From assembly GCA_035574235.1 (NCBI GenBank), contig DATLZA010000070.1, positions 1-38,817 on the forward strand: a stretch of DNA of 38,817 nucleotides, given 5' to 3'. The DNA is from Planctomycetota bacterium. Lineage in GTDB: Bacteria > Planctomycetota > MHYJ01 > JACPRB01. Numbering within the stretch: the first letter of the stretch is position 1; each line of letters starts with the position of its first letter. Both the position numbers and the translations under genes were made by a program. Under the pieces are notes generated by a model. That model saw nothing but the letters and a program-made list of their open reading frames with translations, was not told where the DNA came from and searched no databases. This document shows, one piece after another, positions 1 to 38,817 of this stretch.

Positions 1-210
1 GAAGCGGCCGCTGACGGCGGTGACGACGCGCTTGGTTTTGAAGGACTTGCGGGAGAAGAGTTCGGCGACCACGTCGGGGACGGAGGCCTGGGGGGAGATT
101 TCGGCCACCCCGAATTCCGTGATCCGGTACTGGCCGCTGGAGCCGGTGAGCTGGAGGGCTTTGACGTACTTGGACCCGATGTCCAGTCCCACCAAGTGGC
201 GATCGGCCAT
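1..210 (-). CDS. pilM: Type IV pilus assembly protein PilM, N-terminal fragment (partial at window edge)
   Basis: Reading the minus strand from an ATG at 210 gives 70 codons without a stop to the window edge. The product begins with the actin-like ATPase phosphate-1 motif GLDIGS (residues 8-13), followed by a short strand pattern (VKALQL, then YRITEFGVAEI) typical of the FtsA-like fold of PilM. PilM is a cytoplasmic ATP-binding protein that couples PilN/PilO of the type IV pilus or type II secretion alignment complex to the cytoplasmic side. A purine-rich ribosome site (GAGGGAG) lies about 8 nt before the start, and a good promoter lies at 260-287. Only the first part of domain 1A is visible, so FtsA-like relatives cannot be fully excluded, but the spacing after GLDIGS favours PilM. 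Confidence 0.75.
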   Translation of the reverse strand, partial: MADRHLVGLDIGSKYVKALQLTGSSGQYRITEFGVAEISPQASVPDVVAELFSRKSFKTKRVVTAVSGRF

Positions 211-259
211 GGGCGGCTCCCTCTGGTATCCCCTGTTCCGCTCCGAACGTCCGTGACAA

Positions 260-287
260 AGTGTAGCACCCCGGCGGGGGTTGTCAA
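260..287 (-). promoter_or_regulatory. Sigma-70-type promoter for pilM
   Basis: On the minus strand, TTGACA (282-287) is separated by 16 nt from TACACT (260-265). The predicted start site is near 253, giving a leader of about 43 nt that carries a Shine-Dalgarno sequence, in contrast to the many short-leader genes in this window. Confidence 0.65.
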
Positions 288-315
288 CGTCGCGCGTCCG
301 CCGGCTCGGAAAGTC

Positions 316-343
316 TTGATTTCGACGCCGAAATCCCTAGGAT
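316..343 (+). promoter_or_regulatory. Putative promoter for rpmB
   Basis: TTGATT (316-321), 16 nt spacer, TAGGAT (338-343). The predicted start site is about 350, only 2 nt before a GTG at 352 and 14 nt before the ATG at 364. If real, rpmB mRNA is leaderless or nearly so. Confidence 0.5.
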
Positions 344-363
344 AGGGCCCCGTGATTCAGCCG

Positions 364-600
364 ATGACGAAAGGTCGCCGCTGCGCGATCTGCAACAAGG
401 GGCCCCTGCGGGGCGAGCGCATCGCCCGCCGAGGCCTGGCCAAGAAGAAGGGCGGGGTGGGCCGCAAGATCACCGGGCGCTCCAAGCGCAGTTTCAAGCC
501 CAACCTCCAGCGCGTCCGCGCTCGGGTGAACGGGCAGGTCGTCCGGATCAAGGTGTGCACCTCGTGCCTGCGTCTGGGCCGGGTCCAGAAGCCTGCCTGA
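364..600 (+). CDS. rpmB: Large ribosomal subunit protein bL28, zinc-ribbon form
   Basis: This 78-residue basic protein matches bL28: Cys-x-x-Cys near the N terminus (C7, C10), the core KRSFKPNLQRVR, and a second Cys-x-x-Cys (C65, C68), so the zinc-binding (C+) version. It binds 23S rRNA in the 50S subunit. I chose the ATG at 364 because family members have only a few residues before the first Cys. An in-frame GTG at 352 would add four residues and sits 2 nt after the predicted transcription start, so it is a real alternative in an organism that seems to use leaderless mRNAs. No clear Shine-Dalgarno precedes the ATG. It diverges from pilM and is followed after 35 nt by the SHMT-family gene. 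Confidence 0.92.
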   Translation: MTKGRRCAICNKGPLRGERIARRGLAKKKGGVGRKITGRSKRSFKPNLQRVRARVNGQVVRIKVCTSCLRLGRVQKPA

Positions 601-635
601 GCGCTCGCCTCGGGTCGCAGGGGGGAGAAAATTCC

Positions 636-1949
636 TTGAGCCAGGACCGCGTCCGCGACGTCGAAAAGACCGTCCGCGCCAACGATGAGTGGCGCCTTCG
701 CCGCTGCGTGAATCTCATCGCCAGCGAGAACGTCCTTTCCGCGCGCGCCCGGGCGCTCCTGCCTTCCGATTTCGGTCACCGCTACGCCGAGGGGCATCCG
801 GAGAAGGGCAAGCGCTACTACCAGGGCACCAAGCACATCGACGTCATCGAGGCGGCCGTGCGCGACGAGATGCGCCGCCTCTTCCGCTGCCGCCACGCCG
901 AGGTCCGCACGATCAGCGGCACCAACGCCAACGACGTGGTCTTCGCCTCCTTCGTGCGGCCCGAGGACACCGCCGTCGTCAACTCCCTCGAAGTCGGCGG
1001 GCACATCAGCCATCAGCCCATGGGCGGCCTGGGCAAGTACACCCGCAAGATCCTTCGGTGGCCCCGCGCGGCCGACGGCTATCGCATCGATGTGGCGGCC
1101 TCCAAGGATCTCGTGGCCCGCGAAAAGCCCCGCCTCGTCGTTCTGGGCAAGAGCCTGATCCTTTTCCCGGAACCCGTCCGCGAGCTTGCCGAAGTCTGCC
1201 GCGAAAGCGGAACCGTTCTCGTCTACGACGGAGCCCACGTCCTGGGACTCATCGCCGGAGGGCAGTTCCAGGATCCCCTGGCCGAAGGGGCGGATGTCCT
1301 GCTGGGCTCTACCCACAAGACCTTCTTCGGACCTCAGCGCGGCGTCATCCTCTCCAATCTCGACGACGAGCGCTGGAAGCGGATCGACAAGGTGGCCTTT
1401 CCGGGCTCTTTGTCCAATCATCATCTTTTCACCTTGCCGCCCCTCCTCGTGGCCGCCTACGAGATGGCCGAGTTCGGCCGCGACTACGCCCGGCAGGTCG
1501 TCGCCAACGCCAAGCACTTCGCCCGCTCCCTGGCCCGGCAGGGGTTCGACGTCCAGTGTCCCGACCTGGGCTATACCGAAAGCCATCAGGTCGCCGTGGA
1601 CGTCCGGCGCCAGGGCGGGGGCAAGGAATGCGCCCAGCGCCTCGAGGACAACGACATCATCTGCAACTACAACCTCCTCCCCTTCGACGATCCGAAGGCG
1701 GTCATGAAGCCGTCGGGCCTGCGCCTGGGCGTGCAGGAAATGACCCACTGGGGCATGAAGGAGCCCGAGATGGAGGAGATCGCCCGCCTCTTCAAGGAAT
1801 GCCTGATCGACCGCAAGGACGTGCGCCCGGAGGTCCATCGCCTCCGCGCCCGCTTCCTCGACGTGCACTACAGCTTCGACGCCCGCTCCGCCGCTTCCGA
1901 GGCGTCCGCCGCCGCGGGGACGGTGGACGTGGACCTGGCCGGCTACTGA
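636..1949 (+). CDS. glyA: Serine hydroxymethyltransferase-family PLP enzyme
   Basis: The product (437 residues) follows the SHMT fold: NLIASEN near the N terminus, YAEG...KRYYQG, GGHISH, DGAHVLGL for the cofactor-binding Asp, and STHKTFFGP with the Schiff-base lysine at about residue 228; a carboxylate-binding Arg lies in GLRLG. SHMT interconverts serine and glycine while charging tetrahydrofolate with a one-carbon unit. The start is a TTG at 636, because GGGGGAG lies 8-9 nt upstream and SHMT similarity begins soon after; an ATG far upstream at 555 lies inside rpmB and is rejected. Several family motifs deviate from the standard bacterial form (SGTNAND instead of SGSQAN, GPQRG instead of GPRGG), so a serine-aldolase or transaldolase role is possible. 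It converges on and overlaps the UPF0104 gene by 7 nt. Confidence 0.8.
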   Translation: MSQDRVRDVEKTVRANDEWRLRRCVNLIASENVLSARARALLPSDFGHRYAEGHPEKGKRYYQGTKHIDVIEAAVRDEMRRLFRCRHAEVRTISGTNANDVVFASFVRPEDTAVVNSLEVGGHISHQPMGGLGKYTRKILRWPRAADGYRIDVAASKDLVAREKPRLVVLGKSLILFPEPVRELAEVCRESGTVLVYDGAHVLGLIAGGQFQDPLAEGADVLLGSTHKTFFGPQRGVILSNLDDERWKRIDKVAFPGSLSNHHLFTLPPLLVAAYEMAEFGRDYARQVVANAKHFARSLARQGFDVQCPDLGYTESHQVAVDVRRQGGGKECAQRLEDNDIICNYNLLPFDDPKAVMKPSGLRLGVQEMTHWGMKEPEMEEIARLFKECLIDRKDVRPEVHRLRARFLDVHYSFDARSAASEASAAAGTVDVDLAGY

Positions 1950-3019
1950 GCCGTCCCGCCCGGTCCGGATCCGTTGTTAAACCCCGCCTCGCGCACGTCG
2001 AGCGGTTTCTGGCCCCGCACCACCTGGCGCGCCACGGACTGCAGCCCGTAGTGAACGATCAGCCACGCGCCCAGGAGAATGAGCAGAAGATCCGCCGCCC
2101 GGGTCACCAGGGAGAACGCGGCGGCGTTGTCCTTTCCGATCCCCATGAGCGAAAAGAGCCCCACCATCCCGACTTCGAAGACCCCGAGACCTCCCGGCGT
2201 GTGGGGGAGGCTGTTGATGATGTTGGTCACGAGATAAATCGCGCAGAGATACTCGACCCCCAGGAGAACCCGGTCCCGCGAGAAGAAGAAAAAGACCCAC
2301 GGCCGCAGAAGGATCGAGAGCGCCGACAGAAGCGTCACCGCCTGCGAGACGAGGAACACCTTCCGGCGCCTCAGGAACGCCTGCCGGACAAGGTCCTCCA
2401 TCTCCTCCGCCCGCCGCCGGGCCCGCGCCAGCTTTCGGCGGAGTCCCTTGAACACCGCCAGGCACCGGATGATCCGGACCGTGGGCTTCAGATTCCCGAG
2501 GAAGGCGTAAAGAAGGAACCCGAAAAGCGCCGTCAGGACGACCATGCAGGAGACGATCAGGATCTCCTGCCGCGGCGAGAAGTCGAGCCTCCAGAGCGCC
2601 ACTCCCGCCGAGACGACCATCACCAGAAGGAGCGCCCCGATCTCCTGGAATTTCGCCACGATGATCGTGGCCAGGACTTTGCGCTTGGGCTCTCCATGAA
2701 GATTGGCGACGTAGAGGAGCTTGAGGGGCTCGCTGCCGAGATAGATCGTCGGCGCCATGAAGTTGATGGGAAAGCCCATGAAGTTGGCCTTGAGCGCGGT
2801 CCCGAGAGGAACCTTCAATCCCTCCGCCCGCATCAGGATCGTCCAGCTCACCGCGGGGGCGATCAGCGTCATCGCCGCCGTGAGCGCGTAGAGGCACATG
2901 CCGAGCGCCCCGAGCTCGCGCACGGCCCGGAGGGCCGCGACGTCGAACTGCCGGTAGACGAGAACCGCCAGGGAGACGCCCAGGACGATCGAGCCCGCGA
3001 AGAGGAGCTTCTTCCACAT
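1943..3019 (-). CDS. UPF0104 / lysylphosphatidylglycerol synthase TM-region family membrane protein
   Basis: The 358-residue product is highly hydrophobic with about seven to eight membrane spans. It carries family landmarks: an N-terminal span beginning KKLLFAGSIVLGV, a conserved region around FPINFMAPTIYLGSEPLK, the block AKFQEIGALLL, and PHTPGGLGVFEVG close to the C terminus. This family corresponds to the flippase half of MprF and to stand-alone proteins often linked to glycolipid or polysaccharide export, but no substrate can be assigned. A charged cytoplasmic loop (KGLRRKLARARRRAEEMEDL) sits mid-protein. Its ATG at 3019 lies about 11 nt after a predicted start site, without Shine-Dalgarno sequence. 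It diverges from purH and its 3' end overlaps the SHMT-family gene by 7 nt. Confidence 0.8.
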   Translation of the reverse strand: MWKKLLFAGSIVLGVSLAVLVYRQFDVAALRAVRELGALGMCLYALTAAMTLIAPAVSWTILMRAEGLKVPLGTALKANFMGFPINFMAPTIYLGSEPLKLLYVANLHGEPKRKVLATIIVAKFQEIGALLLVMVVSAGVALWRLDFSPRQEILIVSCMVVLTALFGFLLYAFLGNLKPTVRIIRCLAVFKGLRRKLARARRRAEEMEDLVRQAFLRRRKVFLVSQAVTLLSALSILLRPWVFFFFSRDRVLLGVEYLCAIYLVTNIINSLPHTPGGLGVFEVGMVGLFSLMGIGKDNAAAFSLVTRAADLLLILLGAWLIVHYGLQSVARQVVRGQKPLDVREAGFNNGSGPGGTAQ

Positions 3020-3036
3020 GCGAATTCGGGGTTCCG

Positions 3037-3065
3037 ATTCTAAAGGATGCTCCGCGGTTCGTGAA
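3037..3065 (-). promoter_or_regulatory. Putative promoter for the UPF0104 gene
   Basis: On the minus strand, TTCACG (3060-3065), a 17 nt spacer, and TAGAAT (3037-3042). Predicted start about 3030, leaving an 11 nt leader before the ATG at 3019 with no Shine-Dalgarno sequence. Confidence 0.5.
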
Positions 3066-3101
3066 GCCGAAATCGGCGCGCCGGACGGATCACCAATCGT
3101 T

Positions 3102-3130
3102 TTGACTCGCGCCGGAGGGGCTCGTACAAT
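3102..3130 (+). promoter_or_regulatory. Sigma-70-type promoter for purH, near-leaderless
   Basis: TTGACT (3102-3107), a 17 nt spacer, and TACAAT (3125-3130): five of six matches to each consensus box with optimal spacing. The predicted start is about 3137, 5 nt before the purH ATG at 3142, so there is no room for a Shine-Dalgarno sequence or a purine riboswitch. Confidence 0.7.
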
Positions 3131-3141
3131 GCGGCCCTCGC

Positions 3142-4692
3142 ATGAAGATCCGCACCGCCCTGCTCAGCGTCTACGACAAGCAGGGAATCGTCGAGTTCGC
3201 CCGGCGCCTGGCGGAATCGGGCGTCGACATCCTGTCCACGGGCGGGACCGCCAAAGCCCTCCGCGACGCCGGCATCGCCCTGACCGACGTCTCGGAGTAC
3301 ACGGGCTTCCCCGAAATCATGGACGGCCGGGTCAAGACCCTCCATCCCCGCGTTCACGGCGGCATCCTCTGCGTGCGGGACGACCGCGAACACCTGGCGC
3401 AGGCCGAAAAACACAAGATCAAACTCATCGATCTCGTCGCCGTGAATCTCTATCCGTTCCGCGAGGTCACGGCCCGGCCCGACGTGGCCCACGAGGAAGC
3501 CATCGAGTACATCGACATCGGCGGCCCCGCCCTGGTCCGCGCCGCCGCCAAGAATCACAAGTACGTCACCGTCGTCACCGACCCGGCCGACTATTCCCGC
3601 GTGGCCGAGGAGCTCCGCCGCCGCCAGGGCGCCACCAGCGAGATGCTCCGCCGCGAGCTCGCCGTCAAGGCTTTCGCGCACACGGCGCGCTACGACGCCG
3701 CGATCGCGTCCTACCTCGGCGGCCGCGAGGAGTTCCCGGACCTTCTCACCCTGCAATGGGAGAAGGTCGCGGACCTGCGTTACGGAGAGAATCCCCACCA
3801 GCGCGCCGCCGTCTACCGGTCCAGCCCCCGCACGGCGCCCTCGGTCGCCTGGGCCGAAGTTCTGGGGGGCAAGGAACTTTCGTACAACAACATCCTGGAT
3901 CTCGACAGCGCCTACGAACTCGTCCGGGAGCTGCGCCGCCCGGCGTGCGCGATCGTCAAGCATAACAACCCCTGCGGCGCCGCCTGCGGGGCCACCCCGG
4001 CGGAGGCTTTTCGCAAGGCGCTCGAGGGCGATCCCGTTTCGGCGTACGGGGGACTTGTGGCCTTCAACGCCGTCGTGGACGTCGCGACCGCCGAACTCGT
4101 GGCCACGAAGGATACCTTCTTCGAGGGAATCGTGGCCCCGCAGTACGCCCGCTCCGCCCTCGAGGCCCTGCGGGAGCGCACCAAGTGGGGCAAGAACCTG
4201 CGAATCCTCGAGACCGGCCATGAGCCCGCCAAGGCCCCGCCCGGGGCGGTCTGGGTCCGCACCATCCGCGACGGAGCGCTGGTTCAGACTCCCGACGACG
4301 CTCTGGCCGGAGAGCTGCGCCCCGCCGTGGGAGAAGTGACCGAGGACCAGAAACGGGATCTCCTTTTCGCCTGGACCGTGTGCAAGCACGTCCGCTCCAA
4401 CGCGATCGTGCTGGCGCGGGACGAGGCGGTCGTGGGCGTGGGGGCGGGACAGATGAGCCGGCTGGATTCCGCCTGGATCGCGGTGCGCAAGGCCGGCGCC
4501 CGCGCGCGCGGCGCCGTCGCGGCCAGCGACGCCTTCTTTCCGTTCCCGGACGCCCTCGAGGCGCTCCTGGACGCCGGCGTCACGGCCGTCATCCAGCCGG
4601 GCGGCTCCATCCGGGACGACCAGGTTCTCGAGGCGGCCCGCAAGCGGGGAGTGCCGATGCTGCTCACCGGCATGCGGCACTTTCGACACTAG
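3142..4692 (+). CDS. purH: Bifunctional AICAR formyltransferase / IMP cyclohydrolase
   Basis: PurH performs the last two steps of IMP synthesis: formylation of AICAR with 10-formyl-THF, then ring closure. The 516-residue length fits the family. The N-terminal cyclohydrolase (MGS-like) domain shows ALLSVYDKQGIVEFA and STGGT (32-36), then GRVKTLHPRVHGGIL. The C-terminal transformylase domain shows LRYGENPHQ, the catalytic motif KHNNPCG (273-279) and SDAFFPFPD near the end. The start ATG is directly behind the promoter at 3102-3130. The next gene, bshA, starts 14 nt after the stop, so a purH-bshA-DUF1015 transcript is likely. Its folate-dependent step links it loosely to the SHMT-family gene nearby. 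Confidence 0.97.
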   Translation: MKIRTALLSVYDKQGIVEFARRLAESGVDILSTGGTAKALRDAGIALTDVSEYTGFPEIMDGRVKTLHPRVHGGILCVRDDREHLAQAEKHKIKLIDLVAVNLYPFREVTARPDVAHEEAIEYIDIGGPALVRAAAKNHKYVTVVTDPADYSRVAEELRRRQGATSEMLRRELAVKAFAHTARYDAAIASYLGGREEFPDLLTLQWEKVADLRYGENPHQRAAVYRSSPRTAPSVAWAEVLGGKELSYNNILDLDSAYELVRELRRPACAIVKHNNPCGAACGATPAEAFRKALEGDPVSAYGGLVAFNAVVDVATAELVATKDTFFEGIVAPQYARSALEALRERTKWGKNLRILETGHEPAKAPPGAVWVRTIRDGALVQTPDDALAGELRPAVGEVTEDQKRDLLFAWTVCKHVRSNAIVLARDEAVVGVGAGQMSRLDSAWIAVRKAGARARGAVAASDAFFPFPDALEALLDAGVTAVIQPGGSIRDDQVLEAARKRGVPMLLTGMRHFRH

Positions 4693-4706
4693 GGTGCCGG
4701 CGCGCC

Positions 4707-5804
4707 ATGAAGATCGGCATCCTGTGCTATCCGACCTCCGGGGGCAGCGGCGTCGTCGCCGCCGAGCTCGGCATGGCCCTGGCCGCGCGCGGCCACGAGA
4801 TCCACTTCTTCAGCTACCGCCCTCCGTTCCGCCTGCGGCCCGAAGGGGACCGCTTCCGGTGGCACGAAATCACCATTCCGCGCTACCCGCTTTTCGAGTA
4901 TCCGTCGTACGGCATGGCCGCCGCCTGCAAGGTCGCCGAGGTGCCGCTCGACGTCCTGCACGTCCATTACGCCTATCCCCACGCGGTGAGCGCCTTCCTC
5001 GCGAAGGAAATGTCCGGCCGGACGCTCCGGACCGTGACGACGCTTCACGGCACGGACATTCTCCTGGCCGGCCAGGACGCTTCGTTCGCGCGCGCCACCC
5101 GGTTCGGACTGGAGCGCTCGGACGCCGTCACCGCGGTTTCCTCCTTCCTGCGCGGGAAAACGCTCGCCTGGTTCGGTCCGGCGCGGCCCATCGAGGTCAT
5201 CCCCGACTTCGTGGACCTGCGCCGCTTCGTCCCGGCCCGGCGCCGCTCCCGGACGGTCGTCCACGTCTCCAACTTCCGCGCCGTCAAGCGCACGACCGAC
5301 GCCGTGCGGGCGTTCTACCTGGCCCGGCGGCGCGTGGAGGCGCGGCTCATCCTGGTGGGCAAGGGACCCGAGGAGGCCGAGGTCCGCGCTCTGGCCGAGC
5401 GGCTGGGGGTCCTCGCGGACGTCTCCTTCGTGGGCGAGGAGGCGGACGTCGCGCGGCGGCTGCGCGGGGCGGGAGCGCTCCTTTCGACCAGCGAATTCGA
5501 GGGCTTCGGGATGGCGGTGCTCGAGGCCATGGCCTGCGGCGTCCCCGTGGTCGCCACGCGCTCCGGCGGCGTCGAGGAAGTGGCGGGGGAGGGGGCCGCC
5601 CTCCTGGCGGACGTGGGAGACGTGGAAGCGCTCGGCGAGGCGCTCGCGCGCGTCCTGGCGGAGGCCTCCCTGGCGCGCGACCTCGGCCGCGCCGGCCGGA
5701 TCCGCGCGGAAACCCTTTTCGACAGGGATCGCATCGTTCCAAGGTACGAGGCGCTCTACGAGCGCGTCTGTGGAGCCGAACATGCCCAGAATCTATCCGT
5801 TTAG
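4707..5804 (+). CDS. bshA: N-acetyl-alpha-D-glucosaminyl L-malate synthase (bacillithiol pathway, GT4)
   Basis: The 365-residue product is a GT-B glycosyltransferase. The N terminus CYPTSGGSGVVAAELG and the following YRPPFRL are the BshA signature; HGTDI marks the malate/acceptor side, and EFEGFGMAVLEAMACG (from about residue 263) is the GT4 nucleotide-sugar motif with the two glutamates. BshA joins GlcNAc from UDP-GlcNAc to L-malate, the first step towards bacillithiol, a low-molecular-weight thiol. BshB and BshC are not in the window. The start ATG follows purH by 14 nt and has only a weak ribosome site. The 3' end overlaps the DUF1015 start by 23 nt. A generic GT4 of another function is possible but less likely given the N-terminal signature. 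Confidence 0.87.
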   Translation: MKIGILCYPTSGGSGVVAAELGMALAARGHEIHFFSYRPPFRLRPEGDRFRWHEITIPRYPLFEYPSYGMAAACKVAEVPLDVLHVHYAYPHAVSAFLAKEMSGRTLRTVTTLHGTDILLAGQDASFARATRFGLERSDAVTAVSSFLRGKTLAWFGPARPIEVIPDFVDLRRFVPARRRSRTVVHVSNFRAVKRTTDAVRAFYLARRRVEARLILVGKGPEEAEVRALAERLGVLADVSFVGEEADVARRLRGAGALLSTSEFEGFGMAVLEAMACGVPVVATRSGGVEEVAGEGAALLADVGDVEALGEALARVLAEASLARDLGRAGRIRAETLFDRDRIVPRYEALYERVCGAEHAQNLSV

Positions 5805-7107
5805 GGCCGTCCGCTACGACGTTTCGCGGGTCGGCGACCTCTCCAAGGTCACCACGCAGCCGTACGACCGGATCAAGCCGGATCTGCAGGAGGAGTATTA
5901 TCGCCGGCACGAATTCAACCTCGTCCGCGTCATCCTCCGGCGGGACGAGCCCGGCCGCGACAAGTACGCGGACGCCGCCGCCACCCTCGAGGACTGGCTG
6001 CGCCGGGGCGTCCTCGTGCGCGAAGAAAAGCCCGCCCTCTACGTCTACCACCAGATCTACCGGACCGCGCAGGGCGTCAAAACCCGCAAGGGGCTCTCCG
6101 CGCTCGTCGAGATCGACGAGCCGGGCAAGGGGAAAATCCTGCCCCACGAGCAGACCCACACGGGGCCCAAAGTGGATCGCCTCAACCTCCTCCGGGCCAC
6201 CCGCACGCACACGGAACAGGTCTTTTTTCTCTATTCGGATCCCGAAAAAGCCGTCAATCGCATCCTCGACGAGGCGGCGCGCGGGAAACCCGACCTGGAG
6301 GCCGTGGACGACCTGGGGGAGACCCATCGCGTCTGGCGCCTGGACGACCCGGCGCGCATCGAGGCGGTCCGGAAGATCCTGGAGCCCAAGGAGTGCATCA
6401 TCGCCGACGGCCATCATCGCTACGAGACCAGCTGGAACTACAAGCAGGAGATGGCGCGCGCGGGGCGGCGCGGCGAGGGGCCCGAGTCGCCGGACAACGT
6501 CTTGGCCACGCTCGTGAACATGGACGACGACCTGACCATCTTCGGCACCCATCGGCTCGTGTACGACGCGCGGTCGTTCGACCCCGCCCGGCTCCTGAGC
6601 GAAGCGCGGCGCCACTTCGAGATCCGGGAGTATCCGTTCGCCGGTCCCGCCGAGGAGCCGGGGGCGCGCCGCGAGCTTCTGGAGGATCTTCGGATCGAGG
6701 GCGCTTCGCGGCCCTGCTTCGGGGCGGCGCTGCGGGGCGCCGGGGCCCATTACCTCTTCCTCGTCCGGGACGTCCGCGCCGCGGCCGCCCAGGTGCGCCA
6801 GCCCCGCAGCGAGGATTGGCGCTCCCTGGATGTCAACCTCCTGCATACCCTGCTTCTGGAGGGGGTTCTGGGCATCGGACCGGCGGAGCTGGCCGCCGAG
6901 AAGAACGTGGAATTTCTCCGCAGCGCCGACGAGGCGGTCGAGAAAGTCCTCGCCCCCGGAAAGTATCAGGCGGCTTTCCTCGTCAACCCCGTGCGGATCG
7001 ACCAGATCCGGCGCATCGTCCGCCACGGGGAGCGTTTTCCTCAGAAGACCACGGATTTCTACCCGAAGCTCCTGACGGGACTGCTTTTGTGCAAGCTGAA
7101 CGTCTAA
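5782..7107 (+). CDS. DUF1015 family protein
   Basis: The 441-residue product has the DUF1015 hallmarks: an opening IYPFRAVRY, QPYDRI, HEQTHTGPK, the strongly conserved ADGHHRYET, and a C-terminal NPVRIDQI...FPQKTTDFYPK. The molecular function is not established. In many bacteria the family lies beside phosphoserine/serine-glyoxylate aminotransferase or phosphoglycerate dehydrogenase genes, and here too a class V aminotransferase follows, suggesting a link with serine metabolism. I chose the ATG at 5782 because GGAG lies 7 nt upstream; a GTG at 5770 would add four residues. The start overlaps the end of bshA by 23 nt, consistent with translational coupling. Confidence 0.88.
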   Translation: MPRIYPFRAVRYDVSRVGDLSKVTTQPYDRIKPDLQEEYYRRHEFNLVRVILRRDEPGRDKYADAAATLEDWLRRGVLVREEKPALYVYHQIYRTAQGVKTRKGLSALVEIDEPGKGKILPHEQTHTGPKVDRLNLLRATRTHTEQVFFLYSDPEKAVNRILDEAARGKPDLEAVDDLGETHRVWRLDDPARIEAVRKILEPKECIIADGHHRYETSWNYKQEMARAGRRGEGPESPDNVLATLVNMDDDLTIFGTHRLVYDARSFDPARLLSEARRHFEIREYPFAGPAEEPGARRELLEDLRIEGASRPCFGAALRGAGAHYLFLVRDVRAAAAQVRQPRSEDWRSLDVNLLHTLLLEGVLGIGPAELAAEKNVEFLRSADEAVEKVLAPGKYQAAFLVNPVRIDQIRRIVRHGERFPQKTTDFYPKLLTGLLLCKLNV

Positions 7108-7117
7108 GATGATCCCA

Positions 7118-7134
7118 GGGTCAGCTCCTGACCC
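7118..7134 (+). other. Small perfect hairpin between DUF1015 and aminotransferase genes
   Basis: GGGTCAG (7118-7124), CTC loop, CTGACCC (7128-7134): a perfect 7 bp stem in a 47 nt gap. There is no following T-run, so it is not a standard intrinsic terminator. It could affect mRNA processing or be fortuitous. Confidence 0.4.
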
Positions 7135-7154
7135 GCATTGACCGAGAGACGACC

Positions 7155-8231
7155 ATGCATAAGCGACTGTGGATCCCCGGACCCGTGGAAGTGCATCCCG
7201 ACGTCCTGCGGGCCTGCTCCGTTCCGATGATCTCGCACCGGGGCAAGGAGTACCAGAAGCTCCACGCCGGCGTGAAGGCGAAGCTGCGCACCCTTCTGGG
7301 CACGGAGAAGGGGTACGTTTTCCTCTTCACGTCGAGCTCCACCGGCGCCATGGAGGGCGCCGTGCGCAACTTCAGCGCCCGGCGGATCCTCTCCTGCACC
7401 TGCGGAAACTTCAGCGAACGCTGGCATGCGATCGCGCTCGAAAACGGCAAGGAGGCGGACGCCTATTCCGTCGAATGGGGCCAGCCCAACCGGCCGGAGG
7501 AGATCGACCGGCGCCTGGCCACGGGCAAGTACGACTGCCTGACCCTCGTGTCCAACGAGACCTCGACGGGGCTCTTCAACCCCCTCGAGGAGATCGCCGC
7601 GGTGATGCGCAAGTATCCCGACGTCACCTTCTGCGTGGACGCGGTCAGCTCCCTGGCCGGCGTGCCCCTCAATCCGGAAAAGCTCGGCATCGATTACCTC
7701 CTGGCCGGCACGCAGAAGGCGTTCGGCCTGCCTCCCGGCCTGGCCGTCGTCTGGTGCAGCGAACGGGCCATGGCCAAGGCGGAGAAGGTTCCGAACCGCG
7801 GGCACTACTTCGACGTCTGGCAGTTCAAGAAGACCGACGAGAAGAACGAGACGCCGGAGACGCCGGTGATTTCGCTCATCCACGCGCTCGACGTGCAGAT
7901 GGGGCGGATGCTCGCCGAGGGGCTGGAGAACCGCTGGAAGCGGCATCAGGAGATGGCGCGCGTCTGCCGCGAATGGGCCAACGCGCGCTTCAAGATGTTC
8001 CCCGCCAAGGGCTACGAGTCCGTGACGCTCTCCTGCGTCGAGAACGTCCGCAAGGACATCACCGTCAAGCAGCTCTACGACAAACTCTACGAACGGGGCC
8101 ACGTGATCTCGGAGGGCTACGGGAAGCTCAAGGAGCGGACCTTCCGGATCGCTCACATGGCCGACACCACGGTGGAAGAACTCAAGGGGCTGCTCGCCCT
8201 CATCGACGAGATTCTGGGCGTGCGGGGATGA
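7155..8231 (+). CDS. Class V aminotransferase (serine-pyruvate / alanine-glyoxylate type)
   Basis: The 358-residue fold type I PLP enzyme opens with the substrate-carboxylate motif IPGPVEVHPDVL, has the cofactor segment SSSTGAMEGAVRN, the PLP-ring Asp in FCVDAVSSLAG, and the Schiff-base lysine at about residue 188 in AGTQKAFGLPPG. Family members transfer amino groups between serine or alanine and pyruvate or glyoxylate; some act as phosphoserine aminotransferase. The DUF1015 neighbour and the SHMT-family gene upstream favour a serine/glycine role, but the exact substrate cannot be read from sequence. The stop overlaps the dgt start (ATGA). A weak purine-rich site, GAGAGACG, precedes the ATG. 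Confidence 0.85.
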   Translation: MHKRLWIPGPVEVHPDVLRACSVPMISHRGKEYQKLHAGVKAKLRTLLGTEKGYVFLFTSSSTGAMEGAVRNFSARRILSCTCGNFSERWHAIALENGKEADAYSVEWGQPNRPEEIDRRLATGKYDCLTLVSNETSTGLFNPLEEIAAVMRKYPDVTFCVDAVSSLAGVPLNPEKLGIDYLLAGTQKAFGLPPGLAVVWCSERAMAKAEKVPNRGHYFDVWQFKKTDEKNETPETPVISLIHALDVQMGRMLAEGLENRWKRHQEMARVCREWANARFKMFPAKGYESVTLSCVENVRKDITVKQLYDKLYERGHVISEGYGKLKERTFRIAHMADTTVEELKGLLALIDEILGVRG

Positions 8232-9367
8232 TCGCGCGTGAGGAGCTGGAGCGGCGCGAGGAGGCGACGCTCGCCCCCTTCGCCGCGCGGAGCGGCCGGT
8301 CCCTCGGGCGCCGGCACCCGGAGGCGGAACATCCCTACCGGACCGCCTTCCAGCGCGACCGCGACCGCGTCATCCACTCGGCCGCCTTCCGCCGCCTGGC
8401 CTACAAGACCCAGGTGTTCGTCAACCACGAGGGAGACTACTACCGGACGCGGCTGACCCATTCGACCGAAGCCGCCCAGATCTCCCGCACGATCGCCCGC
8501 GCCCTGGGCCTCAACGAGGATCTCTGCGAGGTGATCGCCCTGGGCCACGACCTGGGGCACACCCCCTTCGGCCACTCCGGCCAGGAGGCCCTCGACGAGT
8601 GCATGAAGGAGCACGGCGGGTTCGAGCACAATCTCCAGAGCCTGCGCGTGGTCGAGCTTCTGGAGCGCCGCTACCCCGATTTTCCGGGGCTCAACCTCAC
8701 GTTCGAGACGCGCGAGTCGATCGCCAAGCACGGCTGGCCCCAGAAGAAGGCCGTCGCGCCGGAGTACCGCCCCGAATGGGCCCCGCTTCTCGAGGCCCAG
8801 CTGGTGGACATCGCCGACTCGATCGCGTACGACGCGCACGACATCGACGACAGCGTCAAGGCCGGCCTTCTGGCGGAGGACGATCTGGCCGGGCTGGAAC
8901 TGTGGCGGCGGGCCACCCAGGGGTCGTCTCTGGCCGGCGAGATGCGGGTCCGCGCCGGTGTCCGCCGGCTCATCGACATGGAGGTCACCGACCTCGTCCG
9001 CACGACGCTCGAGAACGTCCGGCGCCTGGGACTGGACTCCCTTGATGCCGTCCGGGCCGCCCGGGAGCCGGCGGTCCGTTTCTCCCCCGAGATGGACCGG
9101 CTCAAGAAGGAGCTCCAGGCGTTTCTCTTCCGGAACGTCTACCGCCACCACCGCGTGGTGATCATGGCGGAGAAGGCCCGGCGGTTCGTGACCGAGCTTT
9201 TCCGCGCCTACACCGCCAACTCCGCCACGCTCCCGCCCCGGTTCCAGGAATGGGCCCGCGCCGTGGGCGTCCCCCGCGCCGTCGCCGACTATATCGCCGG
9301 CATGACCGACCGGTACTGCCAGGACGAGTACAGGAAACTCTTCCACCCGTTCGAAAACATCCTCTGA
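8228..9367 (+). CDS. dgt: Deoxyguanosinetriphosphate triphosphohydrolase-like HD protein
   Basis: The 379-residue product is a dNTPase of the HD superfamily: YRTAFQRDRDRVIHSAAFRRL near the N terminus, KTQVF, RTRLTHSTEA with the first metal-binding His, GHDLGHTPFGHSG with the catalytic HD pair (107-108), a metal-binding Asp in DIADSIAYDAHDIDD, and the C-terminal MTDRY. Such enzymes hydrolyse dNTPs to deoxynucleoside and tripolyphosphate and help control dNTP pools. It starts at an ATG overlapping the aminotransferase stop by four nt, so the two are translationally coupled. The length fits the shorter dgt type 2 group rather than the long enterobacterial Dgt. Confidence 0.9.
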   Translation: MIAREELERREEATLAPFAARSGRSLGRRHPEAEHPYRTAFQRDRDRVIHSAAFRRLAYKTQVFVNHEGDYYRTRLTHSTEAAQISRTIARALGLNEDLCEVIALGHDLGHTPFGHSGQEALDECMKEHGGFEHNLQSLRVVELLERRYPDFPGLNLTFETRESIAKHGWPQKKAVAPEYRPEWAPLLEAQLVDIADSIAYDAHDIDDSVKAGLLAEDDLAGLELWRRATQGSSLAGEMRVRAGVRRLIDMEVTDLVRTTLENVRRLGLDSLDAVRAAREPAVRFSPEMDRLKKELQAFLFRNVYRHHRVVIMAEKARRFVTELFRAYTANSATLPPRFQEWARAVGVPRAVADYIAGMTDRYCQDEYRKLFHPFENIL

Positions 9368-9381
9368 GGATTTGCGGTCCC

Positions 9382-10368
9382 ATGCTGCACGCCGTCCGGG
9401 CCGTCTTCGTGCTCGTCTGCGGGGCCCTGGGATGGGTCATCGGCATCGACCTTTACCAGGTCCCCTGGCTGGGCCTCTTCGTCGGCTTCGGCGCGGGCGC
9501 CTTCCTCGTGGTCATCGAGATCCTGGCCACCCGGCGCCTGGCCTCGCTGGTGCTGACGCTCGTGCTCGGCATCCTCGTGGGCTGCCTGCTGTCGCACTTC
9601 GTGATCCAGGTCCTGGACCTCCTGAGCCCCCACCTGGCCGACCGCACCCGGACGTACCGCAACTTCGCGCTTTCCGTGGTCCTGAGCTTCCTCTCGGTGC
9701 TCATCATTCTGCACCTCAAGGACGACTTTAAATTCGCGATCCCCTTCGTCGAGCTGCGCCGCGAAAAGGCCCCCGGTCCCCGGGCCCTCCTCCTGGACAC
9801 GAGCGCCATCATCGACGGGCGCATCGCCGATCTCGTCGAAACCCGCATCCTCGGCGGCGCCCTGATCGTGCCCCGTTTCGTCCTGGCCGAGCTTCAGCAG
9901 GTGGCCGATTCCGCCGATAAAATCAAGCGCAACCGCGGGCGCCGCGGCCTGGACGTCCTGGCCCGCCTCCGCCAGTGCCCCTCCGTCGAGGTCCGCGTCG
10001 AGGACGTGGAACTGCCCGGCGTGGAGGGCGTGGACGCCAAACTCGTGCGCCTGGCCCGGACGCTCGACGCCCGGATCGTCACGACCGATTTCAACCTCAA
10101 TAAGGTCGCTCAGGTGCAGGGCCTCGAAGTGATCAACGTCAACGACGTCGCCCGGGCGCTCCGGCCCGTGGTCCTCCAGGGCGAACGCGTCTCCGTCAAG
10201 ATCCTCCGGACCGGCGAGAGCCCCGGCCAGGGCGTGGGATACCTCGAGGACGGCACGATGGTCGTGGCCGAGGAGTGCGCCGGAAAGATCGGCCAGCAGG
10301 TGGACCTCGTCGTCACGAACGTCCTTCAGACCTCCGCCGGAAGGCTCGTCTTCGCCCGGCCGGCCTGA
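9382..10368 (+). CDS. Membrane-anchored PIN-TRAM domain protein (YacL family)
   Basis: The 328-residue protein starts with four hydrophobic segments (about residues 1-115), then a PIN nuclease domain beginning LLLDTSAIIDGRI (first acidic residue D139) with downstream acidic residues in ELQQVAD, GVDAKLVRLA and TTDFNLNK, and ends in a TRAM domain (KILRTGESPGQGVGYLEDGTMV region) predicted to bind RNA. The arrangement matches the YacL-like family, found in many bacteria and possibly acting as a membrane-linked RNase; the target is unknown. The start ATG has GAGGA 11 nt upstream and follows dgt by 14 nt. Confidence 0.9.
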   Translation: MLHAVRAVFVLVCGALGWVIGIDLYQVPWLGLFVGFGAGAFLVVIEILATRRLASLVLTLVLGILVGCLLSHFVIQVLDLLSPHLADRTRTYRNFALSVVLSFLSVLIILHLKDDFKFAIPFVELRREKAPGPRALLLDTSAIIDGRIADLVETRILGGALIVPRFVLAELQQVADSADKIKRNRGRRGLDVLARLRQCPSVEVRVEDVELPGVEGVDAKLVRLARTLDARIVTTDFNLNKVAQVQGLEVINVNDVARALRPVVLQGERVSVKILRTGESPGQGVGYLEDGTMVVAEECAGKIGQQVDLVVTNVLQTSAGRLVFARPA

Positions 10369-10455
10369 CGCCCACCGGAAAATTCTTCCGCCCTCCGGAG
10401 GAAAAAAGCTCCGCTTCCGCCCGCCGGATTCGTCCCCTGCCGGGGAAGCCGCCGT

Positions 10456-10471
10456 TGGCACGGAGATTGCT
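10456..10471 (+). promoter_or_regulatory. Sigma-54 (RpoN) promoter for the flagellar ring operon
   Basis: TGGCACG (10456-10462), four bases, TTGCT (10467-10471). This matches the -24/-12 consensus TGGCACG-N4-TTGCW at every defined position, and the GG and GC elements are exactly 10 nt apart. The predicted start is near 10482, 6 nt before the ATG at 10488. Sigma-54 control of hook-basal-body genes is well established in several bacterial groups. An enhancer-binding activator site was not identified in the 119 nt gap. Confidence 0.85.
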
Positions 10472-10487
10472 TAGTTCGCTCCCCGCC

Positions 10488-10622
10488 ATGGAACTCGACG
10501 ACCGTCTGGCGTGTGAAGTCGAGCGGCTGTGCCGGCTGGTCGAAGCGGCCGCTCCGGACTTCGTCCGGCCGGCGGGGTGGAGGGCGCGGCTGGCGCGCTT
10601 CCTGGCGGCGGTGGTGTTCTGA
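10488..10622 (+). CDS. Small hypothetical protein at the head of the flagellar ring operon
   Basis: A 44-codon ORF begins at an ATG 6 nt after the predicted sigma-54 start site and ends 1 nt before the flgA ATG. The product is acidic at the N terminus (MELDDRLACEVERL), then basic and hydrophobic at the C terminus (WRARLARFLAAVVF), with Cys at 9 and 15. I recognise no family. In many bacteria flgF/flgG precede flgA; here they are replaced by this ORF. It may be a real small protein, perhaps membrane-associated, or a translated leader that couples ribosomes into flgA. No Shine-Dalgarno is possible upstream. Confidence 0.5.
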   Translation: MELDDRLACEVERLCRLVEAAAPDFVRPAGWRARLARFLAAVVF

Positions 10623-10623
10623 C

Positions 10624-11385
10624 ATGACGCTGCTCCTGGCGCTTCTGGTCGGCGGGGAGACGCTCGTCCTGCGCGAGTCCGCGCGGGCGGAGGGGCGGTA
10701 TGTCCGCCTCCTGGAGTGCGTGGAGGCGGATCGGCTGGGCGAGGAGACGCGCCGCCTCCTGGCGGACGTCTACCTGGGCCGCGTGCCCGAAGGCGGACAG
10801 GTGCGCGCGGTGACCGTGGAAGAGATCCGGCGGGAGATGGATCTGCGGGGGATCGATCCGGCGCGTTTCGAGTTCGTCGGCCGCCGGGTGGAGGTGACTT
10901 CGGCGGAGGGAGGGCCGGGCACGTTCCGTCGGGCGGTGATCGCGGAGATCCGCCGCGCGATTCTGGAACGCCATCCGGGTTTGCGGCCGGAGGAGGTCGA
11001 GGTGCGGCTGATCGATCCGGATCCGGCGCTCGAATCGGCGGGGGTGCGGGACGTGCGGATGGAAACGCCGGCCTTCGGGACGGTCGCCTATACGGCGGTG
11101 ACGGCGGGGCCGGGAGCGCGGGAGGTGCGCGGGCGCGCCGAGGTGACGCGGGCGCGACACGTGCAGGGAGCGGTTCGGACGGCGGGCGGCGCGGCGGACC
11201 GGCCGGCGGTGCGCGCGCGGGAAATCGTCCGGGCCGTCGGCGGCGCCTTCGAGGTGGACGCGCGGGCGCTGGAGGACGGCGGGGTGGGACGGGTCATCCT
11301 TCTGGAGTTCGTGTCCACGGGGAACCGCTTCCGGGGGCGCGTGACGGAAGCGGGCCGGGTGGCGGTGGTGGAGGCGGATCCGTGA
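10624..11385 (+). CDS. flgA: Flagellar basal body P-ring formation chaperone FlgA
   Basis: The 253-residue product begins with a short hydrophobic export segment (TLLLALLVGG). The FlgA-type N-terminal domain includes VTVEEIRREMDLRGIDPARFEFVG (about residues 59-82). The C-terminal SAF-like part has VRAREIVRAVGGAFEV and ends FVSTGNRFRGRVTEAGRVAV, the usual FlgA ending. FlgA is a periplasmic chaperone needed for FlgI to assemble into the P ring. The ATG at 10624 follows the stop of the small ORF by 1 nt, so I prefer it to upstream in-frame starts that lie inside that ORF. The stop overlaps the flgH GTG. Confidence 0.82.
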   Translation: MTLLLALLVGGETLVLRESARAEGRYVRLLECVEADRLGEETRRLLADVYLGRVPEGGQVRAVTVEEIRREMDLRGIDPARFEFVGRRVEVTSAEGGPGTFRRAVIAEIRRAILERHPGLRPEEVEVRLIDPDPALESAGVRDVRMETPAFGTVAYTAVTAGPGAREVRGRAEVTRARHVQGAVRTAGGAADRPAVRAREIVRAVGGAFEVDARALEDGGVGRVILLEFVSTGNRFRGRVTEAGRVAVVEADP

Positions 11386-11792
11386 AGAAGTTCGGATGGG
11401 CGGCGGCGGCCTGGCTGGCCATGGCGGGCGGCGCCTGGGGGCAGTCGCTCCTGGGCGATTCGGACCGTTCGCCTTACGATCCGCCGCCCCCCCGGGCGTA
11501 CCGGAAGCACGACGTGCTGTTTCTGAAGGGGGACAGGCCCAAGGCGGACGGCGGGGGTGGGTTCTCGATCGCGGCGGAGGTGGCCGACGTGCGCCCGAAC
11601 GGGACGCTCGTCGTGCAGGCCCGGAAGCGCCGCTTCGTGAACGGACGGGAAGAGGTCTTCAAGCTCTCCGGGGAAGTGCCGGCCGCGGCGGTGCGGGACG
11701 GGGCCGCGCGGCTGGAGGACGTGCTGAATCTCAGCCTGGTCCGCGAAGGAGCCCGCGGGCCGGAAGAATGGATCCTTCGGGCATGGCCGTAG
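11382..11792 (+). CDS. flgH: Flagellar L-ring protein FlgH, short form without lipobox
   Basis: The GTG start overlaps the flgA stop (GTGA). The 136-residue product has a Sec signal peptide (about 1-20, ending GGAWG) and the FlgH core: RAYRKHDVLFL, AEVADVRPNGTLVVQARKRR, FVNGREEVFKLSGEVP. FlgH forms the outer-membrane L ring. Two features are odd. Normal FlgH is around 200 residues or more and has a Ser/Thr-rich segment between the RxxDVV-like motif and the AEVxxVxPNG block; here only about 15 residues remain. Also, FlgH is usually a lipoprotein, but there is no Cys at the signal cleavage region and none elsewhere. Family identity is clear from the core and the flgA/flgI neighbours; L-ring function may be altered. 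Confidence 0.78.
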   Translation: MKKFGWAAAAWLAMAGGAWGQSLLGDSDRSPYDPPPPRAYRKHDVLFLKGDRPKADGGGGFSIAAEVADVRPNGTLVVQARKRRFVNGREEVFKLSGEVPAAAVRDGAARLEDVLNLSLVREGARGPEEWILRAWP

Positions 11793-11871
11793 CGAACGCG
11801 AAAGGATGTCCCGCGCCGGTCCCCGCACGGGGCGGGGCGGGATTCCCTCATAAACCCCTCACCGGAGCCCT

Positions 11872-11910
11872 GGGACGGGCGGGCCTTCCCGCGAAGGCCC
11901 GCCCGGTCCC
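11872..11910 (+). other. Long hairpin in the flgH-flgI gap
   Basis: GGGACGGGCGGGCCTTC (11872-11888) pairs with 11893-11910 around a CCGC loop, giving about 17 bp with a single bulged base. No T-run follows. It sits 13 nt before the flgI start, so it could stabilise a processed transcript or limit flgI translation. The 131 nt gap holds no convincing gene; a second, smaller hairpin (CCCCG-CAC-GGGG) lies just upstream. Confidence 0.6.
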
Positions 11911-11923
11911 GGGTGGTTAAGCC

Positions 11924-12988
11924 ATGGCCACGATCTTCGCGGCGGCGCTCCTGGCGGTTTCGACCCAGGCGGTGAAGGACTTCGTCGAAGTGGACGGAGC
12001 CCGCTCCAATCCCCTGCGCGGGTACGGCATCGTGACGGGCCTCAACGGACGGGGCGACAGTCCTCAGGGGGAATCCGCCCGGCTCCTGCGGGCGATGCTG
12101 CAGAATCTGTCCGCCCCCGAGGTCACGATCGAGAAAATCGAAGCCCGCAACGCGGCGCTGGTTCTCGTGACGGCGGAGCTTCCGCCCTTCCAGAAGCCGG
12201 GGACGCGGCTGGATGTGACCGTCTCGGCGATCGGGGACGCCCGGTCCCTGGCGGGCGGGGAGCTTCAGCTCACCGATCTTCGCGGGCCCCTGGGACGGAG
12301 AGACCCCACGATCTATGCGCTCGCGTCCGGCCGTCTTGTGGTGGAGGGGGACGAGGGGCGCGGGAACCCCACGGTGGGATTCATTCCCGGCGGCGCGATC
12401 GTCGAGAAGGGGCTCGCGCACGCGTTCATTCACGAGATTCCGGAGGGCCGCCCGGGGGCCGGGCGGAAGGCCTTCCGGCTGCTGCTCAAGAAGCCGGATC
12501 TTTCCACGGCGGGCCGGCTCGTCCAGCAGATCAACGCGTCCGCGGCGGCCGGTTCCGGCGGGAGGCTCGAGGTCGCCGAGGCGCTCGACGGCGGCGCGAT
12601 CCTGGTGCGGATTCCCACGGCGGAGGAGTACCGCGCCGCGACCGGTTCGGCCCCGGCGTGCGACTTCGAGCGCGAGCCGGTCCACTGGCTCGACGCGGTC
12701 CTCAATCTGCCGGCGGACCTCTACGCGCCGGAAGCGGCGGCGGTCGTCATTCACGACGCCAGCCGCACGGTTTCCTGGACCGGCGAGGTGCGGCTGCGCT
12801 CCGGAAGCGTTCTCCTGCCCGGTTCGGGGGAGGCCGCGCGGCCGAGCGTCTTTCACGCGCGGGACGGACAGCGCCTCTCGGAGTTCCTCGAGAAGGTCGG
12901 CCCGGCGGTCACTTCGGCGCAACTCGTGGACCTCGTCCGGGCGCTCCACAAGGCGGGTCTGATTCAGGCCGAAGTGCGCGCCCGCTGA
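11924..12988 (+). CDS. flgI: Flagellar P-ring protein FlgI
   Basis: The 354-residue product has a short signal peptide (ending about STQA, residue 16) and mature start VKDFVEVDGARSNPLRGYGIVTGLNG, the FlgI hallmark. Further conserved blocks are ALVLVTAELPPFQKPGTRLDVTVSAIGDA, GNPTVGFIPGGAIVEKG, RTVSWTGEVRL and the C-terminal VDLVRALHKAGLIQAEV. FlgI polymerises in the periplasm around the rod as the P ring, needing FlgA. Length is normal. It is the last gene of the operon and is followed by a strong terminator. The ribosome site before the ATG is weak (GGTGG). Confidence 0.93.
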   Translation: MATIFAAALLAVSTQAVKDFVEVDGARSNPLRGYGIVTGLNGRGDSPQGESARLLRAMLQNLSAPEVTIEKIEARNAALVLVTAELPPFQKPGTRLDVTVSAIGDARSLAGGELQLTDLRGPLGRRDPTIYALASGRLVVEGDEGRGNPTVGFIPGGAIVEKGLAHAFIHEIPEGRPGAGRKAFRLLLKKPDLSTAGRLVQQINASAAAGSGGRLEVAEALDGGAILVRIPTAEEYRAATGSAPACDFEREPVHWLDAVLNLPADLYAPEAAAVVIHDASRTVSWTGEVRLRSGSVLLPGSGEAARPSVFHARDGQRLSEFLEKVGPAVTSAQLVDLVRALHKAGLIQAEVRAR

Positions 12989-13064
12989 GGGATCCGCTCA
13001 AGCTTCCCCCGGCCCTGCGTCGATGAAGAAGAAGGCGCGGGTCCGCCTTTCCAGGAGATCCCCC

Positions 13065-13117
13065 GGGAGACCCCGACTCGGCCGGCAACGGCCGGTCGGG
13101 GGGCTCCCGTTTTTTTT
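13065..13117 (+). terminator. Rho-independent terminator of the flagellar ring operon
   Basis: A roughly 20 bp G+C-rich stem (GGGAGACCCCGACTCGGCCG, loop GCAA, then the complementary arm to 13108) is followed by eight T residues (13110-13117). It ends exactly at the stop of the opposing lipoprotein gene. On the minus strand no T-run follows, so it acts for the plus strand only. Confidence 0.93.
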
Positions 13118-14079
13118 CACTCCGGGATCCGGGGGACCAGGCGGAACAGGCGCGTTCCGCCCGGCGCGCGGCGCGAACAGAAATAGATGGAGCCGTCGGC
13201 CCCCCAGGCGGGCATCCAGTCGGGCGCGGGCGAAGAGGTCAGCCGCGTCGGAGGACCACCCTCGGCGGGAACCGTCCAGAGGTCGTCCCCTTCGTCCAGC
13301 CGCCCCGCGGCGGCCGGGCTTTTGCCCACCGTGGCGAAGACGAGGTGGCGCCCGTCGGGCGACCAGGCCGGGTTGATCGCCGCCCAGCCGTCCGGCGCCA
13401 GAACGGCGGTGAGGTCGCGCGCGGACCCTTCCTCGAAGGCGACCGTCCAGATCGTGCTCATCCAGTCGTCCCGCCGGCGCATCCTCTGGAAGGCGATGCG
13501 GGGGCCGCGCGGGGACCATTCGGGAAGAAGGCCGTCGATGTCCTCGAGGACGTGGATGCGGCCTGCGGCCATGTCCCGAATCCGGAGGGTCCATTCGCCG
13601 CCCGAGTCCGCGGCGGAGTAGACGAGCCACCGGCCGTCCGGCGACCACGAGGGATGGAGGCTCGGGACCCCGGGTTCGCTGACGTATTCCGGGGCGGCGC
13701 CCGCGTGGGCGAGGTCGAGGATCGCGATTTCCCAGAGCCCGCGGCCGTGGGTGGAGAACGCCAGGAGGTTCGGCCGCGCGGGGTTGACCTTGGGGAAGCG
13801 CTCGTCGCCGGGCAGCGACGTGAGGCGCACCGGCGCTCCGGGGCCCGTGGGGCGCATGAAAAGGTCGAAGTCGGTGCCGAAGGCGGAGGAGGCGTAGTAC
13901 AGGGTCTTTCCGTCCGGGGAGATTTCCGGGTCCCGGTCTTCGCCCGAGCGTCCGGAGGTGACCTGGGTGATGGGAGGTTCGGCGCCGGACTCGGAGGGGG
14001 GCGCCGGGGGAGGCGGCTCGGGCGCGGAGCAGGCCGCCAGAATCAAGGGGGTCAGGAAGCCCGGCAGCATCCGTTTCAT
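13117..14079 (-). CDS. PD40/TolB-like beta-propeller lipoprotein
   Basis: The 320-residue product has a lipoprotein signal peptide with lipobox LAAC (Cys17), a Pro-rich linker (to about 36), then repeated WD40-like PD40 blades: PEISPDGKTLYYAS, PSWSPDGRWLVYSA, PEWSPRGPRIAFQ, PAWSPDGRHLVFAT and PAWGADGSIYFCS. It resembles the propeller of TolB but lacks an obvious TolB N-terminal domain, so a specific Tol-Pal role is not supported; a periplasmic or outer-membrane-anchored binding protein is the safe reading. GGAGAGG lies directly before the ATG. It converges with the flagellar operon and diverges from the gene at 14162. Confidence 0.82.
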   Translation of the reverse strand: MKRMLPGFLTPLILAACSAPEPPPPAPPSESGAEPPITQVTSGRSGEDRDPEISPDGKTLYYASSAFGTDFDLFMRPTGPGAPVRLTSLPGDERFPKVNPARPNLLAFSTHGRGLWEIAILDLAHAGAAPEYVSEPGVPSLHPSWSPDGRWLVYSAADSGGEWTLRIRDMAAGRIHVLEDIDGLLPEWSPRGPRIAFQRMRRRDDWMSTIWTVAFEEGSARDLTAVLAPDGWAAINPAWSPDGRHLVFATVGKSPAAAGRLDEGDDLWTVPAEGGPPTRLTSSPAPDWMPAWGADGSIYFCSRRAPGGTRLFRLVPRIPE

Positions 14080-14122
14080 AGCCCCTCTCCGTGGAGTTCT
14101 TTATCTATTCATCGGCCGCGGG

Positions 14123-14151
14123 TTGACCTTTCTTGAGGGCCGGTCTATAAA
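14123..14151 (+). promoter_or_regulatory. Strong sigma-70-type promoter for the 14162 gene, near-leaderless
   Basis: TTGACC (14123-14128), a 17 nt spacer and TATAAA (14146-14151): five of six matches in each box. The predicted start is about 14158, 4 nt before the ATG at 14162. Confidence 0.7.
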
Positions 14152-14161
14152 TCCATTTCGT

Positions 14162-14788
14162 ATGGAAGTCGTGGTGGACGGCCGCACCGGGATGGGCGTT
14201 CCGGACGAGGGCGGGGTCACGTTCCAGGCCCTTTTCGACGCGCTGCGGCGGGCGGCCGCGCGGAAGCGCCGCGTGGTGGTTTCCTGGACGCTCGACGGGG
14301 AGCCGCTGACGCCCGAGCGGCAGGCGGACCTTTCGGGGCAGCCGACGAAGGCGTATGGCCTTCTCGAGGTGAAAACCGCCGACCCGCAGGAGGTGGCCGG
14401 ACCGACGCTGCGCGGGCTGCGCGGGCACCTGGAGAATCTGGCGCGCGTCCACGACGAGGCGATCGCCTGCATGGCCTCCGGCGAGTATGCGCGCGCGCTC
14501 GGCAAGTTCGACGACTGCTTCCACGGGTGGGACATCCTGCTGCGGGCCGTGCGGGACCTGGGGTCTCTGGCCTCGGTGGACTTCAAGGCGCTGCGTTCGG
14601 GCGGCGAGTCGCTGGAGCTTCGCGTCCGGGACCTTCAGGAGTCGCTCCTGCGGTTCGGCGCGGCGGTGGAGTTCAAGGACGCCGACCGGATTCTGAGCCT
14701 GCTTCGGGATGAACTCAAGCCTCAGTTGAGCGACTGGCGCGAGGTCCTGGAGACCCTGGAGCGGCACGTGGCGGAGCCGGGTCCGTGA
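14162..14788 (+). CDS. Hypothetical protein, unknown family
   Basis: The 208-residue soluble protein is not one I recognise. The first 75 residues look like a small alpha/beta domain (MEVVVDGRTG, a helix FQALFDALRRAAARK, strand RRVVVSWTLDG, ending AYGLLEVKTAD). Residues about 80-205 are predicted mostly helical, with amphipathic stretches and a conserved-looking segment EYARALGKFDDCFHGWDILL. The start ATG lies directly behind the promoter at 14123-14151, in preference to longer upstream frames. The stop overlaps the GTG of the kdsC-like gene (GTGA), so the two products are probably made together. A cytoplasmic helper of surface-sugar metabolism is only a guess from context. Confidence 0.75.
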   Translation: MEVVVDGRTGMGVPDEGGVTFQALFDALRRAAARKRRVVVSWTLDGEPLTPERQADLSGQPTKAYGLLEVKTADPQEVAGPTLRGLRGHLENLARVHDEAIACMASGEYARALGKFDDCFHGWDILLRAVRDLGSLASVDFKALRSGGESLELRVRDLQESLLRFGAAVEFKDADRILSLLRDELKPQLSDWREVLETLERHVAEPGP

Positions 14789-15294
14789 GCCGCGACGGCT
14801 GGCGGGCGCGCCTGGCGCGCGTGCGGGCGCTCGTCCTGGACGTGGACGGGGTTCTGACGGACGGTTCCCTCTATTACGGCCCCGGCGGGCAATCCTTCAA
14901 GCGCTTCGACAGCAAGGACGGGATGGGGATCGTCCTCGTCCAGAAGGCGGGCGTCCGGGTGGCCTTCCTTTCGGCGGAGAAGACCGACATCGTGCGCCGC
15001 CGGGCGGAGAAGCTGGGGGTGCGGGACCTTTTTCTGGGCGTCGGGGACAAGGGGGAAGCCTTCGAGCGCTTCCTGAGGGCGCGGCGGCTGAAGGCCGAGG
15101 AGACGGCCTACGCGGGGGACGACGTGAACGATCTTGCGCCGCTGCGGCGGGCCGGGGTGGCGATCGCCGTGGCGGACGCGGTGGAGGAGGTGCGGCGGGC
15201 CGCCGACTGGGTCACGTCCCGGCCGGGGGGCCGGGGGGCGGTGCGGGAGATGTGCGACGCGATCCTCAAGTTCCGGGGTGCCTCCGTCCGATAA
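14785..15294 (+). CDS. kdsC: KdsC-like HAD phosphatase (KDO-8-phosphate phosphatase family)
   Basis: The 169-residue product is a C0-type HAD phosphatase: LVLDVDGVLTDG with nucleophile D19 and acid/base D21, LSAEKTDIVRRRAEKLGV as motif 2, a lysine in GVGDKGEAF, and the acidic motif AGDDVNDLAPL. KdsC removes phosphate from KDO 8-phosphate in lipopolysaccharide core synthesis. The motif 2 sequence SAEK differs from the usual TGRxS of KdsC and resembles acylneuraminate-linked phosphatases, so the substrate may be another nonulosonate or related sugar acid. It starts at a GTG overlapping the preceding stop. It lies 28 nt before a regulator typical of exopolysaccharide loci. Confidence 0.78.
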   Translation: MSRDGWRARLARVRALVLDVDGVLTDGSLYYGPGGQSFKRFDSKDGMGIVLVQKAGVRVAFLSAEKTDIVRRRAEKLGVRDLFLGVGDKGEAFERFLRARRLKAEETAYAGDDVNDLAPLRRAGVAIAVADAVEEVRRAADWVTSRPGGRGAVREMCDAILKFRGASVR

Positions 15295-15322
15295 GGGGAC
15301 GGACGGTTCGAGGAGGGGCCCT

Positions 15323-15640
15323 ATGAGTTCGGGATCGTTCAAGTTCCTCCAGCCGACGCGCGCCTGGCGGGAGATGAGGATTCTGGAGGAGATCGGTCGC
15401 ACTCCGCGGGTGAGCCAGCGCGGGCTGGGGCGGGCGGCGGGTCTGAGCGCGGCGATGGTCAACGCGTACGTGGACGCTCTTGTGGCCGGGGGGTACGTCG
15501 AGGTGGTGGGGGATACGAACCGGACGTACCGGTACTACCTGACGCCGGAAGGATGCCGGCGGCGGGATCTTTTGCGGGCCGAGCTGGCGGCCGAAGTCGA
15601 AGCCCTGCGGGCGTCGGGACTGGGCCTCATGACGGGCTGA
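15323..15640 (+). CDS. Winged-helix regulator, MarR/EPS-associated type
   Basis: The 105-residue product contains one winged helix-turn-helix: EMRILEEIGRTPRVSQRGLGRAAGLSAAMVNAYVDALVAGGYVEV, then the wing NRTYRYYLTPEGCRR. This resembles the EPS-associated MarR-family regulators found in polysaccharide loci. GAGGAGGGG lies just before the ATG at 15323, which fixes the start. It probably belongs to the operon with the 14162 gene and the phosphatase, and might control them or the adjacent nagA promoter, whose -35 box lies 16 nt past its stop. Confidence 0.75.
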   Translation: MSSGSFKFLQPTRAWREMRILEEIGRTPRVSQRGLGRAAGLSAAMVNAYVDALVAGGYVEVVGDTNRTYRYYLTPEGCRRRDLLRAELAAEVEALRASGLGLMTG

Positions 15641-15655
15641 CGGGTCGCCCGTTTC

Positions 15656-15684
15656 TGGACTTGGCCTGCGGCGCGTCCTATATT
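15656..15684 (+). promoter_or_regulatory. Putative promoter for nagAB, leaderless
   Basis: TGGACT (15656-15661), a 17 nt spacer and TATATT (15679-15684). The predicted start is about 15691, 2 nt before the nagA ATG at 15693. Confidence 0.6.
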
Positions 15685-15692
15685 GCTCCCCC

Positions 15693-16862
15693 ATGCCGCC
15701 GGCCACCCTCCTTTCGGGCTGCACCGTCCTGGACGCGGAACTCTACCTGCCCCGGGGCGACATCCTGATCGAAGGGGGCCGGATTCGTAAAGTCGCCTCC
15801 CGGATCTCCGCCCGGGGCGTCCGGGTGGTGCCCGCGCGGGGCCTGGTGGCGGTGCCCGGCCTCATCGACACGCAGATCAACGGCGGCTTCGGCGTCTCCT
15901 TCAGCGAGGCCTCCCCCGACCAGGTGGCCGACATCGCCCGCCGGCTTCTCTCGCACGGCGTCACGGGGTTTCTCCCCACCCTCATTTCGCTCCCGAAGGA
16001 CGTGACCCTGCGGGCGATCGGAAACGTCGTCCGGGCGGCCGGCTCCCCGGGCGGCGCCCGCATCCTGGGGCTCCACCTCGAGGGACCCTTCCTCCATCCC
16101 GAACGCCGCGGCGCCCACAAGGAGGAACATCTGCGCCGCCCCTCTCTTGCGGAGTTCCGCCGCTACCTCCGCGCCGCGCGCGGCCTTCTCCGGATGATGA
16201 CGCTCGCGCCCGAGCTTCCCGGCGCCCTCGCCGTCATCAAGGAAGGCTCCCGCCGCGGCGTCATCATGGCGGCGGGACATTCCATGGCCACCGCCGCCGA
16301 CGTCGGCCGCGCCGTCGTCGAGGGCGGCCTGCGCCACGTCACCCACGTCTTCAACGCCATGCGCCCCCTGCATCACCGCGAAGAGACGCTCCTCACCGCC
16401 GCGCTCCTCATGAACCGCCTCTCCTGCGGCATGATCTACGACCGGCAACACCTGAGCGCCGGCACCGCCCTTCTTCTGCTCAAGCTCAAGCCCGTCGGTT
16501 CCCTGGTTCTCGTCAGCGACACGACCTTCGCCCTGGGCGCCCCGGACGGCGAAATCCGCGCGGACGGAGAAACCTACGTCGTGGGCGGCGGCCGCGTGAT
16601 CGTCAAGTCCACGGGGCGCCTGGCCGGAAGCGCCTTCTCCATCCTCGACGGCGTGCGATGCCTCATCGAAGACACCCGCGTTCCCCCGGCCCTGGCCTTC
16701 TACATGGCCAGCGGGGCCCCCGCGCGCCTCTTGGGCCTTCAGCGTAAACTCGGAACCCTCCGGCCCGGCGCGTGGGCCGACGTCGTCCTTCTGGGGCCCG
16801 GCCTGCGCGTGGTCCGCACCTTCGTGGGAGGCGAGCTTCTCTACGAAAATCCGGACGCGTAG
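15693..16862 (+). CDS. nagA: N-acetylglucosamine-6-phosphate deacetylase
   Basis: The 389-residue amidohydrolase has PGLIDTQINGGFG (usual NagA form), the metal-binding glutamate in HLEGPFLHP (E130), metal ligands in AGHSMA (H196) and VTHVFNAM (H218), a substrate motif IYDRQH, and the catalytic Asp in VSDTTFA (D276). NagA removes acetate from GlcNAc-6-phosphate. nagB follows after 8 nt, so the pair converts GlcNAc-6-P to fructose-6-P. No Shine-Dalgarno is present before the ATG, in agreement with a leaderless transcript. Because bshA lies in the same window, note that this is not the metal-dependent LmbE-type BshB deacetylase. Confidence 0.93.
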   Translation: MPPATLLSGCTVLDAELYLPRGDILIEGGRIRKVASRISARGVRVVPARGLVAVPGLIDTQINGGFGVSFSEASPDQVADIARRLLSHGVTGFLPTLISLPKDVTLRAIGNVVRAAGSPGGARILGLHLEGPFLHPERRGAHKEEHLRRPSLAEFRRYLRAARGLLRMMTLAPELPGALAVIKEGSRRGVIMAAGHSMATAADVGRAVVEGGLRHVTHVFNAMRPLHHREETLLTAALLMNRLSCGMIYDRQHLSAGTALLLLKLKPVGSLVLVSDTTFALGAPDGEIRADGETYVVGGGRVIVKSTGRLAGSAFSILDGVRCLIEDTRVPPALAFYMASGAPARLLGLQRKLGTLRPGAWADVVLLGPGLRVVRTFVGGELLYENPDA

Positions 16863-16870
16863 GACGAGCC

Positions 16871-17671
16871 ATGGAAATCGTCATCCAGCCCGACTACGAC
16901 CGCCTCTGCGACGAGGCCGCCGCGATGGTCTTCGAGGCGCTGGCCCGCAAGCCGGACCTCGTCCTCGGCCTGGCCACCGGCCGGACCCCGCTGGGCCTCT
17001 ACGAACGCCTGGCGCGCCGCCCGGACGCCTTCGCCCGCGCCGCGTTCTTCAACCTGGACGAGTTTTACGGCCTCCCGCCGGCTCATCCGGCAAGCTTTCA
17101 CGCCTATCTGCGGCGTCATCTGATCGACCGCGTGAAGCACGATCCGGCGCGCGTGCACCTCCTGCGCGGGGACGTGGCGGATCTCGACCGGGCTGCCCAG
17201 GAGTACGAGGACCGCATCCGCGCCGCCGGGGGCATCGACCTTCAGATCCTCGGCATCGGCCGCAACGGACACATCGGCTTCAACGAACCGGGATCCTCCC
17301 TCGGCTCCCGCACCCGCGCCAAGACCCTGGAGCCGGAAACCGTCGCCGAGTACGCCAAGTCCGGCCAGGAACTTCCGCGCTTCGCGATCACCCTGGGCGT
17401 GGGCACGATCATGGAGGCGCGGCGGCTGCTCCTTCTGGCCTCGGGCGAGAGCAAGGCGGAGATCATCCAGAGGATGGTGGAAGGGCCGGTCACCGCGGAG
17501 GTCCCGGCGTCCGCGATCCAGTTCCATCCGCGCGCCGTCGTCGTCCTGGACGAACCGGCCGCCTCCCGGCTCAAGCGCCGGGAGTACTACAAGTGGGTTT
17601 ACGCGAACAAGTACCGCGTGGGCCAGACGCCCCCGGGAGCAGCGCCAACCCCGCCGCCGCCGCGAGGCTGA
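16871..17671 (+). CDS. nagB: Glucosamine-6-phosphate deaminase
   Basis: The 266-residue product shows the NagB landmarks: LGLATGRTPLGLYERL, NLDEFYG with the general-base Asp, and GIGRNGHIGFNEPGS with the ring-opening His, then YYKWVYANKYR near the usual family end. It converts glucosamine-6-phosphate to fructose-6-phosphate and ammonia, following NagA. After the normal family end the protein continues with a Pro/Gly/Ala-rich tail of about 15-18 residues that reads into the opposing MFS gene; the two genes overlap by 101 nt tail to tail. The start is the ATG at 16871, 8 nt after nagA. Confidence 0.92.
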   Translation: MEIVIQPDYDRLCDEAAAMVFEALARKPDLVLGLATGRTPLGLYERLARRPDAFARAAFFNLDEFYGLPPAHPASFHAYLRRHLIDRVKHDPARVHLLRGDVADLDRAAQEYEDRIRAAGGIDLQILGIGRNGHIGFNEPGSSLGSRTRAKTLEPETVAEYAKSGQELPRFAITLGVGTIMEARRLLLLASGESKAEIIQRMVEGPVTAEVPASAIQFHPRAVVVLDEPAASRLKRREYYKWVYANKYRVGQTPPGAAPTPPPPRG

Positions 17672-18851
17672 GCCCCGCGCCCGTCAGAAACGGCGCCCGC
17701 GGGGAAGCGGCCGTCCAGAGCCATCCCGCCAGCAGCCCCGCCGGAAGAACGCACAGGCCCTGCACCGTCGCCAGGATCCCGTACGCCGTGGCGCGCCGCT
17801 CCGGCGGCACGAGATCCGCCACGAGCGCCTTGCCCACGCCCTCCGTCAGTCCGTAGTAGACTCCGTAGAGGAGCAGAAGCGGAACCAGCGGACCCGCGTC
17901 CCGGGCGAATCCGAACCCGGCATAGACCGCCGCGTACAGGATCCACCCCGCGGCCAGGAACCGCCGGCGCCCGAATCGGTCCGAAAGCGCCCCCGCCGGC
18001 AGGGAAAAAAGGACGCTCATGAGGTTGAAGGCCGCCAGAAGGAGAAAAAGCTGCGGGAGGCTCATCCCCAGATCCGCCGCCCGCAGGATGAGAAAGGAGT
18101 CCGTCGAGTTGCCCAGCGAGAAAAGCACCGTGATCGCGATGAAGGTCCAGAAGGGCCGCCCCAGCGACGAGCCCGCCGCCGGGCTCTGCGGCGTCGGAGC
18201 GGGCAGGATCCGCCGGGCCGGCTCCCGCACGAGGCCCGCCAGGACCAGCGTGGACAGCCCCGGAACGACGATGAAGAGGACGAGGTTCCGGAACGTTCCC
18301 GCCGCCAGCGGCGCCGCCGGATCCTGGGAGAGCGCCACGATCAGGGCGCCCGCCACGAGGCTCACCATCGCCCCCGCGGGATCGAGCGCGTGGTGAAGTC
18401 CGAAGGCGCGCCCCCGCTCCGAAGGGGCGGCGGCGTCGGCGATGAGCGCGTCCCGGGGCGGGACCCGCAGTCCCTTGCCCACGCGGTCGAGGACGCGGAC
18501 CAGAAGCACCTGCCCCCATCCGGCCGCAAAGTAGAGCAGGGGCTTCACCAGGTTCGAGAGCGCGTACCCGGCCAGCACGAAGGGCTTCCGGCGGCGGGCG
18601 CGGTCGGCCCACCAGCCCGTGACGATCTGAAGGAGCGTGGCCGCGGATTCCGCCGCGCCGTCCACGAGGCCCACGACGATCGGGGGCGCCCCCAGGACCG
18701 CGACCACATAGAGGGGAAGTGCCCCCTTAAGGAGCACTTCGCTGGCCACGTCGTTGGCGAAGCTCGCCAGGGAGAGAAGAACGACCGTCCGGGGAAACCC
18801 CCGGCGCGCGCGCGCCGCCGGAACCGCCGCCGCTTCCGCGGATTCGCTCAC
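17571..18851 (-). CDS. MFS transporter
   Basis: The 426-residue protein has about 12 membrane spans. The loop after span 2 reads GWWADRARRRKP, an MFS motif A-like site. The block DRVGKGLRVPPRDALIADAAAPSERGRAFGLHHALDPAGA is typical of a bacterial MFS subgroup of uncharacterised drug or metabolite exporters, and a second motif A-like loop is ALSDRFGRRRF. It starts at a GTG overlapping the stop of the homocitrate synthase-like gene (GTGA), so it is translationally coupled to that operon and likely moves its substrate or product. Its last 25-30 residues are encoded inside the nagB 3' end and lack membrane character. Confidence 0.88.
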   Translation of the reverse strand: MSESAEAAAVPAARARRGFPRTVVLLSLASFANDVASEVLLKGALPLYVVAVLGAPPIVVGLVDGAAESAATLLQIVTGWWADRARRRKPFVLAGYALSNLVKPLLYFAAGWGQVLLVRVLDRVGKGLRVPPRDALIADAAAPSERGRAFGLHHALDPAGAMVSLVAGALIVALSQDPAAPLAAGTFRNLVLFIVVPGLSTLVLAGLVREPARRILPAPTPQSPAAGSSLGRPFWTFIAITVLFSLGNSTDSFLILRAADLGMSLPQLFLLLAAFNLMSVLFSLPAGALSDRFGRRRFLAAGWILYAAVYAGFGFARDAGPLVPLLLLYGVYYGLTEGVGKALVADLVPPERRATAYGILATVQGLCVLPAGLLAGWLWTAASPRAPFLTGAGLSLAAAAGLALLPGASGPRGTCSRKPTCSTPGA

Positions 18852-19990
18852 GGCATCCCCGCGTCCATCCGCTCCAGCTCCTCGGGCGTTACCGGCCGCT
18901 TGTGCTCCACCGCGTGACGCCGCACCAGGGGGAGGAGCCGCCGCGCGCGCTCCGGATCCGCGGGCCGCCCGCGCTCCCGCAGGACCGCCTCGATGGCGTG
19001 GCTTCCCGAATGCTTGCCCAGGACCAGGCGGCGCCGGCCGCCCACGTCCTCGGGCGCGAACGGCTCGAAGGTCCGTTCCGCCCGGAGCAGGCCCGCCACA
19101 TGGATGCCCGATTCATGGGCGAAGACGTTGGAGCCCACGATCGGCTTCCACGGCGGCACGGGCACCCCGCAGGCGCGCGCCACCACGGCGCTCAGCTCCG
19201 GCAGGACCTGGAGATCCCACCCCACGTCGATCCCGTAGAGGTACTTGAGCGCCATCACGGTCTCCTCGAGCGACGCGTTGCCCGCGCGCTCGCCGATGCC
19301 GTTCACCGTCACGTGCGCGTAGGCCGCCCCCGCGCGGATCCCGGCCAGCGTGTTGGCCACGGCCAGGCCGAAATCGTTGTGCGCGTGGACCATGACCGGA
19401 AGCCCCGTGGCCTCGAGCACGCGGGAAACGAGCGCCGCATAGCGCTCGGGCGTGGCCAGGCCCACGGTGTCCGACATCCGCAGGCGGTCCGCGCCGCTGT
19501 CCCGGGCGACGCGCGCGTACTCCACGAGGAACGCCGGGTCCGCCCGGCAGACGTCCTCCGCCGAAAGCGACACGAACTCCGCGCGCGACCGGGCCCATTG
19601 TACCAGTTCCGACATCGTCCGAAGAAGCCAGGCCCGGTCCTTCCGCAAACCTTCCTCCAGGAGCTTGGAGGACGCCGGAAGCCCGATGTGCACGCAGCGC
19701 AGGCCCAGATCGAACGACTTCTCCAGGTCCTCGCGACGGCCGCGGTTCCAGCCCACCAGGCGCGCCCGGAGACCCAGGCCCACGATGCGGCGGATCGCCT
19801 CGGCTTCGTCCCCGTCCATCGCGGGAATGCCGACCTCGATCATGGGCACGCCCAGGCGGTCGAGAAGCCGGGCGATGGCCACCTTCTCTTCGACGCGGAA
19901 AGCGACGCCGGGGGCCTGCTCACCGTCGCGCAGCGTGGTGTCCTCGAGGATCGGCGTCGGCGGGGACGTCTTCGGGGTTTCGGGCGTCAT
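18848..19990 (-). CDS. Homocitrate synthase-like enzyme (NifV/FrbC group of the DRE-TIM superfamily)
   Basis: The 380-residue product begins with the acyl-CoA/metal motif EDTTLRDGEQAPGVAF (D17, R21), has IEVGIPAM, the metal-binding HAHND (H202, H204) and NGIGERAGNASLEE, then the HESGIHVAGLL and LGKHSGSHAI of the subdomain. It closely follows the NifV pattern; no C-terminal LeuA regulatory domain is present. Members condense acetyl-CoA with a 2-oxo acid: 2-oxoglutarate (NifV, LysS), oxaloacetate (Re-citrate synthase), or phosphonopyruvate (FrbC/Pms). No nif genes are nearby. I chose the ATG at 19990 because GGAGGA lies 7 nt upstream; an ATG at 20005 is in frame. The 5' end overlaps the upstream PEPM-family gene by 71 nt and the stop overlaps the MFS start. 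Confidence 0.83.
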   Translation of the reverse strand: MTPETPKTSPPTPILEDTTLRDGEQAPGVAFRVEEKVAIARLLDRLGVPMIEVGIPAMDGDEAEAIRRIVGLGLRARLVGWNRGRREDLEKSFDLGLRCVHIGLPASSKLLEEGLRKDRAWLLRTMSELVQWARSRAEFVSLSAEDVCRADPAFLVEYARVARDSGADRLRMSDTVGLATPERYAALVSRVLEATGLPVMVHAHNDFGLAVANTLAGIRAGAAYAHVTVNGIGERAGNASLEETVMALKYLYGIDVGWDLQVLPELSAVVARACGVPVPPWKPIVGSNVFAHESGIHVAGLLRAERTFEPFAPEDVGGRRRLVLGKHSGSHAIEAVLRERGRPADPERARRLLPLVRRHAVEHKRPVTPEELERMDAGMP

Positions 19991-20870
19991 GGCCGTTTCC
20001 TCCATGTTGGGGTTTTTCGATGAACCATTCCGGGGGCACGCGGACGAGCCGGTTGATCTCCTCCAGCGGGCTGATCATGGGTTCCACTTCGCTCAGAGTC
20101 TCGGCGCGGCGAAGCAGGCTCAGGACGGCCCGGCCGGCCCGCACCATGGCGCGCAAGAGCTGATTGGCGTAGACCACGGCGGCGAAGCCGGCGTCGGCCA
20201 GCTCCGAAAACGGGATCTCGGGATAGAGCGTGGGGACGGCGACCAGCGGCCGGGGGACCCGCCCGGAACGCGCGATTTCCCGCAACGGGGCGAAGGCGCG
20301 CGCGTGGACGAGAATCGCATCGGCCCCGGCGTCCGCATAGAGGCGGGCGCGGGCCAGGGCGTCCTCGGGCCCCAGGCCGGCGATCAGGGACTCCACGCGG
20401 CCGATGATGAGCGTGCCGTACGGTTCGGCGGCTTTCTTGGCGGCGGCGATTTTCGCGGCCATCTCGTCGGGCGCCACGAGCGTCCGGGGGGCCGACGCCC
20501 AGAGGCTGCACCGCTTGGGAAAGGCGTTGTCCTCCAGGCACACAGCCGCGGCGCCGGCGGCTCCGTACTCGCGCGCGGCCCGGGCGGCGTGGAACGCGTC
20601 GCCGAAGCCGTTGTCGCCGTCCACCACCACCGGGATCCCCACGGCGGCGACGGCGCGCCGGGCGGCCTCGGCGCTTTCGCTGAGGGTCACGAGGTTGGCG
20701 TCGGGGAGATCGAACTGGGCGGCCGCGACGCCGAAGCCGCTCAGCCACACGGCGGGGAAGCCGGCCTGTTCGACGAGGCAGGCGCTGAGGGCGTCGTGGG
20801 CGCCGCCCAGGCGGAGCGGACGTCCGGGGACAAGCTCCAGGCGGGGCCGGTCAGGGGTTCCGTTTCTCAT
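19920..20870 (-). CDS. PEP mutase / isocitrate lyase superfamily enzyme
   Basis: The 316-residue TIM-barrel protein has FPAVWLSGFGVAAAQ, the metal-binding VVDGDNGFGD (84-91), the gating loop LEDNAFPKRCSL (112-123), and GRVESLIAG (157-165), ending EPMISPLEEINRL. The barrel regions look like PEP mutase (DGD, RVEsxIAG, AGADAILVHA). The loop does not: PEP mutase needs ED-K-xxxxx-N-S, and here Lys is Asn115 and Asn is Cys121. PKRC instead matches the catalytic K(K/R)C of methylisocitrate/dimethylmalate lyases, but GH is replaced by SL. Thus it is a hybrid; a C-C lyase or a new activity is more likely than PEP mutase. The start at 20870 has GGAGGGAG just upstream. A non-conserved C-terminal tail overlaps the next gene by 71 nt. 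Confidence 0.82.
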   Translation of the reverse strand: MRNGTPDRPRLELVPGRPLRLGGAHDALSACLVEQAGFPAVWLSGFGVAAAQFDLPDANLVTLSESAEAARRAVAAVGIPVVVDGDNGFGDAFHAARAAREYGAAGAAAVCLEDNAFPKRCSLWASAPRTLVAPDEMAAKIAAAKKAAEPYGTLIIGRVESLIAGLGPEDALARARLYADAGADAILVHARAFAPLREIARSGRVPRPLVAVPTLYPEIPFSELADAGFAAVVYANQLLRAMVRAGRAVLSLLRRAETLSEVEPMISPLEEINRLVRVPPEWFIEKPQHGGNGHDARNPEDVPADADPRGHHAARR

Positions 20871-20915
20871 GGGGTCTCCCTCCTTTGCGCGGAAGGGAGT
20901 CTAGAGGGCGGAACC

Positions 20916-22190
20916 TTAAAGCGACGTGAAGGCGGGCGAGGCGGCCTGCAGCTTCTCTTCGAGGCGCCGGAGGCGCTCGCGGGCGGGTCCGTTCCGGCGC
21001 TCGATTTTGCGGCAGGCTTCGAGCACCGTGGCGTGCCCGCGGCCGCCGAAGTGCTCGCCGATCTGGGCGAACGGCCGGCCGAGAAGCTTGCGGGCCAGGT
21101 AGAAGCAGGCCTGCCGCGCCTCGCACGCGGCCCGGGAGCGGCCGGGGGCGTAGATCTCGGTGACCTTGACGCCGAAGGTTTCGGCGGCGGCGCGGACGAT
21201 GTCCGTGTACGTGAGCCCGAGGCTCCACTCGTTGAGGAACTCGGAGGCGACCGCCCGGGCGGCCGCCGGAGAGGGCGGATCGATCTCGAGAAGCCGCCGC
21301 AGGCAGCGGAGCTGATCGGCGTAGCTCGTGCGGACGAGGGACGCCAGGACCTCGAGCGCGGCGTCCGGGACTCCCCGGGGGGCGCGGCGCCGGAGGATCG
21401 CCAGGCCGGTGGCGGGGTCGGGGCGTTCGAGGACGGCTTCCTCGGCGCTCCGGAGGCGGGCGCGGAGGGGGCGGGCGAAACCCTCGAGGGCCCGGACAGG
21501 ACGGTCGCTCGTGAGAACGGCCCGGGCGCCGCGATCGGAGAGGGCTCCCAGGACGTCGGCGAGGGCGGCCTGGGCGGCCTCCTTGCCGGCCAGGAGGTGG
21601 ACGTCGTCGAAGAGGAGGGCGCCGGCCGTTCGGCATTTGGCCAGGAACGCCCGGAGGTGGTCGCGGTGGTAGGCCCACTGGAAGTGGCGGACGAACTGCT
21701 CGCCGGTGAAGTGAAGGGCCGGGCGGACGGTCAGTTCGCGGGCGACGGCGCGGAGAAGGTGGGTTTTCCCGAGCCCCGGGCCGCCGTGGAGGAAGAGGAG
21801 CGCGGGGGCGCGGGGGCCGCCGCGGGCGAAGGCGCGCGCGGCCTCCAGGGCCATGCGGTTGCCGGGGCCGGCGACGAAGGAGGCGAAGGTGCCGTCGGCG
21901 GGGGCGTCCTCGTCCGGCGGGGGGGAAAGCGGAAAGGAAGCCCGCTCCACCTGGAAGCGGACGCGGACCTTGCGGTTGGTGACGCGTTGGGCGGCCTGGG
22001 TGACGAGGTCCTTGAGCAGGGCTTCCACTTTGTCGCGCGCGTCCGTCGTGGAGAAGTGGAAGGTGAAAAGGTCCTCGTCCAGAAGGGCGGGGCGGGCGTG
22101 GCGGATCCAGCAGGCGTAGCGCTCGGGTCCCGCGCGGCGGAGGATCTCGGCGTTCAGGCGGCGCCAGATGTCGTAGAGCGGCCCCTTCAT
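20916..22190 (-). CDS. Divergent DnaA homologue
   Basis: The 424-residue product has all DnaA domains: domain I (LYDIWRRLNAEIL, CWIRHARP), a short acidic/Pro linker (about 85-105), AAA+ domain with Walker A GGPGLGKT (136-143), Walker B ALLFDD (191-196), sensor I LTSD, and a domain IV helix-turn-helix (331-397) with GRSRAACEARQ and GGRGHATVLEACRKIE. Several normally invariant sites are lost. The box VII segment with the arginine finger (RxSRFxWGL) reads RPLRARLRSAEE; sensor II (LEGALNR) reads ADQLRCLRR; the signature GRDHTTV reads GRGHATV, losing the Asp and one Thr that contact the DnaA box. It may be the sole initiator of a divergent lineage or a paralogue with a regulatory role. The ATG at 22190 fits domain I; ATG 22220 adds ten residues. 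Confidence 0.82.
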   Translation of the reverse strand: MKGPLYDIWRRLNAEILRRAGPERYACWIRHARPALLDEDLFTFHFSTTDARDKVEALLKDLVTQAAQRVTNRKVRVRFQVERASFPLSPPPDEDAPADGTFASFVAGPGNRMALEAARAFARGGPRAPALLFLHGGPGLGKTHLLRAVARELTVRPALHFTGEQFVRHFQWAYHRDHLRAFLAKCRTAGALLFDDVHLLAGKEAAQAALADVLGALSDRGARAVLTSDRPVRALEGFARPLRARLRSAEEAVLERPDPATGLAILRRRAPRGVPDAALEVLASLVRTSYADQLRCLRRLLEIDPPSPAAARAVASEFLNEWSLGLTYTDIVRAAAETFGVKVTEIYAPGRSRAACEARQACFYLARKLLGRPFAQIGEHFGGRGHATVLEACRKIERRNGPARERLRRLEEKLQAASPAFTSL

Positions 22191-22274
22191 CGCTGGACGG
22201 CGGACGGAGGGCGACCGCATCGGAGGACGGTCGGGGGTTCCCCCTCTCCGGCGGCGTTCCTCTCTCCCGGGGGA

Positions 22275-22302
22275 AGTATACCACCGGGAGCCGGCGGGTC
22301 AA
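22275..22302 (-). promoter_or_regulatory. Promoter for the dnaA-like gene
   Basis: On the minus strand, TTGACC (22297-22302), a 16 nt spacer, and TATACT (22275-22280). The -35 box overlaps the fabF stop codon. Predicted start about 22268, giving a 48-78 nt leader depending on the start codon chosen. Confidence 0.65.
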
Positions 22303-23543
22303 CGAGGGGGCCGACCGACGACGATGGCGGAGTTGTGGCCTCCGAAGCCCAGGGAGTTCGACATGGCGTACTCGACGGCCACGCGGCGCTTTTCGTTGGG
22401 CACGTAGTCGAGGTCGCACTCCGGGTCGGGGGTTTCGTAGTTGATGGTGGGGTGGACGACGCCGTCGCGGATGGAAAGAACGGTGGCCACGAGTTCCGCG
22501 GCGGCGGCGGCTCCGAGGAGATGGCCGATCATGGACTTCGTCGAGCTGATGGGGATCTTGCGGGCGCGTTCGCCGAACGTCTTCTTGATGGCGGCGGTTT
22601 CGATCTTGTCGTTGAGGGGCGTGGAGGTCCCGTGGGCGTTGATGTAGGAGATCTGCTCGGGGCGGAGTCCGGCGTCCTTGAGGGCCAGTTCCATGGCCTT
22701 GGCGCCTCCGGAGCCGTCGGGGTCCGGGGCGGTGATGTGGTACGCGTCGTCGGTGTTGCCGATGCCGAGGACCTCGGCGTAGATCCGGGCGCCGCGGGCG
22801 CGGGCGTGTTCGAGCTTCTCGAAGACGAGGATGGCGGCGCCCTCGCCCAGGACGAACCCGTCCCGGTTCTTGTCGAAGGGGCGGGAGGCCTTCTCGGGCG
22901 CGTCGTTGCGGCTGGACAGGGCCCCCATGTTGGCGAAGCCGGAGAGGGACAGGTACGTCAGCGCCGCCTCGGTGCCGCCCGTGAGCATGACGTCCGCGTC
23001 GCCGTACTGGATCGTGCGGAAGGCGGTTCCCATGGCGTGGTTGGCCGACGCGCAGGCGGAGGCCACGCCCCAGTTGGGGCCGCCGAGCCCGAAGAAGATG
23101 GCGACGTTCCCCGCGGCGGCGTTAAGCATCATTTTGGGGACGAAGAAGGGGCTCGTCCGGGAGGGCCCTTTCTCCATGTACCGGCGGTGCTGGTCCTGAA
23201 GCTCGTGGAGGCCGCCGATGCCGCTGGCGACGATAGCGCCGCAGCGCCAGCGATCGAGCTTGGCGAAGTCCAGGCCCGCGTCCTTGACCGCCTGCCGCGC
23301 CGCCGCCAGGGCGTACTGTGAGAAGGGGTCCATCCGCTTGGCCTCCTTCTCGTCGATGTAGTCGGCCGGGTTGAAGTTCTTCACCTCGCAGCCGATGGTG
23401 ACGGTGTGTCCGGAGGTGTCGAACTTGGAGATCTTGGCGGCGCCGCTCTTGCCGGACAGAAGCGCGTTCCAGTAGGTGTCGACATCGTTCCCGACCGGCG
23501 TGATGACGCCGAGGCCGGTGATGACGACCCTACTTCTTGTCAC
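22299..23543 (-). CDS. fabF: Beta-ketoacyl-ACP synthase II
   Basis: The 414-residue thiolase-fold condensing enzyme opens [15 protein letters not shown] and has the catalytic triad C164 ([10 protein letters not shown]), H304 ([11 protein letters not shown]) and H341 with K336 ([13 protein letters not shown]), and the glycine-rich [11 protein letters not shown] near the C terminus. FabF elongates acyl-ACP with malonyl-ACP. It starts at a GTG that lies inside the last codons of acpP (14 nt overlap), so acpP and fabF are translationally coupled and share the acpP promoter. Length is standard. Confidence 0.96.
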
Positions 23544-23787
23544 GGACGTTGTCCTCGATGTACTTGATGGCGTCGCCCACCGTCTGGATCTTCTCGGCGG
23601 CGTCGTCCGGGATCGACAGATCGAACGCGTCCTCGATCTCCATGACGAGCTCCACCTGGTCCAGCGAGTCGGCGCCCAGGTCGTTGACGAACGACGAATT
23701 GCGGGTGATCTTGTCCTTGGCCACGCTCAGCTGCTTGGACACGATGTCGATGACCTTGCTTTCGATCTCCGCCGTGGTCAACGCCAT
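23530..23787 (-). CDS. acpP: Acyl carrier protein
   Basis: The 85-residue acidic protein has the ACP four-helix pattern and the phosphopantetheine attachment serine in [13 protein letters not shown] (Ser41). It carries growing acyl chains for FabD, FabF, FabG and FabH. The ATG at 23787 has a strong GGGAGGA site about 4-5 nt upstream, so the longer in-frame ORF to 23865 is rejected. It has its own promoter and overlaps fabF. Here acpP-fabF is separated by about 8 kb from the rpmF-plsX-fabH-fabD-fabG cluster with which it is commonly contiguous. Confidence 0.97.
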
Positions 23788-23836
23788 AGATCCTCCCAAA
23801 AACGTAGATTCGCCAGGGCGTCGGTGATGGGCGGCT

Positions 23837-23865
23837 AGTATAGGGACCGGGTCCGGCCAATTCAA
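23837..23865 (-). promoter_or_regulatory. Promoter for acpP-fabF
   Basis: On the minus strand, TTGAAT (23860-23865), a 17 nt spacer and TATACT (23837-23842). Predicted start about 23830, a 43 nt leader with a good ribosome site. Confidence 0.65.
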
Positions 23866-23877
23866 GTCTAATTCAAG
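23859..23877. repeat. Direct repeat AATTCAAG x2 at the acpP -35 region
   Basis: AATTCAAG occurs at 23859-23866 and again at 23870-23877, offset by 11 bp (about one helical turn). The first copy covers the -35 box of the acpP promoter and the second lies just upstream across the mce stop codon. It is a plausible operator or upstream element; no cognate regulator is visible. Confidence 0.45.
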
Positions 23878-24286
23878 CCTCGGGAGGAGGCCCCGCCAGC
23901 TCGACGAGCACCCCGAAGGCGTCCCGCGGCCGCAGGAAGTTCACCCGCCGGCCGCCCGCCCCCCGTCGCGGGGCGTCCCACACCGGCTCGTACCCGCGCG
24001 CCCGAAGTTCCCGCGTCGCCTCCTCCACGTCCTCCACCTCGAAGCAGACGTGATGGAACCCCTCCCCGCGGGAAGCGAGGAACTTGGAAATCACCTCCTC
24101 GCCCGGAAGGGGCTCCAGAAGCTCCAGGACCGACTCTCCCGCCCGCACCTTGACGACCTTCAGGCGCATGTCGGCAAGCGTCTCCCGCGCCACGACCGGA
24201 AGCCCCAGGACGTCTCCGTAAAACGCGGCCGCCCGCTCCGCCGAACGGCAGGCGATCCCCAGGTGTTCGATCTTGCGGATCTTCAC
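23873..24286 (-). CDS. mce: Methylmalonyl-CoA epimerase
   Basis: The 137-residue VOC-fold protein has KIEHLGIAC with metal ligand H8, [23 protein letters not shown] with H79, and the final metal-binding glutamate in GVLVELAGP (E129). It interconverts (S)- and (R)-methylmalonyl-CoA. The start is a GTG overlapping the stop of the preceding membrane-protein gene (GTGA), with GGGAGGGG directly upstream; the longer ORF is rejected. Context is decisive: carboxylase and mutase genes lie upstream on the same strand. Confidence 0.93.
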
Positions 24287-24792
24287 GGCCCCTCCCTTCG
24301 AAGCGCCTCTTCCTCGAAGGCGGCGAAAATCCGCTCCAGCGTCTCCCGGGGCGCCCGCAGCGGCCCCAGGAACGGAACCCACAGGGCCACCGTTCGCGCC
24401 AGGAGGAGGTGCCGCCCCGTCCGGGTCAGATGGATCGCATTTCCCTTGGGTTTCAGCCGGAATCCGAAATGCCGCCCCTGCGGAATCTCGGGAAGCGATT
24501 CCTTGGAGGGAAGAACCACGACCTGGACGGTGGCCCCCTCCGCGAGGTATCGGCGCACGACCAGCCGGTCGAGCGGCGGGGTCTCGAAGAGCGGCCGGGC
24601 GTCGGCGAAGAGAAGCGCCCGCGCGGGCTCGGCGTCCACCGTCTGAAGCTGCGCCTGAAGCCCCGCCGCCCGCCAGGCACGCAGCCAGGGGTCGCCGTCC
24701 CCGGAGACGTTGCGCTCGACGGCGGCGAACGCGCCATAGAAGAGACCCGCCAGAGCCAGACCCGAAAGCGCGATGCCCGCCAGAGGCCTCAT
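24283..24792 (-). CDS. Hypothetical membrane-anchored protein between mcm and mce
   Basis: The 169-residue product starts MRPLAGIALSGLALAGLFYGAF, one N-terminal membrane helix or uncleaved signal, followed by a soluble domain of about 140 residues with alternating strands (LQTVDAEPARALLFADARPLF, VVRRYLAEGATVQVVVLPS). I recognise no family for certain. There is no DxHxxG, so it is not the missing cobalamin-binding subunit of the mutase. Its ATG overlaps the mutase stop (ATGA) and its stop overlaps the mce GTG (GTGA), so it is locked into the propionyl-CoA operon. A role in that pathway or simple hitchhiking cannot be separated from sequence alone. Confidence 0.75.
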   Translation of the reverse strand: MRPLAGIALSGLALAGLFYGAFAAVERNVSGDGDPWLRAWRAAGLQAQLQTVDAEPARALLFADARPLFETPPLDRLVVRRYLAEGATVQVVVLPSKESLPEIPQGRHFGFRLKPKGNAIHLTRTGRHLLLARTVALWVPFLGPLRAPRETLERIFAAFEEEALRREGP

Positions 24793-26291
24793 CCCGGGCC
24801 CTCCTGCGGCTGGAAGCGTCCGTACCGTTCCTCGAGCGCCCGGCAGATCTCTCCCAGCGTCGCCCGCGCCCGCACGGCGTCGAAAACCGCCGGAACGAGA
24901 TTTTCCTCCCGTTCCGCCGCCCGGCGGACCGCGTCGAGCGCCCGCGCCGCCGCGGCCCCGTCCCGCGCGGCCTTCCGCCGCGCCACGTCCCGGGCCCGTT
25001 CTTCCTCCACCCGCGGGTCCACCTTGAGCGTGCGCACCGCCCGCGGCGGCTCGGGCTCCTGATAGCGGTTCACCCCCACGATCACCCGCTCGCCGCGCTC
25101 GACCCGCCGCTGATCCTCGAGGGCGCTCTTCTCGATCTCCCGGCGCTCGTAGGCGAGGGCCTCCACCGCTCCGCCGCGCGACTCGATCTCGGCGATCAGG
25201 CGCCGGGCTTCGGCCTCCAGGCGGTCCGTTTCCGCCTCCACGTGCCAGGCCCCTCCCAGGGGATCGGCCGCGTCCCGCAGGCCCGTTTCGTGCGCGAGAA
25301 TCTGCTGCGTGCGGAGCGCGAGTTTCGCCGCCTCCTCCGTGGGAAGCGCCAGAGCCTCGTCCATGGCGTTGGTGTGCAGCGACTGGGCGCCCCCCAGGAC
25401 GGCCGCCAGCGCCTGATAGGTCACGCGGACCACGTTGTTGGCCGGCTGCTGGGCCGTGAGCGTGGATCCGGCGGTCTGCGCGTGGAAGCGCAGCATCTGC
25501 GCCCGCGGGTCCTTCGCGCCGAAGCGGTCCCGCATGAGGTGCGCCCACAGACGCCGCGCCGCGCGGAACTTGGCGACCTCCTCCAGAAAGTGGTTGTGGA
25601 CGTTGAAGAAGAAACTCACGCGCCTTCCGACCGTGTCCGGATCGAGCCCGCGCCGGAGCGCCGCCTCCACGTAGGCCGCCCCGTGGGCGAGCGTGAACCC
25701 CAGCTCCTGGGCCGCCGTGGCCCCGGCTTCCCGGATGTGGTAGCCGGAAACGCTGATGAAGTTCCACGCGGGCAGGTGCCGGCAGCAGTGTTCGATCACG
25801 TCCACGGCGATCTTCATCGAGGGCCGCGGGGGATAGATGTAGCAGCCCCGCGCCACGAACTCCTTGAGGATGTCGTTCTGGACCGTGCCGCCGAGCTTCT
25901 CGAACGGCACCCCCCGGCGTTCCGCCACCGCCATGTGGAGGGCCAGAAGAACGATCGCCGTCGCGTTGATCGTCATGGAGACCGTGACCCGGTCCAGGGG
26001 AATGTCGCGGAAGAGCGTCTCCATGTCGTCGATCGAGGCGATGGAAACGCCCGCGCGGCCCACTTCGCCGCGGGCCATGGGGTCCCCCGGGTCGTAGCCC
26101 ATCTGCGTGGGCAGGTCGAAGGCCACGGAGAGGCCCGTCTGGCCGTGCTCGAGGAGATACTTGTACCGGCGGTTGGTTTCCTCCGCGGTGGCGTACCCCG
26201 CGTATTGCCGGAACGTCCAGGGACGATCCGCGTACATCCGGGGGTGGATGCCCCGCGTGAACGGGAACTCGCCCGGCCGCGACGCGTCCAT
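24789..26291 (-). CDS. Methylmalonyl-CoA mutase, catalytic (large) subunit without B12 domain
   Basis: The 500-residue product covers the TIM-barrel catalytic domain: GEFPFTRGIHPRMYADRPWTFRQYAG, then YKYLLEHGQTGLSVAFDLPTQMGYD, SMTINATA, GTVQNDILKE, ISVSGYHIREAGA, and AQTAGSTLTAQQPANNVVR. The enzyme converts (R)-methylmalonyl-CoA to succinyl-CoA with adenosylcobalamin. No cobalamin-binding domain (DxHxxG) follows, so this is the two-subunit form and the small subunit must be encoded elsewhere. The ATG at 26291 leaves only a few residues before GEFPFTRG, shorter than many homologues; upstream sequence in frame does not look like mutase. A TAGAAT box lies directly before the ATG. The ATGA overlap links it to the next gene. 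Confidence 0.93.
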   Translation of the reverse strand: MDASRPGEFPFTRGIHPRMYADRPWTFRQYAGYATAEETNRRYKYLLEHGQTGLSVAFDLPTQMGYDPGDPMARGEVGRAGVSIASIDDMETLFRDIPLDRVTVSMTINATAIVLLALHMAVAERRGVPFEKLGGTVQNDILKEFVARGCYIYPPRPSMKIAVDVIEHCCRHLPAWNFISVSGYHIREAGATAAQELGFTLAHGAAYVEAALRRGLDPDTVGRRVSFFFNVHNHFLEEVAKFRAARRLWAHLMRDRFGAKDPRAQMLRFHAQTAGSTLTAQQPANNVVRVTYQALAAVLGGAQSLHTNAMDEALALPTEEAAKLALRTQQILAHETGLRDAADPLGGAWHVEAETDRLEAEARRLIAEIESRGGAVEALAYERREIEKSALEDQRRVERGERVIVGVNRYQEPEPPRAVRTLKVDPRVEEERARDVARRKAARDGAAAARALDAVRRAAEREENLVPAVFDAVRARATLGEICRALEERYGRFQPQEGPG

Positions 26292-26298
26292 GATCGGA

Positions 26299-26304
26299 AT
26301 TCTA
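26299..26304 (-). promoter_or_regulatory. Putative -10 box directly before the mutase gene
   Basis: TAGAAT on the minus strand, 7 nt before the ATG at 26291; the predicted start would be base 26292. No convincing -35 box is seen. It resembles the short-leader arrangement of other genes in the window, but the gene may also be read through from the biotin carrier gene 44 nt upstream. Confidence 0.35.
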
Positions 26305-26335
26305 TCAAAAGGGCATCGCGGGGTCGCGGCGCCGC

Positions 26336-26845
26336 TTACTCCACCACGAAGAGAAGCTGGTCCTTTTCGACGGGTTGGCCGGCCCGCACGGCCACCTCCC
26401 GGAGGACGCCGTCGCGCGGGGCCGGGATCTCGTTTTCGAGCTTCATCGCGTCCAGGCAAAGAACCGGCTGATCCTTTCGCACCGCGTCTCCCGGCTCGAC
26501 GAGAATCCGGGTGACCAGCCCCGGGATGGGCGCCCGCACCTCCGCGGCCCGCCGGGTCCCCCGCGCCGCCGCGGCGAGCGTCTCGGCGGGAACGGGCGCC
26601 CCGGCGCCGGCCAGCTCCACGTCGAACGGGACTCCCTCCAGGAGCACGCGCCCGCCGCCCCCCTCCCGCGGCTCCCATCCGAAGTCCACCCGCCGCTCCC
26701 CGAGGAGCGCCCGGACGAGGCCCGGACCGCCCTTTTCCAGGGAGACCTCCCGTTCGCGGTTCCCGGAGCGCACGATGTACCGGTCGCCCTCGGCGCGGAC
26801 TTCGATCTCGAACTCCCGGTCCCCCACCCGCGCGCGGAACTTCAC
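26336..26845 (-). CDS. Biotin carboxyl carrier subunit of propionyl/acyl-CoA carboxylase
   Basis: The 169-residue product ends in a biotinyl domain with DAMKLENEI, the biotin-accepting lysine being K135, flanked by RAPIPGLVTRILVEPGD and PVEKDQLLFVVE. The first 95 residues are a strand-rich region (KFRARVGDREFEIEVRAE) like the linker or BT-type domain of acyl-CoA carboxylase alpha chains. It starts at a GTG overlapping the biotin carboxylase stop (GTGA), so the alpha chain, fused in many organisms, is split here into two coupled genes. Confidence 0.9.
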   Translation of the reverse strand: MKFRARVGDREFEIEVRAEGDRYIVRSGNREREVSLEKGGPGLVRALLGERRVDFGWEPREGGGGRVLLEGVPFDVELAGAGAPVPAETLAAAARGTRRAAEVRAPIPGLVTRILVEPGDAVRKDQPVLCLDAMKLENEIPAPRDGVLREVAVRAGQPVEKDQLLFVVE

Positions 26846-28332
26846 GTTCCGTTCTCCCGGAAGGCGAGTTTCCACGCCGAGAGGGAGCGGTCGCGGCCGT
26901 CCGCCGAGGGCGGCGGCGCCGCCGCCGCCGCGCGGCGGGCGCATTCGAGGACGGCGGCCAGACAGGCCGCGTCCTCCGCGCGGTCCGCGGTTTCCTCGTC
27001 CGGCGGGAACTCCTCCTCGACGAAGCGCGTGTGGATCCGGCCGGAGCGGAAGCGCGGGTCGTCCAGAAGCCGGCGGTGGAAGGGCACGGTGGTCGGCACG
27101 CCCGTCACGACGAACTCGTCCAGCGCGCGGCGGGCCCGCGCCCGGGCGGCCTCCCGATCGGGACCCCAGCAGACGAGTTTGGCCAGGAGCGAATCGTAGT
27201 AGACGGGGACCGGCATTCCCGGCGCCAGGTCCGCGTCCACCCGCACGAAGGGCCCGGCCGGGAGGCGCACGGACGTGACCGTTCCGGTCGCCGGCGCGAA
27301 GCGGCGCGCGGGATCCTCCGCGCAGATCCGCATCTCGATCGCGTGGCCGCGCCGGGGAACCTCCTCGAGCGGGACGGCCTCTCCCGCCGCGATCCGGATC
27401 TGCAGGGCCACGAGATCCAGCCCCGTGATCATCTCCGTGACGGGATGCTCCACCTGAAGGCGGGCGTTGACCTCGAGGAAGTAGAAGCGGCCGTCCTCGT
27501 CGAGGAGGAATTCGCAGGTGCCGGCGTTCTCGTAGCCGGCGCTCCGGGCCAGCTCGCAGGCGGTCCGGCCCATGCGCTCCCGCAGGGCGGCGTCCACGGC
27601 GGGAGAGGGGCTTTCTTCCAGGAGCTTCTGATGGCGGCGCTGGATGGAGCAGTCGCGTTCTCCCAGGTGGACGACGCGGCCGCGGCCGTCGCCGAAGATC
27701 TGGATTTCCACGTGGCGCGGGCGCGGGACGTAGCGTTCGAGGAAGATCGTGGGGTCGCCGAAGGACTGAGCGGCCTCGCGCGAGGCTTCGCGGAGGGACC
27801 GGGCCAGGTCGGCTTCCTCGCGCACGACGCGCATGCCTTTGCCGCCGCCCCCTCCGGCGGCCTTGAGGAGGATGGGGTATCCGTGGCGGGCGGCGAACGC
27901 GCGCGCGCGGGATTCGTCGGCGGGTTCCGACAGGCCGGGCACGACGGGGATGCCGAGGGCCTCGGCGGCGCGGCGGGCGGCGATCTTGTTTCCCAGCGCG
28001 CGCAGGGCATGAGGCTTCGGACCGATGAAGACGAGTCCCGCGGCGGCGCACGCCTCGGCGAAGTCGGCGTTCTCGGACAGGAAGCCGTATCCCGGATGGA
28101 CGGCCTGGGCGCCCGAGCGGCGGGCGATTTCGAGGAGGGCGTCGAGGCGCAGGTAGCTTTCCCGGGAAGGCGGCGGCCCGAGGCGGTAGGCTTCGTCGGC
28201 CTGGGCGACATAGCCGGCCCAGCGGTCCGCGTCGCTGTAGACCGCGACCGTGCGGATGCCCAGCTCCCGGCACGTCCGGATCACCCGCAGGGCGATTTCG
28301 CCCCGGTTGGCCACGAGGATTTTGCGGAACAC
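26842..28332 (-). CDS. Biotin carboxylase subunit (acyl-CoA carboxylase alpha)
   Basis: The 496-residue ATP-grasp enzyme opens FRKILVANRGEIALRVIRTC, with VHPGYGFLSEN, the glycine-rich ATP loop LKAAGGGGGKGMR, ERDCSIQRRHQKLLEE, and the metal/catalytic motif FLEVNARLQVEHPVTE. It carboxylates biotin on the carrier protein using bicarbonate and ATP. Given the downstream carrier, mutase and epimerase and the upstream carboxyltransferase, the complete enzyme is most likely a propionyl-CoA carboxylase. After about residue 450 a non-conserved Ala/Pro-rich tail follows. It starts at a GTG about 5 nt after a predicted transcription start, with no Shine-Dalgarno sequence. Confidence 0.95.
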   Translation of the reverse strand: MFRKILVANRGEIALRVIRTCRELGIRTVAVYSDADRWAGYVAQADEAYRLGPPPSRESYLRLDALLEIARRSGAQAVHPGYGFLSENADFAEACAAAGLVFIGPKPHALRALGNKIAARRAAEALGIPVVPGLSEPADESRARAFAARHGYPILLKAAGGGGGKGMRVVREEADLARSLREASREAAQSFGDPTIFLERYVPRPRHVEIQIFGDGRGRVVHLGERDCSIQRRHQKLLEESPSPAVDAALRERMGRTACELARSAGYENAGTCEFLLDEDGRFYFLEVNARLQVEHPVTEMITGLDLVALQIRIAAGEAVPLEEVPRRGHAIEMRICAEDPARRFAPATGTVTSVRLPAGPFVRVDADLAPGMPVPVYYDSLLAKLVCWGPDREAARARARRALDEFVVTGVPTTVPFHRRLLDDPRFRSGRIHTRFVEEEFPPDEETADRAEDAACLAAVLECARRAAAAAPPPSADGRDRSLSAWKLAFRENGT

Positions 28333-28343
28333 GGCCGGTCAGG

Positions 28344-28372
28344 ACCCTATCATGCGCCGCCCCGCCGTTCAA
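28344..28372 (-). promoter_or_regulatory. Putative promoter for the biotin carboxylase operon, near-leaderless
   Basis: On the minus strand, TTGAAC (28367-28372), a 17 nt spacer, and TAGGGT (28344-28349). Predicted start 28337, 5 nt before the GTG at 28332. Confidence 0.5.
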
Positions 28373-28386
28373 GCCCGGAGGGATTT

Positions 28387-29934
28387 CTAAAGCGGAATGT
28401 TCCCGTGTTTGCGGGGCGGGTTGCGGTCGCGCTTGGTCCTGAGGAGCGCCAGGGTCCGGATCAGGCGCGGGCGCGTCTCGGCGGGCTCGAGAATGTCGTC
28501 GATGTATCCCCTCTGGGCGGCGAAATAGGGGTTGGCGAACTTCGCCCGGTAGTCCGCGATCAGCGCCTCGCGCGCGGCCCGGGGGTCGGGCGACGCGTCG
28601 ATGTCGTCCTTGAAGATGATGTTGACCGCTCCTTCGGGACCCATGACGGCGATTTCCGCCGTGGGCCAGGCGAAGTTGAAGTCCCCCCGGATGTGCTTGG
28701 AGCTCATGACGTCGTACGCCCCCCCGTAGGCCTTGCGGGTGATCACGGTGATCTTCGGGACGGTGGCCTCGCAGTAGGCGTAGAGGAGCTTCGCCCCGTT
28801 CCGGATGATGCCGCCGTGCTCCTGGGCGACGCCGGGAAGGAACCCGGGGACGTCCTCGAAGGTCACGAGGGGAATGTTGAACGCGTCGCAGAAGCGGATG
28901 AAACGGGCGCCCTTGACGGAGGCGTCGATGTCGAGGCACCCCGCCAGATGGGCCGGCTGCTGCGCGACGATTCCCACGGGGCGGCCGTCGAGGCGGGCGA
29001 ACCCCACGATGAGGTTCCGGGCGAAATCGCGGTGCGTCTCGAAGAAGGAGTCGCGGTCCACCACCGCGGCGATGACCTCCTTCATGTCGTAGGGCTTCTG
29101 AGGGTTCTCCGGGACGATGGAGTTCAGGCGCGGCTCGCGCCGGGCGGGGTCGTCCGCAGGCGGGACGGCCGGCGGCTCCTCGAGGTTGTTCGAGGGCAGG
29201 TACGAGAGGAGTCTCCGGATGGAGCGGAAGCATTCGGGCTCGTCGGCGGCGGCGAAGTGGGCCACGCCGCTTTTCTCGTTGTGCACCGCGGCGCCTCCGA
29301 GTTCCTCGAAGGTCACCTGCTCGCGGGTGACCTCCTTGATCACGTTCGGCCCGGTCACGAACATGTAGCTCGTCCCGCGGACCATGAAGACGAAGTCGGT
29401 GATCGCCGGAGAGTAGACGGCGCCGCCGGCGCAGGGGCCGAGCACCGCCGAGATCTGCGGGATGACGCCGCTGGCCAGGGTATTGCGCAGGAAGATCTCG
29501 GCGTATCCCCCCAGGGCGTCCACCCCTTCCTGAATCCGGGCGCCGCCGGAGTCGTTCAGACCCACGACCGGAATGCCGAGCTTGAGGGCCAGATCCATGA
29601 TCTTGCAGATTTTCCGCGCATGGGCCAGGCCGAGCGAGCCGCCCAGGACGGTGAAATCCTGCGCGAAAACGGCGACCGGACGGCCGTCGATGCGGCCGAA
29701 GCCGGTGACCACGCCGTCGCCGGGAAACTTCCGGCGCTCCATGCCGAAGTCGGTGCAGGAGTGTTCGACAAAGGCGTCGATCTCGTCGAACGAGCCTTCG
29801 TCCAGGAGGAGGTTCAGCCGCTCGCGCGCCGTAAGCTTGCCGGCGGCGTGCTGGCGGGCGGCCTTCTCCGGTCCGCCGCCTTCGAGGGCCTGACGACGCC
29901 GCTCACGCAGCCGGGAAAGGGGGTCGTCGGCCAT
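28387..29934 (-). CDS. Acyl-CoA carboxylase carboxyltransferase (propionyl-CoA carboxylase beta)
   Basis: The 515-residue product has the two crotonase-like halves of PCC beta/Mmd[50 protein letters not shown], the oxyanion [15 protein letters not shown], and in the C half [44 protein letters not shown] and [10 protein letters not shown]. It transfers CO2 from carboxybiotin to an acyl-CoA. Propionyl-CoA is the likely substrate because mutase and epimerase genes follow; no decarboxylase membrane subunit is present, arguing against a sodium-pump decarboxylase. The ATG at 29934 coincides with the predicted transcription start. Confidence 0.93.
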
Positions 29935-29940
29935 ACGGCC

Positions 29941-29968
29941 ATGATATCGGGCGGCCGGGAGAACACAA
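29941..29968 (-). promoter_or_regulatory. Putative leaderless promoter for the carboxyltransferase gene
   Basis: On the minus strand, TTGTGT (29963-29968), a 16 nt spacer, and TATCAT (29941-29946). The predicted start falls on the A of the ATG at 29934. The -35 match is weak (three of six). Confidence 0.4.
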
Positions 29969-29983
29969 GCTTCGGAACCCGCC

Positions 29984-31279
29984 CTACGGCTGCTGAAGCT
30001 GGGCCTTGAGCCGTTCGAAGTCCTGCGCCGCCCGGCGGCCCGCGCGGGTGCCGTCGCAGGCGCGCGCCAGGTCCCGGTACGCCGCGGCCGCCCGGGCGAG
30101 TTCGCGGCGGTCGGTTCCCGCCTCCTGCTCGAGGCGCGCGACCAGCCGGTACCGCGCCGACGCGTCGTGCTCCCGCCGCACGACGGGATCCCGCAGGAGT
30201 TCCGAAAGCGACTTCTGAACCGCCGCGCGCGTCCGGGGATCCATGCCCCGGGAGCCCTCGCTCTCGAGAAGATCCGCTAACGCCTGTGCGCGATCGACCG
30301 GATCGGCGATCGACAGGATCCGGGCGTGACGGGCCTGGAAGAAGCGTCCGAGCGCGGCGGCGGTTTCGGGACCGTCGGGCACGCGGGCCGCATCGATGAA
30401 GTGGACGAGATACCGGAGGGGAGGATCCGTTCCGAGGATTTCGACCCGGAAGAGGGCGTCGTGAGCGAGGGTGAGGTCCAGGGGGCGGAAGATGATCGCC
30501 GGGCCGCTGCCGAAGCCGCCGCGGTCCACGTTCACCGAGTCGACCCGGAGGGGGGCCCCGCGGGGGGCGAGCCGGCCGTCCACGGGAACGACGGTCACCT
30601 CCACGCGGTCCGGGATGCGGAATTTCGCGGGGTGGGGAGAGACGCTCCAGGCGCGGCGGGGGCCGGAGAAGCCCGAGAAGAATTCGAGCGGCATGAAGCC
30701 GCGGGCGGGATAGGCCACGAAGTCCCAGTCCGGAACGGACGCGCGGGACGCGTCGTGCGCGTACATGGCGGCGTACCGGCCGAACGCGCCGAAGCCGCTG
30801 GAGCCCATCGCCGGATTGAGGATCCACCGGCGGTGGCCCACCCGGGCGATGTTGCGGGCGTCGGAGTCGTCCATCCAGCCGTCCACGCACTCGCGGGGGG
30901 ACGTTCTTCCGGCGAAGAGATTGCACTCGGCGGCGCCTTTGCGGCCCCGTTCGTATTCGCGGTCGGTGACCCCGGGGGGGCGCGGCGGCTCGTGGGTCAG
31001 CCGGTCGAGCCGGGCGCACAGAAAGCTCGCGTAATAAGCCAGCTCCGCCTGCTCCGGATTCCACTCCAGGTCCTCGAAGGGCACGCCGCAGAGGAACCGG
31101 TACTGCTGGAGGCGCGCGATGAATTCATCGGGGATCGAGCCGCGCTTTCCCGCCAGCGCTCCGAGGATCGCCTTGATCTCCGCGGCCGTTCTCGGATACG
31201 AGGGGGGATTCTCCTGGAGGGCCGCCGCGGGCGCCGCGGGGAGAGCCCCCAGAAGAACCGCGCCGAGAATGCGTTTCAC
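29984..31279 (-). CDS. Secreted CAP (SCP/PR1)-like domain protein
   Basis: The 431-residue product starts at a GTG with GGAG 9 nt upstream and has a Sec signal peptide (about 1-20, ending APAAA). Residues about 30-165 resemble a CAP domain: a helix with [32 protein letters not shown], the central [10 protein letters not shown], and [12 protein letters not shown] with a conserved His (149), the usual GHRRxxLNP block of bacterial CAP proteins. The C-terminal part (about 310-431) is helical and Arg/Ala-rich. Substrate and function are unknown; a periplasmic or secreted role is likely. It lies between the DUF4261 gene and the carboxyltransferase gene. Confidence 0.72.
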
Positions 31280-31318
31280 GAAAGAACGCTCCTTTTCTTT
31301 ACTCTACGTTCGGGAGCG

Positions 31319-32113
31319 TCAATAGCGGATCGACAGAATCGTGCGGCCGTGGCCCCAGCGGGATTCCACGTGGTGAACCAGGACGGTCTCGCCGGCCGCC
31401 AGACCCAGCGTGTCGCCGTCCTTGAGGACGGGCCCCTGGTCGATCAGGTAGTGCGCCGTGTTGAAGGCGGCCGCGTAGACCTCCTTGAACGGGCGCCGCG
31501 ACCGGCGGATTTCGAGGTCCGGCAGGCCGAACTCGGCGAGCCCCGTGGTGAAGAGCGTGAGGGTGTCCTCGCTCTCCCGGAAGATCCGAAAATCGATCCA
31601 GAGTTCCAGAGGGAGGCTGCCGCGGCTCATCTCGCGGGCCCGGTCGAGGAAGGGCTCGGGCGCGTGGACGACCATGCCGCCGGGCCAGAGCAGGCCGCAC
31701 GCCGTCGGGCCCGCAGCGGAGGCGACCGCGCCGGCGAGCGCGGTCAGCCAGAGCCGCCGGGTGACCGCGTCCGCCGGGCCGCCTCCGAGGCCCGCGATGA
31801 CGTGCGCGCGATGGGCCTTCATCGCTTCGGCGGCCTGCGGCCAGTACCAGGCGGTGGCGCACGGCCCCTTGAGGCTTTCCCACGGGATGGGGGACGGCAC
31901 GAAGGAGAGCGCCCCGCGTTCTCGGTCCAGTTGGAACGTGACGGCCGAGGCCCGGGGGGCGTGTTCCTGCGGAGCGGGAACGTCGGGCCACTGCCGGGCG
32001 AGAGCCGCGAAGATGTCGCGGTCGGAAGGAAAGGCGGCTTCCCGCAGGGCGATCATCGCCATGGCGAAGGGGCGATCGGCCGGGCGGGGCGGGGATCCGG
32101 AGGCTTCGCTCAT
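31319..32113 (-). CDS. DUF4261-like protein
   Basis: The 264-residue soluble protein resembles the DUF4261 family: an N-terminal AMAMIALREAAFP, PIPWESLKGPCATAWYWPQA, KAHRAHVIAGLGGG, then WLTALAGAVASAAGPTACGLLWPGGMVVHAPEPFL. No catalytic function is known for the family. It lies 26 nt downstream of fabG and 39 nt upstream of the CAP-like gene, so it may be the tail of the fab operon. The ATG has no recognisable ribosome site. Confidence 0.65.
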   Translation of the reverse strand: MSEASGSPPRPADRPFAMAMIALREAAFPSDRDIFAALARQWPDVPAPQEHAPRASAVTFQLDRERGALSFVPSPIPWESLKGPCATAWYWPQAAEAMKAHRAHVIAGLGGGPADAVTRRLWLTALAGAVASAAGPTACGLLWPGGMVVHAPEPFLDRAREMSRGSLPLELWIDFRIFRESEDTLTLFTTGLAEFGLPDLEIRRSRRPFKEVYAAAFNTAHYLIDQGPVLKDGDTLGLAAGETVLVHHVESRWGHGRTILSIRY

Positions 32114-32139
32114 GGCGTGCTCGGGTCGCGCGCCGGTCG

Positions 32140-32877
32140 TTACATCGCCATCCCGCCGTCGACGACGAGGACCTGGCCGGTGACGTACGACGCCAGGTCG
32201 CTCGCCAGGAAGAGCACCGCGTGGGCGATCTCGGAGGCCTCTCCCATGCGTTTGAGCGGGATGTTCTGGACGGCCTGCTCGAGGGTTTTGGGATCGACTT
32301 TCGCGGCCATGTCGGTGCGGACGAAGCCGGGGGCGACCGCATTGACGAGGACGTTCCGGGCCGCCAGCTCGCGCGCGGCGGTCTTGGTGAGGGCCACGAG
32401 TCCCGCCTTGGCCGCCGCGTAGTTGGCCTGTCCGGCGTTGCCGAGAAGGCCGGCGACGCTGGAAATGTTGATGACGCGGCCGGCCTTGGACCGCATGAGG
32501 TAGCGTCCCGCGGCCTTGATGAAGAGGAAGGGCGCCTTGAGGTTCGTATCGAGGACCTGGTCCCAGTCTTCCTCCTTGATCCGAAGCAGCAGGTTGTCGC
32601 GCGTGATCCCGGCGTTGTTGACCAGGATGTCCAGACCGCCGAAGCGCGCGGCGGCCTTCTCGACGGCCTCTTCGATTTCGGCGGGGCGGGAGACGTCGCA
32701 GCGCAGGGGAAGGGCGTTCGGTCCGAGGAGGCCGGCGACCTCCGCCAGGAGCGCTTCGTTCGTCGCCACGAGCGCCACGTTCGCGCCGGCCCGGCCGAGG
32801 GCCAGGGCGATTTCGCGGCCGATCCCGCGGGAGGCGCCGGTGACCAGCGCGGTCCGGCCGGCCAGATCGATCTTCAT
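32140..32877 (-). CDS. fabG: 3-oxoacyl-ACP reductase
   Basis: The 245-residue short-chain dehydrogenase has the NADPH motif TGASRGIG (13-20), NNAG (87-90), and the catalytic set N112, S139/S140, Y153 and K157 (YAAAK), and ends GQVLVVDGGMAM. FabG reduces 3-oxoacyl-ACP in the elongation cycle. Its ATG overlaps the fabD stop (ATGA). Position after fabD in a plsX-fabH-fabD-fabG row makes this the fatty acid enzyme rather than a general SDR. Confidence 0.95.
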   Translation of the reverse strand: MKIDLAGRTALVTGASRGIGREIALALGRAGANVALVATNEALLAEVAGLLGPNALPLRCDVSRPAEIEEAVEKAAARFGGLDILVNNAGITRDNLLLRIKEEDWDQVLDTNLKAPFLFIKAAGRYLMRSKAGRVINISSVAGLLGNAGQANYAAAKAGLVALTKTAARELAARNVLVNAVAPGFVRTDMAAKVDPKTLEQAVQNIPLKRMGEASEIAHAVLFLASDLASYVTGQVLVVDGGMAM

Positions 32878-33764
32878 GAGGACACTCCTTCGATCGAGAC
32901 GACGTGGGCCTTCTCGTCGATTCGCCGGACGAGGCCCGCCAGGACCTTTCCGGGGCCGAGCTCCACGTAGGTCTCGGCGGCGATGGCCCGGATGGTGTCT
33001 TCCCAGAGAACGGGGCGGGTGATCTGGACCGCCAGCGCCTGCCGGATGTCCTCCGGGTCGACGAGGGGTCGGGCGCTGACGTTGGCGTAGACCGGGATCC
33101 TCGGGCGGGAGATCTTCACGGATTCGAGTTCCCGCCGCATCTTCTCCTGCGCGGGGGCCATAACCACGGAGTGGTAGGCTCCGGCCACGCGCAGGGGGAC
33201 GGCGCGCTTGGCGCCGCGTTCCTTGCAGCGGGCGACCGCGCGCTCGAGGGCGGCGTTTTCCCCGCTGATGACGATCTGTCCGGGGGCGTTGAGGTTGGCG
33301 ACGCCCACGTCCCCCTGGCCGCGGCAGGCCTCCTCGACGGCGGCGCGGTCGAGTCCGAGGATCGAGACCATGCCGGAAGGGGTCCGGTCGCAGGCTTCCT
33401 GCATGTAGCGCCCGCGGCGCTCCAGCAGGCGCACGCCGTCCTCGAACGAGAGGGAGCCGGCGTAGACGTGGGCGGTGTATTCGCCCAGGGAGAGTCCCGC
33501 CGCCGCCTCCGCCTCCGGCAGGCCGCGGGCGCGGGCGACCTCCAGGCAGGCGATGCCGTGCACCAGAAGCGCCGGCTGGCAGCGATCCGTGCGGTTGAGT
33601 TCCTCGGCGGGTCCTTCGAACGAGACGCGGGCGAGGTCGAAGCCGAGGATCCGGCCGGCCCGTTCGTAAAGCTCCCGCACGCGCGGAAAGGCTTCCGCCA
33701 GGTCCTTGCCCATGCCCACGGTCTGGGCGCCCTGCCCGGCGAAGAGATAGGCGGTCTTTACCAT
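32874..33764 (-). CDS. fabD: Malonyl-CoA:ACP transacylase
   Basis: The 296-residue product has FAGQGAQTVGMGKDL, the nucleophilic serine in AGLSLGEYTAH (S92), and the catalytic His in GAYHSVVM (H198). It loads malonate on ACP. The ATG at 33764 lies 7 nt inside the fabH end, so the genes overlap; the longer in-frame ORF is a shadow inside fabH. The stop overlaps the fabG start. Confidence 0.96.
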   Translation of the reverse strand: MVKTAYLFAGQGAQTVGMGKDLAEAFPRVRELYERAGRILGFDLARVSFEGPAEELNRTDRCQPALLVHGIACLEVARARGLPEAEAAAGLSLGEYTAHVYAGSLSFEDGVRLLERRGRYMQEACDRTPSGMVSILGLDRAAVEEACRGQGDVGVANLNAPGQIVISGENAALERAVARCKERGAKRAVPLRVAGAYHSVVMAPAQEKMRRELESVKISRPRIPVYANVSARPLVDPEDIRQALAVQITRPVLWEDTIRAIAAETYVELGPGKVLAGLVRRIDEKAHVVSIEGVSS

Positions 33765-34735
33765 CGGAGAATCACCGTTCCCCACGTGAGGCCCGCGCCC
33801 ATCGCGCTCAGGACGATGAGGTCGCCCCGCCGGATCCGGCCGGCGCGGACCGCTTCGTCCAGGGCGATCGGAATGGAGGCGGCGGACGTATTGCCGTAGC
33901 GGTCGATGTTCATGACGACGCGGTCCATGGGGAGCGCCAGGCGCTCCGCGACGGCCTCGATCATGCGGGCGTTCATCTGATGGGGGATGAAGGCGCGGAT
34001 GTCCTGGACCGTCAGGTCGCAGGCGTCGAGCGCCTGGCGGATGATCTCGACGAATTTGGGGACCGCGAACTTGTAGACCTCGCGGCCCTTCATGTGGATG
34101 AACTGGAAGCCTTTCTCGAGGGTCTCGGGGGTCGTCGCCAGCGCGGTGCCGCCGGTGGGGACGATGATCAGGTCCTCCAGGCGGCCGTCGGCGCCCGTGC
34201 GGGCGTAGAGGATGTCGCTCTCGTCGTCGGAGGGTCCCAGGACGACCGCTCCGGCGCCGTCGCCGAAAAGGACGCACGTGGTGCGGTCCTTGTAGTTGGT
34301 GATGCGGCTGAGTTCCTCGGCGCCGATGAGCAGGCACCGGCGGGACTGGCCCGCGGCCACCAGCGCCCGTCCGAACGCCAGGCCGTACGCGAAGCCGCTG
34401 CAGGCGGCGATGAGGTCGGAGGCCCCGGCGTTCCAGCATCCGAGCGCCTTCTGCACGTAAACGGCTGTGGGGGGGACGATGCGGTCCGGGGACGACGTGG
34501 CCACCAGGAGCGTGTCGATCTCTTCGGGGCGCGTGCCGGAGGCCTCGAGCGCCCGCCGGGCGGCTTCGGCGGCCAGGGCGCTCGTGGGCTGGTCCGGGGC
34601 GGCCACGCGGCGCTGGCGGATGCCGCTGCGCTCGACGATCCAGGCGTCGGACGTCTCGACGATCTTTTCGAAGTAGGCGTTGTCGAGGATCTTCTCGGGC
34701 GTATAGGCCCCGGTGCCCAGGATCTTGACCTTCAT
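33758..34735 (-). CDS. fabH: Beta-ketoacyl-ACP synthase III
   Basis: The 325-residue product begins VKILGTGAYTPEK and has the catalytic triad C112 (ACSGFAYGL), H252 (IPHQMNARM) and N282 (RYGNTSAAS). FabH starts fatty acid synthesis by condensing an acyl-CoA primer with malonyl-ACP; with propionyl-CoA available from the neighbouring pathway, odd-chain primers are imaginable. The ATG at 34735 overlaps the plsX stop (ATGA); an ATG at 34774 inside plsX is rejected. Confidence 0.96.
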   Translation of the reverse strand: MKVKILGTGAYTPEKILDNAYFEKIVETSDAWIVERSGIRQRRVAAPDQPTSALAAEAARRALEASGTRPEEIDTLLVATSSPDRIVPPTAVYVQKALGCWNAGASDLIAACSGFAYGLAFGRALVAAGQSRRCLLIGAEELSRITNYKDRTTCVLFGDGAGAVVLGPSDDESDILYARTGADGRLEDLIIVPTGGTALATTPETLEKGFQFIHMKGREVYKFAVPKFVEIIRQALDACDLTVQDIRAFIPHQMNARMIEAVAERLALPMDRVVMNIDRYGNTSAASIPIALDEAVRAGRIRRGDLIVLSAMGAGLTWGTVILRW

Positions 34736-35760
34736 TCGCCTTCCTTGGACCAGGTGAACCACTTCGTGAACCACTGGCTCCAGAGGCTGAGCTTGTGGAG
34801 CTCCTGGACGATGTGGTCGTTGAGCTTGCCGCGGATGAATCCCGCGGTGAGCTTGATGGCGTTCGTGATGGCGCGGGCGCGCGAACGGCCGTGGGCCTTG
34901 ATGACGATGCCGCGCACGCCCAGGACGGGCGCTCCGCCGTATTCGGAGTAGTCGAGCTTCTGGCTGGCCTTCTCGACGCCCCGGCGGACGTCGGGGCTGG
35001 CCGCCAGTCCGTTGGAGAACTGCTTCAGAAGGAATCCGCCGAGGCCCTCGGCGGTTTTGAGCATGAGGTTTCCGACGAAGCCGTCGCAGACGACCACATC
35101 CGCCTTTCCCGCGAACATGCCGTGCGGCTCGATGTTGCCCACGAACTCGAAGTTGAGGTTCGACTTGTCGAGGTAGCCGTAGGTTTCGCGCTGAAGGTCG
35201 GTGCCCTTGCGGGCTTCTTCGCCGATGTTGAGGAGACCCACGCGGGGCCGCTGGATCTCGGGGCGCAGGTAGCGCACGTAGACGGAGCCCATGACGGCGT
35301 ACTGAACGAGGTGGACGGCGCGCGCGGCCGGATTGGCGCCCGCGTCGATCAGGGCGCAGATGCCCCCTTCCGTGGGGATCGGGACGGCGATGCCGGGGCG
35401 CTTGACGCCTTCGAGGTTGCCCAGGCCGAAGACGGGGACGATCGCCCCGCCCACCAGAGCGCCGGTATTGCCCGCGGAAATCACCGCGTCGGCGTCGCCC
35501 CGCTTGACCAGGCGCAGCGAGACGCGCAGGGAGGAATCGGGTTTGCCGCGCAGCGCCCGCGCGGGTTCCTCGTCCATGCCGACGACCTCGGAGGCATGGA
35601 TGATCTCCACGTTGGAGGGAAGGGAAGGGCGGGACAGACGGTCCTTGGGGCCCACGACCAGAAGGCGGGCCTCGGGGAGTTGAAGGGCGGCCTCGAGCGT
35701 CCCCGCGACGATTTCGTCGGGGGCGTGGTCTCCCCCCATTCCGTCAATCGCGATGCGCAT
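34732..35760 (-). CDS. plsX: Phosphate acyltransferase
   Basis: The 342-residue product opens RIAIDGMGGDHAP and has SAGNTGALVGGA, GANPAARAVHLVQYA and GFVGNLMLKTAEG, all PlsX hallmarks. It makes acyl-phosphate from acyl-ACP for phospholipid synthesis. It follows rpmF by 25 nt and overlaps fabH by four nt, in the well-known rpmF-plsX-fabHDG order. The last 20 residues are rich in Trp, Phe and Lys (LWSQWFTKWFTW), an amphipathic tail that could favour peripheral membrane contact. Confidence 0.96.
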   Translation of the reverse strand: MRIAIDGMGGDHAPDEIVAGTLEAALQLPEARLLVVGPKDRLSRPSLPSNVEIIHASEVVGMDEEPARALRGKPDSSLRVSLRLVKRGDADAVISAGNTGALVGGAIVPVFGLGNLEGVKRPGIAVPIPTEGGICALIDAGANPAARAVHLVQYAVMGSVYVRYLRPEIQRPRVGLLNIGEEARKGTDLQRETYGYLDKSNLNFEFVGNIEPHGMFAGKADVVVCDGFVGNLMLKTAEGLGGFLLKQFSNGLAASPDVRRGVEKASQKLDYSEYGGAPVLGVRGIVIKAHGRSRARAITNAIKLTAGFIRGKLNDHIVQELHKLSLWSQWFTKWFTWSKEGE

Positions 35761-35785
35761 CGGTCTCGGGGCGGGCGGCCGCGAC

Positions 35786-35968
35786 CTACAGCTTCTTCAT
35801 GTCCACGACCATCTGGCCCTTGTAGTAGCCGCACGTGCCGCACACGCGGTGGGCCATCTTGGGCTGGCTGCATCGGGGACAGATGGAGAGGTTCGGCACG
35901 TGGACGTGATCGTGCGACCGCCGGTGTCCGCGCCAGGAGCGGGCGAGCTTACGCTTCGGATTCGGCAT
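35786..35968 (-). CDS. rpmF: Large ribosomal subunit protein bL32, zinc form
   Basis: The 60-residue basic product starts PNPKRKLARSWRGHRRSHD and has the zinc ribbon CPRC (C30, C33) and CGTC (C43, C46). It is a 50S subunit protein and the first gene of the lipid synthesis operon. The ATG at 35968 has GGAG upstream and a promoter at 36005-36033. The long in-frame ORF on this strand is a shadow of alaS. Confidence 0.96.
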   Translation of the reverse strand: MPNPKRKLARSWRGHRRSHDHVHVPNLSICPRCSQPKMAHRVCGTCGYYKGQMVVDMKKL

Positions 35969-36004
35969 AAAAAGCGCTCCGGGAATCCCGGGAACAGAGC
36001 GCAA

Positions 36005-36033
36005 AGTGTAGTGAAAGGTCCGGCGATTTGCAA
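36005..36033 (-). promoter_or_regulatory. Promoter for the rpmF-plsX-fabHDG operon
   Basis: On the minus strand, TTGCAA (36028-36033), a 17 nt spacer, and TACACT (36005-36010). Predicted start about 35998, a 30 nt leader with GGAG before rpmF. Confidence 0.65.
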
Positions 36034-36045
36034 GAAAAATGCCGG

Positions 36046-38754
36046 TCAGGCGCCCAGACGCTCGCGCACCAGCCGCTCGAAGGCTTCGAAGCCCGCCGGG
36101 ACGCGCGAGGGATCCCCGGCTCCGGCCTGGGCCTGAAGCTCCCGCCCGCCGCCTCCGCCCCCGGCCGCGCGGCCGACTTCGCGCGCGAGGTCCCCCGCCT
36201 TGAGCCCCTTGGATCGGACGAGATCCTCCCGTACGCCGATCACGAAGGCGGGTTTCTCGCCCCCGCCGGCCAGGATCGCCGCCGCCAGCCCCTTCTTGCG
36301 GATGAGCCCGTCCATGATCCGGCGCAGCTCCTCGACGCTCGCGTCCGGGATCTGGTGCACGGCCACCTTCTCGCCGTGGACGTCCTTCGTGGGAACCTCG
36401 TCGGAGCCGGCCCCGCCCGTTCCCGCGCGGGACTTGAGCCGCTGGATCTCTTCCAGGAGCTTCTGCACCTTGCGGGGCACGTCCGCCCGGGGGCTCTTGA
36501 GAAGCCGCGAGAGCTCCTCGAGCGCTTCCTCGTCGCGGCGCAGGAGGTCCAGAACCCGCGGGCCGGTGACCGCCTCGATCCGCCGCACGCCGCTGCCGAT
36601 CGACGATTCGGCGACGATCTTGAGCACCCCGATCGTGCCCGCGTGTTCGAGGTGGGTGCCGCCGCAGAGTTCCACCGAAAGGCTCGGCCCCACGGTCACC
36701 ACGCGGACGCGGTCGCCGTACTTCTCGCCGAAGAACATGAGGGCGCCGCGCGCGCGGGCTTCCTCGAGGGGCATCTCGACTTTCGAAACCGCGTGGTCCG
36801 CCAGGATCACCGCGTTGGCCCAGTCCTCGACCTTGCGGATCTCCTCCGGCGAGAGGGCCCGGTAGTGGTGGAAGTCGAACCGCAGGCGGTCGGGTTCGAC
36901 GACGGATCCGGCCTGCTGGACGTGGGATCCCAGAACCGCGCGGAGCGCGGCGTGCAGGATGTGGGTCCCCGTGTGGTTGCGCATGATGTTGAGCCGCCGC
37001 TCCGAGTCGATCCGCGCGGCGACTTTGCGGCCGGCGCGCAGCGTCCCGCGCGTCACGCGCCCCAGGTGGACGTGGTAGCCGTCCGGTTTCTTGCAGTCTT
37101 CGATTTCGACGGCCAGGCCGTCGGCTTCGAGCCACCCGGCGTCGCCCACCTGGCCGCCCGACTCGGCGTAGAAGGGGGTTCGGTCGAGGATCACCGCCAC
37201 GCCCGTCCCCGCGGGGGCCTCTTCCACGAGCGTCGAGGCGTTGAGAAGCCGGGTGAAGGCGGGAAGGTCCTTCCGGGAAGCGTCGTATTCGGCTCGGTCG
37301 GGCAGCCGCAGGATCCGCAGGACCGTCGCTTCCTGCGGCTCGCTCAGGCGCGGGATCGGGATCGCGTAGCCCAGGAATTCGGTGGGCGGGACCTTTTCTT
37401 CCTTGACCCTGGCGAATCCGCCCTGGCCGAAGATGTCGCCGGAGAACATGTCCGGCTTGCTCCGGGCGGCCTCCCGCCGCCGTTCGAACCCGACCCGGTC
37501 CACCTTCAGGCGGTGATCCCGAAGGATCTGCTCCGTCAGCTCGATGGGGAAGCCGTAGGTGTCGTAGAGCTTCCAGGCTTCTTCGGCGGGCAGGACGTCC
37601 TTGCCCTCCCGCCGGAGGCGTTCGACGGCCTCGCCGATGAGGGCGTTGCCCTTCTCCAGGGTCTCGAGGAACTTGTTCTCCTCGCCGCGGATGACGTCTT
37701 CGACGAACGGCCGGCGTTCGACGAGGTACGGATAGGGCTTCTTCATCGCCTCGACGACGGCGGGGACGAGGCGGTGGAGGAAGGCCTGGCGATGGCCGAG
37801 CTGGACGCCGTCGCGCAGCGCGGTCCTGAGGATGCGGCGCACCACGTAGCCGCGCCCCGTGTTGCCGGGCAGGGCGTTGTCGGCGATGCAGAACGCGAGG
37901 GCCCGGACGTGGTCGGCGATCCGGCGCAGGCGCGACGCGGGTTCGGTTCCCGGCACGTAGGGGGTGCGCAGGAGGTCGGCGGCGGCACCGATGATGATCT
38001 GGAAAATGTCGGTTTCGAAGTTGGAGTGGACGCCCTGGAGGACGGCGCCCCAGCGCTCCAGGCCGGCGCCCGTGTCGATGTTCTTCTGGGGCAGGGGGGC
38101 GAGCGTTCCGTCCTCCTGCCGGTCGAACTGGGTGAAGACGAGGTTCCACAGCTCCACCCAGCGGTTGCAGCCGCAGGTGACGTCGCAGTCGGGGGATCCG
38201 CAGCCGTACTTGGGGCCGAAGTCGTAGTGGATCTCGCTGCAGGGGCCGCAGGGGCCGTTGGGACCCTGGCTGGGGGCGTTGGCCGGCCAGAAGTTGTCGG
38301 CTTCTCCGAGCCGGTGGATCTTGCCCGCGGGGATGCCGATCTCTTCGTTCCAGATGCGGAAGGCCTCGTCGTCGTCCTTGTACACGGTGATGAAAAGGCG
38401 GTCGGAGGGGATTTCGAGCTCCCGGTTCAGGAGCTCCCATGCCCAGGCGATCGCCTCGCGCTTGAAGTAGTCGCCGAAGGAGAAGTTCCCGAGCATCTCG
38501 AAGAAGGTGTGGTGGCGGCTGGTGCGGCCGACGCTCTCGAGGTCCCCCGTGCGGAGGCACTTCTGGCAGGTCGTGGCCCGGCGGAAGGGGAGCGTCCCCC
38601 GGCCCAGGAACATGTCCTTGAACTGGTTCATGCCCGCGCCGGTGAAAAGCAGCGAGGGGTCGTTCGAGGGCACCAGGGAGTCCGACGGGTAGACCGTATG
38701 GCCCCGCTGCCGGAAGAATTCGAGATAGCGTTCCCGGATTTCGTCGATCTTCAT
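36046..38754 (-). CDS. alaS: Alanyl-tRNA synthetase
   Basis: The 902-residue class II synthetase opens with the aminoacylation domain (RERYLEFFRQRGH, FTGAGMNQFKDMFLG, TSRHHTFFEMLGNFSFGDYFK). The editing domain has the zinc motif HTGTHILHAAL (about residue 592) and CGGTHLEH (about 697), followed by a coiled region and the C-Ala glycine-rich AAGGGGGG segment. It charges tRNA-Ala and clears misacylated Ser/Gly. Length is in the usual range. The ATG lies 9 nt after a predicted start site without a Shine-Dalgarno sequence. It is separated from rpmF by a promoter, so it is likely its own unit. Confidence 0.97.
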   Translation of the reverse strand: MKIDEIRERYLEFFRQRGHTVYPSDSLVPSNDPSLLFTGAGMNQFKDMFLGRGTLPFRRATTCQKCLRTGDLESVGRTSRHHTFFEMLGNFSFGDYFKREAIAWAWELLNRELEIPSDRLFITVYKDDDEAFRIWNEEIGIPAGKIHRLGEADNFWPANAPSQGPNGPCGPCSEIHYDFGPKYGCGSPDCDVTCGCNRWVELWNLVFTQFDRQEDGTLAPLPQKNIDTGAGLERWGAVLQGVHSNFETDIFQIIIGAAADLLRTPYVPGTEPASRLRRIADHVRALAFCIADNALPGNTGRGYVVRRILRTALRDGVQLGHRQAFLHRLVPAVVEAMKKPYPYLVERRPFVEDVIRGEENKFLETLEKGNALIGEAVERLRREGKDVLPAEEAWKLYDTYGFPIELTEQILRDHRLKVDRVGFERRREAARSKPDMFSGDIFGQGGFARVKEEKVPPTEFLGYAIPIPRLSEPQEATVLRILRLPDRAEYDASRKDLPAFTRLLNASTLVEEAPAGTGVAVILDRTPFYAESGGQVGDAGWLEADGLAVEIEDCKKPDGYHVHLGRVTRGTLRAGRKVAARIDSERRLNIMRNHTGTHILHAALRAVLGSHVQQAGSVVEPDRLRFDFHHYRALSPEEIRKVEDWANAVILADHAVSKVEMPLEEARARGALMFFGEKYGDRVRVVTVGPSLSVELCGGTHLEHAGTIGVLKIVAESSIGSGVRRIEAVTGPRVLDLLRRDEEALEELSRLLKSPRADVPRKVQKLLEEIQRLKSRAGTGGAGSDEVPTKDVHGEKVAVHQIPDASVEELRRIMDGLIRKKGLAAAILAGGGEKPAFVIGVREDLVRSKGLKAGDLAREVGRAAGGGGGGRELQAQAGAGDPSRVPAGFEAFERLVRERLGA

Positions 38755-38769
38755 CGTCGGGGGCGGTGG

Positions 38770-38798
38770 ATTATCGGAGGCCTTCGAAGGCGTGTCAA
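38770..38798 (-). promoter_or_regulatory. Strong sigma-70-type promoter for alaS, near-leaderless
   Basis: On the minus strand, TTGACA (38793-38798), a 17 nt spacer, and GATAAT (38770-38775): eleven of twelve consensus positions. Predicted start about 38763, 9 nt before the ATG at 38754; this excludes a T-box leader. Confidence 0.75.
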
Positions 38799-38817
38799 GG
38801 GCGAAGGGCCGCGCCGC

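Follow-up and report, generated by a model that had tools for sequence, protein, structure and literature searches.

A divergent DnaA paralogue in Planctomycetota with a probable accessory or regulatory role in replication

DnaA, which starts chromosome replication, is usually regarded as a single-copy, universal initiator, and a genome that encodes a second, divergent DnaA raises the question of what that second protein does. We addressed this question for a gene, here called D2, that lies within a 38.8-kb stretch of a Planctomycetota assembly (38,817 nucleotides, referred to as the window). The features discussed are listed below by their positions in the window.

20916..22220, minus strand: divergent dnaA paralogue D2, an open frame of 434 amino acids with Pfam Bac_DnaA and Bac_DnaA_C domains; the second of the genome's two DnaA copies
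21942..22184, minus strand: D2 domain I (approximately residues 13 to 93), retaining W6 and W25 of E. coli DnaA; 53% identity to the copy of genome G001
21225..21929, minus strand: D2 AAA+ domain III (residues 98 to 332), best matched among solved structures by DnaA domain III (2z4r_A, Z 26.8; 8bv3_A, Z 26.1)
21762..21785, minus strand: Walker A GGPGLGKT, intact by sequence
21600..21617, minus strand: Walker B LLFDDV, intact by sequence
21456..21458, minus strand: R255, aligned with the E. coli arginine finger R285, kept
21318..21320, minus strand: A301, aligned with E. coli sensor II R334, arginine lost
20997..21209, minus strand: D2 DNA-binding domain IV (residues 338 to 408), from Pfam match, AlphaFold model and structure comparison
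21024..21044, minus strand: signature GRGHATV (E. coli GRDHTTV), from sequence and alignment
22275..22302, minus strand: promoter TTGACC-16-TATACT with TGn extension; the same TGnTATACT at spacing 16 lies upstream of the G001 and G004 copies
22299..23543, minus strand: fabF-type ketoacyl synthase gene, conserved upstream neighbor of D2
23530..23865, minus strand: acpP (acyl carrier protein) inside this frame, by homology to acpP frames beside fabF in G001, G010 and G018

DnaA architecture of D2 and a canonical copy in the same genome

The D2 frame was complete and stop-free, and its product exceeded the Pfam cut-offs for both Bac_DnaA (96 bits against 23; E = 4e-27) and Bac_DnaA_C (71.3 bits against 31.5; E = 7e-20), which bears out the original prediction of a DnaA homologue. 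That prediction had also held that domain I and the helix-turn-helix remain. Consistent with this claim, W6 and W25 could be aligned, and an AlphaFold model built from 21 sequences (mean pLDDT, 85) contained domain I, the AAA+ domain and the helix-turn-helix. When the model was compared with solved structures, the top matches were DnaA proteins (8btg, 1l8q and 2hcb; Z 24 to 27), identifying a DnaA fold with AAA+ domain plus domain IV. In contrast, D2 scored only 213.3 bits against the NCBI initiator equivalog TIGR00362, for which the curated cut-off is 343.9.

The DnaA DNA-binding domain had exactly two matches in the whole assembly (4.06 Mb, 99% complete, 4.66% estimated contamination). The other copy, on contig C151, was canonical in sequence (LLSRF, IRELEGAL and GGKDHTTM) and, as a control for D2, scored 488.3 bits against TIGR00362. 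The canonical dnaA for which a genome search had been proposed is thus present, but it has no dnaN beside it on its contig; the same applies to the window's own family.

Given the estimated contamination of the assembly, we considered whether D2 might derive from a contaminant contig or a sequencing error. Tetranucleotide usage correlated with a sample of the genome at 0.955 for the D2 contig, relative to 0.94 for the contig carrying canonical dnaA, and the fabF adjoining D2 was 75 to 84% identical to that of four other genera of the family. Since both properties fit the genome, and independent assemblies of other genera carry orthologues altered in the same ways, we reject contamination or error as a barely credible source of D2.

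Retained and altered residues

To read individual residues, D2 was placed in an alignment with the E. coli protein and a further 69 DnaA sequences, while the statistics were drawn from a larger set. All the motifs on which the original prediction relied are present, namely, RPLRARLRSAEE, DQLRCLRR, GRGHATV and the intact Walker A and B motifs. The claim of a degenerate box VII and arginine finger was only partly upheld. Proline replaces E. coli R281, and box VII lacks its FxWG segment, but the catalytic arginine is kept as R255, which aligns with E. coli R285 in a column that is invariant across alignment A2. Loss of the arginine finger is thereby ruled out.

Sensor II, in contrast, is degenerate as proposed. 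Its arginine (R334) was present in 52 of 52 canonical rows and is replaced by Ala 301 in D2. In E. coli and Caulobacter DnaA, the same arginine-to-alanine change prevents inactivation and causes over-initiation; Caulobacter DnaA is also a transcription factor, and there the change splits the two roles (PMC3193534). By analogy, D2 would favor a lasting ATP-bound state, and the substitution makes an altered ATP switch plausible. Since 29 of 40 second copies in the phylum retain R334, loss of sensor II is not uniform and is instead a trait of the branch to which the window copy belongs.

The DNA-reading residues were likewise found to be a mixture of altered and conserved positions; we take the contact roles of E. 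coli domain IV residues to be those of the DnaA-box structure. D2 has glycine at D433 and alanine at T435, as the original prediction stated, but it retains R399, R407, Q408, H434 and T436. Position 433 was aspartate in all 41 canonical planctomycete copies and in none of the 40 second copies. The original prediction had taken these residues to imply altered or relaxed DNA recognition. However, a scan for FGG[RK][NSG]H[AST]TV returned 80 loci, half of them adjoining dnaN, with glycine in seven of the latter, and the exact GGRGHATV occurred in five Omnitrophota initiators adjoining dnaN (L076, L077, L079, L081 and L082). The signature alone therefore implies no relaxed binding, and we abandoned this argument. 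GGRGHATV also replaces GGRDHTTV in a further Omnitrophota initiator, L090.

Inheritance of D2 and second DnaA copies across the phylum

TTGACC-16-TATACT at 22302 to 22275 was the sole match in its region (0.0 expected in shuffles). The promoter that had been predicted for D2 is conserved in two other genera: TGnTATACT lies 16 nucleotides from a -35-like hexamer upstream of D2 in the window genome (G000), G001 and G004, the hexamer being weak in G001 (TCGTCA). G004, which belongs to the same family as the window, encodes a full D2 orthologue with 46% identity, and in G001 a D2 fragment ended by the contig edge lies directly downstream of fabF, so that fabF and D2 adjoin in both G000 and G001. 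Family f6, which belongs to the same class, had the order acpP-fabF-amidase-second dnaA; G012 and G014 showed this order too, with the gene cut by contig ends. Upstream of acpP-fabF, the window carries genes for a glyoxalase-type protein (probable methylmalonyl-CoA epimerase), methylmalonyl-CoA mutase and a biotin carrier (23873 to 29233), in an order that is partly common to families f1 and f6.

In two of the five genera in the window's family (G002 and G003), different genes come after acpP-fabF and D2 is missing from the locus, yet both genera keep canonical dnaA. These observations indicate that D2 can be lost, and they argue against its being a lineage-specific initiator, one of the two roles originally proposed.

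A branch with 100/99 support divided the tree. One side (30 rows) held the canonical planctomycete copies along with DnaA from E. coli, Omnitrophota, Clostridia, Spirochaetes, Actinobacteria and others, while a further 39 planctomycete copies lay on the opposite side. The clade containing the window D2 (families f1, f4, f6 and f9) was supported at 99/97. A within-class duplication, modeled by a constraint placing the class's canonical and second copies in one clade, was rejected only marginally (AU P = 0.042), and the age of the D2 clade rests on long branches. The dN/dS ratio was 0.35 to 0.38 for the f6 second copies and 0.16 to 0.25 for the canonical gene; the value of 0.63 for the window/G004 D2 pair is weak evidence either way because dS is near saturation. 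Given the acpP-fabF synteny in two families, the 99/97 clade, the purifying selection on related copies and the promoter shared with two sister genera, D2 is inherited rather than an accident. These sequence comparisons show it to be a paralogue passed on vertically within its class as a separate lineage beside the canonical initiator. Since the same genome also carries canonical dnaA, the other role originally proposed, that of a paralogue with a different function, is supported.

Second copies were widespread. Among 147 Planctomycetota genomes at least 90% complete, 114 had at least two DnaA copies, 31 had one and 2 had none, whereas each of 11 genomes representing other phyla had a single DnaA. 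Five named Planctomycetota had two copies each. G063 and G065, both more than 90% complete, gave zero DnaA matches, and family f49 (G072, G087, G099, G121, G138, G144, G154, G164 and G174) had three to six copies per genome, the maximum being reached by G121 and G174.

In all, 59 genomes have a second copy adjoining the clamp-loader gene holB (seven families) or recG (three families). By coordinates, the second dnaA lies within ~1 kb of holB on the same strand in G025, G027, G029, G037, G040, G046 and G058 and directly before recG in G036, G041 and G044, and Pfam confirmed holB, PSP1 and recG at second-copy loci. Apparent operons of second dnaA and holB (L060, L072 and L201 to L205) continue into PSP1 in the two checked; L061, L067 and L068 directly precede recG.

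Two second copies (L058 and L067) exceed the TIGR00362 cut-off, and both copies in the complete genome G045 fall outside the canonical set, which indicates that second copies are a graded and possibly mixed group. L207 (G056:C751) is a second DnaA that groups with the DnaA of other phyla, perhaps by transfer.

More than one dnaA has been reported in Chlamydiales (PMC2878342), including DnaA1 and DnaA3 of Waddlia, for which binding sites were not obtained (PMC4989314). These proteins share with D2 their occurrence as extra copies in a PVC phylum, but chlamydial DnaA3, which we compare with D2 by description only, is described as confined to Chlamydiae. "Ca. Kuenenia stuttgartiensis," a planctomycete with multiple dnaA genes like the window genome but from a different class, has three, only one of which is beside dnaN-gyrB; the extra genes are mentioned solely in connection with choosing the chromosome start, and the copies were not analyzed (PMC7709395). 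Our search of largely open-access literature found no study of a planctomycete DnaA paralogue. Thus, multiple dnaA genes are known in passing for Kuenenia and Chlamydiales, and the planctomycete second copy appears to be unstudied.

Candidate functions of D2

How D2 compares with known systems narrows its possible roles. A chromosomal initiator binds DnaA boxes, unwinds oriC and loads the helicase. D2 resembles the DnaA initiator family (TIGR00362) in having domain I, the AAA+ domain, the helix-turn-helix, the Walker motifs, the arginine finger, R399, R407, H434 and T436, as well as in its fold (Z 24 to 27). It differs in its score (213 versus 343.9 bits), in having lost the sensor II arginine and the FxWG of box VII, in not lying beside dnaN and in coexisting with a canonical copy elsewhere. 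Nor is D2 the single or main copy, commonly found by dnaN or a DnaA-box cluster, as is typical of an initiator. Hda is essentially domain III alone, with a short N-terminus that carries a clamp-binding motif; working on the loaded clamp, it prompts DnaA to hydrolyze its ATP. Like Hda (TIGR03420), D2 is a DnaA-derived AAA+ paralogue that keeps the arginine finger, and we propose that the two may share a mode of action. Unlike Hda, D2 has domains I and IV, and it scores 65 bits against an Hda cut-off of 194.8 and a Z of 18.9, relative to 26.8 for DnaA. A phage origin was set aside, as matches to helicase-loader families were weak.

D2 probably assists or regulates replication and does not itself start it. 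Our preferred explanation, to which we give an even chance, is that D2 modulates the canonical initiator as an accessory, dispensable paralogue, perhaps by lending an arginine finger as Hda does. Since hydrolysis suffers when DnaA of E. coli or Caulobacter loses the sensor II arginine, D2 is proposed to bind ATP but to switch poorly. It would interact with canonical DnaA, joining or capping its assemblies on DnaA-box-like DNA, where R255 could act in trans on the ATP of a neighbor in Hda-like fashion; D2 might thereby tune initiation, with canonical DnaA as the main initiator. The second copies beside holB or recG in other families point to replication. On the other hand, the N-terminus of D2 has no convincing Hda-type clamp-binding motif, the neighbors of D2 in the window lineage are metabolic (acpP-fabF and PEP mutase) rather than replication genes, the sensor II loss is not uniform, and the age of the clade depends on long branches.

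Those metabolic neighbors would suit a DnaA-derived transcription factor that acts at DnaA-box-like promoter sites, for example in its own region or at fatty-acid genes, without contributing to initiation. The DNA-binding domain is the best-preserved part of D2, and Caulobacter DnaA provides a precedent in which sensor II substitution separates transcription from initiation (PMC3193534). Nevertheless, we regard this role as unlikely, given that the ATP site and arginine finger are kept under constraint, domain I is kept in family f1, other second copies adjoin holB and recG, and no DnaA box with up to one mismatch was found near the D2 gene. The full DnaA architecture, including domain I, would also be expected of a second initiator serving an alternative chromosomal or plasmid origin. 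Our search of the 38.8-kb window for an origin, however, revealed no DnaA-box cluster (one one-mismatch site versus 0.76 expected), and GC skew was weakly patterned with no clear switch at D2. Furthermore, no dnaN lay near any D2 locus, whereas most canonical copies have dnaN nearby. Together with the two genera that lack D2, these results make a second initiator quite improbable.

The absence of D2 from two of five genera could alternatively reflect a decaying duplicate whose function is gone, and D2 does evolve faster than the canonical copy, its versions in two genera of a single family being 45% identical. We nonetheless consider decay very unlikely because dN/dS in f6 is well under 1, open frames and Walker motifs persist in nearly all copies, and the promoter is kept in three genera.

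Extending the accessory role beyond D2, we suggest only tentatively, and consider it rather unlikely, that most Planctomycetota keep a DnaA dedicated to regulation. Such a protein would be an ancient paralogue that forms mixed assemblies with the canonical initiator and plays a role like that of Hda, YabA or datA, and its gene would often be coupled to holB or recG. The second, divergent DnaA found in three quarters of the sampled near-complete Planctomycetota offers a direct way to probe initiation control in bacteria whose cell cycles are unusual and to ask whether duplication can split an initiator into a starter and a regulator. It also calls for caution, since setting the chromosome start at "dnaA" in this phylum may pick the wrong copy. 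In the complete genomes of family f32 (G045, G071, G086, G137, G148 and G173), the sequence begins with a short DnaA copy of ~340 amino acids (contig C1, positions 1 to 960); the one in G045 is highly divergent, so the point chosen as the start of the chromosome may differ from the origin.
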